From NCBI GenBank assembly GCA_009929695.1, contig RZZW01000004.1, positions 38,800 to 102,799 on the forward strand: a stretch of 64,000 nucleotides of DNA, in the 5' to 3' direction. Every line of letters begins with the position of its first letter. Within the stretch, counting starts at the first letter, position 1. Shown one piece after another: positions 1-64,000 of the stretch. The stretch comes from Clostridia bacterium. Lineage in GTDB: Bacteria; Bacillota; Clostridia; Oscillospirales; Ruminococcaceae. The notes below the pieces were generated by a model. It ran no database searches, was not told the origin of the DNA, and saw nothing but the letters and a program-made list of their open reading frames with translations. Both the position numbers and the translations under genes were made by a program.

Positions 1-1455
1 CTTCATTTTGGCGCTGTCGATTACTCGTGCCGCATATATATTAACGGCAAAAAAGCGGGCGTGCATTTTGGCGGATACACCTCATTTGAGCTTAATATTA
101 CGCCGTATGTAACTGACGGTGAAAACGTCATAACAGTGGCTGTGCGCGACAAAACCGACACTGCGGACTTCCCGCGCGGCAAGCAGACGCTAAAGCCCGA
201 CCACATTTGGTACACCGCCGTCACCGGCATTTGGCAGACGGTTTGGCTTGAACAGGTGGACGAAAATTACATCCACTCTCTGCGCATCACACCGTCGCTT
301 GACAGCATTGTCATTCACCCCGAATGCTCTGGCGTTGGCAACGTTATAATTGAAATATACGACGGTGACGACATCGTTTATGCCTCGACAATACCTGTTG
401 ACACAGAGGAAAAAATAAGCATTGACGCGCCAAAACTTTGGACGCCCGAAACGCCGTTTCTTTATAAAATAACAGCCACAATGACGCATGCGGGGCGCAT
501 GACTGACCGTGTGCAGAGCTATTTTGGTCTGCGCACGTTTGGCGTTGAGCGCGACGATAACAGCTATGCGCGGCTTTTGTTAAACGGCAAGCCGTATTTT
601 CAGCGCGGGCTGCTCGACCAAGGCTACTGGCCTGACGGACTGTATACAGCGCCGACCGACGAAGCGCTGAAAAGTGACATCGACGCGGCAAAAAGGCTCG
701 GCTTTAACATGCTTAGAAAGCACATTAAAACAGAGCCTGCGCGATGGTATTATTACTGCGACAAAATAGGCATGCTCGTGTGGCAGGATATGCCAAGCGG
801 CGCAGCATACCCCGGTGACGCGCTTGCAGTGGCGCTGCCAAACCTCGGTATACACGTTAAAGACAGCGACTATAAACGCTTTAAGCGCGAGGACGAGGCG
901 GGGCGAAACGCGCTTATAAACGAGCTTCGCGGAATTATCGACCAGTTTTACAACACTGTGTGCGTGTGCACATGGGTGCCGTTTAACGAGGGCTGGGGGC
1001 AGTTTAACGCGAGCGAAACGGCATTTCTTGTGCGAAGCCTTGACTCGACGCGCCTTGTTGACCACGCGAGCGGTTGGCACGACCAGGGCGGCGGAAACAT
1101 GGTGAGCGTGCACAAATATATTTTGCCTGTTCACGCGCCTAAAAAAGACGGCAAGCGCGCCTTTGTGCTCAGTGAATACGGCGGCTACAGCATACCGTCG
1201 GCAGGACATATGTGGAAAGAGACTGAAAATTTCGGCTACCGCGCATATAAGACAAAGGAAGCTATTTCAACGGCATATAAGCAGCTTCACGAAAAGCAGG
1301 TTATTCCGCTTATTAAAAAAGGACTGTGCGCCACCGTTTACACACAGCTCACGGACGTTGAAACAGAGATAAACGGCATTTTGACCTACGACAGAAAAAT
1401 GTGCAAGATAGATAAAAATATTATCAAGGAAATAAACAAAAAGCTAAAATATTAA
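1..1455 (+). CDS. Glycoside hydrolase family 2 (beta-galactosidase/glucuronidase-like), 5' end outside window
   Basis: Frame 1 is open from base 1 (HFGAVDYSCRIYINGKKAGVHFGGYTSFELNIT), upstream of the tracked ORF start at 61; RKHIKTEP, WQDMPSG and WVPFNEGWGQF are GH2-like. Confidence 0.88.
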   Translation, partial: LHFGAVDYSCRIYINGKKAGVHFGGYTSFELNITPYVTDGENVITVAVRDKTDTADFPRGKQTLKPDHIWYTAVTGIWQTVWLEQVDENYIHSLRITPSLDSIVIHPECSGVGNVIIEIYDGDDIVYASTIPVDTEEKISIDAPKLWTPETPFLYKITATMTHAGRMTDRVQSYFGLRTFGVERDDNSYARLLLNGKPYFQRGLLDQGYWPDGLYTAPTDEALKSDIDAAKRLGFNMLRKHIKTEPARWYYYCDKIGMLVWQDMPSGAAYPGDALAVALPNLGIHVKDSDYKRFKREDEAGRNALINELRGIIDQFYNTVCVCTWVPFNEGWGQFNASETAFLVRSLDSTRLVDHASGWHDQGGGNMVSVHKYILPVHAPKKDGKRAFVLSEYGGYSIPSAGHMWKETENFGYRAYKTKEAISTAYKQLHEKQVIPLIKKGLCATVYTQLTDVETEINGILTYDRKMCKIDKNIIKEINKKLKY

Positions 1456-1466
1456 AACAAGCCGCT

Positions 1467-1547
1467 GTCATTCTGAGGAGCGAAGCGACTAAGAATCTTT
1501 AGCCTTGCAAGCTATTGCATAAGATTCTTCGCTTCGCTCAGAATGAC
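1467..1547. repeat. Inverted intergenic repeat, GTCATTCTGAGGAGCGAAGCGAC family, copy 1
   Basis: gtcattctgaggagcgaagcgactaagaatctt...aagattcttcgcttcgctcagaatgac; related copies at 22632-22712 and 31032-31170. Confidence 0.85.
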
Positions 1548-1584
1548 GGTAGGTTGTTTTAAGCTTTGAAAGGAACGGCTGTCA

Positions 1585-3933
1585 ATGCAAACTGTGGCGT
1601 TATCTGTGCGAGAGCTTGTTGAGTTCGTGCTGCGCCGCGGTAGCCTTGACAGCCGTTTTTCGGGCATTGACCGTGCGCTTGAAGGGGCGAGAATACACAG
1701 AAGGCTGCAAAAAGCCGCGGGTGACGGATATGAAGCTGAAGTTTCCATGCACGCCGTGCGCGTTGTTGACGACATTGAATATGTGCTTGACGGACGCGCC
1801 GACGGCATTTTTAAGCAGGGTGATTTAACAGTAATCGACGAGATTAAAACCACCGCCGCGCGCACAGAGCTCCTGACGGAGGACTTCAACCCGCTTCACT
1901 GGGCACAGGTGAAATTCTATGCGGCGTTTTACTGTGCCGACAACGCGCTTGACGAAATATGCGTTCAGGTGACGTATTTTCAGATAGACACACAGGAGAT
2001 CATATGCCATAAAAAGCTTTTTACCGCCGTGCAGCTTGAAGATTTTTTGCTTGAAACGCTTCATTTATACACTCGCTGGGCGAAGCTTTCTTCGTCGTGG
2101 CGCGGCGTGAGAAACGCGTCTTTAAAATCGCTCACGTTTCCTTTTGAAAATTATCGCGACGGACAATACCGCCTTGCGGGTGCTGTGTATAAAACAATAG
2201 CTAGCAAAGGCAGGCTGTTTGCGTGTGCGCCGACGGGGACGGGCAAAACAATCTCAACTGTGTTCCCCGCCCTAAAATCTCTCGGCGAGGGCGCGGGCGA
2301 AAAAATATTTTACCTCACCGCAAAAACGATAACGCGCACCGCCGCTGAGGACGCTATTAATCTTATGCGCGAAAAAAGCGGCGACGGGCTTAAGCTTAAA
2401 TCAATCACGCTGACGGCAAAGGACAAAATTTGCTTTCTTGAAGAGCGAAGCTGCACGCCCGAAATGTGCCATTATGCAAACGGATATTACGACAGAATTA
2501 ACGACGCACTGTATGATTTTTTGGCGACGCACAGCCGTTTTACGCGCGACGACATAACGCAGTACGCCAAGGAAAAACAGCTTTGTCCGTTTGAGCTTTC
2601 GCTTGATTTAACTAATTTTTGCGACGTGATAATATGCGATTACAACTATCTTTTTGACCCTGTTGTGAGCCTTAAACGCTTTTTCACAGAGGGCGGAGAC
2701 TTCATTTTTCTCATCGATGAGGCGCATAACCTTGTTGACAGAGCACGGTCTATGTATTCGGCTTTGATATCAAAAAAGGCGTTCTACGATGTAAAAAAGG
2801 CGATTGGCAAAACCTCGCGCAAGCTGACAAACGCGCTTACTAAAATAAATAACCGATTTATCGAGCTGCGCGGCAAATGTGAGGACGCCGAGGAACGGCA
2901 GCTCATAATCCCCGAAGGCGATGAGGATATGCCGAAGCTTTTGATGAAATTCACAGAGCAAGCGTCAGACTGGCTCGACGAGCACCGCGAAAACGAGCAT
3001 CAAAAGGATGTTTTGCAGCTGTTTTTTGACGCGCGGTTTTTCCTCATGATTTGGGAATTATACGGCGAAGAATACACCTCGCTTGTCACGCTTCGCTCAA
3101 ACGAGGTGACGCTTGAGCTTATTTGCCTTGACGCCGCGCCGTTTCTCAATGATTCAATGTTGCTTGGGCGCGCGAGCGTGCTTTTCAGCGCGACACTGTC
3201 GCCTTCCGATTATTTTATAAAGACGCTCGGCGGCGGCGAAGAGGCAAAACGCACGCAGCTTTTAAGCCCGTTTGCGCAAAATAATTACTGTCTTTTATGT
3301 GCCGATTACGTCAGCACAAAATATGCTGACCGCGAGCGAACATGTGACGAAATCTGCCGCCTTATAAACGCCGCAGTGACGGCGAAAAACGGCAACTATC
3401 TTGTGTTTTTGCCGTCGTACAAATATATGGAGATGGTTTACGAGCGCTTTTGCGAGATGTTTGACGGCGTTGAAACAGTTATGCAGAGCGCCGCGATGGA
3501 CGAAAAAGCGCGTGAGGAATACCTTCCGCAGTTTGATGAAATTCACGAAAAGCCGTTTGCGGCATTTTGTGTACTTGGCGGCATATTTGCGGAGGGCATC
3601 GACCTCGCAGGCGAAAAGCTTATCGGCAGCATAATCGTCGGCGTGGGCTTGCCGCAGATAAACCCCGTGCAAAACGCGCTGCGCGATTACTACGCAAAAA
3701 CAAGCGACGCGGGCTTTGAATATGCGTATCAGTACCCCGGCATGAACAAGGTTTTGCAGGCGGCGGGGCGCGTTATACGCACTGAAAATGACAAAGGCAT
3801 GACGCTTTTAATAGACGCGCGTTTTGGCACATATGGCTATAAATCTCTTTTTCCCGCACATTTCAGCCATTTGCGGTATGTTACGAGTACGGATATGGCG
3901 AGTGAGATTTTGAAGGGGTTTTGGAAAGCATGA
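1585..3933 (+). CDS. DinG/XPD-like ATP-dependent DNA helicase with N-terminal PD-(D/E)XK-like region
   Basis: Walker A-like CAPTGTGKT, DEAH (LIDEAHNLVD), motif VI-like QAAGRVIRT, four Cys compatible with an FeS cluster, N-terminal DGRADGIF...VIDEIKTT. Confidence 0.85.
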   Translation: MQTVALSVRELVEFVLRRGSLDSRFSGIDRALEGARIHRRLQKAAGDGYEAEVSMHAVRVVDDIEYVLDGRADGIFKQGDLTVIDEIKTTAARTELLTEDFNPLHWAQVKFYAAFYCADNALDEICVQVTYFQIDTQEIICHKKLFTAVQLEDFLLETLHLYTRWAKLSSSWRGVRNASLKSLTFPFENYRDGQYRLAGAVYKTIASKGRLFACAPTGTGKTISTVFPALKSLGEGAGEKIFYLTAKTITRTAAEDAINLMREKSGDGLKLKSITLTAKDKICFLEERSCTPEMCHYANGYYDRINDALYDFLATHSRFTRDDITQYAKEKQLCPFELSLDLTNFCDVIICDYNYLFDPVVSLKRFFTEGGDFIFLIDEAHNLVDRARSMYSALISKKAFYDVKKAIGKTSRKLTNALTKINNRFIELRGKCEDAEERQLIIPEGDEDMPKLLMKFTEQASDWLDEHRENEHQKDVLQLFFDARFFLMIWELYGEEYTSLVTLRSNEVTLELICLDAAPFLNDSMLLGRASVLFSATLSPSDYFIKTLGGGEEAKRTQLLSPFAQNNYCLLCADYVSTKYADRERTCDEICRLINAAVTAKNGNYLVFLPSYKYMEMVYERFCEMFDGVETVMQSAAMDEKAREEYLPQFDEIHEKPFAAFCVLGGIFAEGIDLAGEKLIGSIIVGVGLPQINPVQNALRDYYAKTSDAGFEYAYQYPGMNKVLQAAGRVIRTENDKGMTLLIDARFGTYGYKSLFPAHFSHLRYVTSTDMASEILKGFWKA

Positions 3934-3943
3934 ATTTATACCC

Positions 3944-4037
3944 CTCATCCGTCGCTCCTTCGTCGCGCCACATTCCCCCGAGGGGGAAGGCTTCCCCTTG
4001 AGGGGAAGCTGTCGCCCGCAGGCGACTGATGAGGTGT
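3944..4037. repeat. Palindromic intergenic repeat (CCTCATCCGTCG...CGACTGATGAGG)
   Basis: Terminal inverted arms plus internal arms cccccgagggggaag/cttccccttgaggggaag. Confidence 0.7.
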
Positions 4038-4053
4038 AGCTTTACGCAAAATA

Positions 4054-4084
4054 AAAAAGCGACCGCCGAAGCAGTCGTTTTTTT
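4054..4084. terminator. Bidirectional rho-independent terminator between convergent genes
   Basis: aaaaaagcgaccgccgaagcagtcgttttttt, between the + strand helicase and - strand rubrerythrin. Confidence 0.75.
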
Positions 4085-4096
4085 AATTATATTAAA

Positions 4097-4639
4097 TTAT
4101 GCAAAGTAGCGGTCAAGCAAGCCTTTAAGGCCACGGCCGTGGCGGGCTTCGTCTTTGGCCATTTCATGTACAGTGTCATGAATTGCGTCGAGGCCAAGCT
4201 CTTTTGCTTTTTTGGCAAGCTGCATTTTGCCGTCGCAAGCGCCGTTTTCAGCGTCTACGCGCATTTGGATGTTCTTCTTTGTGCTGTCTGTGACAACTTC
4301 GCCAAGAAGCTCTGCAAACTTTGCGGCGTGCTCGGCTTCTTCAAAAGCATAGCGCTTCCATGCTTCGGCAACCTCGGGATAGCCCTCGCGGTCAGCCACG
4401 CGGCTCATTGCAAGGTACATGCCGACTTCGCTGCACTCGCCTGTGAAGTTCATGCGCAAACCCTCGATGATTTCGGGGTCAACACCCTGTGCAACGCCGA
4501 CAACGTGCTCTGTTGCATAAGTCATTTCGCCCTTCTGCTCGACAAACTTAGAAGCTGGAGCTTTGCAAACCGGACATACTTCAGGAGCCTGAGCACCCTC
4601 GAAAACATAACCACATACACTGCATACCCATTTAGACAT
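4097..4639 (-). CDS. Rubrerythrin family protein with N-terminal rubredoxin-like domain
   Basis: [12 protein letters not shown]...CPVCKAP, then helical region with EEAEHA and DEARHG. Confidence 0.93.
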
Positions 4640-4727
4640 AATAAATATCCTCCGTTTATTTTAATTTTTTTGTTTGGTCCTTTGCTGTGTCTATATAATA
4701 ACACCTGTACTAACTAATGTCAAGTAC

Positions 4728-5273
4728 TTATTGATAATTATTTCTATTTATTTTCAATTTTTTCAAAGCAGGTATAACACACTTAAGTATAAGCGAGGTC
4801 ACCGTGCCCATAACGAGCCCTGATATAAGCAAAACAAGCGCATAATATAATGTATAGCCCGATTGCGTGAATATAAAGCTTAACGCCGCAAGCTGCCCGA
4901 AATTATGCGCTATCGCCCCCGAAACAGATGTAATAAATAAAGACGGCTGTTTTAATTTTGATAAAGCGACCATAATAATAAGCGACAGCAAGCCGCCCGC
5001 AAGCGACAATAAGCCCGCCGACGCGCCGCGGGTAAGCGTTACAAAAAACGCCTTTAAAATAACAAGCGCAAGCGCGGACGGCGTGTCTATAAACATGAGC
5101 GCAAACATCACGACGATATTCGCAAGCCCCGGCTTCACCCCCGGCGGCAGCCCAAGCAGCGGCGTTAACGTGCCCTCGAGCAGTGACAAGACTATCGCGA
5201 GCGCAAAAAGCATACCTGTCAGCGCAACACGCCTTGTTTTATCCTTTGTGTTTTTCATGCTAACCTCAAACAA
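4728..5273 (-). CDS. Gx transporter family membrane protein (heptaprenyl diphosphate synthase component I-like)
   Basis: LEGTLTPLLGLPPGVKPGLANIVVMFAL; adjacent to ApbE. Confidence 0.8.
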   Translation of the reverse strand: MFEVSMKNTKDKTRRVALTGMLFALAIVLSLLEGTLTPLLGLPPGVKPGLANIVVMFALMFIDTPSALALVILKAFFVTLTRGASAGLLSLAGGLLSLIIMVALSKLKQPSLFITSVSGAIAHNFGQLAALSFIFTQSGYTLYYALVLLISGLVMGTVTSLILKCVIPALKKLKINRNNYQ

Positions 5274-6363
5274 AAATCACGTTGTAGCCGTCCTCTAAAA
5301 GCGTAAACGACGGCGAAAGGCTTTTTGAGACGTACAAATTATTATCGCCGTCAAGCATTATCCCCTCGCCCTGTGTGCTCAAATACTCAATTGCCGCCTT
5401 TGTACCTTTGACGTAAAGCGTTGTTGAGTAAAAATCCGCCACAGCGCCGTCATCTGATATAACTCCAACGGACACGACGTCACTCTCGACAGGATAGCCT
5501 GTTTCGGGGCTGAAAATATGTATATACCGCTTGCCGTCAGCTTCAAAATAGCGCTCGTAGCCGCCGGAAACGGCTATTGTTTTATCGGTGAGCGAAAACG
5601 ACGCTATCGAGGACATCGCTTCATTAGCGGGGTCGCGAAAGCCCACCTGAAAGGCTTTTCCGTTTGGCTTTGTGCCGCAGGCGTAGACGTTGCCGCCTAT
5701 TGAAAGCAGAGCGCTTTTAACGCCGTTGCTTGCGTAAATTTCTTTTGCGACAGCGCACGACGCGCCCTTTGCAATGCCGCCGAGGTCAATGCCCTGACCT
5801 TTTTGCGGAAGAAAAACGGTCGACGTGGATTCGTCTATAATTATGCTCTCGTCGTCCACAAGCGGCAAAAGCTTATCGGTTTCATCTTGCGAAAGCACGC
5901 GCGGAGCGTCAGAATTTATGCCCCAAGCGAGTGCTATCGGCGCGAGAGTTATGGCAAAAGCGTCCTTATTATCCTTTGACATCGATACGGCTTTTTTAAT
6001 AAGCGCAAGCGTGCCTTCGCTGACCTTTACGGCGCTAATGCCTGCGTTTTCGTTTATTTGTGAAATCTCACTTCCACTGACGTAGAGCGAGAGCGTGTTT
6101 TCGATATCGGCGAGCGCGGTGTTGACCTCTGCCATTGCCTTTTCGGCGTTTTTGCCGTAGGCGGTTTGGCTTATGATAGTGTTCATGGCGTATGAAGTCT
6201 GGCGATATTCGCGCGAATTTATGGCGTTTACTATCAGAAAAGCAAGCGCCGCCAACGCAAATATTGAAAATATTAAATATATAAAAGTGCGTCTTTTTTG
6301 CATAACTACCCTCTTTAAAACAAGCTTACTATTTAATAATAAAGCATAAGTGACAGTTGTCAA
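5266..6363 (-). CDS. apbE: FAD:protein FMN transferase (ApbE family)
   Basis: YAMNTIISQTAYG, GIDLGGIAKGASCAVAKE, ALLSIGGNVYACGTKPNGKAFQVGFRDP. Confidence 0.9.
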   Translation of the reverse strand: MTTVTYALLLNSKLVLKRVVMQKRRTFIYLIFSIFALAALAFLIVNAINSREYRQTSYAMNTIISQTAYGKNAEKAMAEVNTALADIENTLSLYVSGSEISQINENAGISAVKVSEGTLALIKKAVSMSKDNKDAFAITLAPIALAWGINSDAPRVLSQDETDKLLPLVDDESIIIDESTSTVFLPQKGQGIDLGGIAKGASCAVAKEIYASNGVKSALLSIGGNVYACGTKPNGKAFQVGFRDPANEAMSSIASFSLTDKTIAVSGGYERYFEADGKRYIHIFSPETGYPVESDVVSVGVISDDGAVADFYSTTLYVKGTKAAIEYLSTQGEGIMLDGDNNLYVSKSLSPSFTLLEDGYNVIFV

Positions 6364-6481
6364 TAACGCAATATTACAAAACTGTAAATCTTGCTCAATC
6401 GCAGTAAAAATTCTTGCATATATACTTATAATAGTGTATTATATACTTAATTTGTGATATTTTGAAAGGGAAAGAAATAAT

Positions 6482-6952
6482 ATGAAAAAAGCTTTTTCGA
6501 TTTTACTTTGCGTTCTCACCTTGCCGCTTGCTTTGACGGCCTGCGGCGGAAAAAGTCTTGATATAAATACTGTTGCAACGTCTATCGAGACAGTTTGCGC
6601 AATTCAAAACCCCGCCGCGTATACCGATGACGATTTAGTGTACGACATGAGCCTTGATATGGAGAAGATTGACAGCTACACCGGAAACCGTTCAAACATC
6701 ACCGGTGCGTCGGCCTGCACGCTTGTGATAAAGGCAAAATCGGGCGAGGCTGAAAATATTAAAACAGCGCTTGAGACTTATATTGAAAAACAGACCTCGA
6801 CGCTTAACAACTATGCTGAATTTGCCGAGGCGCTCGCGCAGGCAAAAGAAGCTCGCGTGGTAGCCAGCGGCGACGTTGTTATTCTTGCAATTGCGGCAGA
6901 GGGCGTGGATTACGCTACTGTTGATGCGGCTATAGCCGATGCCACAAAATAA
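6482..6952 (+). CDS. Secreted lipoprotein, DUF4358-like
   Basis: Lipobox LPLALTACGG; short secreted protein. Confidence 0.65.
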   Translation: MKKAFSILLCVLTLPLALTACGGKSLDINTVATSIETVCAIQNPAAYTDDDLVYDMSLDMEKIDSYTGNRSNITGASACTLVIKAKSGEAENIKTALETYIEKQTSTLNNYAEFAEALAQAKEARVVASGDVVILAIAAEGVDYATVDAAIADATK

Positions 6953-6970
6953 TCAAAGTGGTTTTTTGTG

Positions 6971-6994
6971 CCGGTACTGTGTACCGGCTTTTTT
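6971..6994 (+). terminator. Rho-independent terminator
   Basis: ccggtac-tgt-gtaccgg followed by cttttttat. Confidence 0.8.
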
Positions 6995-7023
6995 ATAGCA
7001 TTATTTTCGCTTTGAGGTGAATT

Positions 7024-8439
7024 ATGGTTTTCAGCACTTTACTGTTTTTATTCAGGTTTCTGCCGATATCCTTAGCGCTTTATTACATTGCGCCCGCAAA
7101 GTTAAAAAACACCGTGCTTTTTATTTGTAGCCTTGTGTTTTACTCGTGGGGCGAGGTGCGCCTTTTCCCCATAATGATGGTCTTGATACTGGTCAACTAT
7201 TTTTCGGGACTGGCTATTGAAAAATTTGACCACGACGAGAAAAAGCGCAAGTTTTTCCTCATTTTGAGCATCGTTGTAAGCATAGGTATGCTTTTCTTCT
7301 TCAAATATACCGACTTTTTTATAACGAATATAAACGCGATATCGGGGCTTTCGATACCGCTTTTAAAGCTCACGCTTCCGCTTGGTATAAGCTTCTACAC
7401 GTTCCAGACGATGAGCTATTCGATAGACGTTTATCGCCGCGGCGTGCCTGCCGAGCATAATATAATCGACTTCGGCGCGTATGTCGTCATGTTCCCTCAG
7501 CTTATCGCGGGGCCTATCGTAAAATACCGCGACGTCGCAGAGCGTTTGCATGTGCTCAAAGGGCGCGTCACGCTTGACCGTGTTGACGAGGGCATATCGC
7601 TATTTATATTCGGTCTTGCAAAAAAAGTGCTGCTTGCCGACGGCATAAGTGCGCTTTGGTATGACGTGACAGGCCACTACGTAAACGGCAGCTTTGAGGC
7701 GGGCGTAGGGCTTGCAAATGCGTCAACGCCGCTTGTTTGGCTTGGCATTATTGCGTATACGCTGCAAATTTATTTCGATTTCTCGGGCTATTCAATGATG
7801 GGCATAGGCATGGGCAAAATGCTCGGGTTTGATTTTCCCGACAACTTCGATTTACCGTATATCTCGCGCAGCATAACAGAGTTTTGGCGGCGCTGGCACA
7901 TTTCGCTTTCGGGCTGGTTTAAGGAATACGTCTATATTCCGCTCGGCGGCAACAGAAAAGGCTACAAGCGTCAGCTTTTAAACATCTTTATAGTGTGGTT
8001 TTTGACAGGCTTTTGGCATGGCGCAAACTGGAACTTCATCTTTTGGGGGCTTTACTACTTTGTGCTTTTGATGATTGAGAAAACGTGGCTGCTGCCAAAG
8101 CTTGAAAAGGGCAAAATTTGGCCGCATATATACACAATGGTGCTTGTGATAATCGGCTGGGCGTTCTTTGTCGGCAGCGACACAGGCGTCACGATGCCGC
8201 TGCTTTTCCAAAAGCTGTTTATACCGTCGTCCGGCGTTTCGGCGCTTTATTTTCTGCGAAATTACGGTGTGCTGCTCATCGTTGGCGTGCTTGCGTGTAC
8301 AAGCCTTACGACTAAAATTTACGCGGTGCTTAAAAAGCACACCGTGCTTCGAGGAGTTGTGCTTGCCGCGGTGCTTGTTGTGACTGTGGCATATATGGTT
8401 GACGCGACGAACAGCCCGTTTCTCTATTTCCGTTTTTAG
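7024..8439 (+). CDS. MBOAT family O-acyltransferase (AlgI-like)
   Basis: Multi-TM protein with SITEFWRRWHISLSGWFKEYVYIPLGGNRKG and TGFWHGANWNFIFWGLYY. Confidence 0.93.
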   Translation: MVFSTLLFLFRFLPISLALYYIAPAKLKNTVLFICSLVFYSWGEVRLFPIMMVLILVNYFSGLAIEKFDHDEKKRKFFLILSIVVSIGMLFFFKYTDFFITNINAISGLSIPLLKLTLPLGISFYTFQTMSYSIDVYRRGVPAEHNIIDFGAYVVMFPQLIAGPIVKYRDVAERLHVLKGRVTLDRVDEGISLFIFGLAKKVLLADGISALWYDVTGHYVNGSFEAGVGLANASTPLVWLGIIAYTLQIYFDFSGYSMMGIGMGKMLGFDFPDNFDLPYISRSITEFWRRWHISLSGWFKEYVYIPLGGNRKGYKRQLLNIFIVWFLTGFWHGANWNFIFWGLYYFVLLMIEKTWLLPKLEKGKIWPHIYTMVLVIIGWAFFVGSDTGVTMPLLFQKLFIPSSGVSALYFLRNYGVLLIVGVLACTSLTTKIYAVLKKHTVLRGVVLAAVLVVTVAYMVDATNSPFLYFRF

Positions 8440-8452
8440 GAGGTGACGCTTT

Positions 8453-9583
8453 ATGGTTAATAAAATCAAGCAATACCCTATTGTTCTAATCTTTTTTATA
8501 TTTCTAATCGGCTTTTCTGTATTTGACGCATGGTACCCGAAGCGTCCCTTCAGCGAGCTTGAAAACCGCACGTTGCAGCAGTACCCAACTATTTCGCTTA
8601 GCGGCGTGCTCGACAACTCGTGGATGGTGAAATATGAGGCGTATGTAAAGGATCAGTTTGCGCTGCGCGATAACTGGATAGAGCTTAAAAGCTTAAGCGA
8701 AACAGCGTCGCTCAAAACCGAGAACAACGATATTCTTTTTGGCAAGGACAATTATCTTTTCAAAAAAACACTTGCCGTAAACTCTCGCTTTGACACAAAC
8801 CTTGGCGCACTTGAGCGGTTTACACAGCGCCATGCGGGACAGGTGGACGTTATGATAGTTCCGTCAGCTAGCACCGTGCTCACCTCTTTGCTGCCCGCAT
8901 ATGCGCCGATAGCAAACGAGAACGAATACCTCGATAAGATTTTCTCAACTGTCGGCAGCACAGCTAACGTCTACGATATGCGCGAGGTGCTTTCGCAGCA
9001 TTCAGGCGAATATATCTACTACCGCACTGACCACCACTGGACGGCGCTCGGCGCGTTTTACGCATATGAACAGTATGCGAGCGCAAACGGCAAGCCGGTG
9101 TTTGACAGGGGCGCAAGCGAAGCTGTTGAGGTACCTGATTTTTACGGCACAAGCTATTCGAGCGCGCGCAGAATTGGCGCTATCGCCGATACGATAACGT
9201 ATTATAATTTGAGTAATGTGATGACGGTGTTCAACACGCAGACAGACGGCAGCGTAACGCAGGAGACAGGCACGCTGTACGACACCGAAAAATTTGCGAC
9301 GCGCGACAAATACGCCGCATTTTTGCGTGGAAACAACGGCTACAGCGAGGTGCAAGGCAATGGCGAAGGCAGCATACTTGTTGTCAAGGACAGCTACGCG
9401 AACTCCTTTATACCCTATCTCACGGCAGATTACGCCAAAATAGGCGTTGTCGATTTTCGCGCAAACCTCACTAAAATAGACAAAATAATGCAGGACAGCG
9501 GATATGATAAAGTGCTGTTTTTATACAGCTTCGACGGCTTTTCGTCCGACACATATTTTGGGTCTAAAATTGCAAGCGAATAA
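8453..9583 (+). CDS. DHHW family / AlgX-AlgJ-like protein
   Basis: FSELENRTLQQYPTIS, YYRTDHHWTALGAFYAY, VVKDSYANSFIPYL; follows MBOAT. Confidence 0.88.
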   Translation: MVNKIKQYPIVLIFFIFLIGFSVFDAWYPKRPFSELENRTLQQYPTISLSGVLDNSWMVKYEAYVKDQFALRDNWIELKSLSETASLKTENNDILFGKDNYLFKKTLAVNSRFDTNLGALERFTQRHAGQVDVMIVPSASTVLTSLLPAYAPIANENEYLDKIFSTVGSTANVYDMREVLSQHSGEYIYYRTDHHWTALGAFYAYEQYASANGKPVFDRGASEAVEVPDFYGTSYSSARRIGAIADTITYYNLSNVMTVFNTQTDGSVTQETGTLYDTEKFATRDKYAAFLRGNNGYSEVQGNGEGSILVVKDSYANSFIPYLTADYAKIGVVDFRANLTKIDKIMQDSGYDKVLFLYSFDGFSSDTYFGSKIASE

Positions 9584-9588
9584 ATTGA

Positions 9589-9626
9589 AAGTGGCTGTGC
9601 AGACATCTGCAACAGCCACTTTTTTA
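9589..9626. terminator. Hairpin terminator, GCTGTTGCAGA stem family
   Basis: aagtggctgtgcagacatctgcaacagccacttttttat; related stems at 22716-22752 and 30991-31026. Confidence 0.8.
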
Positions 9627-9637
9627 TATATGCGCAA

Positions 9638-9724
9638 AACCTGCGGGGCGTCGAGGACGCCGCCCCCTACATGCTAAACTGCTAATTTGCGTTAAATTGT
9701 AGGGAGCGATGCCCTCATCGCTCC
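9638..9724. repeat. Near-palindromic intergenic repeat
   Basis: ggggcgtcgaggacgccgccccctaca...tgtagggagcgatgccctcatcgctccg; half-copy at 47920-47947. Confidence 0.7.
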
Positions 9725-9742
9725 GGTTCGGCTGCACAAAAT

Positions 9743-10192
9743 TTACATTTTAACCTTAACAACAACCTTTTGCACAAGTGACGCTTCATGCAGCTTTAAT
9801 TTCACCATGTGTGCGTCCTCCGGGAAAACTATGAGCACCTTGTGGCACGACATTTCGCAGCTCGACTGTGCTTCGCCGTGAAAGCCTATATAATCTGTGG
9901 CTTCGTCGCGCTCAAATTCCTTTAGCGCGTTCACGTCGGCAACCTTTATTATCTCCTCGCCCGAGAGCAGAATATGAATATCAGCGTAGTTTAAATGCGC
10001 TTCATAAAATGCGTCGGTTTCGTCGATTGTCGTGTAATCGAAACGGTTTATGTATACGTTGTCGCCGTCGACTTCGTTTCTGCCTGTTGCGAGCCTTGCC
10101 AAGTCGTGCGTGCGAAGATAGTTTATCGCTGTGTCGAGATTTTGCGACATGCCTAAATAGCGCCCTAGTTTTTTTGCGTCGGTGTATATCAT
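9743..10192 (-). CDS. YhcH/YjgK/YiaL family protein
   Basis: EVDGDNVYINRFDYTT...AHLNYADIHILLSGEEII...VLIVFPEDAHMVKL. Confidence 0.88.
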   Translation of the reverse strand: MIYTDAKKLGRYLGMSQNLDTAINYLRTHDLARLATGRNEVDGDNVYINRFDYTTIDETDAFYEAHLNYADIHILLSGEEIIKVADVNALKEFERDEATDYIGFHGEAQSSCEMSCHKVLIVFPEDAHMVKLKLHEASLVQKVVVKVKM

Positions 10193-10209
10193 TTGATTTG
10201 CCTTTCGTT

Positions 10210-11811
10210 TTATTCAAAATATGCTGTTATCGCTCCGTTTTCCATGCGCACAATTATGCGCTTTTGCAGGTTTACATCTGCATCGGGGTAATCTTCTCTG
10301 TAGTGCGAGCCGCGGCTTTCTTTGCGCAGCATTTGCGCCTTCAAAATTCCTTTTGCCAAATTAAGCTGCGCAAAAAGACGGCGTGAATTTGCTGTTTCGT
10401 CGGCGTTTTCGGTATCTGTCCAGCTGCATCTGCCAAGCGCTTCGTCAATAAATGAAACGGCGGCTTTCAGCTTTGCCTCTGTGCGTACAACCATACAAGT
10501 CTGCGTCATTGTCTCACGCAGCTTTTTTCTTGTCTCCTCAACATTATCAAGCTTTTGCGCTTTGTAAAATATTGGATAATCAAGCTTTTCTTTAGACTTC
10601 GCGGCGTAGCTTGCCGCCGATGCGCCTGCTTTTCGCCCGAAAACTAAGCCGTTTGCCGTCGATAATCCGCCAATGCGGTCAGCGCCATGCATGCCGCCCG
10701 TCACCTCTCCGCACGCGAACAGACCTTGTGTGTCCGTCTCTGCGTTTGGCGATATCATAATTCCGCCATTTGCGGCGTGGGCGAACATGGCTATGTGAAT
10801 TTCATCGTTCGGCGTGAGGTGCTTATTTTCATAAAGCCAGTCAAAATATGTGCTGATAAATTCAGGCATATTTTCTTGTAAGTCTTTTTTATAGTGCACC
10901 GCAACGCCATTTTTTGCGTTTGCATTTACGATGGCGAAATCTATCTGCTTTGATGCAAGCCGCGAGGTGAACGGCCCATATGTTGAGCGCTGGGCAAGCA
11001 AGCTCTGTGCGTTTGGCAAATTTTTAAATATATCCTCTTCGTTGTCGTCCCGCATCTCTGTGTAGCGGAAGGTTCGCTCGTTAAAAATTGTTTTGCGGCA
11101 CGGAGAAATATAGCCCGCCATCATCTGCATAAATTCCATATTGACAAGCTTGCAGCCGTGCTTCATAGCAAGGTACTGCCCTGTGCCTCCCACGTCGTCT
11201 GTCGTGAGCCTGTTTTCAAAAAGTCCGCCGTAGCCGCCTGTTGCGAGCACGGCGGATTTGCATTCAACAGCGAAAAGCTCGCCGTCTTTTTTGACGATAA
11301 CTCCGCGCACACATCTGTTTTTGCATATTAAATCGACGACCTCGCACCTCGGCATAAGCTGTATGTGAAGCTTTTCCATATAGTCTGACAGCACATTTTT
11401 TGCGCTGTCGAAAAGTATTCCGTTCCATGCTCTGTGCTTGTGGTCAAAGCATGGAATGAAATCTTTTTGCGTGTCGTTTTGCGCCTTTTTCATTGAGACG
11501 CCGAGAGATTTTAAGTATTCTACAGAGGCTGAAATATCGCTCACAAACGCCCTTACCATTTTTTCGTCAGCCATGCCGCAGCCGACGTTTAATATCGTCT
11601 GCACGAGGTCGTCCTCGTCTGCTTTGTTTTCAGGCGCAATAAGACCAAGGCCCCATGTGCCTGGGTAAAAGCTTGAACCTGAAAATATTGCGCCGGTGCT
11701 TGACAAAATAACGTTTTGACCGTTTTCAGCCGCGGTTATCGCTGCCATTATACCTGCAATGCCTGCACCTGCGACGAATACGTCGCAGGTGCTTTTTGTT
11801 TGAATCAGCAT
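10210..11811 (-). CDS. FAD-binding protein (fumarate reductase/succinate dehydrogenase flavoprotein-like)
   Basis: DVFVAGAGIAGIMAAITAAENG, LATGGYGGLF, LFACGEVTGGMHGADRIGGLSTANGLVFGRKAG. Confidence 0.9.
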   Translation of the reverse strand: MLIQTKSTCDVFVAGAGIAGIMAAITAAENGQNVILSSTGAIFSGSSFYPGTWGLGLIAPENKADEDDLVQTILNVGCGMADEKMVRAFVSDISASVEYLKSLGVSMKKAQNDTQKDFIPCFDHKHRAWNGILFDSAKNVLSDYMEKLHIQLMPRCEVVDLICKNRCVRGVIVKKDGELFAVECKSAVLATGGYGGLFENRLTTDDVGGTGQYLAMKHGCKLVNMEFMQMMAGYISPCRKTIFNERTFRYTEMRDDNEEDIFKNLPNAQSLLAQRSTYGPFTSRLASKQIDFAIVNANAKNGVAVHYKKDLQENMPEFISTYFDWLYENKHLTPNDEIHIAMFAHAANGGIMISPNAETDTQGLFACGEVTGGMHGADRIGGLSTANGLVFGRKAGASAASYAAKSKEKLDYPIFYKAQKLDNVEETRKKLRETMTQTCMVVRTEAKLKAAVSFIDEALGRCSWTDTENADETANSRRLFAQLNLAKGILKAQMLRKESRGSHYREDYPDADVNLQKRIIVRMENGAITAYFE

Positions 11812-11826
11812 AAAATGTAAATTCTC

Positions 11827-12825
11827 CTATTTTTTGTCGTACAAATGGCATGATACCATGTGACCATCCTCATTGCGTATCATCGCGGGGTCAACTGTTT
11901 TGCATATCTCCATGCAGTTCGGGCAGCGGTTGTGGAACGCGCAGCCTGTCGGCTTATGTATCGGGCTTGGCACCTCGCCCTCAAGCACCTGACGCTTTTT
12001 CGTCTTGTGGATATCGGGCACAGGAATTGCCGACAAAAGTGCTCTTGTGTATGGGTGAAGCGGCTCGTCGTAAAGCGCTTTGGAATCTGCAACCTCGACG
12101 ATTTTGCCTAGATACATGACGACGATGCGGTCGGACATATACTGCACGACGGACAAGTCATGCGCGATAAAGAGATAGGTGAGGTTCATTTCCTTTTGAA
12201 TATCCTTCATAAGGTTAAGAACCTGCGCCTGAATTGAAACGTCGAGCGCCGAGACAGGCTCGTCGCAAATCAGAACATCGGGCATAACTTCAAGCGCACG
12301 TGCAATGCAAAGACGCTGACGCTGACCGCCCGAAAATTCATGCGGGTAGCGCATTAGATAGTCCTGCTGAATGTTTACCATCTGCAAAACCTTTTGCATA
12401 ACTGACTCGCGGTCTTTTTGATTGTTTACACCGTGGACAATAAGCGGCTCTTCAAATGAGGTGTAAATTTTCTTTTGCGGGTTTAGCGCAGAATACGGGT
12501 CTTGGAAAACCATCTGCACTCTGCGGCGGAATTTAAAGGTTTCTTCCTTGCTGAACTTTGTTATATCTTTAAATTCGCCGTCGTAATTAAACATAACGCT
12601 GCCGCCTGTCGGCTTTTCAAGCAGCATGACAGATTTGCCAAAGGTGGATTTTCCGCAGCCGCTCTCGCCAACTATGCCGAGCGTTTCGCCCTTGTATATA
12701 TCAAGGCTCACGTCGTCGACTGCCTTGACATGACCTACCACTTTTTTGAAAGCGCCCTTTGTGATAGGAAACCATGTCTGCAAATTTTTCACTTTAAATA
12801 TTATTTCTTTGTTTTCAGCAGCCAT
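11827..12825 (-). CDS. Oligopeptide/dipeptide ABC transporter ATP-binding protein (OppF-like)
   Basis: GESGCGKSTFGK, FSGGQRQRLCIARAL, LICDEPVSALD, C-terminal oligo_HPY region. Confidence 0.95.
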   Translation of the reverse strand: MAAENKEIIFKVKNLQTWFPITKGAFKKVVGHVKAVDDVSLDIYKGETLGIVGESGCGKSTFGKSVMLLEKPTGGSVMFNYDGEFKDITKFSKEETFKFRRRVQMVFQDPYSALNPQKKIYTSFEEPLIVHGVNNQKDRESVMQKVLQMVNIQQDYLMRYPHEFSGGQRQRLCIARALEVMPDVLICDEPVSALDVSIQAQVLNLMKDIQKEMNLTYLFIAHDLSVVQYMSDRIVVMYLGKIVEVADSKALYDEPLHPYTRALLSAIPVPDIHKTKKRQVLEGEVPSPIHKPTGCAFHNRCPNCMEICKTVDPAMIRNEDGHMVSCHLYDKK

Positions 12826-12827
12826 GC

Positions 12828-13853
12828 TTAGTCCACCTCCTTAAAAGAGTCATATTGCAGGCAACGCACGCGGTGTCCCGCCGAGACTTCATATGTCGGG
12901 ATATCCTTTGCCTTGCAGCGCTCCTCGCAAAGAGGACATCTGCCTGCAAATTCACACCCGCCCTTTAGCTCTGCGGGGTTTGGAGTGATGCCGGGGATTG
13001 TCTCAAGCTTTTGACCGTCGGCAAGGCCGAGCACAGGCACGCTGCGAAGCAGAGCCTTTGTGTATGGGTGCGACGGGTGGTCAAAGATATCCTCAAGCGT
13101 GCCGAACTCGACGACGCGCCCCATGTACATTACGCACACTTCGTCCGCCATTTCGGCAACAAGCCCCATGTTGTGGGTAATGAGGATAATGCTTTTGCCC
13201 TCGTTGACCTGAAGCCCTTTTAAAAGCTCCATTATCTGAGCCTGAATTGTCACGTCAAGCGCCGTTGTCGGCTCGTCGCAGATTATCAGTTCAGGGTTGC
13301 AAATCATGGCTATCGCTATGACGACGCGCTGCTTCATGCCGCCAGAAAACTGATGCGGGTAGCAGTCTATTCGGCTTTCGGGGTCGGGAATGCCGAGCTT
13401 TTTGAACATGTCGAGCACCTTTGCTCTAGCGTCCTTTTTGCTCATGCCTGTGTGCTGAATAAGCCCCTCCGCCACTTGATCGCCAACCTTGTAAACAGGG
13501 TTGAGGCTCGACATAGGGTCTTGAAAGACCATCGACATATCAGGGCCGCGCAGCGCGCGCATTTCGGCGCAGTTATTGCTTTTGAATTTTTCCATGTGGT
13601 ATTCTTGAATTTTGCCGTCGCGAAGCGCATTGTATTGAATGCTCTCGGCTTTTACGCGGGCGTTTTGGCCTGTGAAGCGCATGATTGAGTTCATTGTAAC
13701 GCTTTTGCCGCATCCGCTTTCGCCAACTACCGCAAGTGCAGTACCGCGTTTTAGCTGAAACGAAACGTCCTTGACAATTTTAACTTCTTTTTTGTCGGAG
13801 ATAAAGCTTGTGTTAAGCTTTTTTACATCTAAAATGATTTCTTTTGTATCCAT
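12828..13853 (-). CDS. Oligopeptide/dipeptide ABC transporter ATP-binding protein (OppD-like)
   Basis: GESGCGKSVTMNSIMR, FSGGMKQRVVIAIAM, DEPTTALDVTIQAQI. Confidence 0.95.
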   Translation of the reverse strand: MDTKEIILDVKKLNTSFISDKKEVKIVKDVSFQLKRGTALAVVGESGCGKSVTMNSIMRFTGQNARVKAESIQYNALRDGKIQEYHMEKFKSNNCAEMRALRGPDMSMVFQDPMSSLNPVYKVGDQVAEGLIQHTGMSKKDARAKVLDMFKKLGIPDPESRIDCYPHQFSGGMKQRVVIAIAMICNPELIICDEPTTALDVTIQAQIMELLKGLQVNEGKSIILITHNMGLVAEMADEVCVMYMGRVVEFGTLEDIFDHPSHPYTKALLRSVPVLGLADGQKLETIPGITPNPAELKGGCEFAGRCPLCEERCKAKDIPTYEVSAGHRVRCLQYDSFKEVD

Positions 13854-13865
13854 ACTGCACCTCCC

Positions 13866-14759
13866 TTACTGCTGCTTCGCATCGAGAACGTCGCGCAGAC
13901 CGTCACCGAGGAAGTTAATGGCTAGTACAAACAAGGTTATCGCAAGGCCCGGGAATATCCATATCCACCACTGATTTGTGACAACGGATATTGATTTTGC
14001 CGCGTTTAAGATATTGCCCCACGTCGGTGTGCTGTCGGCAACGCCAAGACCAATAAATGACAGCGCGGCCTCTTGCAGAATGAAAAACGCGACGTTTGTC
14101 GTTGTTGAAACGATTATCGGGCTCATGACGTTCGGCAAAATCTGCTTGAACATAATGCTCATTTTGCTCATGCCAAACGCTTCGCAAACCTTGACGTAGG
14201 TTTCACCCTTTAAGCTTAAAAACTCGTTTCTCACCATGCGGAAGGTTGTCATCCAGCCTGTTATGACAAAGATTACAAGCAGGTTGCCAAGGCCGCGCTT
14301 ATTGACGATAGCAACTATCATCATTACAAGTACAAGCTGCGGGAACGCCTGAAAGACCTCTGAAACACGGATGAGAGCGGTGTCGACCTTGCCGCCGAAG
14401 TAGCCCGAAATTGCGCCGAGCACCGCGCCTATGACAGAGCTTGCCACAGCGCAGAAAACGCCGATAAGTATTGAATAGCAGCCGCCGTAAAGCACACGTG
14501 CTAGCAGGTCGCGGCCGATTGTATCTGTGCCGAAAATATGTTCTGCGTCGGGGGCTTTTTTCATTGCGGTGAGCACAGGCGTGTTGTAGTCAACGCCCAT
14601 AAGAGCGCCGATGATGCACGCAAGCGTCATCACAAGCACAACTATAAGGCCAAGCACGGCAAGCTTGTTGTTCATAAACTTGCGTATGTTCTTTTTGAGC
14701 AGCGAGGACGATGCGCTTTTGTTTTGCTCCTTGATGCTCACTGTTTTTGTATCACTCAT
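13866..14759 (-). CDS. ABC transporter permease (OppC/DppC-like)
   Basis: FGTDTIGRDLLARVLYGG, FIGLGVADSTPTWGNIL. Confidence 0.94.
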   Translation of the reverse strand: MSDTKTVSIKEQNKSASSSLLKKNIRKFMNNKLAVLGLIVVLVMTLACIIGALMGVDYNTPVLTAMKKAPDAEHIFGTDTIGRDLLARVLYGGCYSILIGVFCAVASSVIGAVLGAISGYFGGKVDTALIRVSEVFQAFPQLVLVMMIVAIVNKRGLGNLLVIFVITGWMTTFRMVRNEFLSLKGETYVKVCEAFGMSKMSIMFKQILPNVMSPIIVSTTTNVAFFILQEAALSFIGLGVADSTPTWGNILNAAKSISVVTNQWWIWIFPGLAITLFVLAINFLGDGLRDVLDAKQQ

Positions 14760-14774
14760 CTATGTCCCCTCCTC

Positions 14775-15734
14775 TCATTCGCCAAGCCGGACGCGCGGGT
14801 CAAGCAAAGCATTGAATACGTCTACCATGAACGAGCATATGAGCATTGCCGCGGCAATGATAAGCGTCGTCACAAGCACTATGGGGTAATCGCCCGAGGT
14901 GATGGCGTTTGTCATTGTGAGGCCGATACCGGGATATGAGAACACGCTCTCAATGACAACCGAGCCGCCGACGAGCATCGGAATACGGAAAACCAAGATT
15001 ACAAGCACAGGCTTCATCGCGTTGCGGAAGCCGTGTTTTAGATATACCTTCCATTCGGGTATACCCTTGCTGCGAGCTGTTTTTATGTAGTCGCTGTTCA
15101 AAACGTCCAGCATTGTGTTGCGCGCATAGCGCATAAGAACAGCCACCATGCCTATCGTGAGCGTTAAGACAGGCAGGAACAGATGTATAAACGCGTCCCA
15201 AGCCAAATTTGTAGTGCCCGGACTGACACGGTTTGCCGACGGAAACCAGCCAAGCTTGATAGAGAAAATCTCAATTAACATTATGCCGACAAGGAACTGC
15301 GGCACAGCCTGGCCAAGCACTGCCAAAACACGCCCAACGTAATCTATTACACCGTTTTGGCGTATTGCGGAAATGATACCGATACCTATGCCGATTATTG
15401 CAGAAAGCAAAAGCGACCATGCCGCAAGCTCAAAGGTATACGGAAGTCTCACTGCAATTATGGACGAAATTGACGAACCGTCAAATGAATAGCCCAAGTC
15501 GCCTCTAAGGCAATTTCCAAGCCAACGGAAATACTGGACAATCAAGGGGTCGTTCAAGCCCAGAGATTCTCTGAGTGCTTCTACGTTGCCTGCGTTTGCA
15601 GACAGCATTTCGGGGCTTACCATGAAGTTTATCGGGTCTACGCCTGTAAGCTGCAAGCCAAAGAACACGATAATACTAATAAGCAGAAGCATAGGAATCA
15701 TCATGAGAAGCTTTTTAAGAATAAATTTAAGCAT
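14775..15734 (-). CDS. ABC transporter permease (OppB/DppB-like)
   Basis: MLKFILKKLLMMIPMLLLISIIVFFGLQL...YARNTMLDVLNSDYIKTARSKG; internal ATG preferred over tracked start at 15809. Confidence 0.93.
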   Translation of the reverse strand: MLKFILKKLLMMIPMLLLISIIVFFGLQLTGVDPINFMVSPEMLSANAGNVEALRESLGLNDPLIVQYFRWLGNCLRGDLGYSFDGSSISSIIAVRLPYTFELAAWSLLLSAIIGIGIGIISAIRQNGVIDYVGRVLAVLGQAVPQFLVGIMLIEIFSIKLGWFPSANRVSPGTTNLAWDAFIHLFLPVLTLTIGMVAVLMRYARNTMLDVLNSDYIKTARSKGIPEWKVYLKHGFRNAMKPVLVILVFRIPMLVGGSVVIESVFSYPGIGLTMTNAITSGDYPIVLVTTLIIAAAMLICSFMVDVFNALLDPRVRLGE

Positions 15735-15848
15735 TATCTCACTCCCATCAAAAATACTTTGATAAAAAGGCAGGAGAGACGCAGGGCAAGGCCTACGTCT
15801 CTCCCGCATGGCTGTTAATTGATTTAAAGTCCGCGTGGATTATTTGCG

Positions 15849-17450
15849 TTATGCTACTTCCCAGTTAGCAAAGTCAAGGTCGCACATGTAAAGAGGATTG
15901 CAGAATTTCACGCCTGACGGAACTTTTACGTTGTCACTTGTGAATACATAAGTACCGACTGTGAATACAGGCACTTTATAAACGTTCTTCTGCTCCATGT
16001 CCTGAAGCTTTTTGAGAACGTCTGTGCGTGTTGCCTCGTCTGTGGCTGCATAGAGGTCGTCCACTAATGTGTCAAACGATGTGTCGCCACCGAAGATTTT
16101 GCTGAACAGCGCGTCGTCGGAAATATATTCGCTGTACCACTCTTCAAGTGAGAATGCAGATTTGCCCTTGAAGCCAATGTCGTATGCACGTGTTGTGAAG
16201 AGGTCTGTTGTGCCGTCGTTTGAAAGCGTTGCTTCAACCGTCAAGCCTGTCTGCTCAAGATAATACACAACTGTATTGATGAGGTCGATAGATGTCTGGT
16301 CGTTGTTATAGTAGCAGATGCGCAGTGTGCGGCTCATGTCGTAGCCTGCCGCAATAAGGTCAGCCTTTGCTTTTTCGGCGTCAAATTCATATGAGAAGCC
16401 GTTGTATGACGGATAGCTGTCAGGCACGCCTGAGCTTAGGACTGTCGCGTTGGGATAAAGTGTTGCAAGCGCTGCGCGGTCGATGGCTTCGATGAGGGCT
16501 TTGCGCACTTCAACGTTCTGCATTGCCGCATTGTCGTTGCCGTCTGTGCCCTTCATGTTGAAGATGAAGTACTTATAGAATAGTACGTTTACTTCGTTTG
16601 CTGTGAAGTTGTCCATTGCTGAAAGCGCCTCAACCATGTCTGCGGCGTTGCCGTATACATAGTCAGCATTGCCGGACTGTGCGGCTGTGAGGTAGTCAGA
16701 GACAAAGGATACTGTCACCTTTTCAATTTTAGGTGCTGTGCCCTCGTAGTTTTCGTTGAGCTTAAGTGTGAAGTAGTTACCTACATTCAGCTCGTCAAGA
16801 ACATACATACCTGATGTGACGGGGTCTTTCCAGAAAGCGTCAGACTCCATTGTGAGCGGATCTGCTTTTTCAAGAGAGTGCTTAGGAAGAATTGCAAACT
16901 GTGCAAGAACGTCAAGCAGAGCCGCATACGGTGTGTTGAGCTTGATTGTGATGACGTTGCCGTCTGCTTTCATATCTGTAATTTTTGCAAAGGCTGCTGT
17001 GTAGATTGAGTTTACAACTGCTGCCTTTGTGGCTGTCTCAATTGAGAAGATAACGTCGTCAGCGGTCATTGCTTCGCCGTCGCTCCATTTGAGGCCGTCT
17101 TTAAGTGTGATGGTGTAGGTCATGCTGTCGTCGCTTATCTCGTAGCTGTCGGCGAGATCAGGCGTTACACTTGTCAAATCGCTGTCCGCGATGAACAAGC
17201 TGCGGAACATGAGGTTTGTGGCAAGTGTGCGGTTGAGCCACGGTGAAGGAACCTGGTCGTCCTTTGACGAACCGTCTGTTGTGGAGAGCACAAGCTTCAA
17301 TGTGCCATCGCCTGTTGTTGTGGTTGCGGCGGCTGATGAAGCAGGTGTTGTTTGCGTGGACGCGGCAGCAGAGCTTGATGAAGCGCCACAGCCCGCAAGG
17401 ACGCTTACTGCCAACGTGGCAGCCATGAGGATTGCAAGTAGCTTTTTCAT
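15849..17450 (-). CDS. ABC transporter substrate-binding lipoprotein (SBP_bac_5)
   Basis: Lipobox SVLAGCGASS; LADSYEISDDSMTYTITLKDGLKWSDGEAMTADDVIFSIE. Confidence 0.94.
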   Translation of the reverse strand: MKKLLAILMAATLAVSVLAGCGASSSSAAASTQTTPASSAAATTTTGDGTLKLVLSTTDGSSKDDQVPSPWLNRTLATNLMFRSLFIADSDLTSVTPDLADSYEISDDSMTYTITLKDGLKWSDGEAMTADDVIFSIETATKAAVVNSIYTAAFAKITDMKADGNVITIKLNTPYAALLDVLAQFAILPKHSLEKADPLTMESDAFWKDPVTSGMYVLDELNVGNYFTLKLNENYEGTAPKIEKVTVSFVSDYLTAAQSGNADYVYGNAADMVEALSAMDNFTANEVNVLFYKYFIFNMKGTDGNDNAAMQNVEVRKALIEAIDRAALATLYPNATVLSSGVPDSYPSYNGFSYEFDAEKAKADLIAAGYDMSRTLRICYYNNDQTSIDLINTVVYYLEQTGLTVEATLSNDGTTDLFTTRAYDIGFKGKSAFSLEEWYSEYISDDALFSKIFGGDTSFDTLVDDLYAATDEATRTDVLKKLQDMEQKNVYKVPVFTVGTYVFTSDNVKVPSGVKFCNPLYMCDLDFANWEVA

Positions 17451-17694
17451 GTTTTCGTCTCCTTCGGATTAAAAATTTTTTTTTCGTGCGATTTATGACA
17501 ACCCTGTCATTCGGTATCTTCATTCTATCAAAATCGAAATAATTTTTCAATACTATTCTTGCATAAAAATATTTCGATTTTTGTGCGTTATTCACAATAA
17601 TATACATATTTAAGAGTTTTACAAATATTTTATTGTTATTTTTGCCGATTTACATTATACTATAGCCATAGAAAAACTTGTTGAGGGGTAAACA

Positions 17695-18552
17695 ATGGAT
17701 AGTATTTTAGAGAGAATGCACCAACACTACGAAAATTTTACGAAATCAGAAAAGAAAATAGCAGATTATGTTTTTGATCATAAAAAGGAAGCTCAGTATA
17801 TAAGTATTTCAGATTTAAGCAGTGCCTGTGGCGTTGCGGTTTCGACGGTATCGCTGTTTTGTCGTAAAATCGATCTCGACGGCTTCAATGATTTCAAGCT
17901 TGAGCTTGCAAAGGCCACAATGCCGGTTGTCGGCGTGCCGTCAGTAGGCTCGGCCACAGGAGAAATATGCGAGAGCGATTCGATGGAGCAGGTGTTTGAA
18001 AAGACGTTTAACGTCAGCCAAAACTCGCTTTTTCAGACATACAAGCTTCTCAACAGAGACGCAATAAAGAAAGCTGTGCAGCTTTTGGCCGACGCGGGAA
18101 GCGTGCTGTGTCTTGGCAAGGGCAATCACTCCATTGTCGCGAGCGCCGCTTGGTCAAAGTTTGCCACAGTGTCATCAAAATTCAAAACAATAGAGGATTC
18201 GGATTTTCAGACGATAGGTGCTTCAACGCTTGCGAGCAACGATGTTGTGCTGTTTTTCTCGTATTCGGGCTCAACGCATGAATTTCTCGATTTGGCAAAG
18301 GTGGCAAAAGCACGCAACGCAAAAATTATACTTGTGACACGCTTTGCAAAATCTCCCGGCGCGGCGCTCTCCGACTGTGTGCTCTTGTGCGGCACCGATG
18401 AAGAGCCGCTTCTCTTCGGCTCAATAGCCGCCATTGTCGCCCAACTCTACGTCATCGACGTGCTTTTCAACAGCTATTTCAGACTAAATTTTGAAGAGAA
18501 CGAAAAGACAAGAGAAAGCATAGCAAAGGCGTTAGCGCATAAGGTTATATAA
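17695..18552 (+). CDS. MurR/RpiR family transcriptional regulator
   Basis: N-terminal HTH (SACGVAVSTVSLFCRKIDLDGFNDFKLELA) and SIS-like domain; divergent from the opp operon. Confidence 0.9.
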   Translation: MDSILERMHQHYENFTKSEKKIADYVFDHKKEAQYISISDLSSACGVAVSTVSLFCRKIDLDGFNDFKLELAKATMPVVGVPSVGSATGEICESDSMEQVFEKTFNVSQNSLFQTYKLLNRDAIKKAVQLLADAGSVLCLGKGNHSIVASAAWSKFATVSSKFKTIEDSDFQTIGASTLASNDVVLFFSYSGSTHEFLDLAKVAKARNAKIILVTRFAKSPGAALSDCVLLCGTDEEPLLFGSIAAIVAQLYVIDVLFNSYFRLNFEENEKTRESIAKALAHKVI

Positions 18553-18566
18553 AATTACAAATAAAA

Positions 18567-18614
18567 ACACACTCCAAAAAATCGTTGTATTTTTTGGAGT
18601 GTGTTTTGTTTTTT
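18567..18614. terminator. Strong bidirectional terminator hairpin
   Basis: acacactccaaaaaat-cgttgt-attttttggagtgtgt then T-rich. Confidence 0.85.
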
Positions 18615-19254
18615 AATAGCCTAATTCTTCCGCTACAAGCAAGACGCAGATGCGGTTTTTTGTGCGTTGGTGCTTTAGTGTCACATAGTCGCAGCATATG
18701 CGCGCGTCGCTTTGGCAGTCTATGCATTTTCCTGTGACGGCGCATGGCGTTTTGCAGCTTAGGCGCTTTGCGTTTGCGGGCGAGGCGTATGTACTTATTC
18801 GTTTAAAGGCTTCCTCGGCGTTTTCAACGATTTTATTATAGCCCGCGACGATAAACACATTTTGTGGTCCGTAAATAATAGCCGCGACACGGTTTCCGTT
18901 GCCGTCCACCTCGTGGATTTCTCCGTCCTCGGATATCGCGTTTGCGGACGCAAAATACGCATCAGCAAAAAATGCTTTGCGCATTATTTCTCCGCGCTGC
19001 TCCGGCGTCAAGCCCTCGGTGTCCCTGTTGAGATAATTGTATTCTCCGCTTGCGAGCAAACTCATAACGCCTGTCGCCGCAAGTGTCATGCTGCCGCCCG
19101 CGGCGACGGTATCGCCTGCTTTAAGGCGCGATTTTATATATGGCACAACTTCTTCGGCACTGGAAAGACAGACTGCCTCCATGTTGTTTTTTCTAAGAGC
19201 CTCAGCCGTGCGCTCCACGCGCTGTGTGATTACTTCCTTCAAGCTTTGATCCAT
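18613..19254 (-). CDS. LUD domain (lactate utilization-like) protein
   Basis: GDTVAAGGSMTLAATGV, DGEIHEVDGNGNRVAAIIYGPQNVFIVAGYNKIV. Confidence 0.88.
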   Translation of the reverse strand: MDQSLKEVITQRVERTAEALRKNNMEAVCLSSAEEVVPYIKSRLKAGDTVAAGGSMTLAATGVMSLLASGEYNYLNRDTEGLTPEQRGEIMRKAFFADAYFASANAISEDGEIHEVDGNGNRVAAIIYGPQNVFIVAGYNKIVENAEEAFKRISTYASPANAKRLSCKTPCAVTGKCIDCQSDARICCDYVTLKHQRTKNRICVLLVAEELGY

Positions 19255-19271
19255 GACACTTACCTCCAAAT

Positions 19272-19904
19272 TTATTTTAAAATTTCGCGTAAATCGTCAA
19301 TCACGCGCTGACCTGTTGCCAAAAGAGCTTTACGCGGACGGTGGCCGAGCGAGGACAAAATGCAGTCAACGCCCATTGCGGACGCGACCTCGAAATCGTG
19401 CTCTGTGTCGCCTATCATGACGGCGCTCGCGGGATCTATATTATTGTCGCGCAGCCACGCCTTGCCCGCGTCAATTTTGCTCACACCGTAAATATTATTT
19501 GAGCCGACAAGCTGTGTGAAATATTCATTCAACCCATAATGGCTCACCTGCTGTTCAAGATTGCTCTGCTCGCTCGCCGACAAAACTATCTGCGCTACTC
19601 CCCTGCCGCTTAGCTCGGCAAGGACGTTTTTGGCGTTTGGCACAATGCCGCATTCAAGGCTCGCGGGCATGTATATGTCCATATATTCATGCGCGAGCGT
19701 GTCAAACGAGCATTTGTCAAAATCAAATCCGGCGCGTTTATAATAATCTATTATGGGAAAGCCGAAAATCTTTTTATAGCTTTCAATTTCCTTTATCGGC
19801 TCACAGTCGTGGCGCTGCAAAAGCTTGTTGAGCGTTTCGCCGCACAGCGACAAATCGTCTAGCAGTGTTCCGTTCCAGTCCCATATTACGGTGCTGTAAT
19901 TCAT
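19272..19904 (-). CDS. HAD family hydrolase
   Basis: VIWDWNGTLLDDL, VLSASEQ, VMIGDTEHDFEVASAMGVDCI. Confidence 0.9.
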   Translation of the reverse strand: MNYSTVIWDWNGTLLDDLSLCGETLNKLLQRHDCEPIKEIESYKKIFGFPIIDYYKRAGFDFDKCSFDTLAHEYMDIYMPASLECGIVPNAKNVLAELSGRGVAQIVLSASEQSNLEQQVSHYGLNEYFTQLVGSNNIYGVSKIDAGKAWLRDNNIDPASAVMIGDTEHDFEVASAMGVDCILSSLGHRPRKALLATGQRVIDDLREILK

Positions 19905-19906
19905 TG

Positions 19907-20425
19907 TTATTCCTCAAACCATTTTTTAAGTACAGGCGTGCTTTCTATGGCACGCACAAGTATAAAGCCTAGCACCACGCAAGAGAGCGCTTCGCCAACG
20001 CCCACCCACAGCGCTTCAATGAGAAACGCAGACAGCGTGTGCGGGCCAATCACCCGCCACAATTCTGCGCCGACCACTAAGGCGTTAAATAGAATAGGCG
20101 GCAGCACAGACGCGACAGGCAGCTTTTTTACCACAACATTTCGCAGTGCGCGGGTGCAAAGTGCCGCCGCAAAGGTTGCGACAGTGCCGAGAAAAATATC
20201 AAGTACGCCGAGGATATTTGCGCCCGTGAACACACCAATAAGGTTTGTTATGAAGCAGCCGAGCGTCACGCCTATTATCGCGTCAGGCGTAAATATCGGC
20301 AGCAACGTAAGCGCTTCGCTCACTCTCGCCTGCACAGGGCCGTATGAAATCGGCGCGAGCACAAGGCTTATAACGGCGTAGATAGCGGCAATTACCGCAC
20401 AGCGTACAATTTTTTTGCTTTTCAT
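19907..20425 (-). CDS. queT: QueT family queuosine precursor transporter
   Basis: MKSKKIVRCAVIAAIYAVISLVLAPISYGPVQARVSEALTLLP; internal ATG preferred over tracked start at 20536. Confidence 0.88.
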   Translation of the reverse strand: MKSKKIVRCAVIAAIYAVISLVLAPISYGPVQARVSEALTLLPIFTPDAIIGVTLGCFITNLIGVFTGANILGVLDIFLGTVATFAAALCTRALRNVVVKKLPVASVLPPILFNALVVGAELWRVIGPHTLSAFLIEALWVGVGEALSCVVLGFILVRAIESTPVLKKWFEE

Positions 20426-20536
20426 ATTAAACTTTCCGACGATGTATTTTACCCTTGCAGCCTCGTCACACAGCAGGGTGAACCGCACATGGCGGCGGGC
20501 ACAAAATGCTAAGTTGCCCGAAATGTATTTTATCAC
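20426..20536 (-). promoter_or_regulatory. Structured queT leader, candidate preQ1-type riboswitch (class unresolved)
   Basis: Leader can form gccgc...gcggt and accct...agggt helices upstream of queT. Confidence 0.35.
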
Positions 20537-20552
20537 ATTGTGACAAAATATG

Positions 20553-20996
20553 CTAGTCTTTAAACGCCCAAAGTCTTTGCCCGATGTAATTTAATCCTGT
20601 GAATATCACCTGACCGAGCAGCATGGCTATGCGCGTGACCCAAACAGTGCTTATTGTGCTTGAAAACGCGCTGACAATGAGCGGCGTGACGTAGTTTGAA
20701 AAGCCAAATCCGATAAGGTAGCAAACGGCAATGACAACCGAAAAGCGAAAAATGCTCTGACCGAGCGGCGCTTTGCTCTCAAAGCTGTATTTGCGGTTAA
20801 AAATGAAGCTGAAAACACTGCACAGCGTAAACATTATCGCGGTGCTTGCCCAGTACGCCGCCGTCTCGCCCCACCACGAGGTCATGGGTGAGAGCAAAAG
20901 CTGACTGCCAACCGTGCTGACAACAGTGTTTATGCCGCCTATAATCAAAAAGAACACAAGGCTTTTGTCGCAAAAAAATGAAATTATTTTTTTCAA
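20553..20996 (-). CDS. GtrA family membrane protein
   Basis: Four-TM pattern with GGINTVVSTVGSQLLL and FIFNRKYSF. Confidence 0.85.
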   Translation of the reverse strand: MKKIISFFCDKSLVFFLIIGGINTVVSTVGSQLLLSPMTSWWGETAAYWASTAIMFTLCSVFSFIFNRKYSFESKAPLGQSIFRFSVVIAVCYLIGFGFSNYVTPLIVSAFSSTISTVWVTRIAMLLGQVIFTGLNYIGQRLWAFKD

Positions 20997-21190
20997 GAGT
21001 AAACTTCCTCCGATGTCAATTTAAGATAACAAACATTATACACCATTGGGCGTAAAAAGACAATTTTTACATTAAAAAGCGCAAATAATGATAAAAAATT
21101 AACAAAATGTTATTTACTTTAACTTAATTTAAGTGCATAATATACGTATAAGTAATGCGGCACGGCCGTAACAAAAAGGAGTAATGAAAA

Positions 21191-22339
21191 ATGGCAAATC
21201 GTATTGTACTTAACACAATTTCTTATCACGGCAAGGGCGCGATTGAAAATATTGTCCCCGAGCTGACAGCACGCGGCTACAAAAAGGCGTTTGTGTGCTC
21301 TGACCCCGACCTCATCAAATTTGGCGTCACAAAAAAGGTCACCGACCTGCTTGACAGCGCAAGCTTTGCATATGAAATTTACAGTGAAATCAAGCCGAAC
21401 CCGACTATCGAAAACGTGAAAACTGGCGTGGAAGCGTTTAAAAAGAGCGGTGCTGACTGCATCGTAGCCATCGGTGGCGGCTCATCTATGGACACCGCAA
21501 AGGCCATTGGCATCATTATAAATAACCCTGAATTTGCGGACGTTCGCAGCCTTGAGGGCGTTGCTCCTACAAAAAAGCACGCCATATTTACAATTGCCGT
21601 TCCGACAACAGCAGGCACAGCGGCGGAGGTCACAATTAACTATGTTATCACCGACGTTGAGAAAAAGCGCAAATTTGTCTGCGTCGACACAAATGATATC
21701 CCCGAAATTGCAGTTGTCGACCCCGACATGATGGCGAGTATGCCCAAGGGTCTAACCGCCGCGACAGGCATGGACGCGCTGACGCACGCGATTGAGGGCT
21801 TCACAACAAAGGCCGCTTGGGAAATGACTGATATGTTCCACATTGAAGCCATTGCGCTTATCAGCAAATATCTTCGCGCCGCCGTTGACAATACACCGGA
21901 GGGACGCGAGGGAATGGCGCTTGCGCAGTATATTGCAGGTCAAGGCTTCTCGAACGTCGGGCTTGGCATAGTTCACAGCATGGCGCATGGTCTTGGCGCG
22001 CTTTACGACACACCGCACGGCGTTGCGAACGCGATTATTCTGCCGACAGTTATGGAATATAACGCAGAGTGCACAGGCGAAAAATATCGCGATATCGCCA
22101 AAGCAATGGGCGTTGAGGGCACAGATAAAATGACACAGTCGGAGTATCGCAAGGCAGCCGTTGACGCTGTGAAAAAGCTTGCCTCGGACGTCGGAATACC
22201 CGCGAATTTGCAGGGCATCTTAAAGGATGAGGACGTGCAGTTCCTTTCAGAGAGCGCATATGCAGACGCGTGCCGCCCCGGCAACCCGCGTGACACAAGC
22301 GTTGAGGAAATAGCGGTGCTCTATCGCAGCCTTATTTAA
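21191..22339 (+). CDS. Iron-containing alcohol dehydrogenase
   Basis: IVAIGGGSSMDTAKAIGI, TGMDALTHAIEGFT, IVHSMAHGLGALYDTPHGVANAIILP. Confidence 0.95.
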   Translation: MANRIVLNTISYHGKGAIENIVPELTARGYKKAFVCSDPDLIKFGVTKKVTDLLDSASFAYEIYSEIKPNPTIENVKTGVEAFKKSGADCIVAIGGGSSMDTAKAIGIIINNPEFADVRSLEGVAPTKKHAIFTIAVPTTAGTAAEVTINYVITDVEKKRKFVCVDTNDIPEIAVVDPDMMASMPKGLTAATGMDALTHAIEGFTTKAAWEMTDMFHIEAIALISKYLRAAVDNTPEGREGMALAQYIAGQGFSNVGLGIVHSMAHGLGALYDTPHGVANAIILPTVMEYNAECTGEKYRDIAKAMGVEGTDKMTQSEYRKAAVDAVKKLASDVGIPANLQGILKDEDVQFLSESAYADACRPGNPRDTSVEEIAVLYRSLI

Positions 22340-22373
22340 TTGAGAACACAGATGTAAGCGAGGAACTATATAA

Positions 22374-22619
22374 ATGATTTTTAATATTATCGGCTGGCTT
22401 ATAGTCGGCGCAGTGGCGGGCTATCTCGCAAGCGTAATAATGGGTATGCCGGGCGGCACAGGCAGAAATATCGTCGTCGGTATCCTCGGCTCATTCGTCG
22501 GCGGCTTCATAGCAAGGCTGATAGGCTTCTACACAAGCGGCTTTAGCATAGCTTCAATCTTAGTAGCTGTGGCAGGCGCGTGCCTTTGCTTGTGGCTGAA
22601 AAAGAAGTTTCTTAGATAA
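22374..22619 (+). CDS. GlsB/YeaQ/YmgE family stress membrane protein
   Basis: WLIVGAVAGYLASVIMG...GILGSFVGGFIARL. Confidence 0.85.
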   Translation: MIFNIIGWLIVGAVAGYLASVIMGMPGGTGRNIVVGILGSFVGGFIARLIGFYTSGFSIASILVAVAGACLCLWLKKKFLR

Positions 22620-22631
22620 TCAAAAGTTCAT

Positions 22632-22712
22632 GTCATTCTGAGGAGCGAAGCGACGAAGAATCTTAAAAACTATGGAAATGCGCAAAAGATTCTTCGCTTC
22701 GCTCAGAATGAC
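22632..22712. repeat. Inverted intergenic repeat, GTCATTCTGAGGAGCGAAGCGAC family, copy 2
   Basis: Near-identical arms to 1467-1547. Confidence 0.88.
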
Positions 22713-22715
22713 AAA

Positions 22716-22752
22716 AATGGGCTGTTGCAGATGTCTGCAACAGCCCATTTTT
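22716..22752. terminator. Hairpin terminator, GCTGTTGCAGA stem family
   Basis: aatgggctgttgcagatgtctgcaacagcccattttta. Confidence 0.82.
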
Positions 22753-22759
22753 ATTGTGC

Positions 22760-23983
22760 TTATTTAATTTTATGCCTTAAAATAGAATACGGCGTCAATT
22801 CCTCTTTGCAAGGGATGCTGAATTTCATGAGGGAATGAGGGGTGCTCTCGATATTCTCGCCGTCATTATTCAGTATAAATTCGGGGGTGATGTTTATGCA
22901 ATCTCCGCCGGGGGTGAGGATTTCGAGCGGTTCGCCAAGCTCGAATTTGCCGCGTTGGGTGCAGCTTGCTATGCCATTGTCCCAACCGTCCACTATGCCG
23001 ACAAGCTCCCAGTCGCGGATATAGCCGCCCTGCTGTGTGTTTTGCACCGCGCCCTCTGCGCCGAAATAAAAGCCTGTTGAATATGTGCGGTGTGAGGTGC
23101 GCGTCAATTCGTCGAGCACTCTTTCGGGGCATACATATTTATCGGGCGATTTCATATATTCGTCAACTGCGGCGCGATATGCGGCGGTGGTGCTTGCAAC
23201 ATAATAAAACGTCTTTGCTCTGCCCTCGATTTTAAGGCTGTCAACGCCTGCCTGTGCGATGAGGTTTATAAACGGCGCTGTGCAAAGGTCGTTTGCGTTT
23301 AAAATGTAGCTGCCGCCGTCCTCGTTTTCGCCTATGTCGTAATATCTGCCCTCGCGGTGCTCCTCTGAAAGCTTCCATTTCCATCGGCACGGCTGCGCGC
23401 ATTCTCCCCTGTTAGCGTCTCTGCCTGTGAGGTAATGCGACAAAAGGCAGCGGCCTGAAAACGACATGCACATTGCACCGTGTACAAACGCCTCGATTTC
23501 AAGCTCGGGCGGCGTGTTGTCTCGGATAACGGCGATATCTTGCAGCGTAAGCTCACGCGCAAGCACAACGCGCTTTGCGCCTAAATCATACGCCGCATTT
23601 GCCGCCATGTAGTTTGCGATGCCGACCTGCGTTGAAAAATGAACGTCAATATCTGGCGCAAATTTTTTGACAAGCGCAAGCACACCTAAATCGGCGACGA
23701 TAAAAGCGTCTATGCCTGTCTCGCGCACGCGGCGCAGATAGTCGGGCAGGCGTGCCACCTCGTCGTTTGTCGGAACGCTGTTGAGCGTAAGGTACAGCTT
23801 TCTTCCGAATTTATGGGCAAAAGCCGCGCCTTCCTCAAGCTGCTCTATCGTGAAATTTTTTGACGAGGTGCGCATACCGTATTCCTCGCCGCCGACAAAT
23901 ACTGCGTCTGCACCGTATAGCACGGCAAATTTCAGCCGCTCTAAATCTCCCGCGGGGCTTAAAATCTCCGGTTTTTTAACCAT
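22760..23983 (-). CDS. Peptidase U32 family protein
   Basis: KPEILSPAGDLERLKFAVLYGADAVFVGG, SFSGRCLLSHYLTGRDANRGECAQPCRW, DSLKIEGRAKTFYYVA. Confidence 0.94.
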   Translation of the reverse strand: MVKKPEILSPAGDLERLKFAVLYGADAVFVGGEEYGMRTSSKNFTIEQLEEGAAFAHKFGRKLYLTLNSVPTNDEVARLPDYLRRVRETGIDAFIVADLGVLALVKKFAPDIDVHFSTQVGIANYMAANAAYDLGAKRVVLARELTLQDIAVIRDNTPPELEIEAFVHGAMCMSFSGRCLLSHYLTGRDANRGECAQPCRWKWKLSEEHREGRYYDIGENEDGGSYILNANDLCTAPFINLIAQAGVDSLKIEGRAKTFYYVASTTAAYRAAVDEYMKSPDKYVCPERVLDELTRTSHRTYSTGFYFGAEGAVQNTQQGGYIRDWELVGIVDGWDNGIASCTQRGKFELGEPLEILTPGGDCINITPEFILNNDGENIESTPHSLMKFSIPCKEELTPYSILRHKIK

Positions 23984-24000
23984 GAAATGCTCCTTAAATG

Positions 24001-25137
24001 TTATTTGCCAAGCGATGCATTGACAATCTGTGCAGCTTCATCGTTAGCCACGTGTTCGTTTGCGGTGTGTGCAAAATAATATTTTCCTGCTTTATCCGTG
24101 AGGAAGAAATAATACGGATTTGCCGTGTCCCAATATGGACTTGACTGATATTTCAGCGTGTTTGTCATAGCGTCAAGGCCTGGGTTCGATATTGGCCCTG
24201 CCGGCAAACCGACCTTTTCATACGTATTATAATTGTTGTAAACCTCTACGGGGATTGCGTCCCATCCACCATAGTATGGCGCTATTGTGTTGTAGATATA
24301 GTTGTTTTCGGCGTCCTTTTGCAGATAGCTGCTGCAATTGCTCTCAAGCTTGTTGACGATAGAGTTTTCGGCAAGGCGCGACATGAACACCGCTGCTACG
24401 TCACTTTGGTGGTCGACAAGCCCTGCTTCTTCTTGAACGATTGAGGACAGCGTGACAAATTCTGTGAGCGTGAAGCCCATTGACTCGACCTGCGCGTACA
24501 TTTCGTCTGTGAATTTTGAGTCAAACTCGGTATAGATTTTGTTGACGATATCATATGCGGTGGCGTCCTTGAAGAACTCGTATGTTTCAGGGAAAAGATA
24601 GCCCTCGCACGCCATGAACTGGCTCGGGTTTTCGTCGCGCTTGCTCCAGAATTTAAGATGGCTGAAATCGCCTGTGTTGGCGACCTCTAGGAACTCTGCG
24701 GAGGTGCAAAGACCGGCTTCTTCAAGGCGCGCGCCGAACTGAACAGCCGTCGTGCCCTCTGGGAATGTGACGATGACGGTGTCTCTGTCCTTATTTGTCG
24801 TTTGCAGCGTCGTGATTATTTCGTCGTATGACATGGCCGAATTGAATGTAAATTCGCCATATTGCAGAGTTTCGGCAACGTCTTTTTGCTTTACGTAAAA
24901 GCGGAAAAGTATACCGTTTTTGATAATGCCCTCGGATTGAAGCTGCTTGCCGATTGTGGACGGCGACGAGCCCATCTCCACTATGATTGTCTTTTCAACC
25001 TCTGCGCCGCGTTTGCCATCGATATCGCCCTTTGCCAAGAAAAATGCTGCGCCTGCGGCAATTAAAATTATTGCCAAAAAGACTAAAATTGCGATTAAGC
25101 AGCCGTTTGGCCCGTTTCTTCTGCGTCGTCTTGCCAT
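24001..25137 (-). CDS. mltG: Endolytic transglycosylase MltG
   Basis: FPEGTTAVQFGARLEEAGL, EGYLFPETYEF, SIVQEEAG, LPAGPISNPGLDAM. Confidence 0.93.
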   Translation of the reverse strand: MARRRRRNGPNGCLIAILVFLAIILIAAGAAFFLAKGDIDGKRGAEVEKTIIVEMGSSPSTIGKQLQSEGIIKNGILFRFYVKQKDVAETLQYGEFTFNSAMSYDEIITTLQTTNKDRDTVIVTFPEGTTAVQFGARLEEAGLCTSAEFLEVANTGDFSHLKFWSKRDENPSQFMACEGYLFPETYEFFKDATAYDIVNKIYTEFDSKFTDEMYAQVESMGFTLTEFVTLSSIVQEEAGLVDHQSDVAAVFMSRLAENSIVNKLESNCSSYLQKDAENNYIYNTIAPYYGGWDAIPVEVYNNYNTYEKVGLPAGPISNPGLDAMTNTLKYQSSPYWDTANPYYFFLTDKAGKYYFAHTANEHVANDEAAQIVNASLGK

Positions 25138-25204
25138 GTTTTACACCTCATATAATAACTTTTTACTGTAAAGTGATTTCGCTTTACAGATTGCTTTTTA
25201 ATTT

Positions 25205-25876
25205 TTATACTGTAAAGGCAATATTCTTTACAAGTGTTTTTACATCAGAATGTATGTCCTCAATGCTTCGCATAGCGCCATTATCGCAGCATTTTACCGT
25301 AAGCCAACCGTATTTTTCGGCGCAATAGCGTGCGGCAGCTTGTGAATGAGCGAGGTATTCTTTGTCCTTTTCGTGGATATCCCGCTTGCTTTCGTCGCCG
25401 TTATAGCGCTTTTCTAAAAGCATTTGCGAGATGTCCGTGTCGACATCGAGATAAATAACAGCGTCGGGCTTTGGAATGGATATATATTTGTACTCAAATT
25501 CAAACAGCCAGTCAAGGTATGCGTCCCACTGCTCTTTCGGCAGCTTTGAACACTGATGAACGGCGTTTGAGGTGGTGTATCTGTCGGCTATGACGACACC
25601 TCCGCCTGTGTAAAAATCTTGCCATTTTGTTTTGTAGCTTGCGTAGCGGTCAACGGCATAAAAGGTTGACGCGGCGTATGCGTTTACGTCGTCGGCCTTT
25701 GCGCCAAATTCGCCCGCGAGGTACATTTTGACAAGCGCGCTTGAATTGCTTTCATAATCGGGAAATGTCACCTTGCACACGTTTGCTCCATTTGCAGAAA
25801 GCACGTCATAGAGAAGCCCTGACTGCGTGGCTTTGCCGCTGCCGTCAAGCCCCTCGATTACAATTAGTTTGCCCAT
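25205..25876 (-). CDS. tmk: Thymidylate kinase-like deoxynucleotide kinase
   Basis: MGKLIVIEGLDGSGKATQ, VVIADRYTTSNAVHQ, AVIYLDVDTDIS; internal start used. Confidence 0.85.
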   Translation of the reverse strand: MGKLIVIEGLDGSGKATQSGLLYDVLSANGANVCKVTFPDYESNSSALVKMYLAGEFGAKADDVNAYAASTFYAVDRYASYKTKWQDFYTGGGVVIADRYTTSNAVHQCSKLPKEQWDAYLDWLFEFEYKYISIPKPDAVIYLDVDTDISQMLLEKRYNGDESKRDIHEKDKEYLAHSQAAARYCAEKYGWLTVKCCDNGAMRSIEDIHSDVKTLVKNIAFTV

Positions 25877-25878
25877 AT

Positions 25879-26646
25879 TTACGTCCTCTTTATCGCCGCA
25901 TATTTTTCGCGCATTTCGCCCATTCTTCCGCAGCTCATTTTTCCCTCTGGACACGCACCTGAAGCGCATGGCGGGCCTGATTTAACAAACAAGCTCGGCG
26001 CAACCTCGCATACAAGCTTTAACATTTCATCGGCGAGCGCGCGGATTTCCCATTGCGCACGCTGACAGCAGCGCTCTTTGAAAAAGTTGTTGAGGCTGCG
26101 GGCGTTCATGGTGACAATCATCTTTGTTGTACATGCGTTTGGAAAAACGAAGCGTGCGTCCTCGATGGCGAGCTTTTCAGCCTTGCGCGCGGCTTCTTTT
26201 TCGTCCATGCCCTCTGCGATAAAGCGTGCGGTATGCTTTTCTTTAAGTATGCCCGCGAGGCGCTCGTAATTTTCAGCTTCACTTTTCATTGCGTCGTCAA
26301 ACGCCTTTTGCGTCTCCGCGTCCTCGGAGACTGACGGCGGTGTGACGTATTCAAAATTTTCAAGGCGCACGTAGCGCTGGCTTTGAACGCTGAATGATGC
26401 TATGCGGTGGCGCGTAATCTGCGCGAGTAGGGCACGTGAAACGCCCTCGATTGCGAATGTGAACGACGCATGCTCGGTGGGGCTTTCGTGACCCATAGAG
26501 GCGAGCATTTTAACAAATTCCTTTGATTTTTCTTCTGTAAGCCCGTCGAGCAAATCATCTACGTGGGCGTTTGAATAGCATAGCTTTGCCGCCGCCGCGA
26601 CAACCTTTTCGGGCTGCGGCGTGTGGGCTATAAGTAAAACCTTCAT
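25879..26646 (-). CDS. thyX: FAD-dependent thymidylate synthase
   Basis: ThyX-like RHRIASFSVQSQRYVR, HESPTEHASFTFAIEGVSRALLAQ, NFFKERCCQRAQWEIR. Confidence 0.95.
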   Translation of the reverse strand: MKVLLIAHTPQPEKVVAAAAKLCYSNAHVDDLLDGLTEEKSKEFVKMLASMGHESPTEHASFTFAIEGVSRALLAQITRHRIASFSVQSQRYVRLENFEYVTPPSVSEDAETQKAFDDAMKSEAENYERLAGILKEKHTARFIAEGMDEKEAARKAEKLAIEDARFVFPNACTTKMIVTMNARSLNNFFKERCCQRAQWEIRALADEMLKLVCEVAPSLFVKSGPPCASGACPEGKMSCGRMGEMREKYAAIKRT

Positions 26647-26658
26647 ATAATAATCTCC

Positions 26659-29139
26659 TTATACAAGCGTCAGTGGCGCGTAGTTTGCCATTGTCTTTTT
26701 TATGCCGACGGTGTCAAAGCGTATCTCGACAATAGTGTCGCCAGCGACAGGTGTGACGCGAAGCACTTCTCCCCTGCCGAACGTTTTATGCTCGACAATA
26801 TCGCCCGCCTTATATGACGAGGGCTTAGCTGCTTGCGGCTGTTTTGCCGCCTGCGGCGCACTGCCTATTGACGATGAAAAGCTGCTTGACAGCGTTGAGC
26901 GTGTTTGAGGCGAATAGGTGCCGCCCGATTGCGGTCTGCCTGCGCCAAGCCCGACGCTGCTTGTATAGCCTCTGTCGACATAGCTGTTTTGCTGCGCCTG
27001 ATATTTTTCGCGCATTGCCTGCGCCTGTGCGGCGGCGGGGCTTATTTCGTCCTGCATTAAATCAGCGTCGATTTCGCCCAAAAAGCGCGACGGGCGATTG
27101 CGTTTTGTCTGGCCGAACAGCATGCGCATGGCGGCGTTTGAGAGGTAAAGCTCCTTGCGCGCGCGCGTAATACCTACGTAGCAAAGGCGGCGTTCTTCCT
27201 CGAGGTCGTCCTCGGAATAGCTGCTGCGGTCACTCGGAAAAATGCTTTCCTCCATGCCGACGATGAAAACGTAGTCAAATTCAAGGCCTTTGGCGGCGTG
27301 CATTGTCATCATTATCACGACGTCGGCGTTTTCGTCGTAGGAGTCGATATCGCTTATGAGCGCGACCTCTTCGAGGAAGCCCGCGAGGCTTGCTTCGGGG
27401 CCGTGCGTGTCGGCGTATGCCTTGACGCTTGAGACTAGCTGACCTATATTTTCAAGGCGCGTTTCGCCCTCTTCTTTTAAATCTAAAAGCATTTTGCGGT
27501 AGCCTGTTATGTCGATTATGTCGCTGACAAAAACGTCGAGCGGCATTGTGTCGTTTGACTCGCACAGCTTTCTGTAAATGCTCAAAAATGCGCCGAGCGC
27601 GGGGGCTGAACGTGCTCCAAGCTCGCGCGGAAACTCATTTAGGCGCTCGATAATTTCAATCATTGAGGTGCCGTTGGCGCGGGCAAGCTGCGCGACTGTT
27701 TCAATTGTCGTCGCGCCGATTTTGCGCGACGGCTCGTTGATTATGCGGCGCAGGCGCAAATCGTCCTGCTTGTTTGCGACGATGCTCATGTAGGAAATGA
27801 TGTCCTTGACTTCCTTGCGGTCATAGAAGCGCTGACCTCCGACGATTTTGTACGGTATGCCCGCGCGCGTGAAATATGTTTCGATTGGGTTTGACTGCGC
27901 GTTCATGCGGTAGAGCACGGCGTGGTCGTGCAGCTTTGCGCCCTTGCGCATATTTTTGCCGATGATTTGCGCTATATGTGCGGCTTCGTCAAATTCAGAT
28001 TCCGCGGCGTAGTGAAGAATTTTGTCACCGCTGTCGTTGTCCGTCCAAAGCGTTTTACCCTTGCGGCGCATATTGTTTTTTATGACGCAGTTTGCCGCGT
28101 CGAGGATATTTGAGGTTGAACGGTAATTTTGCTCCAGACGTATAACCTTTGCGCCTTGAAAACGCTGTTCAAAATTTAGTATATTCTCAATTGTCGCGCC
28201 TCTAAAACGGTAAATACTTTGGTCGTCGTCACCGACAACACAAACGTTGCCGTGGCCTGAGCCGAGCAAACTCACGAGCATAAACTGCGCTACGCTTGTG
28301 TCCTGATATTCGTCGACTAGTATGTATCTAAAGCGGTTTTGGTAATATTCGCGGACGTCTGAATAGTCGCGCAAAAGCAGAACTGTTTGATATATAAGGT
28401 CGTCAAAGTCGAACGCTCCGGCGGCTTTAAGGCGCTTTTCGTAGGTGTCGTACACCTTTGCGACCAGCGCGGTGCGGGTGTCTTTTCCTGCCTCAAGCGC
28501 GTCTTTAGGGCTTATCATTTTGTCCTTTAAACGACCCATTGCGCCGATGCAATTTTTGACAGGCAGCAGCTTGTCGTCTATTGAATATGTTTTGTATATG
28601 TCCTTGACGATGCGCTGCTGGTCGTCGCTGTCGTAGATTGTGAAGCTTTTCGGGTAGCCGAGACGATCGGCTTCGCGCCTTAGTATGCGAACGCACGCCG
28701 AGTGGAAAGTCGAGGCGTTTATGTCCTGACCTTTTTCTCCGAGCATCTTTTCAAGGCGGTTTTTAAGCTCGCCCGCGGCCTTATTTGTAAAGGTTATGGC
28801 GAGGATATTCCACGGCTTGACGGGGTATTCGCACAGCATTGCTTCAAGCTGTGAGGTAGGCTCGCCGCCGTCGTCAACTATGGCTTCAAGCTCGTCAACG
28901 TCTGCCTGCTGTAAATTATACGGTACATTTTGCGAGTTGTACGCGCTGCCGAATTTGACGAGGTTTGCAATGCGGTTTACAAGCACCGTGGTCTTGCCGC
29001 TGCCCGCGCCCGCGAGTATAAGTAGAGGGCCTTCGGTTGTGTAAACCGCGTCCTGCTGCATTTCATTCAAGCGACCAAATTGGCGCTCGATATATTTTTT
29101 TCTGAGTGATAGAAATTGCTGCTGTGTAGTTGTGTCCAT
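26659..29139 (-). CDS. pcrA: UvrD/PcrA family ATP-dependent DNA helicase
   Basis: LNEMQQDAVYTTEGPLLILAGAGSGKTTVL, DEYQDTSVAQ, VVGDDDQSIYRFRGA, MTMHAAKGLEFDYVFIVG; start at ATG 29139. Confidence 0.94.
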   Translation of the reverse strand: MDTTTQQQFLSLRKKYIERQFGRLNEMQQDAVYTTEGPLLILAGAGSGKTTVLVNRIANLVKFGSAYNSQNVPYNLQQADVDELEAIVDDGGEPTSQLEAMLCEYPVKPWNILAITFTNKAAGELKNRLEKMLGEKGQDINASTFHSACVRILRREADRLGYPKSFTIYDSDDQQRIVKDIYKTYSIDDKLLPVKNCIGAMGRLKDKMISPKDALEAGKDTRTALVAKVYDTYEKRLKAAGAFDFDDLIYQTVLLLRDYSDVREYYQNRFRYILVDEYQDTSVAQFMLVSLLGSGHGNVCVVGDDDQSIYRFRGATIENILNFEQRFQGAKVIRLEQNYRSTSNILDAANCVIKNNMRRKGKTLWTDNDSGDKILHYAAESEFDEAAHIAQIIGKNMRKGAKLHDHAVLYRMNAQSNPIETYFTRAGIPYKIVGGQRFYDRKEVKDIISYMSIVANKQDDLRLRRIINEPSRKIGATTIETVAQLARANGTSMIEIIERLNEFPRELGARSAPALGAFLSIYRKLCESNDTMPLDVFVSDIIDITGYRKMLLDLKEEGETRLENIGQLVSSVKAYADTHGPEASLAGFLEEVALISDIDSYDENADVVIMMTMHAAKGLEFDYVFIVGMEESIFPSDRSSYSEDDLEEERRLCYVGITRARKELYLSNAAMRMLFGQTKRNRPSRFLGEIDADLMQDEISPAAAQAQAMREKYQAQQNSYVDRGYTSSVGLGAGRPQSGGTYSPQTRSTLSSSFSSSIGSAPQAAKQPQAAKPSSYKAGDIVEHKTFGRGEVLRVTPVAGDTIVEIRFDTVGIKKTMANYAPLTLV

Positions 29140-29203
29140 ATGTTCCCCTAAATAATGCATTAATAAAGTAATTATACCACATAATTTGTAATTTGAAAAC
29201 ACA

Positions 29204-29233
29204 AAACGCGCGGTTTGTGAAAACCGCGCGTTT
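29204..29233 (-). terminator. Hairpin terminator downstream of oadB-like gene
   Basis: aaacgcgcggttt-gtga-aaaccgcgcgttt. Confidence 0.75.
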
Positions 29234-29246
29234 AAAAGATGTAAAA

Positions 29247-30428
29247 TTATTTGAGAAGCGTGATAAGGATACCGGCGGCGACTGCGCTGCCGATAACGCC
29301 TGCAACGTTCGGGCCCATGGCGTGCATGAGCAGGAAGTTTTGCGGGTTTTCCTTTTGGCCGACCTTCTGTGCGACACGTGCCGCCATAGGAACAGCCGAA
29401 ACGCCTGCCGCGCCGATGAGCGGGTTGACTTTGCCGTGTGTTGCCCAGCACATAATTCTGCCGAAGATAACACCGCCCGCAGTGCCGAAGCAGAATGCGA
29501 TAAGACCGAGAACGATTATATAGCCTGTCTGCAAATTGAAGAAGGTGTCTGCGCTTGTTGTGCAGCCAACTGAAATGCCGAGGAATATCGTGATGATATT
29601 CATAAGCTCGTTTCCGGCTGTTTTGTTGATGCGCTCAACAACGCCCGATTCCTTCATCAAGTTGCCGAGCATCAGCATACCTACAAGCGGAACTGCCGAC
29701 GGAATTATGAGGCAGATGACGATTGTGCACAAAATCGGGAAAACAATTTTTTCAGTGCGAGAAACGGGGCGAAGCTGCTGCATGACGATGCTGCGCTGCG
29801 CCTTTGTTGTGAGTGCCCTCATTATAGGCGGCTGAATTACAGGCACGAGCGCCATGTAGCTATATGCCGCCACCGCAATAGCTCCGAGCAAATGCGGTGC
29901 GAGCTTACTTGTTACGTAGATAGCTGTAGGGCCGTCAGCACCGCCTATGATACCGATTGAGGCTGCCTCTTGACCTGTGAAGCCGAGCATTTTTGCGCCA
30001 AAATATGTGGTGAAAATGCCAAGCTGTGCCGCTGCGCCGAGCAGAAGGCTTTTGGGGTTAGAGATAAGCGGGCCGAAGTCCGTCATTGTGCCGATGCCGA
30101 GGAAGATAAGCGGCGGGTAAATGCCTAGCTTAACGCCAAGATAGAGCATATCGGCGAGGCCGCCCTGTTCAAAGACCTTTAAAAAGTCGGGATGGCCTGT
30201 CTCTGTGAGGAATAAATCCATATGAATAATTTCGCCGAAAGGCAGGTTTGCTAGAAGCATACCAAAGCCGATGGGCAAAAGCAAAAGCGGTTCAAACTGC
30301 TTTACAATTGCGAGATAAATAAGAACACAGGCCAGAATAATCATTATGAGATAGCCCGGATTCTGTGCCAAGCCGACAAAGCCGGATTGACTTGCGATGC
30401 CGCCTACTGCGCCTAAAAAACCTTGCAT
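29247..30428 (-). CDS. Sodium ion-translocating decarboxylase beta subunit
   Basis: GIGTMTDFGPLISNPKSLLLGAAAQLGIF, GIIGGADGPTAIYVTSKLAP. Confidence 0.94.
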   Translation of the reverse strand: MQGFLGAVGGIASQSGFVGLAQNPGYLIMIILACVLIYLAIVKQFEPLLLLPIGFGMLLANLPFGEIIHMDLFLTETGHPDFLKVFEQGGLADMLYLGVKLGIYPPLIFLGIGTMTDFGPLISNPKSLLLGAAAQLGIFTTYFGAKMLGFTGQEAASIGIIGGADGPTAIYVTSKLAPHLLGAIAVAAYSYMALVPVIQPPIMRALTTKAQRSIVMQQLRPVSRTEKIVFPILCTIVICLIIPSAVPLVGMLMLGNLMKESGVVERINKTAGNELMNIITIFLGISVGCTTSADTFFNLQTGYIIVLGLIAFCFGTAGGVIFGRIMCWATHGKVNPLIGAAGVSAVPMAARVAQKVGQKENPQNFLLMHAMGPNVAGVIGSAVAAGILITLLK

Positions 30429-30447
30429 TATTTTACACTCCTAACTT

Positions 30448-30858
30448 TCAAAAAGGCTCGGTGTTTGATGAAACACCTGCGCTGCCCCATGCGCTGCGGC
30501 CTGTTTTTGCACGTTTTATACTTCTGATAGAAAATTTGCCGCTTCCCTCAGAAGCTGTAATGGCGGCAACTATTGCTGCGATCACTTCGCCGGGGATGCC
30601 TTTTTGGATTTGGGGTGCCGGTGCCTTTACAGGTGCTGCCGCTTTTGGCTGCTGCTTTGGCTGCGCAGGTGCGGATGCGCCCTTTTTCTTTTCGTCAATA
30701 GACTTGAAGATAACGCCCTCAAGAGTGATGAGAAGATAAAGCAGAACAAGAACAGCAAAAACTATGCTGATGCCCGATAGAAAAACAGTAGCAATGCCCG
30801 GTTCGTTCTCAAGCATAACAATAGCGGATGCAACTGCACTAAATGGAGTTGGATACAT
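30448..30858 (-). CDS. OadG-like gamma subunit of a sodium-pumping decarboxylase
   Basis: Single N-terminal TM, Ala/Pro/Gln-rich linker, EVIAAIVAAITA; immediately upstream of the beta subunit. Confidence 0.78.
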   Translation of the reverse strand: MYPTPFSAVASAIVMLENEPGIATVFLSGISIVFAVLVLLYLLITLEGVIFKSIDEKKKGASAPAQPKQQPKAAAPVKAPAPQIQKGIPGEVIAAIVAAITASEGSGKFSIRSIKRAKTGRSAWGSAGVSSNTEPF

Positions 30859-30990
30859 ATGATAGCCTCCTAAACAATTACAATATCTTGTATTATTATA
30901 CTTGAAATTGCAGGGATATGCAATATCATTTGTTAAAAAATACACAAATTTTTATGAAAATCATTTTAATGTGCTTAAAACGCAAAAAAA

Positions 30991-31026
30991 GCTGTTGCAG
31001 ATGTAAAAAATACATCTGCAACAACC
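30991..31026. terminator. Hairpin, GCTGTTGCAGA stem family
   Basis: gctgttgcagatgtaaaaaatacatctgcaacaaccc. Confidence 0.65.
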
Positions 31027-31031
31027 CATTT

Positions 31032-31170
31032 GTCATTCTACACGCGCTAAGAGCCGACTTCGTCGGTTGCGCGTTGCACGCTCGCTGCGGCTCGTGTTCG
31101 CGAAGCGAAGAATCTTTTGTGTGCTGCGGCAGGTTTTAAGATTCTTCGTCGCTTCGCTCCTCAGAATGAC
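31032..31170. repeat. Inverted intergenic repeat, GTCATTCTGAGG family, copy 3 with enlarged interior
   Basis: Right half aagattcttcgtcgcttcgctcctcagaatgac matches copies 1 and 2; left half has additional GC-rich sequence. Confidence 0.75.
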
Positions 31171-31176
31171 ATTTGC

Positions 31177-32820
<1,644 letters not shown>

Positions 32821-32840
32821 TTACTCCTTTTAAATTAAAA

Positions 32841-33137
<297 letters not shown>

Positions 33138-33156
33138 CTAAAAATATTTTTATTTT

Positions 33157-33183
33157 TTAGCACTCGGCTTATCTGATTGCTAA
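33157..33183. promoter_or_regulatory. CIRCE element (HrcA operator) upstream of groES-groEL
   Basis: ttagcactc-N9-gattgctaa; one mismatch to TTAGCACTC-N9-GAGTGCTAA. Confidence 0.9.
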
Positions 33184-33267
33184 GTATATTTTAACCACTA
33201 TGTGATAAAAAATCAATAGGTAAAATTAAAAATTTTTTGTGAACAAGCTGTTAATAAAAAAAATTAA

Positions 33268-33299
33268 TAGCGATGTGCGAAAAATACACACATCGCTAT
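33268..33299 (-). terminator. Hairpin terminator
   Basis: tagcgatgtg...cacatcgcta at the 3' end of the diacylglycerol kinase-like gene. Confidence 0.65.
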
Positions 33300-33302
33300 G
33301 CT

Positions 33303-34274
33303 TTAAACTCTTATAAACTGCTCTTTTTCGCCCTCAAATGCGTCAAAAAGCTTTTTGGGCAAAACAAACCTTGCGGCGGACGGCATGACCTCTGCCGTGA
33401 ACTCCCGCGCAGGGCCACACTCGCCGTCGACATTCACTATCGGGGTGTGAGTGTCAAGGGCTGTCATTGTGATTTTTTTCGCTTTATAATAGCTCATTAC
33501 GTCGCTTATTTTAGGCGAAACCTTGTCGTTCACAAGGTGTTTACCGTGCTTATAATAATTATTGAGCACGTCCATACAGCGAAGTCGGCTCATTCTTTTG
33601 ACGACAATTACCTCAAGCATGCCGTCCTGTAAATCGGCATTGGGCGAGGCTCTATAGCCGCCGCCGTATGCCACGCCGTTGCACACTGTGGCGATTAAAT
33701 AGCGGTCTGTGAGCGTTATTTTGTCGTCGAGCGTCACGCGCATATCGTAGCCCATGCGCCCGCAGATTGTTTGGATAATCGAAAGCTGATACGCCATTGT
33801 GCCGCCGCAAAAAGGTATGCGGCGAAACTTTGGTATGCCATAAGCTATGGCGGCGTCCATACCCATTGAGCAGATTGACGCCGCTATGCCGCGGTTAGTC
33901 TTTATCAAGTCTATGGTTATAGCAGTGCCCGCAATTAAATCGGGAATATCGAGGAAATCCTCTACCGAGCCGAAGCTGCGCACAAAGTCGTTGCCGCTGC
34001 CGCACGGCACGCTTGCCACTTCTAAACATTTATATGTATGAGCGCCGGTTATAAGCTCGTTTATCGTTCCGTCGCCGCCGATTGCATAAAGTCGCGCAGG
34101 CTCGCGCACTTCGCCGTACTCCTGCGCCATTTTTATGGCGTGGCCTTTATATTCTGTGCAGCGCACCTCATAGTCAAGACCCAGTCTTTCTGCCTCTGCG
34201 CTTATTTTTGGCAAAAGTGTCGTGCGTGCGTCCGTTTTACCCGAAACAGGGTTTACAATAAATACGTGCTTCAC
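33303..34274 (-). CDS. Diacylglycerol/lipid kinase family protein
   Basis: KHVFIVNPVSGK, YAIGGDGTINELITG, VPCGSGNDFVRSFG; GTG start at 34274 preferred. Confidence 0.9.
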   Translation of the reverse strand: MKHVFIVNPVSGKTDARTTLLPKISAEAERLGLDYEVRCTEYKGHAIKMAQEYGEVREPARLYAIGGDGTINELITGAHTYKCLEVASVPCGSGNDFVRSFGSVEDFLDIPDLIAGTAITIDLIKTNRGIAASICSMGMDAAIAYGIPKFRRIPFCGGTMAYQLSIIQTICGRMGYDMRVTLDDKITLTDRYLIATVCNGVAYGGGYRASPNADLQDGMLEVIVVKRMSRLRCMDVLNNYYKHGKHLVNDKVSPKISDVMSYYKAKKITMTALDTHTPIVNVDGECGPAREFTAEVMPSAARFVLPKKLFDAFEGEKEQFIRV

Positions 34275-34383
34275 AAAATACCGCCCCTTGATAGTTATGT
34301 TATTACAATCATACATTATTTTCGTGCGATATACAAATATTATTTTCACAAATGGGCATAATCTATGAAACGGAGGGCTGTTT

Positions 34384-35082
34384 ATGGAAATAATATTTAC
34401 TATTTTGGCAAGCATATTGTCGCTTGTGGTGCTTTTTGTGCTGACTAAGGTCATGGGAAACCGCCAAATGAGCCAAATGAGCATGTTTGACTACATCATA
34501 GGCATTTCGATAGGCTCTATTTCGGCTGAATTTGCTACGGCGGACGACATAACAAAGCCGTTTGTGGCAATGATAATATATGCTATTGTGGCGGTGTGTA
34601 TTTCGATATTCACGTGCGGGTCAATTGCGGCGCGAAAGTTTTTTAACGGCAAACCGACTGTGCTTTACGAAAACGGCAAGCTATACGAAAAAAATATGAA
34701 AAGCGCCAAAATGGATATGAACGAGTTTTTGACGCAGTGCCGCGTGAGCGGGTATTTTGATTTATCAAAGCTTGAGGCCGCGATACTTGAAACCAACGGT
34801 CAGGTGAGCTTTATGCCGCTTGCCGAGGAAAGACCCGTCACGCCCGCAGATTTGCAGATGAAGCCGACGCGCGAGGCGCTTGTTATTAACGTAATAATCG
34901 ACGGCAAGGTGCTTGATGAAAACCTTAAAGTTAGCGGCAACAACGACGAGTGGCTTCGCAAAGAGCTTGAAGCGCAGCATGCCAAGGTTGAAGATGTATT
35001 TTTAGCCACGTGCGACATAGAAAATACGCTTGTTGTTTTTAAATATACAAACGAAAAATATGAGCGGGAGATATTTGAATAG
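34384..35082 (+). CDS. DUF421 (YetF-like) membrane protein
   Basis: VLTKVMGNRQMSQMSMFDYIIGISIGSISAEFA. Confidence 0.9.
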   Translation: MEIIFTILASILSLVVLFVLTKVMGNRQMSQMSMFDYIIGISIGSISAEFATADDITKPFVAMIIYAIVAVCISIFTCGSIAARKFFNGKPTVLYENGKLYEKNMKSAKMDMNEFLTQCRVSGYFDLSKLEAAILETNGQVSFMPLAEERPVTPADLQMKPTREALVINVIIDGKVLDENLKVSGNNDEWLRKELEAQHAKVEDVFLATCDIENTLVVFKYTNEKYEREIFE

Positions 35083-35161
35083 AAGAAATAAGAAAGAAGA
35101 AAGAAAAAGCGTAACACGCCGCTGTGGCGTTGCAATTGCTTTCTTCTTTCTTCTTTTTTAT
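35083..35161. terminator. Long purine/pyrimidine inverted-repeat terminator
   Basis: gaagaaagaagaaagaaaaagc...gctttcttctttcttc between convergent genes. Confidence 0.7.
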
Positions 35162-35171
35162 TTACGAAGTA

Positions 35172-35912
35172 TTATCTCTCCATAAAACGAGATAAAAACT
35201 CTTTTGTTTTTAGTTCTTTGGGGTTTTCAAAAATATCCTTTGGTGTTCCTTGCTCGCAGATTACGCCGTTTGCCATAAATACTACATGGTTTGAGATATC
35301 GCGGGCGAACGCCATTTCGTGGGTCACAACAAGCATTGTCATGCCCTCCGCTGCAAGCTTGCGCATAACTTCAAGCACCTCGCCCACCATTTCCGGGTCA
35401 AGCGCACTTGTCGGCTCGTCAAACAAAAGCAGCTCCGGCTCCATTGCGAGCGCTCTTGCTATTGCGACGCGCTGTTTTTGTCCGCCCGAAAGTTGGCGTG
35501 GCTTTGCATTTATATACGGCGCCATGCCGACCTTTGTCAGATAAGAAAGCGCGCTTTTTTTCGCGTCCTCTTTATTCTTTTTGAGCACCTTTGTCTGACC
35601 TATAATGCAGTTGTCGAGAACTGATAAATTGCTGAAAAGGTTAAAGCTTTGGAACACCATACCGACCTTTGAGCGGTATTTTGCGGCGTTTACATGACCT
35701 GATGCGACGTTGTTGTCGTGGAAAATTATCTCGCCGTGGGTGGGTGTTTCAAGCAGATTTATACAGCGCAAAAGCGTGCTTTTGCCGCTGCCGGACGCGC
35801 CTATGATGCTCGTGACATCACCTGGGCGCACCTCAAAATCAATGTCGCGAAGGACAATATTTGTGCCAAACGCCTTACTTAAATGATTTACCTGTAATAT
35901 GGGAGCGCTCAT
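35172..35912 (-). CDS. Polar amino acid ABC transporter ATP-binding protein
   Basis: [52 protein letters not shown]. Confidence 0.95.
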
Positions 35913-36712
35913 CTTCTCGCCTCCTGTGGGTCATCGTTGCTTTCGGCATAACGCGCCATGCCACTTGTGTGGGCAAGGGTGTCTGTTGTGGCGAGGTCGA
36001 AGTTATCCGGACCGTCCATTCGTTTTTCGATTTTGCGCAGTATTATCGAGCAGGCAAGCGTCATTATTAGGTAAATAACCATAGTGACGGTGGCGCTTTC
36101 AAAGTAAGTATACAGCGCGCCCGCGACTGTTTTGTGCGTGAAGAAAAGCTCGACAGTGCCTATTACGCTAAGAACGCAGGTGTCCTTAATATTGATGATA
36201 AGGTTGTTGCCTATCTGCGGCATGATGTTGCGCAGAGCCTGCGGAAGTATGACGTATAGCATAGTTTGAAGATGCGTCATGCCTATTGCCTTTGCGCCCT
36301 CTGTCTGCCCTGCGTCGATTGACAAAATTCCGCCGCGCACGGTTTCAGCCATGTATGCGCCGGTGTTTATCGACACTATGACAAGCGCCGCCGTCCACAT
36401 ATCCATATATAGGTTGAATAGCTGCGCAGAGCCGTAGTAAATAAATACAGCCTGTATCATCATTGGCGTGCCGCGGAACAGCTCTACATAAGCCGTGAGC
36501 AGTGCGCGCACTACGCGAAGAAATCCGCGTTTTAGCAAGGGGTCTGTTTTATTTATAGGTATAGTTTGCACAATGCCGACGGCAAAGCCTATAAGACAGC
36601 CGACAGCCGTACTTATAAGCGCTATTATCAGCGTTGTGCCCGCTCCGCTAAGGTACGACATTCCGTACATTTGGAGAATATAAAGTATTCTGGCGCCAAA
36701 GGTTGCCGGCAT
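35909..36712 (-). CDS. Polar amino acid ABC transporter permease
   Basis: [42 protein letters not shown]. Confidence 0.93.
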
Positions 36713-36746
36713 TTAATCTACCTCCATCACGAATAAAAGCAAGTTC

Positions 36747-37613
36747 TTAATTAGAGAGCGGCTGAACGCTGATGGCTTCCTCCATCATTGATGTGAAATC
36801 GTCTGTTGTAAGCGTTGCAAGTGCGCCGTTGAGCTTGTCGAGAAGCTCTTTGTTGCCCTTTTTGACGGAGATGCCAATGTTGATTTCTTCCTCGCTGACC
36901 TTGAAATTGTCCTCGCCGTCTGCAAAGTCGAGCATCACCATGTCAGGATATGCAACACTTGCGGCAAGCGCTGTGGGCTGGTCTGTCACGACGAGGTTTA
37001 CGCGTCCGCTCTCGAGTGCGACGAGCATTGCGGGGGCCGACTCCTGCGCAGCGAGAATGTCTGCGCCTTCAATCTGCGGTAGGCATACGTCATACCACAC
37101 TGTGCCAAGCTGCGATGTGCAGGTGGCGTTTGCAAGGTCTGCTACGCCCTTTGCGTTTTCATAAGCGCTGCCTTTTAATGTAAGGCCAACGATAGATGCA
37201 TAATAATACGGTGTTGTGAAATCGACCATTTCAAGGCGCTCTGAAGTTATGGACTGACCTGCGATAACGCAGTCGACCGTTCCGCTTTGGAGCGCGGGGA
37301 TAAGGCTGTCCCAGTCGAGCTTGACTATCTGAACGTCGTAGCCGATTTTTTCCGCAAGAGTTTTCGCCATCATGACGTCGTAGCCGTAGGCATAGTCTTT
37401 GCTGTCGGCAATCTGTACGGCGCCGTTTTCGTCTGTCGGCTGCGTCCAGTTATACGGTGCATAGCCGCATTCCATAGCAACTCTGAGCACGGGCTTTCCC
37501 GATGTTGAACCGGCGGCTTGCGTTGTTCCGCTTGCGGCTGTTCCGCAGGCTGCAAGTGTGCAGACAAGTGCGATTGTGAGCACGATTGCAAAAATCTTTG
37601 TTAGCTTTCTCAT
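36747..37613 (-). CDS. Polar amino acid ABC transporter substrate-binding lipoprotein
   Basis: Lipobox CTLAACGTA; GYDVMMAKTLAEKIGYDVQIVKLDWDSLIPALQSGTVDCVIAGQSITSERLEMVDFTTPYY. Confidence 0.94.
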   Translation of the reverse strand: MRKLTKIFAIVLTIALVCTLAACGTAASGTTQAAGSTSGKPVLRVAMECGYAPYNWTQPTDENGAVQIADSKDYAYGYDVMMAKTLAEKIGYDVQIVKLDWDSLIPALQSGTVDCVIAGQSITSERLEMVDFTTPYYYASIVGLTLKGSAYENAKGVADLANATCTSQLGTVWYDVCLPQIEGADILAAQESAPAMLVALESGRVNLVVTDQPTALAASVAYPDMVMLDFADGEDNFKVSEEEINIGISVKKGNKELLDKLNGALATLTTDDFTSMMEEAISVQPLSN

Positions 37614-37778
37614 TTCTTTTTCCTTCTCTTTCCCTCATTGTTTTCGACATAATAAAAGCCACAAGGCTTTTCGACATTGAAAAACTTTGTGGCCAATCAG
37701 CCGATAGCACTAATGCTTTGCTTATTTTATCACTAAAAACACACATTGTCAACCATTATAATGGCTCATTTCCCCATT

Positions 37779-39866
37779 TTATGCCCACAGCTTTTGCAAA
37801 GCGTAGTATACAGGCTTTAGGCGTTCGTGATACTTTACGTTGCTCCCCCAGCCCTTTAAAGAAAATGCATTAAGCGAAATTTTTTCATCCGCGTCGGCAT
37901 TTGCACACACGCCCGCATAGAGCTTATCTATTTTGATATGCTCAACGCCGTAATTTTTATAATAATCGTCGTGTATTTTCATGTCGGACGGGTCTGAAAA
38001 GTTGAGGAGCTGCCACGGAATTTTTATCTCTACACAGCCTTTTCCATAGCAATAATCGGCGAGAGAATTGTAATCATGAGCGATTGGATTTGCGTTTCCG
38101 GAGATAAGCTTGCCAGTCTCATATGTCTCCGCGTTCGCGTCGTCGAGTAGAGATGCCGTTTGCAAAACCATGTCTATGGTGCAAAATTTTGTGCTGTCGA
38201 TTGGCGGTGTATTGATATAGGAATTTTCGACGCCGTACACCTTGCCTCTCATTGCGCGAAGCGTGCAGTAGCGCTCTTGCACGACAACGCGGCTGCTTTC
38301 GCCGTCAAGCGCTATGACAAAATCTGCCGCGCGGTCAAAGCTCAAAGCATAATTATCGCAGTGCAAAGCGCCTGATTTCGGCGTTGTGTCTATGGGGATA
38401 TACACTTTTTCGCCGCTGTTCAGCGCGGGTTTGCTCACTAAAAAATACACAAATTTTTCGTCGTACATCATTTTTAGCACAGTGTCGTTTTCACTTGAAA
38501 CAGGCTTGACCTTTTGCCATTCTTCATTATTTCCGTCGACATAGCACACGCTTTTTGAAGCGCCTGGGTCAAACGCAAGCAAGCCGAAATGTTGCTCGCT
38601 TGTCTGATAATCGCTCCAATAAGGCGTTTTTGACAAATCGACAGCGTGCATGGTGTTCCATGAGGATTTATCCCAGTTGTCCTGCCACATATAAACTATG
38701 CTGCCGGCGCAGCCCGACGCTTTTATGTCGTTATAGCACTGTGCGACAGCCTCCGCCTGCCGTGTTTCGGACATTCCGCCCTGATTTCTGCCTGTGTTTG
38801 CGTCGCGCTGTGACATTCCGCGCGAGCTTGGCACGCCGTACGCGCTTATAACAAGCGGCATATTATGGTGAGCGGCAAGCTTTTCAAGATATGCGCGGTA
38901 TGTGTTATTCTGCCCGTTTTCATCTTTATATGCGGCATATTCTCCTTCATAGCGAAGATAATCGGGATAATACGGATAGACGCTGTATGCCGCAAAGCTG
39001 CCCGCTTTGAAGCTATCTGTGGTCTTTATATTCTCCATATCCACCTGTGCGCTTTTGCGAAAATACACCTTCACCTGTTTTGAATATTCAAATGGATCTG
39101 TTTGAGGTGAATTGGAAAACGCGACAAGTCGCTGTGTACTGTATTTATCAGTTTCGTATTTTATAACGCTGTCGCCAAGCTTTGCGAGCACTGCTTCAAA
39201 AGCAGTTGCGTCAGGCGATGTGTACATGTATTCGCCTTGATAGCCCGCCGTTTGTGCTTCGTTTATTGAAACAACTGTCATGTCCTCCCAGTCGTCGCCG
39301 AAAATATATCCGAGCACCCACGGCGAGACGTCTTTTGCATAGCTGACACTGCCCGATATCCTTTTGCCGCGCACCGCATCAACGACAAGCTTTGCGTCAA
39401 ATATAAGCCTGTTTATGCAGTCGTTATCAAGAGGGTCTTTTTGCAAAAGCTTTGTACAGTCGGCAATGCCGATGCCTTGCAAAAGATACAGCGGCGTTTT
39501 ATTGTTTTTATTGTAGTCATAAACCGCCTCGTAAAAATCAGTGCTTTGAAGGGTATAAACGCGCACTGTGTTTGCACCCATCTGATTAATTTGCTCAAAC
39601 CACCGAAGATAATCGCTTTTTGTAACGCTGTATTCTGCCGAAAATTCTGCGGGCAGTGACGTGCCCATATCTACGCTGCGAAGTTCAAAGCTTGAATATT
39701 CGCCGTCTTTTTGCCGCAAAAGAATATTTTCACCCTCGACGCGCGCAATTGGCTCTGAGAGCGACGGAACATACAAATGCATATATGTGCCCTTGTAATA
39801 AAGCAAATATGATGCAATTATTACCGAGGCAATAATTAGAATGGATGTTTTCACAAATTTTTGCAC
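37779..39866 (-). CDS. Membrane-anchored, glycosidase-like extracellular protein of unknown function
   Basis: N-terminal TM; MGANTVRVYTLQSTDFYEAVYDYNKNNKTPLYLLQGI resembles a TIM-barrel glycosidase strand. Confidence 0.6.
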   Translation of the reverse strand: MQKFVKTSILIIASVIIASYLLYYKGTYMHLYVPSLSEPIARVEGENILLRQKDGEYSSFELRSVDMGTSLPAEFSAEYSVTKSDYLRWFEQINQMGANTVRVYTLQSTDFYEAVYDYNKNNKTPLYLLQGIGIADCTKLLQKDPLDNDCINRLIFDAKLVVDAVRGKRISGSVSYAKDVSPWVLGYIFGDDWEDMTVVSINEAQTAGYQGEYMYTSPDATAFEAVLAKLGDSVIKYETDKYSTQRLVAFSNSPQTDPFEYSKQVKVYFRKSAQVDMENIKTTDSFKAGSFAAYSVYPYYPDYLRYEGEYAAYKDENGQNNTYRAYLEKLAAHHNMPLVISAYGVPSSRGMSQRDANTGRNQGGMSETRQAEAVAQCYNDIKASGCAGSIVYMWQDNWDKSSWNTMHAVDLSKTPYWSDYQTSEQHFGLLAFDPGASKSVCYVDGNNEEWQKVKPVSSENDTVLKMMYDEKFVYFLVSKPALNSGEKVYIPIDTTPKSGALHCDNYALSFDRAADFVIALDGESSRVVVQERYCTLRAMRGKVYGVENSYINTPPIDSTKFCTIDMVLQTASLLDDANAETYETGKLISGNANPIAHDYNSLADYCYGKGCVEIKIPWQLLNFSDPSDMKIHDDYYKNYGVEHIKIDKLYAGVCANADADEKISLNAFSLKGWGSNVKYHERLKPVYYALQKLWA

Positions 39867-39887
39867 AGGCGATATTTCCGCCTTTCT

Positions 39888-41291
39888 TCACCGGTTATAT
39901 TTTTTCACTGCCGACTCGTGAGAATATTGACGAAGAGTGTCTATATATTCATCGAGAAACTCGCCTCGCCGCTTTATAAAATCACAAAGTGCTCTCACTG
40001 CGTCGTCGTAGTTATCGGGATTTCTGCTTGACGGAATGAGCTTTATCTCTTTTTGAATTTCTTCGCCATACATACGGCTGCCCCAAAGCGAGTTGTTGCG
40101 CATTATCGCCTCGCCGAGAAAGGCCTCCGTATCGCTTATGAAATCGAGCAGATATTCCTCTGAAAACACCGTTTTACGAAGCTGTTTATAGCGTGCGATA
40201 ACCTTTTCAACAAACGCGCTGTCCTTCATGAGCATCTTGAAATATGGCTTATTTGTCATTACAAAGCTGTTATATGGGAGGTCTGTGTCCACATCACAGC
40301 CGAGAGCGGAGTTAAAATCCCACACGGGGCCTGCGCAAAGCTTGCCTTTTGCGTCCTTGTAAAAATACGTGCTGTAGTCTCCTGCGTCTGCGTTTTGAAA
40401 AAACTCATTCAGAATAAAATAATCGACAAACGAGTCAACGTCTATATATTTTCTGTAGCCGTTTGACAAGTCGGCAAAGCCTTGAGAATAGAGCGCCTTT
40501 TCAAATTCGCTTATATTGTTTGCTATCGCGCTTTTGTAAGTGTCCGTCAGCTTTTCCTTGCCGGGATAGACGACATAAAGGCTGCTTTGCTCGGGATAAA
40601 TCATTGCTGACTTTGCGATGTTCTCAACAGCGCTTTTTCCTTCGTCGTTCCAGTCTGCACATACAATATATGACAGCGCGTTGTTGCCATTTTTATACGC
40701 CGAGATATCAACTCTCCCGCTGCTTCTCGCCACCGTTTCAACGGCGAGATAAAGCCCCTGATACTCTCCGTTTAAATACACCTCACAGTAGCGGGCGTCG
40801 GGTGTGTATGGAATAAACTGTCCGGCTATATTGTAGCAAAGATAATTTCTCATAAGCGATCGGTCGAGATACGATCCATTGAGCGCCCATTCGTCGAATT
40901 TTTCCATACCTAAAAACGGCACAGTTTTATCCTCCGTGCCGTTTTCATCTGTAAAACAAATTTTGTACTGCTTTTTATCAAATTCCATTGAGGAGTGTCC
41001 GCGATAGCTCACTTGCGCCGTGTGGCAAAGCACTTCTTCGCCGTTTTCCCGCACGGAAATAACAGCGTTTACGCTAGATGAATTTTGCTGCATAAGGCCG
41101 TCACTTTGAAAAGTGGTGGTTATGACGGGCAAAGATGAATTTTCAGTTTCTATATAAACGCCCGGCATCACGGCGCTTTCTTCATCATGCTGTATGCTTC
41201 TTTTTAGCAGCTCTTCGCCAAGCGAGGAAACCGCGAAGGCAAAGCACAAAAGCAAAAGCAGTGTCGCCGCCGAAATAAGCTTATACTTCAT
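39888..41291 (-). CDS. CotH kinase family protein
   Basis: VSYRGHSSMEFDKKQYKICF, GSYLDRSLMRNYLCYNIAG, YLNGEYQGLYLAVETV, GPVWDFNSALGCD. Confidence 0.92.
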   Translation of the reverse strand: MKYKLISAATLLLLLCFAFAVSSLGEELLKRSIQHDEESAVMPGVYIETENSSLPVITTTFQSDGLMQQNSSSVNAVISVRENGEEVLCHTAQVSYRGHSSMEFDKKQYKICFTDENGTEDKTVPFLGMEKFDEWALNGSYLDRSLMRNYLCYNIAGQFIPYTPDARYCEVYLNGEYQGLYLAVETVARSSGRVDISAYKNGNNALSYIVCADWNDEGKSAVENIAKSAMIYPEQSSLYVVYPGKEKLTDTYKSAIANNISEFEKALYSQGFADLSNGYRKYIDVDSFVDYFILNEFFQNADAGDYSTYFYKDAKGKLCAGPVWDFNSALGCDVDTDLPYNSFVMTNKPYFKMLMKDSAFVEKVIARYKQLRKTVFSEEYLLDFISDTEAFLGEAIMRNNSLWGSRMYGEEIQKEIKLIPSSRNPDNYDDAVRALCDFIKRRGEFLDEYIDTLRQYSHESAVKKYNR

Positions 41292-41307
41292 ACTCGCTCA
41301 CCAAGCA

Positions 41308-41982
41308 TCATGCTATGTCGTCTGTCTGCTCTACAATATTTATGCACTCTATTTTTCCGAGCGCATATATTCTGTCTAACAGATTGTTTTCGCTGCCGCT
41401 CTGCTTTTCATATAGGTTTTTTGGGATGTCGTATATAAATTCAACATCGTCGGGAGTTGAATTTTTCACCTTTAAAATTGCTTTTTTGCCGAATGTATCA
41501 AACACTACTGTCTCGATTTTCCGTTCAATCACACGCTCACTGCGTATTATCAAAAGACAGCGGTTATCATTTTTTACGCGGCCTAAAATGAGCAAAAGCG
41601 CAAATATAACTGCGCTGCCGCATATGGCTGTGAGATAATCTCCCGCGCCGCAGCATATGCCGCCGATTATCGCCCAAAATATGTATGCTGTGTCGCGTGA
41701 ATCCTTGACGGCAGTTCTGTATCTGACTATTGACAGCGCGCCCACCATGCCGAGCGACAGTGCGACATTGTTGCCTATGACTATCATCACCGTGGCGGTG
41801 AGCACCGTAAGCATGATAAGTGAAACGTTAAACTTTTTGCTGTAAACTGTTCCGCTATGGCTGAGCCAGTAGGAAATATAAAGCACCGCACCTATTATAA
41901 CGGACGCTGCAAGACGCAGCATTATATCGCGAAAGGATATCGGCTGCTGAGTTTCAAGCAGGTTTAAAATCATGTTTTTCAC
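41308..41982 (-). CDS. DUF4956 family membrane protein
   Basis: NNVALSLGMVGALSIVRYRTAVKDSRDTAYIFWAIIGGICCGAGDY. Confidence 0.9.
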   Translation of the reverse strand: MKNMILNLLETQQPISFRDIMLRLAASVIIGAVLYISYWLSHSGTVYSKKFNVSLIMLTVLTATVMIVIGNNVALSLGMVGALSIVRYRTAVKDSRDTAYIFWAIIGGICCGAGDYLTAICGSAVIFALLLILGRVKNDNRCLLIIRSERVIERKIETVVFDTFGKKAILKVKNSTPDDVEFIYDIPKNLYEKQSGSENNLLDRIYALGKIECINIVEQTDDIA

Positions 41983-41998
41983 CCATTAAGCACCACCT

Positions 41999-42709
41999 TT
42001 ATATTAATCCAAGTGTAGCCGAGCGCGCGAGCGCATACTTGCTCAAGGAAACATCTGTTTTGTTGCAGACGTTCACGGCGTCCTTGATATATTGCAACAA
42101 AAAATCCCGATACTTTACTTCAAGCGTAACAACCGACTGAGAACATACGGGATACATAGATAAATTATGATTAAATAGGTCAGTGCTGCTTTCCGTCGCC
42201 ATCAAGCTGTGGTCAAATGTAATGCGGATATCATTGCACTTTTCAACAAACGCAAAACGCCTGTATTCGACAATTGCTTTAGGGCGGTATACGCGCTCGT
42301 TCATAAAGGCATAGCACTCCCTTGCAAACGCGTCGCCGCTGCTTAAAAGCGGGGCGTAATTTCCCTGCGAGAGCAAAACAGCGTCAGCTTTTGTGACGCA
42401 AAGCGAGCGTTTTAGCTGATATATCCCTTGCTTTTGCTTCATTTCAAACATGGCAAAATCATCGTGCGGGGAATAAATTCTAAGTCTAAGCTTGCGGCGT
42501 TTTTCAAGGCCGTCGGCTTTTTCGTGAAAATCGCAGTTATTCATGGTGTCAAAATAAAGTGAGCGCACGCGATATCCGTCGGCGCCGCAATGCGGGTCAG
42601 CTTTCAAATAAAGCTGCAAACGTGCGCAGAGCTTTCTGTATTCAATATACGAAAGCTGAAACTTATGTTCCTGTCTTAGAACCTTATTCATGGCTCCCTC
42701 AATAAACAT
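41999..42709 (-). CDS. Polyphosphate polymerase (VTC) domain protein
   Basis: RQEHKFQLSYIEYRKL, YRVRSLYFDTMNNCDFHEKADGLEKRRKLRLRIY, FEMKQKQG, KAIVEYRRFAF, TLEVKY. Confidence 0.88.
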   Translation of the reverse strand: MFIEGAMNKVLRQEHKFQLSYIEYRKLCARLQLYLKADPHCGADGYRVRSLYFDTMNNCDFHEKADGLEKRRKLRLRIYSPHDDFAMFEMKQKQGIYQLKRSLCVTKADAVLLSQGNYAPLLSSGDAFARECYAFMNERVYRPKAIVEYRRFAFVEKCNDIRITFDHSLMATESSTDLFNHNLSMYPVCSQSVVTLEVKYRDFLLQYIKDAVNVCNKTDVSLSKYALARSATLGLI

Positions 42710-42786
42710 GGTATATTATGGTACTAATTATACAGGGCAGTCATATGTATTGCAAGTAAAATATAAAATTTCTCACTTTTTACATT

Positions 42787-43587
42787 TTATGTGAAAGGCG
42801 GTATAAAGCTCGTGAAGTGCACCGTTTGCATGTCGCACGGCTCATTTATTCCGTGTGTGCCGAAGAGGCGGAATTTCGCGTGACAGCCGTGGTCAGGCGC
42901 AAAGAAAAGCGCGGTGCTGTGCGATTTCCAAGCTTTTGATATCGCCTTGTGCACATCTAAAAATGTGCCTATGTTTTCGTCAAGCGCACGCAGAGGGCGT
43001 TTTCCCTCAGGGCCAAAACGATGCATCCAGTGGTCATAATCTCCGTTATATGGGACAATTAAAGCATGTTCGTCGCGCTCTATAAGCTCGAGCGCTTTTT
43101 CGTTGCACTCCTCTTTTGTTTTGTATATAAAATAGTCGATATTTCTGTTTAAAAATATCCTCGAAATGCTGTCGCCCTGCGTGCTGACGATGGCGGCTCT
43201 GCGCCCCGCGCGTGGCAAATCGTCAAAAGCAGTGTCAACCGCTAAAACGGGCTTCGCGTATTTTTGTATACCGTGCTTTTTAGGCTCAAAGCCCGAATAC
43301 ATTGACGCAAAGCACACTGGCGTGACGGGCGGAAACACTGTTGTCGCCTTTGAAGTGAGCTGGACTTTTTGCTCAAGCTGCGCAAATTTCTGCGCATATT
43401 TTTCATAAACCCAAAGCGCGATTGCGTCGGGGTTATACATAAAAACTCTGTCGCACTGTTTGCCGTTAAAGTGTATTTTGGCGGCTTCAAGCACCTCTTG
43501 TATAGGCTGTGCTGCGCCGCTGTGGCATTTCACATCGAGCAGAGCGTCTATTGTCGCGGCTATTTGAGTTATAGAATATTCGTTCAT
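42787..43587 (-). CDS. Alkaline phosphatase superfamily-like protein
   Basis: VTPVCFASMYSGFEPKKHGIQKY, YNGDYDHWMHRFGPEGKR, LFFAPDHGCH. Confidence 0.65.
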   Translation of the reverse strand: MNEYSITQIAATIDALLDVKCHSGAAQPIQEVLEAAKIHFNGKQCDRVFMYNPDAIALWVYEKYAQKFAQLEQKVQLTSKATTVFPPVTPVCFASMYSGFEPKKHGIQKYAKPVLAVDTAFDDLPRAGRRAAIVSTQGDSISRIFLNRNIDYFIYKTKEECNEKALELIERDEHALIVPYNGDYDHWMHRFGPEGKRPLRALDENIGTFLDVHKAISKAWKSHSTALFFAPDHGCHAKFRLFGTHGINEPCDMQTVHFTSFIPPFT

Positions 43588-43597
43588 AATTACCTCT

Positions 43598-44756
43598 TTA
43601 TTTTATGGCGACAAGCGAGCCGATTGTGGACGCAAGCGACGCTATAACGACTAAAGCCTGCAAAGGCAAAGTGCCCGCGCGCCCGCATATTAGGCTGTGC
43701 CCTTCTCTGTGGCGCGAGCGGTTATACGCCACTATTACGCCTACGCCTGTGAGCACATGAACAACACCCGCCATGCGCGTGAAGCCGACAAAGCTTGCAA
43801 CGCCCACAAGCGCCACGCAAAGGCTCGGCAGGCTTGCTACAGCCCAGCTTATGCGCGTGCCCCAGTGCATTTGCTCATTGACAATATCGCGCAAATTGAG
43901 CGTGTTTGCCCAAAACGACGTCGCGAGCGCGAGCATCGAAAACACGTAGCCCACTACGCCGACCCACCCGCCAAGCTTTGCCGAAAGGTCGACAAGCGCG
44001 CCGTTTTCGGTTATGCTGCTTCCAACGCCGAGCAGCGTAATAAGCGTGATGATGAGCACAAGAAAAAGGTTTATGCCTGTGCCCGCCGCGATTGCGCTGC
44101 GTATCTTTTTAACGTCGCCGTCAAGCCCTTTTACTACCTGCGGGACGCTCATTACAGCCGAAAGCGAAAATGAAATCATGCTGAAAAGCGCAAGCACATT
44201 GCCGCCCGACACAAATTTTGCCGATATCGGCTCTACGCCGTGCGCAAATGTGGCAATTACCAGTATGCCTATGACAGTCGCCATGCTGAACACGGCGATT
44301 TTTTCACAAAGCCCGACAAGCTTCATTCCGACGAACACAACTGACGCGGCAACAACGTAAAAAAGCAGCTTTGCGGCGATATCGGAAATCCCAAGCCACG
44401 CCGAAAGCACAGCGCCCGCGCCTGTGATGAAGCCGCTGACGTTCACAAGCACCGAAAAGCCAAGCAGTGCAAACGCAAGCCATGTGAATAATTTTTTGCA
44501 GCTTGCCTGTAAAAAACTCGGCTTCAAAGCATTTTATAAACTGTGCGCCGCCGTTATTTAATGAAAGCTCGGCAATCATAAAATGCAAAAGAAGATTTAT
44601 TATGTATACGACAGCCATCGTTATAAACAGCGACGAAAGGCTGTTGCGCGAGGCAAGATATGGAATTGAAAGTATTCCGCTGCCAACGCCGTGCCCTATA
44701 ATTATGCTCATTGCCTCGCCAAAGGTAAGCTTTGCTTCGCTTTTAATTTTCTGCAT
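43598..44756 (-). pseudogene. Amino acid permease, frameshifted at an A6 homopolymer (or sequencing error)
   Basis: ORF 44304-44756 supplies the N-terminus (GEAMSIIIGHGVGSGILSIPYLASRN) and ORF 43598-44527 the rest; removing one A from A6 (T6 at 44492-44497 on +) joins ...GKLQK to LFTWLAFALLG. Confidence 0.75.
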
Positions 44757-44826
44757 AAAACTTCTCCGTCGCTATTTATTATGTTAAAAAGAGTATATCG
44801 TATTTACTATAATACTTCAATTAAAA

Positions 44827-44856
44827 AAGCGACACAAAATGTGCCGCTTTTTTATA
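44827..44856. terminator. Rho-independent terminator
   Basis: aaaaaagcgacacaaaatgtgccgctttttta. Confidence 0.65.
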
Positions 44857-44869
44857 GTGCGTTTATAGA

Positions 44870-45025
44870 TTATCGCTCTTCAAAGCTCTTGCAGAAATGC
44901 GGGGTCGCAACTGCGTCCTCTGATGTTACCATATGTGTGATCTCGACTTTGCCAAGGTCGCACTTTTCGCACGAACAATTATGAACACACTCGCAAACAT
45001 CACATTTTACTCCGTTATTTTCCAT
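44870..45025 (-). CDS. DUF1540-like small Cys-rich protein (51 aa)
   Basis: MENNGVKCDVCECVHNCSCEKCDLGKVEITHMVTSEDAVATPHFCKSFEER; RBS aggaggtgag upstream; below the length cutoff of the ORF track. Confidence 0.75.
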   Translation of the reverse strand: MENNGVKCDVCECVHNCSCEKCDLGKVEITHMVTSEDAVATPHFCKSFEER

Positions 45026-45092
45026 TTATGCTCACCTCCTGTTGCTTTTATTATGCCCGCAAATGGCAAAGCTATTCAGTTTTTTAAAACTC

Positions 45093-45121
45093 TTGCAATT
45101 TACAAAGTTATATATTATAAT
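45093..45121 (+). promoter_or_regulatory. SigmaA-type promoter for SRP RNA
   Basis: TTGCAA-N17-TATAAT. Confidence 0.6.
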
Positions 45122-45128
45122 AATAGCT

Positions 45129-45312
45129 ACTCGGACAGTGCTAAGTGGTGCACTGTCGGGCATACAGTGGGCGGAGCTGCGCGATGAAGCTTCATGAACC
45201 ATGTCAGATGGGGAACCAAGCAGCATTAAGTGAAACGCTTTGTGCGCCGCAGTTTTCTGCCCACTGTATGCCCGACGGCGCAGTGGGCGTATTTTCGCCG
45301 CAGCCTGTCCTT
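45129..45312 (+). ncRNA. ffs: Signal recognition particle RNA
   Basis: Domain IV-like catgaaccatgtcagatggggaaccaagcagcattaagtg; long stem gtcgggcatacagtgggc/gcccactgtatgcccgac; upstream of dnaX-ybaB-recR. Ends approximate. Confidence 0.82.
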
Positions 45313-45340
45313 TGTTTTTGACAAAAGGAGGGGTTTAGCT

Positions 45341-46948
45341 TTGTACCGTGCACTTTACCGCAAATGGCGTCCCGCGACGTTTGAGGACGTAATTGGGCAA
45401 GCCGCCATAACAGACGCGCTGAAAAACCAAATCAGCCACGACAAAATAGGCCATGCCTATATGTTCACCGGCACGCGCGGCACAGGCAAAACCACCTGCG
45501 CAAAAATATTTGCAAAAGCAGTCAACTGCGAAACGCCAATAAACGGCGAGCCGTGCTGCAAATGCCCAACCTGCCTCGGCATAGACGACGGCAGCGTTAT
45601 GGACGTTGTCGAGATGGATGCGGCGTCAAACAACGGTGTTGACGATATCCGCGACTTGCGCGACGAGACGGCCTACACGCCGAGCCAGGGCAAATATAAG
45701 GTATATATAGTGGACGAGGTTCACATGCTTTCAAATTCCGCGTTCAACGCGCTTTTGAAAATACTTGAAGAACCGCCCTCACACGTTATTTTTATTCTCG
45801 CGACAACCGAGATACACAAGGTTCCAGCGACTATTCTATCGCGTTGCCAAAGGTACGATTTTGCAAGAATACCGCCCGACGCTATCGCGAAACGGCTTTT
45901 ATATGTAGCTTCACAGGAAAACATACAGCTTGACGACGCGGCGGCGGGGCTTATTGCACGCCTTGCCGACGGCGCAATGCGCGACGCGCTTTCTATCCTC
46001 GACACGTGCGCGGGCGTTTCAAGCGCAGTTGATGAAGCGCTTGTCAGGCGCATGGCGGGCGTTACGGATAAAAGCTATTTATTTGACATTCAAACCGCTG
46101 TTTCAGAAAAAGATGTTCCAAAAGCTCTCGCGCTTATTGCAGAGTTAAGAGAAAAATCAGTTGACGTAAAGCGCATGTGCGACGAGCTTGTGCTCCATTA
46201 CCGCAATTTGCTTTTGGCAGGCTTCGCGAACGGCTCACAGCTTTTGACAGGTGTCAGCGCACAGGACGAGCAGAGATATATTGAAGCTTCAAAAGTCGTA
46301 AACCAAGCTGACGCACTTCGCGCTGTAAAAACCTTTTGTGAAGCGCTTGACAAAATGGGTAAAGGCACAGACGCACGCATTGAATTAGAACTTGCGGTGT
46401 TCAAGCTTTGCGGCGACGACGCTCCCCAGATAATCGCACAACCGACATTTAAGCCGGCACAGCCGCAAGCGTTTAGCCGCCAAAGCGTGCCTGAATATGT
46501 TGCACCCGCACAGCCTTTGCAGCAAGTGGCCGCGCCTGTTAAGGAGCAGCCTGTTGTCGAGGAGCTTCCGAAGCAGCCCGAACTGCCCTCTCCTCCCCCA
46601 TTGCCTAGCGGCATTGAGCAGCAGGAATTTGAGCCGTGGGGACGCGTGATTGAGGCTATGCACAAAAAGGATATGTCTATTTACGCGAACATAAAGGACA
46701 CAAAGGCATATTATGACGGCAAGCGCGTGCTTATTGACGGCAGCGAGTTTTTCCTCACGTTTATACGCACAAATAAGTTTTCGGTAGAAGTGATAAAGCA
46801 GGTTATTGGCGAGGTCACGGGCGCAAAATATGCGATTGGGCCATACAAACGCCCACAGACCGCCGCACAGCAAAACGGTGATACCGCCGCCTCGACGCTT
46901 GAAAAATTAAGCGCCGCGGGCGTAGAGGTTGTTTATAATGATAAATAA
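45341..46948 (+). CDS. dnaX: DNA polymerase III subunit gamma/tau
   Basis: LYRALYRKWRPATFEDVIGQ, GTRGTGKTTCAKIFAKA, YIVDEVHMLSNSAFNALLKILEEPP; TTG start with RBS aaaggagg; the tracked start at 45230 lies inside the SRP RNA. Confidence 0.96.
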   Translation: MYRALYRKWRPATFEDVIGQAAITDALKNQISHDKIGHAYMFTGTRGTGKTTCAKIFAKAVNCETPINGEPCCKCPTCLGIDDGSVMDVVEMDAASNNGVDDIRDLRDETAYTPSQGKYKVYIVDEVHMLSNSAFNALLKILEEPPSHVIFILATTEIHKVPATILSRCQRYDFARIPPDAIAKRLLYVASQENIQLDDAAAGLIARLADGAMRDALSILDTCAGVSSAVDEALVRRMAGVTDKSYLFDIQTAVSEKDVPKALALIAELREKSVDVKRMCDELVLHYRNLLLAGFANGSQLLTGVSAQDEQRYIEASKVVNQADALRAVKTFCEALDKMGKGTDARIELELAVFKLCGDDAPQIIAQPTFKPAQPQAFSRQSVPEYVAPAQPLQQVAAPVKEQPVVEELPKQPELPSPPPLPSGIEQQEFEPWGRVIEAMHKKDMSIYANIKDTKAYYDGKRVLIDGSEFFLTFIRTNKFSVEVIKQVIGEVTGAKYAIGPYKRPQTAAQQNGDTAASTLEKLSAAGVEVVYNDK

Positions 46949-46963
46949 AGGAGTACAATAATT

Positions 46964-47302
46964 ATGAAAGCAAGACTTCCGCAGGGATACGGCAAACAGA
47001 ACATGAACCAGCTTATGCAGCAGGCACAGCAGGTGCAGGAAAACATGAAGGCAAAGCAGGCAGAGCTCGAGGAGACAGAATACAGCGTCACCTCCGGAGG
47101 CGGCATGGTTGAGATAACAATGAAGGGCACTCATCAGGTTACAAAGCTGAAAATAAACCCTGACGTTGTTCAGCCGGACGACATTGAAATGCTTGAGGAC
47201 TTAGTTGCCGCAGCCGTAAACGAAGCAGTGCGCGTAGTTGACGAAGCGGGCGAAGCCGAGATGGGCGCGCTGACGAACGGGCTTAACATTCCCGGTTTGT
47301 AA
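46964..47302 (+). CDS. YbaB/EbfC family nucleoid-associated protein
   Basis: NMNQLMQQAQQVQENMKAKQAELEETEYSVTSGGGMVEITMKG; between dnaX and recR. Confidence 0.95.
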   Translation: MKARLPQGYGKQNMNQLMQQAQQVQENMKAKQAELEETEYSVTSGGGMVEITMKGTHQVTKLKINPDVVQPDDIEMLEDLVAAAVNEAVRVVDEAGEAEMGALTNGLNIPGL

Positions 47303-47324
47303 TTTATAAGGAGATAACTTCCCT

Positions 47325-47924
47325 ATGGCTTATAACGCAGCGCCGCTTGAGCGGCTGATAGAACAGTTTGCGCGACTGCCGGGCATTGGGCGCAAGGGTG
47401 CAACGCGCCTTGCGTATCAGGTGCTTGCCATGCCGCGCAGTCAGGCGCTTGATTTTGCAAAGGCAATTGAGGACGCGCATACAAAAATCCACAGATGCTC
47501 TGTATGTCAAAATTTTACGGAAAATGACATGTGCACCATATGCACAGGCGACACGCGCGACAAAAGCATGATATGTGTTGTCGAAAATCCGCGCGATGTT
47601 ACCGCGTTTGAGCGCACGAGGGACTACAAAGGTCTTTATCACGTTCTGCATGGGCTTATCTCGCCAATGGACGGCATCGGCGCGGAGCAGCTTTGCATAA
47701 AGGAGCTTCTCGCGAGGCTCAATGACGGCAGCGTTAAAGAGATAATAATGGCGACAAACCCGACTGTTGAGGGCGAAGCGACGGCGATGTATATAGCAAA
47801 GCTAGTCAAGCCGCTCGACATAAAGGTGACGCGCCTTGCCTATGGGCTTCCTGTCGGCAGCAATCTTGAATACGCCGACGAGGTGACGCTTGGCAGGTCG
47901 CTCGCAAACAGAAGCGAGTTGTAG
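47325..47924 (+). CDS. recR: Recombination mediator RecR
   Basis: [80 protein letters not shown]. Confidence 0.97.
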
Positions 47925-47947
47925 GGGACGGTGTCCTCGATGTCCCG
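47920..47947. repeat. Half-copy of the intergenic repeat seen at 9638-9724, overlapping the recR stop codon
   Basis: tgtaggggacggtgtcctcgatgtcccg versus tgtagggagcgatgccctcatcgctccg. Confidence 0.5.
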
Positions 47948-47991
47948 CCAAGTTTCGCCGCAATTTCACAAAATGGAGAGGAGCTGACAAA

Positions 47992-48465
47992 ATGGCTAAG
48001 GAAAAAAGCGCAAACAAAGTTATATCGTTAAACCGCAAGGCGCGGCATGACTATTTTGTCATTGAGGCTCTTGAAGCTGGTTTAGAGCTTATCGGCACGG
48101 AGGTAAAAAGCCTGCGTGCCGGTGAGGTTAACTTAAAGGACGCATGGGTTGAGAACGACAACGGCGAATTATACGTGCTCGGAATGCACATCAGCCCATA
48201 CGAAAAAGGAAACATTTTTAACCGCGACCCTGTGCGCAAGCGCCGTTTGCTTGTGCACAAAAGCGAGATACGCCATCTTTCGCAAGAGCAAAAGCTTCAA
48301 GGCTACGCGCTGATACCGCTTCAGCTTTATTTCAAGGGCGGCAAGGTTAAAATGGAGCTTGGACTTTGCAAGGGCAAAAAGGCGTATGACAAGCGTGCAA
48401 GCATTGCGGAGCGCGACGCGAAACGAGATATTGACCGCGCGATGAAATCGCAGTATAATGACTAG
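47992..48465 (+). CDS. smpB: SsrA-binding protein SmpB
   Basis: [56 protein letters not shown] at 47992. Confidence 0.97.
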
Positions 48466-48493
48466 AGCGGGTTTGGGAAGTGCTCTAATATAT

Positions 48494-48838
48494 GGGGATG
48501 TAAAGGCTTCGACGGGGAGAGGAAAACGAGAGCAGCGGGTAGTGTTGGGAACACACTTAAAACGTCTCAAAACAAATAGCTAACAACAATAAATTAGCTG
48601 TAGCAGCCTAAGGGCTGCTCGTTCTGCCCACCTTAGTGCCGGGTGGGGTCAGGGCGTCGATTAGACACTGAACGTGAACGACATCAAGCTTTGTTTGCCG
48701 TCATGAACTGATGAAGCTACCAATCAAGCGGCAGGATTGTCGGCCTGCTTGAAAGGGAATGTTGCAGACAATCTGCACCCGGAGATACTATCGCGGCCCT
48801 TTTTTCGGACACGGGTTCAACTCCCGTCATCTCCACCA
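48494..48838 (+). ncRNA. ssrA: tmRNA; tag ANNNKLAVAA encoded at 48579-48611
   Basis: 5' ggggatgtaaaggcttcgacggg; 3' gggttcaactcccgtcatctccacca; immediately after smpB. Confidence 0.97.
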
Positions 48839-48858
48839 TAAAGAATGGTAGTAGAAGA

Positions 48859-48882
48859 TGTCATCGGCAGAAATGCCGATGA
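48859..48882 (+). terminator. Hairpin after ssrA
   Basis: gtcatcggca-gaaa-tgccgatgac, T-rich stretch further downstream. Confidence 0.65.
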
Positions 48883-49040
48883 CATTGCCATTTATAAGCC
48901 TTTTTTCTCAAAAAATAAGCGTTTTTTTACAAGTCATTTTCGTGGATGTGAAAACCTCAATTTTCGGGTGTCAGTGTATTCGAACTATCACGGTTTTGAA
49001 CATAATAAGCTCTAAAAACAAAGTACATAGTGGAAAAACA

Positions 49041-49186
49041 AAAAGTAGCTCCCTTTTTACACATCGCTACAAACCCAGTGTTTAAGCCACTTTGAGCGAC
49101 CCTTAAAAAAAGGGCGCCACTCATTACAACCAAATAAAATGTAAGTAAGGCTCTGATTTCACAGATAAGAAATCAGAGCCTTTTTT
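49041..49186 (+). promoter_or_regulatory. Structured leader unit 1 (ccctttttac...aaaaaaagggcgccac plus terminator-like hairpin)
   Basis: Second hairpin aaggctctgattt...aaatcagagccttttttg; followed by RBS-like aagaaagga and a tiny ATG ORF at 49214. Confidence 0.55.
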
Positions 49187-49255
49187 GCGTTTTAGAAGAA
49201 AGGAATTAAATCTATGAATATGACCTAAAGTACAGCCACTTCACTCGAATATACA

Positions 49256-49355
49256 GGTAGCGCCCTTTTTAATTAAAGGATTTAATAGGTAATTTCAAAA
49301 AGGGCGCCACTTCAAATTAAGGCCAAGTCTATGGAGAAATCCAAGACTTGGTCTT
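49256..49355 (+). promoter_or_regulatory. Structured leader unit 2 (gtagcgcccttttt...aaaaagggcgccac plus terminator-like hairpin)
   Basis: Inverted repeat gcgcccttttt/aaaaagggcgc, then ccaagtct...agacttggtcttttt; followed by gaaagga and the ORF at 49393. Confidence 0.6.
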
Positions 49356-49392
49356 TTTTAATTTCTACTAAAAACCGAAAGGATTGAGAACA

Positions 49393-50085
49393 ATGTCACG
49401 CTATTTTATGCATGGAACAAGCTTGCAGGAATCAGAGCAGATGATGATGTCTGTTCCTAATTTTTTACCGAGAACGAAAGGGATGATTATAATGGGACAG
49501 AAAACAATTGACGAAAAGGAAGAATTCAAGAGGTGTATCTATTGCAGTGAATACAGCAAGGGCGGTTGCCGAAGGGCACATTGCCCCTATCTTTTGGAGA
49601 GAGCAGATTTTGGTCATATCGGATATGCCGATTTTATCAAGGATAGCTTTTGGGACTCAGATAACTTCTTTTTTAAGAAACGACTCCGAGGTTTGTCTCG
49701 CAGCTTCACCGGTGAATGGTTCATGTCCTCCTATCACAAGGATAGATATTTGTGTCTTGCACAAGGTAGCGCCCTTTTGCAAAGCACAAAGAAACAGAAC
49801 CTTGCACTGCTGTATTTGCTGACAGCGAATGAACAGCTTTGGGATAGAGCCAAGGATCACATCTATTCAAACAAAATTGCACTATCGGAAATCCCTCTCA
49901 CCGGCATTAACACAACCTGTTATGCGTTGTTCCAAGCAGCTAAAACCATTGCAAGCGGTAAGCTGCACATCGAGGAAAATGAGCTTGCCGACAAAAATCT
50001 GATTGGTGAGGTTGCTTTTAAAACCATTATACAGTCTTTTTTAATTGCGAGATACGGCGATGAGATTATGACTGTGAAGCAGTAA
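49393..50085 (+). CDS. Uncharacterised mobile-element protein with Cys-rich N-terminal region
   Basis: MSRYFMHGTSLQESEQMMMSVPNFLPR...CIYCSEYSKGGCRRAHCPY; ATG start preferred over TTG at 49384. Confidence 0.6.
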   Translation: MSRYFMHGTSLQESEQMMMSVPNFLPRTKGMIIMGQKTIDEKEEFKRCIYCSEYSKGGCRRAHCPYLLERADFGHIGYADFIKDSFWDSDNFFFKKRLRGLSRSFTGEWFMSSYHKDRYLCLAQGSALLQSTKKQNLALLYLLTANEQLWDRAKDHIYSNKIALSEIPLTGINTTCYALFQAAKTIASGKLHIEENELADKNLIGEVAFKTIIQSFLIARYGDEIMTVKQ

Positions 50086-50113
50086 AAAGGAGCCTGTCGA
50101 AACAGACTCCTTT

Positions 50114-50320
50114 TTACCGATTGAGTTCTGGACACTCGAAAATGTCATTTGGGGTACATTCTAAGATTTGGCACAGAGCTTCAAGATTATCAAATTTTAT
50201 GGATTTGGTTTCGTTGTTTACCATTCGACTAAAATTCTGGTAGCTCATTCCCATCTGCTTATATAACCAATACTTAGTTTTGCCCTTATGCTCAAGGATT
50301 TCTAAAACCTTTAGCTTCAT
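50114..50320 (-). CDS. XRE/Cro family HTH regulator
   Basis: GKTKYWLYKQMGMSYQNFSRMVNNETKSIKFDNLEALCQILECTPNDIFE. Confidence 0.88.
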   Translation of the reverse strand: MKLKVLEILEHKGKTKYWLYKQMGMSYQNFSRMVNNETKSIKFDNLEALCQILECTPNDIFECPELNR

Positions 50321-50433
50321 ATCACCACACCTTTCTAACGGTATAGTAAGATATTACTAAATAACTTACTTAAACATATAGACTATTGCATTAGGTAATG
50401 GTATAGTTAGTGTCCATAGAAAGGAGAGATAAT

Positions 50434-50748
50434 ATGCAAACAAAAGAACAATCACTCTGTTTCACCGGTCATCGCAGTGAAAAGCTACCAAAAACAGAAG
50501 ATGGAATGGAAAAACTAAAATTAAAACTATGGGTGGAAATCGACAAAGCAATAGAAAATGGTATTGACACATTTTATTTCGGAGCTTGCTATGGTTTCGA
50601 CTTACTGTGTGCGGATATTGTAGCAAAGCGAAAACGAGTGATTAAAATGAGTAATCCAAAAATCATTAAATTAATTGCAGTAATCCCATTCGAGGAACAG
50701 GCATCACGATGGAAAGAATCAGACAGAGAAATCTATTACGATATATAA
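50434..50748 (+). pseudogene. SLOG/DUF1273-like protein, probably 3'-truncated
   Basis: SLCFTGHRSEKLP...DTFYFGACYGFDLLCADIVAKRKR...IAVIPFEEQASRW; ends abruptly before a TOPRIM-like fragment. Confidence 0.65.
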
Positions 50749-50749
50749 G

Positions 50750-51025
50750 CACACCGACTGGCAAAGTCACAGTTATGTGGCTCTCTGTGGTTTGTCGGAG
50801 CAAGCAATGATGAAACAGCTTGATAACAATGAAAATCTAAAAACCGTTGTCCTCTGCCTTGATAATGATATTGCAGGAAATAAGACCGCAGAAAAGTTTG
50901 AAAAGCTACTTACAGAAAGAGAAATTGCGGCCACAAGACTGCTCCCAGTCCTCAAGGATTTTAACGAGGATTTGCAAGCACTGGTGCGTGAGCCTAAACA
51001 GGAAATGGAGCCGAAGATGGCGTAA
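50750..51025 (+). pseudogene. C-terminal fragment of a DUF3991/TOPRIM mobile-element protein
   Basis: VALCGLSEQAMMKQLDNNENLKTVVLCLDNDIAGNKTAEKFEKLL...LPVLKDFNEDLQAL: TOPRIM-like DND motif without the N-terminal domain. Confidence 0.65.
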
Positions 51026-51058
51026 ACTTAGAGGGATAGCAAATCACTTGCTATCCCT

Positions 51059-51277
51059 CTAAGCCTTATCTGTTTTTGTTTTATAAATAATGACAGGCAT
51101 CTGTTTTGTTTTTTTACCTACGGTTTTTCTTTGTAAGGCAAACACCATATCGCTTGTGCGTTCAAAATATCCGATATCCTTTTTCCAACTGATACCACAG
51201 TTACAATGCTGAAATCCGATAAATTGTTGTTTCATTTTCCTACCACAGTTCGGACAGATCTTGTTACTGTTTCCCAA
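51059..51277 (-). CDS. Small zinc-ribbon protein
   Basis: KICPNCGRKMKQQFIGFQHCNCGISWKKDIGYFERTSD. Confidence 0.5.
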   Translation of the reverse strand: MGNSNKICPNCGRKMKQQFIGFQHCNCGISWKKDIGYFERTSDMVFALQRKTVGKKTKQMPVIIYKTKTDKA

Positions 51278-51335
51278 CTACACCACCTCAAGAAAAGTAT
51301 ACCATCAAAATCTATAAAAAGAAAGGAGTCCTCAC

Positions 51336-53225
51336 ATGAACGAACCTATTAGCATTTTAATTACCCTTGCATTTGTCATGTTCATCGTCATAGGCGGTCT
51401 TTCCATGATTGCCCATTTCTATACCCTAAACGGAATTAAATCCAAAACTGTTGGTGATGGACAGCATGGTGTTGCAAGGTTTCTCACTGGCAAGGAAATC
51501 AAAAAAGTGTACCAGCTCATAAAATACGATGTGAAGCATTGGCGAAAGGGCAAAAACCTTCCCACCGAGCAAGGCTTGGTGGTCGGCTCTGCCTCAAAGT
51601 CACTGGTGGATAGAATCAAAGGTAACAATGATGTGGTAGGATTGGTGGACAAAGGCGATGTTCACTGTCTTATGATCGGTGCCGCCGGTGTTGGTAAAAC
51701 TGCATTCTTCTTGTACCCTAACTTAGAATACGCTTGTGCCAGTGGAATGTCATTCATAACAACCGATACAAAGGGAGATTTGGCTCGAAACTACGGAGCA
51801 ATCGCCAAGGAATACTATGGCTACAACATAGCTGTTATAGACTTGCGTAACCCCACCAAGAGTGACGGAAACAATCTTCTTCATCTCGTCAATAAGTATA
51901 TGGACATCTATCGTGCCGATAACACCAACCTTATGGCTAAAGCTAAAGCAGAAAAGTATGCCAAGATTATTGCAAAAACCATTATCTGTACCGATGGAGA
52001 TAATTCCTCTATGGGACAAAATGCGTTCTTCTATGACTCAGCAGAGGGATTGCTCTCGGCTGTTATTTTGTTACTCGCAGAGTTTATGCCGCCTACTGAA
52101 ATTGATGGACAAATGGTTGATAGACGCCATATAGTTTCGGTGTTTAAAATGGTGCAAGACCTTACTGCACAGGGTAAAGCCAAAGGTAAAAGTCAGTTTC
52201 AAGAGCTGATGGAATTGTTGCCTTCCACCCATAAAGCCAGATGGTTTGCGGGTGCAGCACTCAATTCAAGTGAGGCAGCTATGGCATCGGTTCTCTCCAC
52301 CGTGCTGTCCCGGCTCAACGCATTTCTTGATACAGAGATGGAACAGATTCTGTGTTTTCATACAGCCATTGATGCAGAAAAGTTCTGCGCCGAGAAGTCG
52401 GCTATCTTTTTAATACTCCCCGAAGAAGATAACACAAAATATTTTATGGTCAGCCTATTCCTCCAACAGTTCTATCGTGAAATGCTTGCCGTAGCAGATG
52501 AGCATGGTGGAAAGCTACCCAACCGAGTTGTCATCTATGCCGATGAGATTGGCACAATACCGAAAATCGACAGCTTTGAAATGATGCTATCCGCAGGCAG
52601 ATCAAGAAGAATTTCCGTTGTACCAATCATTCAGTCCTTTGCCCAGCTTGACAAAAACTATGGAAAAGAAGGCTCCGAAATCATAACCGATAACTGCCAG
52701 CTCACTATCTTTGGTGGCTTTGCACCGAACTCCGAAACTGCAGAAACATTATCAAAAGCCCTTGGTACAAGAACCGTTATGAGTGGCAGCATCAGCCGAG
52801 GAAAGAACGATCCGTCACAGTCTTTGCAAATGATGGAACGACCACTGCTTACATCTGATGAACTGAAGTCGCTGAAAAAAGGCAGCTTTGTTGTGATGAA
52901 AACAGGCACACATCCCATGCAGACGAGGCTGCGATTGTTCCTCGACTGGGGTATCACATTTGACAAAACCTATGAAATAGAGCAGCGAGCCAATCGTAAA
53001 GTACATTATGCTGATAAAACTGAGTTAGAACAAAATATCATCGAAGCCTTTGGCAACAGCAAGTCCTATTCCCAAACGCCACCTGCTACTGAAAGCAGAA
53101 AATCTAATGATAGCATGGTTCACAGTCCAGCCACACAGCAAGACAAGAAAGCACAAAGAGGCAAAGGTAGCAGTTATTCAGCAGACAAAGTCAATCAAAA
53201 AATGAGTAGCGAAGAAAGGAATTAA
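51336..53225 (+). CDS. VirD4/TraG type IV coupling protein
   Basis: Walker A GAAGVGKTAFFLYPNLE, FITTDTKGDLARNYG, VVIYADEIGTIPKIDSFEMMLSAGRSRRISVVPIIQSFAQLDKNYG. Confidence 0.93.
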   Translation: MNEPISILITLAFVMFIVIGGLSMIAHFYTLNGIKSKTVGDGQHGVARFLTGKEIKKVYQLIKYDVKHWRKGKNLPTEQGLVVGSASKSLVDRIKGNNDVVGLVDKGDVHCLMIGAAGVGKTAFFLYPNLEYACASGMSFITTDTKGDLARNYGAIAKEYYGYNIAVIDLRNPTKSDGNNLLHLVNKYMDIYRADNTNLMAKAKAEKYAKIIAKTIICTDGDNSSMGQNAFFYDSAEGLLSAVILLLAEFMPPTEIDGQMVDRRHIVSVFKMVQDLTAQGKAKGKSQFQELMELLPSTHKARWFAGAALNSSEAAMASVLSTVLSRLNAFLDTEMEQILCFHTAIDAEKFCAEKSAIFLILPEEDNTKYFMVSLFLQQFYREMLAVADEHGGKLPNRVVIYADEIGTIPKIDSFEMMLSAGRSRRISVVPIIQSFAQLDKNYGKEGSEIITDNCQLTIFGGFAPNSETAETLSKALGTRTVMSGSISRGKNDPSQSLQMMERPLLTSDELKSLKKGSFVVMKTGTHPMQTRLRLFLDWGITFDKTYEIEQRANRKVHYADKTELEQNIIEAFGNSKSYSQTPPATESRKSNDSMVHSPATQQDKKAQRGKGSSYSADKVNQKMSSEERN

Positions 53226-53228
53226 CGT

Positions 53229-53483
53229 ATGAGTTTTTTTGGAAATCTATATAAAGAAGAACTGCCCTCCAGGGCAAAGACGGTGTATATGTACCTTAAG
53301 GACAGGAGTAACAAAGACGGCGAGTGTTGGCCCGCAGTCAAAACCATAGCAAAAGACACCTCGCTGTCAGTCAGTACAGTTAAAAGAGCCGTGGCGGATT
53401 TAATCCGTTACGGCTTTCTTACTAAAGAGAGTCGATTTCGTGAGAATGGCAGCCACACCTCAAATCGTTATTTTATCAAGTGA
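53229..53483 (+). CDS. Helix-turn-helix (HTH_36/replication-initiator-like) protein
   Basis: LPSRAKTVYMYLKDRSNKDGECWPAVKTIAKDTSLSVSTVKRAVADLIRYGFL. Confidence 0.8.
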   Translation: MSFFGNLYKEELPSRAKTVYMYLKDRSNKDGECWPAVKTIAKDTSLSVSTVKRAVADLIRYGFLTKESRFRENGSHTSNRYFIK

Positions 53484-53630
53484 GTAATTCTGAAAAAATA
53501 CAATCTTTCCGCCAAGGGGGTAGTTTTGCTATTTGATGAACTCAGTGTCCGTTCATAGTGGACTACCCAGAAGGAAACACTCTAAGAATATTTATCACAG
53601 AGAAAGAAGTAATAATATAGCTTAATCTAT

Positions 53631-53667
53631 AAATAGATATGAGATTAAAATGTAATCATATCTATTT
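53631..53667. promoter_or_regulatory. 12-bp perfect inverted repeat upstream of the defence cluster
   Basis: AAATAGATATGA-N13-TCATATCTATTT; right arm overlaps the -35. Confidence 0.65.
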
Positions 53668-53693
53668 ACTTTTTACTGTGCTTCTGATATAAT
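53665..53693 (+). promoter_or_regulatory. SigmaA-type promoter for the XRE/defence cluster
   Basis: TTTACT-N17-TATAAT. Confidence 0.65.
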
Positions 53694-53730
53694 ATATATT
53701 GAGTTATTATATAACGGAGGCGATTTTTAA

Positions 53731-53937
53731 ATGGCTATAAAATGCAACCTATCAATTCTTATGGGAGAACGAAAATATAAGATGCAAGATGTTCACGAAA
53801 AGACAGGCCTTTCAAGAGCAACTGTGTCAAATCTTTACCACGACAGGATGGAACGCATTGATTATTCTACTTTGAATAAGCTATGCAAATTATTTGATTG
53901 CGATGTAAGTAAAATACTTGAGTATTATGAAGAATAA
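53731..53937 (+). CDS. XRE family HTH regulator (68 aa) preceding the Ssp-like cluster
   Basis: MAIKCNLSILMGERKYKMQDVHEKTGLSRATVSNLYHDRMERIDYSTLNKLCKLFDCDVSKILEYYEE. Confidence 0.9.
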   Translation: MAIKCNLSILMGERKYKMQDVHEKTGLSRATVSNLYHDRMERIDYSTLNKLCKLFDCDVSKILEYYEE

Positions 53938-53966
53938 CAAAAAATCCAAATAGGAGGTGCTACTGT

Positions 53967-55682
53967 ATGTGGTGTAAAAAATGCAATAGAGAAACGAATA
54001 GTGGTATATGTGAGCTTTGTGGCACTCCTACCGAGCAAGATATTCCTGTACTGGTATATTGGTGCCAAGATTGCAAAACACCAATTATAAAACCATCAGA
54101 TAGGATCGATAAAAATATCTGCCCTATATGTGGTAAAGAAACAAAGTATATGTGTGCAGATCTTCGACCAGTGTTTCCAGAGGAGCGGTTATTAGTTGAG
54201 ATTTTATTAGCCAAGCCATTCGCATTTGCTGACAAAACAGTTTGGGCATCAAATAATCGATACTACATAGATGGAAAACCAAAGGCTCTCACAGGTAGTG
54301 CATATAAAAAGTACACGCCTGAGTATATTACAAAAGAACTGAATGCCAATAAGGATAAAAACAATTACGATGTATTTAATCAGACAATAGATAGATTTGT
54401 TTTAGCGAATAAAGAACGTCTTAATTACTTGTTTGATGAAGCAACAGATTTTATTAGAGATACCGCTCAAGATTATCAAGAAGAAAATATCGTCATTTCT
54501 TTTTCTGGTGGTAAGGACTCTACAGTTACAGCAGACCTAACAGTTAGAGCATTAAGCAATCCGAGCATTGTACATATCTTTGGTGATACCACATTGGAGT
54601 TTCCCACAACAATGGAATATTCAAAAAGATTTAGAGAAAATAATCCCAAGGCAATTTTTAAGATTGCCAAAAATCGAGAGCAAGATTTTTATACAATGTG
54701 TGAAGAAATTGGGCCGCCCGCTCGTATGCTTCGTTGGTGTTGTTCAATGTTTAAAACGGGACCAATAACCCGGGTACTAAACAACTTATATCGTGACAAA
54801 GATATACTTTCTTTTTATGGAATTAGAAAATGTGAATCGGTAAGCCGAAGTAAATACAACAGAGTCGAAGATAATGCAGAATCTGTGAAAATACAAAAAC
54901 AAAAAGTAGCTTCACCTATTTTTCTATGGCAAGACATAGATATTTGGCTTTATATTTTAGGCGAAAAAATAGATTTTAACGATGCATATCGTTTGGGATA
55001 TGATCGAGTAGGCTGTTGGTGTTGCCCTAATAACAACGAACGTGCTCAGTTTCTATCCAGCATCTATATGCCGGAGCAAGCAATGAAATGGAGAAAATTT
55101 CTCATAGACTTTGCCATTAAGGTAGGAAAACCAGATCCCGAGGTCTATGTCGATACAGGTAAATGGAAAGCTCGTCAAGGCGGAAACGGTTTATCTGCTG
55201 CAGAAGATGTAAAAATTAGATTTACTAATTGCACCGCTGAAGATAATGCCAAGATATACCGTTTGAATCGTCCCGTAGATGATATCTTTTTAGGAATGCT
55301 AACCCCATTTGGCAAAGTTTCAAAGGAACTTGGTAGAAAACTCATTAGCGAAACTGTAGTACTGGATATTAAAACAATGGTGCCAATTATATCAATACAG
55401 CCATTTAATCAAGATGGGTACGAGTTTTCAGTGAAAATTAAAACAATGAATGTCGCTAAGCACGATGACTTACAGCGAATGATAGGATATCAGGTAAGAA
55501 AATTTAACGCTTGCAGGAAATGCTTAAAATGTGAATCTCTATGCAAGTTTGGAGCAATTTCTATTATTGGCGATGAATATAGAATTAACGAAAATAAGTG
55601 CAGGCGATGCAAAATGTGCGTAACCGCAAAATATCTTGATGGTGGTTGCATGATGGACAGATACTTAAAAACAAAGGAATAA
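53967..55682 (+). CDS. PAPS-reductase/ATP-pyrophosphatase family protein with zinc ribbons and C-terminal FeS-like domain (SspD-like)
   Basis: N-terminal CKKCN...CELCG and CQDC...CPICG; PP-loop VISFSGGKDSTVTADL; GCWCCPNN; C-terminal CRKCLKCESLC...CRRCKMC. Confidence 0.88.
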   Translation: MWCKKCNRETNSGICELCGTPTEQDIPVLVYWCQDCKTPIIKPSDRIDKNICPICGKETKYMCADLRPVFPEERLLVEILLAKPFAFADKTVWASNNRYYIDGKPKALTGSAYKKYTPEYITKELNANKDKNNYDVFNQTIDRFVLANKERLNYLFDEATDFIRDTAQDYQEENIVISFSGGKDSTVTADLTVRALSNPSIVHIFGDTTLEFPTTMEYSKRFRENNPKAIFKIAKNREQDFYTMCEEIGPPARMLRWCCSMFKTGPITRVLNNLYRDKDILSFYGIRKCESVSRSKYNRVEDNAESVKIQKQKVASPIFLWQDIDIWLYILGEKIDFNDAYRLGYDRVGCWCCPNNNERAQFLSSIYMPEQAMKWRKFLIDFAIKVGKPDPEVYVDTGKWKARQGGNGLSAAEDVKIRFTNCTAEDNAKIYRLNRPVDDIFLGMLTPFGKVSKELGRKLISETVVLDIKTMVPIISIQPFNQDGYEFSVKIKTMNVAKHDDLQRMIGYQVRKFNACRKCLKCESLCKFGAISIIGDEYRINENKCRRCKMCVTAKYLDGGCMMDRYLKTKE

Positions 55683-55727
55683 GTGTTTGTGGCGCATCGC
55701 TTTCATCTAATCAGAAAGAGGATCAGC

Positions 55728-56615
55728 ATGGAAAAAATGAAATTCAGAGGACACGAAACCTTTTTTATACGAAAAGGTTGGTTATATAAAGGAATGAAAA
55801 ATGTTGTTGCTGATAGCACAGTGTTCATGGGTAACAATGGGAATCCTATGGATATTTTAGGTATTGGTTCAAACATGGTTAAGTCTCTGAGATACTGGCT
55901 ACAGGTTGTAGGTCTTACAGAAGAACCCAACTCAGGCAAACGTTATCAGCAACTTACTCCTTTGGGAGATATCATATACGAGAATGACAAATATATCGAA
56001 GAAATGGGCACCCTTTGGCTATTACAATACAAGCTGGCATCTAACAAAGAGGATGCTACTGCGTGGTACTATTTTTTTAATGAGTTTAACCGCAAAGAGT
56101 TTACAAAAGAGGATTTTGTTAAGCAACTTAATTCTTACATCTTGATCAATGAAAATGAGGTGTCTGAACGCTCCTTAGAAGATGATTTTAACTGCATAAT
56201 TAATACCTATGTTCCAAGAGTCAAATCCAATCCTGGCAAAGTTCACCCCGAAAGTAACATTGATTGTCCCTTAGGTGAATTGTCATTAATTGACTTTGTC
56301 AACAAAAAATCAAAAATCTATCGGAAAAGCACTCCAAAAATAGATACCATACATCCTCTCATAGCCTTGGCAATTATCGTAGACCAAGCAAATGGTAACA
56401 AGCAAATTAAAATATCGTCACTTCAAAGTGACCCATGCAACATTGGAAAACTTTTTAATCTTGATGTAATAGCTCTTACCAGTTTATTGAGCAAGTTAGA
56501 GTTATTAGGATACTTAAAGGTAATTCGTACGGCAGGTCTTGATGTTGTAAATATCGAAAGAGAAATTGATTTTATAGGGTGTGCGATTGAGTACTATAAT
56601 GCAATCAATCAGTAA
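55728..56615 (+). CDS. DUF4007 family protein (SspB-like)
   Basis: N-terminus MKFRGHETFFIRKGWLYKGMKNV typical of DUF4007; ATG 55728 follows an RBS. Confidence 0.85.
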   Translation: MEKMKFRGHETFFIRKGWLYKGMKNVVADSTVFMGNNGNPMDILGIGSNMVKSLRYWLQVVGLTEEPNSGKRYQQLTPLGDIIYENDKYIEEMGTLWLLQYKLASNKEDATAWYYFFNEFNRKEFTKEDFVKQLNSYILINENEVSERSLEDDFNCIINTYVPRVKSNPGKVHPESNIDCPLGELSLIDFVNKKSKIYRKSTPKIDTIHPLIALAIIVDQANGNKQIKISSLQSDPCNIGKLFNLDVIALTSLLSKLELLGYLKVIRTAGLDVVNIEREIDFIGCAIEYYNAINQ

Positions 56616-56643
56616 TACAACTCTATTAGATGGGGGAAAAACC

Positions 56644-59600
56644 ATGTTCGAAAATAAGATATGGGTAGAGAAAGGCTTCCAAACTTCGGTTAATATAGCC
56701 TACGACCTACACAATGACGATAAAATTAGGAATTTCATTCCGACAAGCTCAGCGATTGATGTTATTGAAGATATTATGTTAAGCACCAGTATACCTGATA
56801 GAGGTAGAGCAAGAATGCTTGTAGGTGCTTATGGTAGAGGTAAATCTCATATTATTTTAATGTTAATGTCTCTGTTGTTTAAAAAAGATATTAACGTATT
56901 TAGTAATCTGCTCAATAAAATAGAAGCTCAAAATCCAAAGCTATGTAGCTTCATTACTGAGTACATCGAAAGCGATAAAAAGATTCTTCCAATTATCATT
57001 AGTGGAAGCAGCACAAGTATAACACAGTCTTTTTTAAGTGCATTGCAGTCCGCTCTTAGCGATCAAAATTTATCTGATTTAATGCCGGAAACCAACTTTA
57101 AGGCTGCTGTGACCACTATTGAGCGTTGGAAAAATGAATATCCTGATACATACCAAAAGCTTGTAAACGAGCTAAATGTTTCGATAGATGATTTTGTGAT
57201 TTCGCTTAAGCAGTATGATGTGCCATCCTATGAAAAATTTGAAAAGCTATATCCCCTACTAACATCGGGCGGTGAGTTTAATCCCTTTGTTGGCTTTGAT
57301 GTTGTGGAACTTTATGAAAAAGTAGTCGATAAATTAAAGGACAAAGGATATAGTGGTGTCTACATCGTTTATGATGAGTTTAGCAAATATCTTGAATCGA
57401 GTATGTCGAATGCCACCATTAGTGATATAAAGCTTTTACAGGATTTTGCAGAAAAATGCGAGCGCAGCAAGGAAAAGCAGATGCATCTAATGCTTATTTC
57501 GCACAAAGATATTGCAAACTATATTGATAATAATTTACCTAAAGAGAAAGTGGATGGTTGGAAAGGTGTATCTGGTAGATTTAAGCATATACATCTACAC
57601 AATAACTTTTCGCAAATGTATGAAATTATATCTGCGGTAATTAAAAAAGAACCAAGCTTTTGGGAAAAATATGTGATTGATAACGGAAAGCGATTTGAGG
57701 ATTTAACACAGAGATTTACCATAAATGGTATCCTTGATAAAAACACTCCTGATATTTCTGAAATAGCTATTCAGGGATGTTATCCTCTACATCCAATTTC
57801 AACCTTTATTCTCCCAAGGCTATCTGAAAAAGTAGCACAAAACGAAAGAACTCTATTTACATTTTTATCAGCAGACAACAACTACACCCTAACTGCATTT
57901 TTAGAAAATGCAAAGGGTGAATTTCCCATGCTTACACCTGATTTAGTATATGACTATTTTGAACCATTGCTAAGAAAAGAGCCATACACAAGTGAAATCC
58001 ACAAGATATACGAAACAACATATAAAGTGCTTCAAAAAATTAATACTGAATCTTTGGCAACTAAAATTGTAAAAACCATATCCCTAATTTATATTGTGGA
58101 GCAGTTTGAAAAAATGCCGCCTACAAAGGATGTGCTTATTGATATATTCAAAAATATTGTATCAAGCATAGATGTAATTGAGGAAGCACTATCTGATTTA
58201 ATTGAAAAAGACTGCATAGTTTATTTGAAAAGAAGTAATGGATTTTTAAAACTTAAGGAAAGCTCCGGTGTTGATATAGGTGCAGAGATAACTGATGTAA
58301 TAAATAAAACAAAGCATATCGTAAGTGTTAAAAATATTCTCAATGATGCATCTTTTGACAGCTTTATGTACCCTACTGCCTATAATGATGAAATGGAAAT
58401 AACTCGCTATTTTGATTTCACTTTTATTGATAGCATTGAGTTTTTTGCTGTTGAGAACTGGAATAAGAAAATAGAAGATTTAGTGGCTGATGGAGTTGTA
58501 TATGCAATAATTCCATCAAGCAATGAGGATTTAGATAATATAACGAAAAGATTAAAATGCGGTGAATGTAACCATGACCGCATATTGTTTGCGGTACCTG
58601 AGCATTTTGCTGATATTGAAAAAATTGCATTTGAGTACAATGCAGTAAAGCTTTTGAAAAACAATGTTGTCGATGACGAGTTACTTGCAGATGAGTATGA
58701 TATTTATATTGAAGATTTAGAAGAAGTTATTAGTAAATATATTAATGGGTTTACAAAACCGGAGCTTGGTTTGGCAGTGTACTATTGGAATAGTCAAAGA
58801 CAACCGTTTAAAAGACGTGCTCAAATCTCTGCAAAGCTTTCACAAATCTGTACAGCTATCTATGCATTTACGCCTGTTATAAACAATGAATCTTTAAACA
58901 AAGATATTTTACCTACTGTTGCAATTAACAGCAGGAATAAGATTCTTATAGGGTTGTTAGAAAATGAATTGAGTTCAAATTTAGGACTTACGGGAAGTGG
59001 ACAAGAAGTATCATTTATGAGAAGTTCCTTGATTCAAATGGGAATCCTTCAGAACAAAGCAGACTATGCTGAACTTAATCTTAATCCAAAAGACAGAAAT
59101 ATGAGTTTAGTATTGCGTGTTATCAAAGCCTTCTTTGATGGGGCAGGTAATCAAGGGAGAAGCTTCGGAGAACTATATAAGATACTTACAGAACCACAGG
59201 TCGGTTTTGGTAATCCTTTTAACGGGGATACAACTTTACCTTGTCATGGCTATGGGCTAAAAAAAGGTGTTATACCAATTTATATTGCGACAGTGCTTCA
59301 TTCTTACAAGAAAAATACAGTCGTAAAAAGTAAGGGCGAGGAACTGAGAATAACAGCTGACCTCTTAAATAGTATAAATGAAAATCCAAATGATTTTACC
59401 CTTTACAGAGAAGATTGGAATGATGAGAAAGCCGCATATATTGCATCATTAGAAGAATTGTTTTCTGATTATGTAATTCAAAAGGAAAAAGATTATGGAA
59501 CATTTACATATATTATTTCGGCAATGTCGAGATGGTATATGAGCCTACCTAAGTATGCCAAGGAAATGAAGAAAGTATATAAAGGCAATGATAATGAGCC

Positions 59601-60318
59601 TGTAGACCTGCCAAAGTATCAAATTAAATTTATGAATAGTCTCAAGCAAGGGAACATCAATGCACGTGAATATTTGTTCGGGAAGATATTTGATATTTAT
59701 GGATACAAAGAATTTAGCCTTGGAATCATTGACAATATTAAGGCAACAAAAAGCACCTTCGACAATGCTAAAAATGGTTTGATTAAGCATCTGTCTGCTG
59801 ATATAAAATCTATTTTTAAAAAAGCAAACACCACTGGTGCTACACTTCCATCAGTTGTAAAGGATTTTGTTGAACAGCTTAAACCAACTACATTAAATTA
59901 TTTATTTCCTGACAATGAACATATTATTTTGCAACTTATGACTAATATAGGAAATGACGAAAAAACATTTGTTGAGAGGGTTGCAAAAGCTGTAACAAAT
60001 CTTAGAGTGGATGACTGGACGAGCGAAACAATTAGCACTTTTATGTCTAATTTAGAAGGAATGAAGAAAAGCATTGTAAACCATGATCGGATTCAATCCG
60101 CTGAAAAAAGCAACACTCAAAAGGTTAATGGATATATGATTTCGTTTGTTGGATCAGATGGGCAAGATGTCGTCCGTACTTTTGAGAAAACCGAGTACAG
60201 TAAAAGAGGACAGCTTTTATATAACGAAATTGCTAATGCACTTGATGAGATGGGAACATCAATCACAGAGCAAGAAAAAAGACAGATTTTAATGGAATTT
60301 ATAGAAAAAATGTGTTAA
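56644..60318 (+). CDS. Large P-loop ATPase (SspC-like)
   Basis: MFENKIWVEKGFQTSVNIAYDLHNDDKIRNFIPT; Walker A LVGAYGRGKSHIIL; VYIVYDEFSKYLE. ATG 56644 preferred over 56581. Confidence 0.82.
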   Translation: MFENKIWVEKGFQTSVNIAYDLHNDDKIRNFIPTSSAIDVIEDIMLSTSIPDRGRARMLVGAYGRGKSHIILMLMSLLFKKDINVFSNLLNKIEAQNPKLCSFITEYIESDKKILPIIISGSSTSITQSFLSALQSALSDQNLSDLMPETNFKAAVTTIERWKNEYPDTYQKLVNELNVSIDDFVISLKQYDVPSYEKFEKLYPLLTSGGEFNPFVGFDVVELYEKVVDKLKDKGYSGVYIVYDEFSKYLESSMSNATISDIKLLQDFAEKCERSKEKQMHLMLISHKDIANYIDNNLPKEKVDGWKGVSGRFKHIHLHNNFSQMYEIISAVIKKEPSFWEKYVIDNGKRFEDLTQRFTINGILDKNTPDISEIAIQGCYPLHPISTFILPRLSEKVAQNERTLFTFLSADNNYTLTAFLENAKGEFPMLTPDLVYDYFEPLLRKEPYTSEIHKIYETTYKVLQKINTESLATKIVKTISLIYIVEQFEKMPPTKDVLIDIFKNIVSSIDVIEEALSDLIEKDCIVYLKRSNGFLKLKESSGVDIGAEITDVINKTKHIVSVKNILNDASFDSFMYPTAYNDEMEITRYFDFTFIDSIEFFAVENWNKKIEDLVADGVVYAIIPSSNEDLDNITKRLKCGECNHDRILFAVPEHFADIEKIAFEYNAVKLLKNNVVDDELLADEYDIYIEDLEEVISKYINGFTKPELGLAVYYWNSQRQPFKRRAQISAKLSQICTAIYAFTPVINNESLNKDILPTVAINSRNKILIGLLENELSSNLGLTGSGQEVSFMRSSLIQMGILQNKADYAELNLNPKDRNMSLVLRVIKAFFDGAGNQGRSFGELYKILTEPQVGFGNPFNGDTTLPCHGYGLKKGVIPIYIATVLHSYKKNTVVKSKGEELRITADLLNSINENPNDFTLYREDWNDEKAAYIASLEELFSDYVIQKEKDYGTFTYIISAMSRWYMSLPKYAKEMKKVYKGNDNEPVDLPKYQIKFMNSLKQGNINAREYLFGKIFDIYGYKEFSLGIIDNIKATKSTFDNAKNGLIKHLSADIKSIFKKANTTGATLPSVVKDFVEQLKPTTLNYLFPDNEHIILQLMTNIGNDEKTFVERVAKAVTNLRVDDWTSETISTFMSNLEGMKKSIVNHDRIQSAEKSNTQKVNGYMISFVGSDGQDVVRTFEKTEYSKRGQLLYNEIANALDEMGTSITEQEKRQILMEFIEKMC

Positions 60319-60333
60319 ACAAGGGGTGATAAT

Positions 60334-61482
60334 ATGAGCCAAATTGCATACTTCAATAATGCAGCAACAACATATCCCAAGCCTGAGAAAGTATATGAGT
60401 TTACAGATAAATTTTATAGGCAATCCGGTGTGAACTCAGGTCGTGGACAGATAAATTCTGCAACTAAATTAACTTCAGCAACAAGAGAAATGCTTCTTGA
60501 TTTATTCCATGCCAAAAATAAAAGAGTGGTATTTACCCCCTCAGCAACAGAAGCAATAAACATCATATTGAGAGGACTTCCACTAACAGATAATTATACT
60601 GTGTATGTCTCTCCATTTGAGCATAATGCAGTAATCAGGACCCTTCACTACTTACAAGGAATATATAAGGTTAATGTTGTCACTTTAGCAGTTGAGGAAG
60701 GCACGCTTAGATATGATGTTGAAAAAATAAAATATCAATTTTCAGAAGTTCCGCCTAATTTAGTAATAGTGAGTCATGCAAGCAATGTTTGTGGTGTTGT
60801 TGCACCCATACAAGAGTTATGCACTATGTCACATAGTTACGGAGCTATAAATGTAATCGATATGTGTCAAACTGCAGGATTGATTGATATAGACCTTAGT
60901 GGCGCAATATACGATTTTGTAGTTTTTGCCGGGCATAAAACATTATATGCCACATTTGGAATTGCAGGATTTATCTGCAATGGTGATATCGTGTTGGAAC
61001 CGTTGATATTTGGTGGCACAGGTATTGACTCTGCAAATCCAGATGTTCCAAGCACAATTCCTGAGCGCTACGAAATTGGTAGCCAAAACATCTTAGGCAT
61101 TGCCGGTTTGTATGCTGCACTTGAATGGAATAAAGAGATAGGAATTTCTAATATTTATGCAAAAGAGCAAGACAACCATAACAAGCTCTTAACTATTTTA
61201 AAAAAGTATGAGAATATAAAAGTGATATTGCCTGCAGATGATGTTCAGACAGTTGGTGTTGTCTCCTGCGTATTTGATGGATATAGCAGTGACAATATCG
61301 GACAAATACTTAGTGAACAAGGTATTGAAGTACGAACAGGATTACACTGTGCTCCCACAGCACATAAGTTTTTAGGTACATTTCCTGCTGGTACTGTTAG
61401 GTTTAGTGTGGGCTATTTTAACACCAATAAGGACTTTGAAAAATTAGACGATGCGTTAGAGTATATTTGTGAAAATAGTTAG
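60334..61482 (+). CDS. Cysteine desulfurase-like class V aminotransferase (SspA/DndA/IscS-like)
   Basis: YFNNAATTYPKPEKV, FTPSATEAINIILRGL, PLP-Lys motif FAGHKTLYATFGIAGF, VRTGLHCAPTAHKFLGTFPAGTVRFSVGYFNT. Confidence 0.93.
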   Translation: MSQIAYFNNAATTYPKPEKVYEFTDKFYRQSGVNSGRGQINSATKLTSATREMLLDLFHAKNKRVVFTPSATEAINIILRGLPLTDNYTVYVSPFEHNAVIRTLHYLQGIYKVNVVTLAVEEGTLRYDVEKIKYQFSEVPPNLVIVSHASNVCGVVAPIQELCTMSHSYGAINVIDMCQTAGLIDIDLSGAIYDFVVFAGHKTLYATFGIAGFICNGDIVLEPLIFGGTGIDSANPDVPSTIPERYEIGSQNILGIAGLYAALEWNKEIGISNIYAKEQDNHNKLLTILKKYENIKVILPADDVQTVGVVSCVFDGYSSDNIGQILSEQGIEVRTGLHCAPTAHKFLGTFPAGTVRFSVGYFNTNKDFEKLDDALEYICENS

Positions 61483-61493
61483 GAGAAAATGCT

Positions 61494-61775
61494 ATGAGAG
61501 ATCAAGAGTTTGAAGATTATTTACTGCAAGACGATAATATTAAGAGCAAAGTGAAGGCTATTCGTTCAAGAATTAATAAAGCACGAATGATTGAACGACA
61601 CTTTGATACTTCGCTTGACCGAATAGTTTCTAATGATGATACAATGTATGAAACTCTCGTTCGTATAAAAGCTGAAATGAAAGATACAAATGGAAACTTA
61701 TCTAACTCTTTGAGAAAATACTATGCATTTATAAATGGAAAGTCATTTCCTACACTCGGAAACTACAAAAAATAA
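61494..61775 (+). CDS. Uncharacterised 93-aa protein between sspA-like and PLD-helicase genes
   Basis: MRDQEFEDYLLQDDNIKSKVKAIRSRINKARMIERHFDTSLDRIV...SLRKYYAFINGKSFPTLGNYKK; RBS taggagaaa; co-directional with short gaps. Confidence 0.75.
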   Translation: MRDQEFEDYLLQDDNIKSKVKAIRSRINKARMIERHFDTSLDRIVSNDDTMYETLVRIKAEMKDTNGNLSNSLRKYYAFINGKSFPTLGNYKK

Positions 61776-61790
61776 AGGAGGGGTACAATC

Positions 61791-64000
61791 TTGAGCTTTT
61801 TAGACATATCCATTAAAACTGAATATCGCTCCCTTATTGATGATATGGTCAATGATTTTTACACTCCTTTGTTGAATGAAGCGACTATATACAAACGAGC
61901 AGTTGGCTTTTTTTCGTCATCTGCTCTTATCGAAATCTCAAAGGGAATATCAGGACTTATAAAAAACGGTGGTAAAATCCAATTGGTTGCATCTCCGAAA
62001 TTGAGCGAGGAAGATATTGAAGCTATAGAGAAAGGCTTTGAAAAAAGAAAAGAAATTATTGAAAACTGTATTGAACGCTCATTTGAACAGCCTAAAAATA
62101 TATACGAAGAAAGAAGGCTTAACCTATTAGCAAACTTAATTGCCAATGGGCAGCTTGATATAAAAATTGCATTTTTAGAAGAAGAAAATAGTGTCGGTAT
62201 GTTTCATGAAAAAATGGGGCTTATGACTGATACTGAAGATAATATGATAGCTTTTACCGGTTCAATGAATGAGAGTAAAAATGCCTTTTCTCATAACTAT
62301 GAGTCCATCGATGTTTTTTGTTCTTGGACTCACGATAAAGAAAGAGTGTTGACCAAGGAAAGTGCATTCGCTTCTATTTGGGGTAATTGTGAACCTCATA
62401 TTAAAACAATTGACTTTCCAAAAGTTGCAAAAGATAAACTGCAGAAATATAAAAAGGATAGTGTAATAGATACAGATATAGACCATGATGAAAATCAGCA
62501 TTCAAGAAATACGGTAATCAATTCAACCTTTTTTCAAGCACCACAAGATATAGAATTTTACGATTATCAAAAAGATGCCGTGAACAACTGGGGCAGCAAT
62601 AACTTCAATGGAATATTTGATATGGCAACAGGCTCTGGAAAAACATATACAGCATTATACGGATTATGCCGCCTATCTGAACTCCTAAAAGAACAATTAT
62701 GTGTTGTGATTATTGCGCCATATCAGCATCTTGTTGAGCAATGGGTGGAGGATATTGAAGATTTTGGAGTGAAGCCAATTATTTGTTATTCTAACTATGC
62801 TCCGAAATGGAAAGAGTATTTTGGGGATGCCGTTAACGCCTATAACTCTGGCGTAATAAATAATTTTTGTGTTATAGCTACTAATGCTACATTTTCTACT
62901 GACGATTTTCAAAAGCATTTAAAAAAAATCAAAAAGGACTATTGTTTTGTGGTAGATGAAGCTCACAATTTTGGCTCAAAAAATCTTTCTAAGCTTTTAC
63001 CCAATAATGCAAAATTTAGATTGGCATTATCAGCAACAATAGAAAGATTTCGTGATCCGGAAGGGACTAAAGAGCTCTATAGCTTTTTTGGAGATATCTG
63101 CAAATCATTTACATTAGCAGATGCAATACAAAACCATTTTTTGACACCCTATTATTATCATCCTGTTTTAGTTACATTAACAGATAAAGAATTAGAAGAG
63201 TACCAAAATATAACTCTTAAGATTATTAAATGCGGCGGAGCAAGCGAAGAAAACTGCAGGAATAACCCAACTGTTGAATTATTGTTATTGCAACGTGCAC
63301 GAATTGTAGCAGGTGCGCATAACAAAGTACAAGCTCTTCTTGCGGCAATAACACCATTCAAAGAGGAAAGGCATATGTTAGTTTATTGTGGCGCTACAAA
63401 GTATGACAGGCAGGATATTGATGATTGTTCTGAAGTTAAGCAAATAGAAGAAATAACGAAAGAGCTTTACAAAACCCACAAAATGAAGGTGAGAAAATTC
63501 ACCTCAGAAGAAGATAAAGCAGAACGAGCTGAAATAAAGGAACTATTTACAAATGGCGATCTGCAGGCTATTACAGCTATAAAATGTTTAGATGAAGGTG
63601 TAAATATTCCTGCTATAAAAAAAGCCTTTATACTTGCAAGTAGTACAAATCCAAAAGAGTATATTCAAAGACGAGGTAGAGTACTACGAAAAGCCAAAGG
63701 TAAGGAATTTGCGGAAATATTTGACTTTATCACAATTCCACGTGAAATTAGTGAACTGCAATATTGCGATTCACAACAAATAAAACTCGAAATTTCTTTA
63801 GTAAAAAAAGAAATTGAAAGAATGATGGATTTCGCTGAAACATCTCGAAACCCATGGGAAATTGATAGTTTGAGGTCGGATCTATTAGAAGCTTATGGTG
63901 TTTGCATAAATCGGCGCGAGTTTGCCATCTGCACGGAGAAAACCTGCCACAGCATCGGAGACTTTCCGCCACCTCGCCGGCCCCCCTTCCACCAAAAAGC
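61791..64000 (+). CDS. PLD-like nuclease / DEAD-DEAH helicase fusion, 3' end open at window edge
   Basis: TTG start with RBS aaaggagggg; absent from ORF track because no stop is reached. PLD-like FHEKMGLMTDTEDNMIAFTGSMNESKNAF; MATGSGKT; VVDEAHNFG; LALSATIERF; EYIQRRGRVLRKAKG. Confidence 0.88.
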   Translation, partial: MSFLDISIKTEYRSLIDDMVNDFYTPLLNEATIYKRAVGFFSSSALIEISKGISGLIKNGGKIQLVASPKLSEEDIEAIEKGFEKRKEIIENCIERSFEQPKNIYEERRLNLLANLIANGQLDIKIAFLEEENSVGMFHEKMGLMTDTEDNMIAFTGSMNESKNAFSHNYESIDVFCSWTHDKERVLTKESAFASIWGNCEPHIKTIDFPKVAKDKLQKYKKDSVIDTDIDHDENQHSRNTVINSTFFQAPQDIEFYDYQKDAVNNWGSNNFNGIFDMATGSGKTYTALYGLCRLSELLKEQLCVVIIAPYQHLVEQWVEDIEDFGVKPIICYSNYAPKWKEYFGDAVNAYNSGVINNFCVIATNATFSTDDFQKHLKKIKKDYCFVVDEAHNFGSKNLSKLLPNNAKFRLALSATIERFRDPEGTKELYSFFGDICKSFTLADAIQNHFLTPYYYHPVLVTLTDKELEEYQNITLKIIKCGGASEENCRNNPTVELLLLQRARIVAGAHNKVQALLAAITPFKEERHMLVYCGATKYDRQDIDDCSEVKQIEEITKELYKTHKMKVRKFTSEEDKAERAEIKELFTNGDLQAITAIKCLDEGVNIPAIKKAFILASSTNPKEYIQRRGRVLRKAKGKEFAEIFDFITIPREISELQYCDSQQIKLEISLVKKEIERMMDFAETSRNPWEIDSLRSDLLEAYGVCINRREFAICTEKTCHSIGDFPPPRRPPFHQK

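Follow-up and report, generated by a model that had tools for sequence, protein, structure and literature searches.

Three described systems resemble the locus studied here. In the first, SspABCD is paired with either SspE or SspFGH, and 83.9% of sspBCD loci have neither sspE nor sspFGH (PMC8092258). In the second, PbeABCD is paired with DndCDEA (PMC6459918); PbeA is an HKD nuclease-helicase, PbeB a small disordered protein, PbeC a CxC ABC-ATPase and PbeD a relative of DndE (PMC10853773). A third system, Type 4 BREX, combines a BrxP-like sulfurtransferase, a DUF4007 protein, a BrxC/SspC-like ATPase and a cysteine desulfurase, next to which stands a small zinc finger protein (PMC12839542).

We call "the window" the whole stretch of 64,000 nucleotides which was analysed. 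The genes of its cluster are listed in Table 1: those of SspB (DUF4007) and of SspC adjoin that of an SspD-type sulfurtransferase, as in SspABCD (PMC8092258), and together with SspA all of them lie beside a gene for a 93-residue protein, p93. This open reading frame does lie between the cysteine desulfurase and the PLD-helicase, as the initial annotation placed it, and the Ssp-like (phosphorothioation-type) defence cluster proposed there is borne out by the neighbouring SspD-, SspB-, SspC- and SspA-type genes. The locus differs from SspABCD (PMC8092258) in three ways: the effector is of the PbeA type instead of SspE or SspFGH, the sulfurtransferase has a stronger match to BrxP than to SspD, and p93 is not a known Ssp component. 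It shares PbeA with the PbeABCD module (PMC6459918, PMC10853773), which has been described with Dnd genes or alone, whereas here it accompanies Ssp genes. All four of the Type 4 BREX components named above have counterparts here (PMC12839542), but p93, unlike the zinc finger of that system, is free of cysteine, which also rules it out as a zinc finger itself; neither PglZ nor BrxL was seen around the related loci L003 and L071, judging from gene sizes and positions and from a PADLOC run on the genes following pbeA.

Table 1. Features of the cluster in the window.
Feature	Position	Strand	Basis
Cro/C1-type HTH protein, 68 aa, heading the operon	53731..53937	+	Pfam HTH_26 1e-19; counterparts at this position in L003 and L071
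SspD/BrxP-like PAPS-reductase-type sulfurtransferase with C-terminal Fe-S region	53967..55682	+	PADLOC BrxP 3e-79, SspD 7e-15; Pfam PAPS_reduct
SspB-like DUF4007 protein (nickase by family)	55728..56615	+	Pfam DUF4007 2e-86, PADLOC SspB
SspC/BrxC-like ATPase	56641..60318	+	PADLOC SspC 4e-117
SspA-like cysteine desulfurase	60334..61482	+	PADLOC SspA 4e-32, Pfam Aminotran_5
Ribosome-binding site AGGAG of p93	61481..61485	+	Sequence; overlaps the SspA stop codon (61480-61482)
p93, all-helical small protein of 93 aa	61494..61775	+	ORF, RBS, relatives, dN/dS, AF2 pLDDT 93.5
Most conserved part of p93: last long helix N-x-x-R-K-Y-Y and tail F-P-x-L-x-x-Y	61704..61772	+	Alignments, helix 68-81
PbeA-like HKD nuclease-SF2 helicase	61791..63998	+	PADLOC PbeA 1e-250, NCBIfam TIGR04095; homologous to ~63903, then contig end

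The 68-residue HTH protein is probably a transcriptional regulator of the cluster. In the window, PbeA carries the HxK motif at residues 139-141, and its gene runs into the end of the contig. One can notice that the last ~95 bp of the contig (63904-64000) are richer in G+C, cannot be aligned with other PbeA proteins and occur as a single copy in the genome: they represent a chimeric contig end, or else pbeA is truly truncated. The remainder of the Pbe module (PbeC) was not found elsewhere in this genome, which is no evidence of its absence from a genome ~92% complete with a contig that ends inside pbeA. The complete relatives L002, L003 and L071 show what may follow: after pbeA comes a PbeC ATPase (PADLOC was run for it on L003 and L071) and then an open reading frame of the size of PbeD, which in L003 and L071 has no PADLOC match. 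A small PbeB-like open reading frame lies between pbeA and pbeC in L071 (11058-11234) and in L002 (12454-12639). The PADLOC, Pfam and NCBIfam identities in the window and this continuation in the relatives thus indicate, at the level of gene content, a hybrid in which an Ssp-type modification cluster is joined to a Pbe-type effector. In the literature consulted we found no description of such an Ssp-Pbe pairing (53967-63998 in the window; L002, L003 and L071).

Several other genes lie in or around these clusters. A 5'-nucleotidase gene is situated 3' of the Pbe module in L071 (13794-14717; PF06189, PADLOC candidate PDC-S08), and a gene which looks similar by eye in L002 (16201-17166). Large open reading frames resembling DUF262, again by eye, stand in or beside the Ssp clusters at L005:7684-9831, L110:10496-12676, L111:15124-17313, L112:15381-17546, L114:6867-9116 and L117:1374-3503. 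Just upstream of the window's cluster, 51336-53225 holds what appears by eye to be a coupling-protein gene of the VirD4 type, and a fragment similar to it is found near the cluster of L043. The Ssp-Pbe cluster is probably carried by an integrative conjugative element.

The p93 frame runs from an ATG at 61494 to a TAA at 61773-61775, with its AGGAG 8 bp ahead of the ATG; it is separated by 11 bp from sspA and by 15 bp from pbeA, which starts with a TTG (61791) preceded by AAGGAGGGG. It is not a chance frame, because full-length relatives occupy the same place in L002, L003 and L071 (73%, 66% and 72% identical to the window's protein, respectively); in L004 a stretch of 72 codons, 67% identical, stays open up to the contig end. 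Between the window and other loci dN is 0.19-0.28 with dS saturated or nearly so, and the two comparisons for which dN/dS could be computed gave ~0.18 and 0.035. The dN of p93 matches those of SspA, SspB and SspC and is below that of PbeA. Hence, p93 is a genuine gene under purifying selection, with a constraint equal to that of its neighbours.

The AlphaFold model headed by the window protein is all-helical, as the initial annotation had predicted, with five main helices (3-11, 21-37, 41-45, 48-61 and 68-81) and a pLDDT of 93.5; a second model, with a phage relative at the head of an alignment which largely overlaps the first, has the same helices (pLDDT 92.5). The conserved core consists of N71, R74-K75-Y76-Y77 and F85-P86, plus L41, V45 and R26. 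The segment SLRKYYAFINGKSFPT, which had been taken for a small domain of its own, turns out to be the last long helix and the conserved FP(x)L tail, that is, the region with the strongest conservation in the family. The protein had also been described as basic: its net charge is positive, although only mildly so (18 K+R against 14 D+E). In agreement with the catalytic motif having been reported as missing, neither p93 nor its relatives gave anything above noise in Pfam, NCBIfam, PADLOC and PHROGs; a search of PDB sequences gave a single match at E 0.25, which we rejected.

A DNA-binding or adaptor domain had been suggested too, and a fold of DNA-binding type is indeed the best structural match, although a weak one. 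Most of the Foldseek matches which span the bulk of p93 come from core-binding domains of tyrosine recombinases or from proteins with that fold: XerA (first search, TM 0.62/0.57; second search, TM 0.58; 81-91 columns, E > 1) and, recurrently, 2kiw, Tn1549 integrase, IntI, lambda Int, YopR and Cre (E > 1). The other recurrent match is the retroviral matrix, mostly over shorter stretches and with lower TM. No match was significant, either against the PDB with both models (all E > 1) or against BFVD. By hhalign, the alignment of p93 with Xer and phage integrase core-binding domains is collinear across 73-75 columns, within chance level, with probabilities of 5-11% which hardly exceed those of shuffled-column controls. 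The core-binding (SAM-like) domains of XerA, Tn1549 Int and lambda Int thus share with p93 their length, their helix order and the best TM-scores, whereas p93 has no catalytic domain and the similarity reaches significance neither by structure E-value nor by profile. As these fold and profile matches are weak and non-significant, we keep the core-binding-like, DNA-binding reading as a working hypothesis.

The remote homology search brought relatives on plasmids and in phages, because of which the word "orphan" applied to p93 by the initial annotation is not quite right, although it does lack a curated family. Planococcus maritimus carries relatives 53-56% identical on two plasmids (tblastn), and on both of them the gene lies upstream of those for an AlwI endonuclease, a Vsr nuclease and a cytosine methyltransferase. 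Five gut phages carry relatives 31% identical (tblastn, E 5e-8), and in both of the two which were examined the terminase region and the portal gene flank it; further phage-type contigs with relatives were found in IMG/VR. In four phage contigs (L050, L051, L057 and L058) a PAPS-reductase-type gene, identified with Pfam in L050 alone, is directly 3' of the p93 relative, and in some of them this arrangement sits directly before the portal gene. Most distinct phage contexts have no modification gene directly beside the relative. Distant lone relatives occur on chromosomes of the same phylum, at L074:8575-8907 (- strand), L075:9350-9613, L080:7303-7662 (- strand) and L081:6958-7254, with no defence genes seen alongside these four. 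A weak p93-like stretch in a 934-residue open reading frame of L079 was judged doubtful as a relative. In 98% of bootstrap trees the p93s linked to Ssp genes fall into a single group.

We counted the presence of p93 over the inspectable clusters which carry Ssp genes and a PbeA-like gene. It is intact in four of them (the window, L002, L003 and L071). In L005 and L006 it has decayed through frameshifts, stops and the loss of its 5' part, with the other genes intact; L002, L004, L005 and L006 derive from draft assemblies or metagenome bins, with species assignments that may be incorrect. In the genome G474 (pieces L072 and L073, with SspC on L084) it is split by a segment of ~31 kb between two transposase genes, the other genes being intact here as well. 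The cluster of G474 is almost identical to that of L003, and therefore the disruption is recent. The two transposase genes (L072:4400-5722 and L073:13662-14984) have products of equal length with identical first 100 residues, and the insert looks by eye like a microcompartment-type operon. Six clusters with Ssp genes and PbeA have no p93 (L042, L043, L112, L114, L115 and L117), and it is also missing from L118, where the Pbe genes are in a different order. In L042 the 136-bp gap holds no p93 remnant, while all the other genes are 56-73% identical to the window's; since the SspC tree places L042 inside the p93-bearing group, p93 was most likely lost there. Across 399 genomes of the phylum, 27 of which have an SspC-like gene, a profile search found Ssp-linked p93 in just three: the window's genome, G735 and G474. 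This shows that p93 is not a constant component of Ssp clusters, being absent or broken in most of the homologous clusters inspected, and it speaks strongly against p93 being required.

The account which we tentatively prefer, with less than even confidence, is that p93 is an optional and mobile accessory of the Ssp modification side which binds DNA and affects the choice of target or the timing. It would be a free-standing five-helix domain serving the Ssp phosphorothioation module as an optional helper; it would bind DNA near SspB/SspC and would influence where or when the modification is made, with an effect on modification and not on restriction, both the DNA binding and the partner being inferred. 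For it speak the co-inheritance of p93 with the Ssp genes (detailed below), the occurrence of similar effectors with and without it, its dN like that of SspA, SspB and SspC, the predicted fold, and the nearness of some relatives to DNA-modification genes (AlwI and the cytosine methyltransferase; the PAPS-reductase-type gene in several phage contigs). Against it speak the mildly positive charge, the Foldseek E-values, the hhalign probabilities and the majority of phage contexts in which no modification gene adjoins the relative, and repeated loss is equally expected of a passenger gene. That second possibility, rather unlikely in our opinion, is that p93 belongs to a mobile family found chiefly in phages and plasmids, was brought into the Ssp operon from there and acts independently of phosphorothioation defence, for instance by regulating or protecting the mobile element. 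The location of gut-phage relatives between the terminase and portal genes, the relative standing alone upstream of the AlwI island and the patchy presence of p93, with decay, fit such a passenger; but p93 keeps one operon slot across genera with a dN as low as that of the Ssp enzymes, and the single group formed by the Ssp-linked p93s would be expected under long residence and selection. A bolder extension, which we regard as unlikely, is that p93 founds a mobile, stand-alone family resembling recombinase core-binding domains which, in phages, restriction plasmids and Ssp-Pbe clusters, would steer DNA-modifying enzymes to their targets.

The initial annotation had p93 coupling modification to the effector, and had taken absence from homologous clusters as what would speak against this. 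The idea of a subunit which physically links the Ssp enzymes to PbeA is suggested by the place of p93 exactly at the junction of both modules in the window, L002, L003 and L071. Nevertheless, it is absent from L042, which has a closely similar Pbe module, and from five further Ssp-PbeA clusters, and broken in three intact ones. Moreover, between L002 and L071 the identities are 86, 84, 83, 78 and 84% for SspD, SspB, SspC, SspA and p93 respectively, against only 55, 37 and 42% for PbeA, PbeC and PbeD; in the comparison of L002 with the p93-less L042 the Ssp genes reach 71-76% and the Pbe genes 76-78%. This means that the effector has been exchanged at the boundary between p93 and pbeA while p93 stayed with the Ssp genes: its inheritance follows the Ssp genes, not the Pbe genes. 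That closely similar Pbe effectors exist with and without p93 speaks most strongly against coupling as an obligatory role. The coupling proposal is therefore unsupported, and we hold it to be quite improbable.

A very improbable alternative is that p93 restrains the PbeA-D effector until a phage trigger removes it. Its small size and its slot just ahead of pbeA would suit such a function, and small regulators have been proposed in such systems, a brake-type role having been put forward for PbeB (PMC10853773). But PbeA, PbeC and PbeD are intact at loci where p93 is decayed or missing, whereas losing the brake should make them toxic, and the separate PbeB-like frame is already present between pbeA and pbeC in L071 and L002. 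We rejected the identification of p93 with PbeB itself: PbeB is mostly disordered and lies between pbeA and pbeC, whereas p93 is ordered in the AlphaFold models and precedes pbeA, and the relatives have a separate small frame in the place of PbeB. Finally, a sulfur relay between SspA and SspD, for which one could invoke the position directly 3' of the desulfurase and the Se_S_carrier protein found in that slot in L043, is nearly excluded because p93 has no cysteine in the window, with none conserved across the family, and its predicted fold is all-helical. That protein of L043 (10285-10473, - strand; Pfam 2.5e-11), which follows the desulfurase in a divergent Ssp-Pbe cluster, is itself a possible sulfur relay.

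The Pbe module directly 3' of Ssp genes is one candidate effector for the sspBCD loci which have no reported effector, and p93 marks the point of recombination between the modules of modification and effector. The natural losses of p93 are ready-made knock-outs with which its role can be tested. Finally, its phage relatives raise the question of whether a helper of DNA modification may be common to phages and defence systems.
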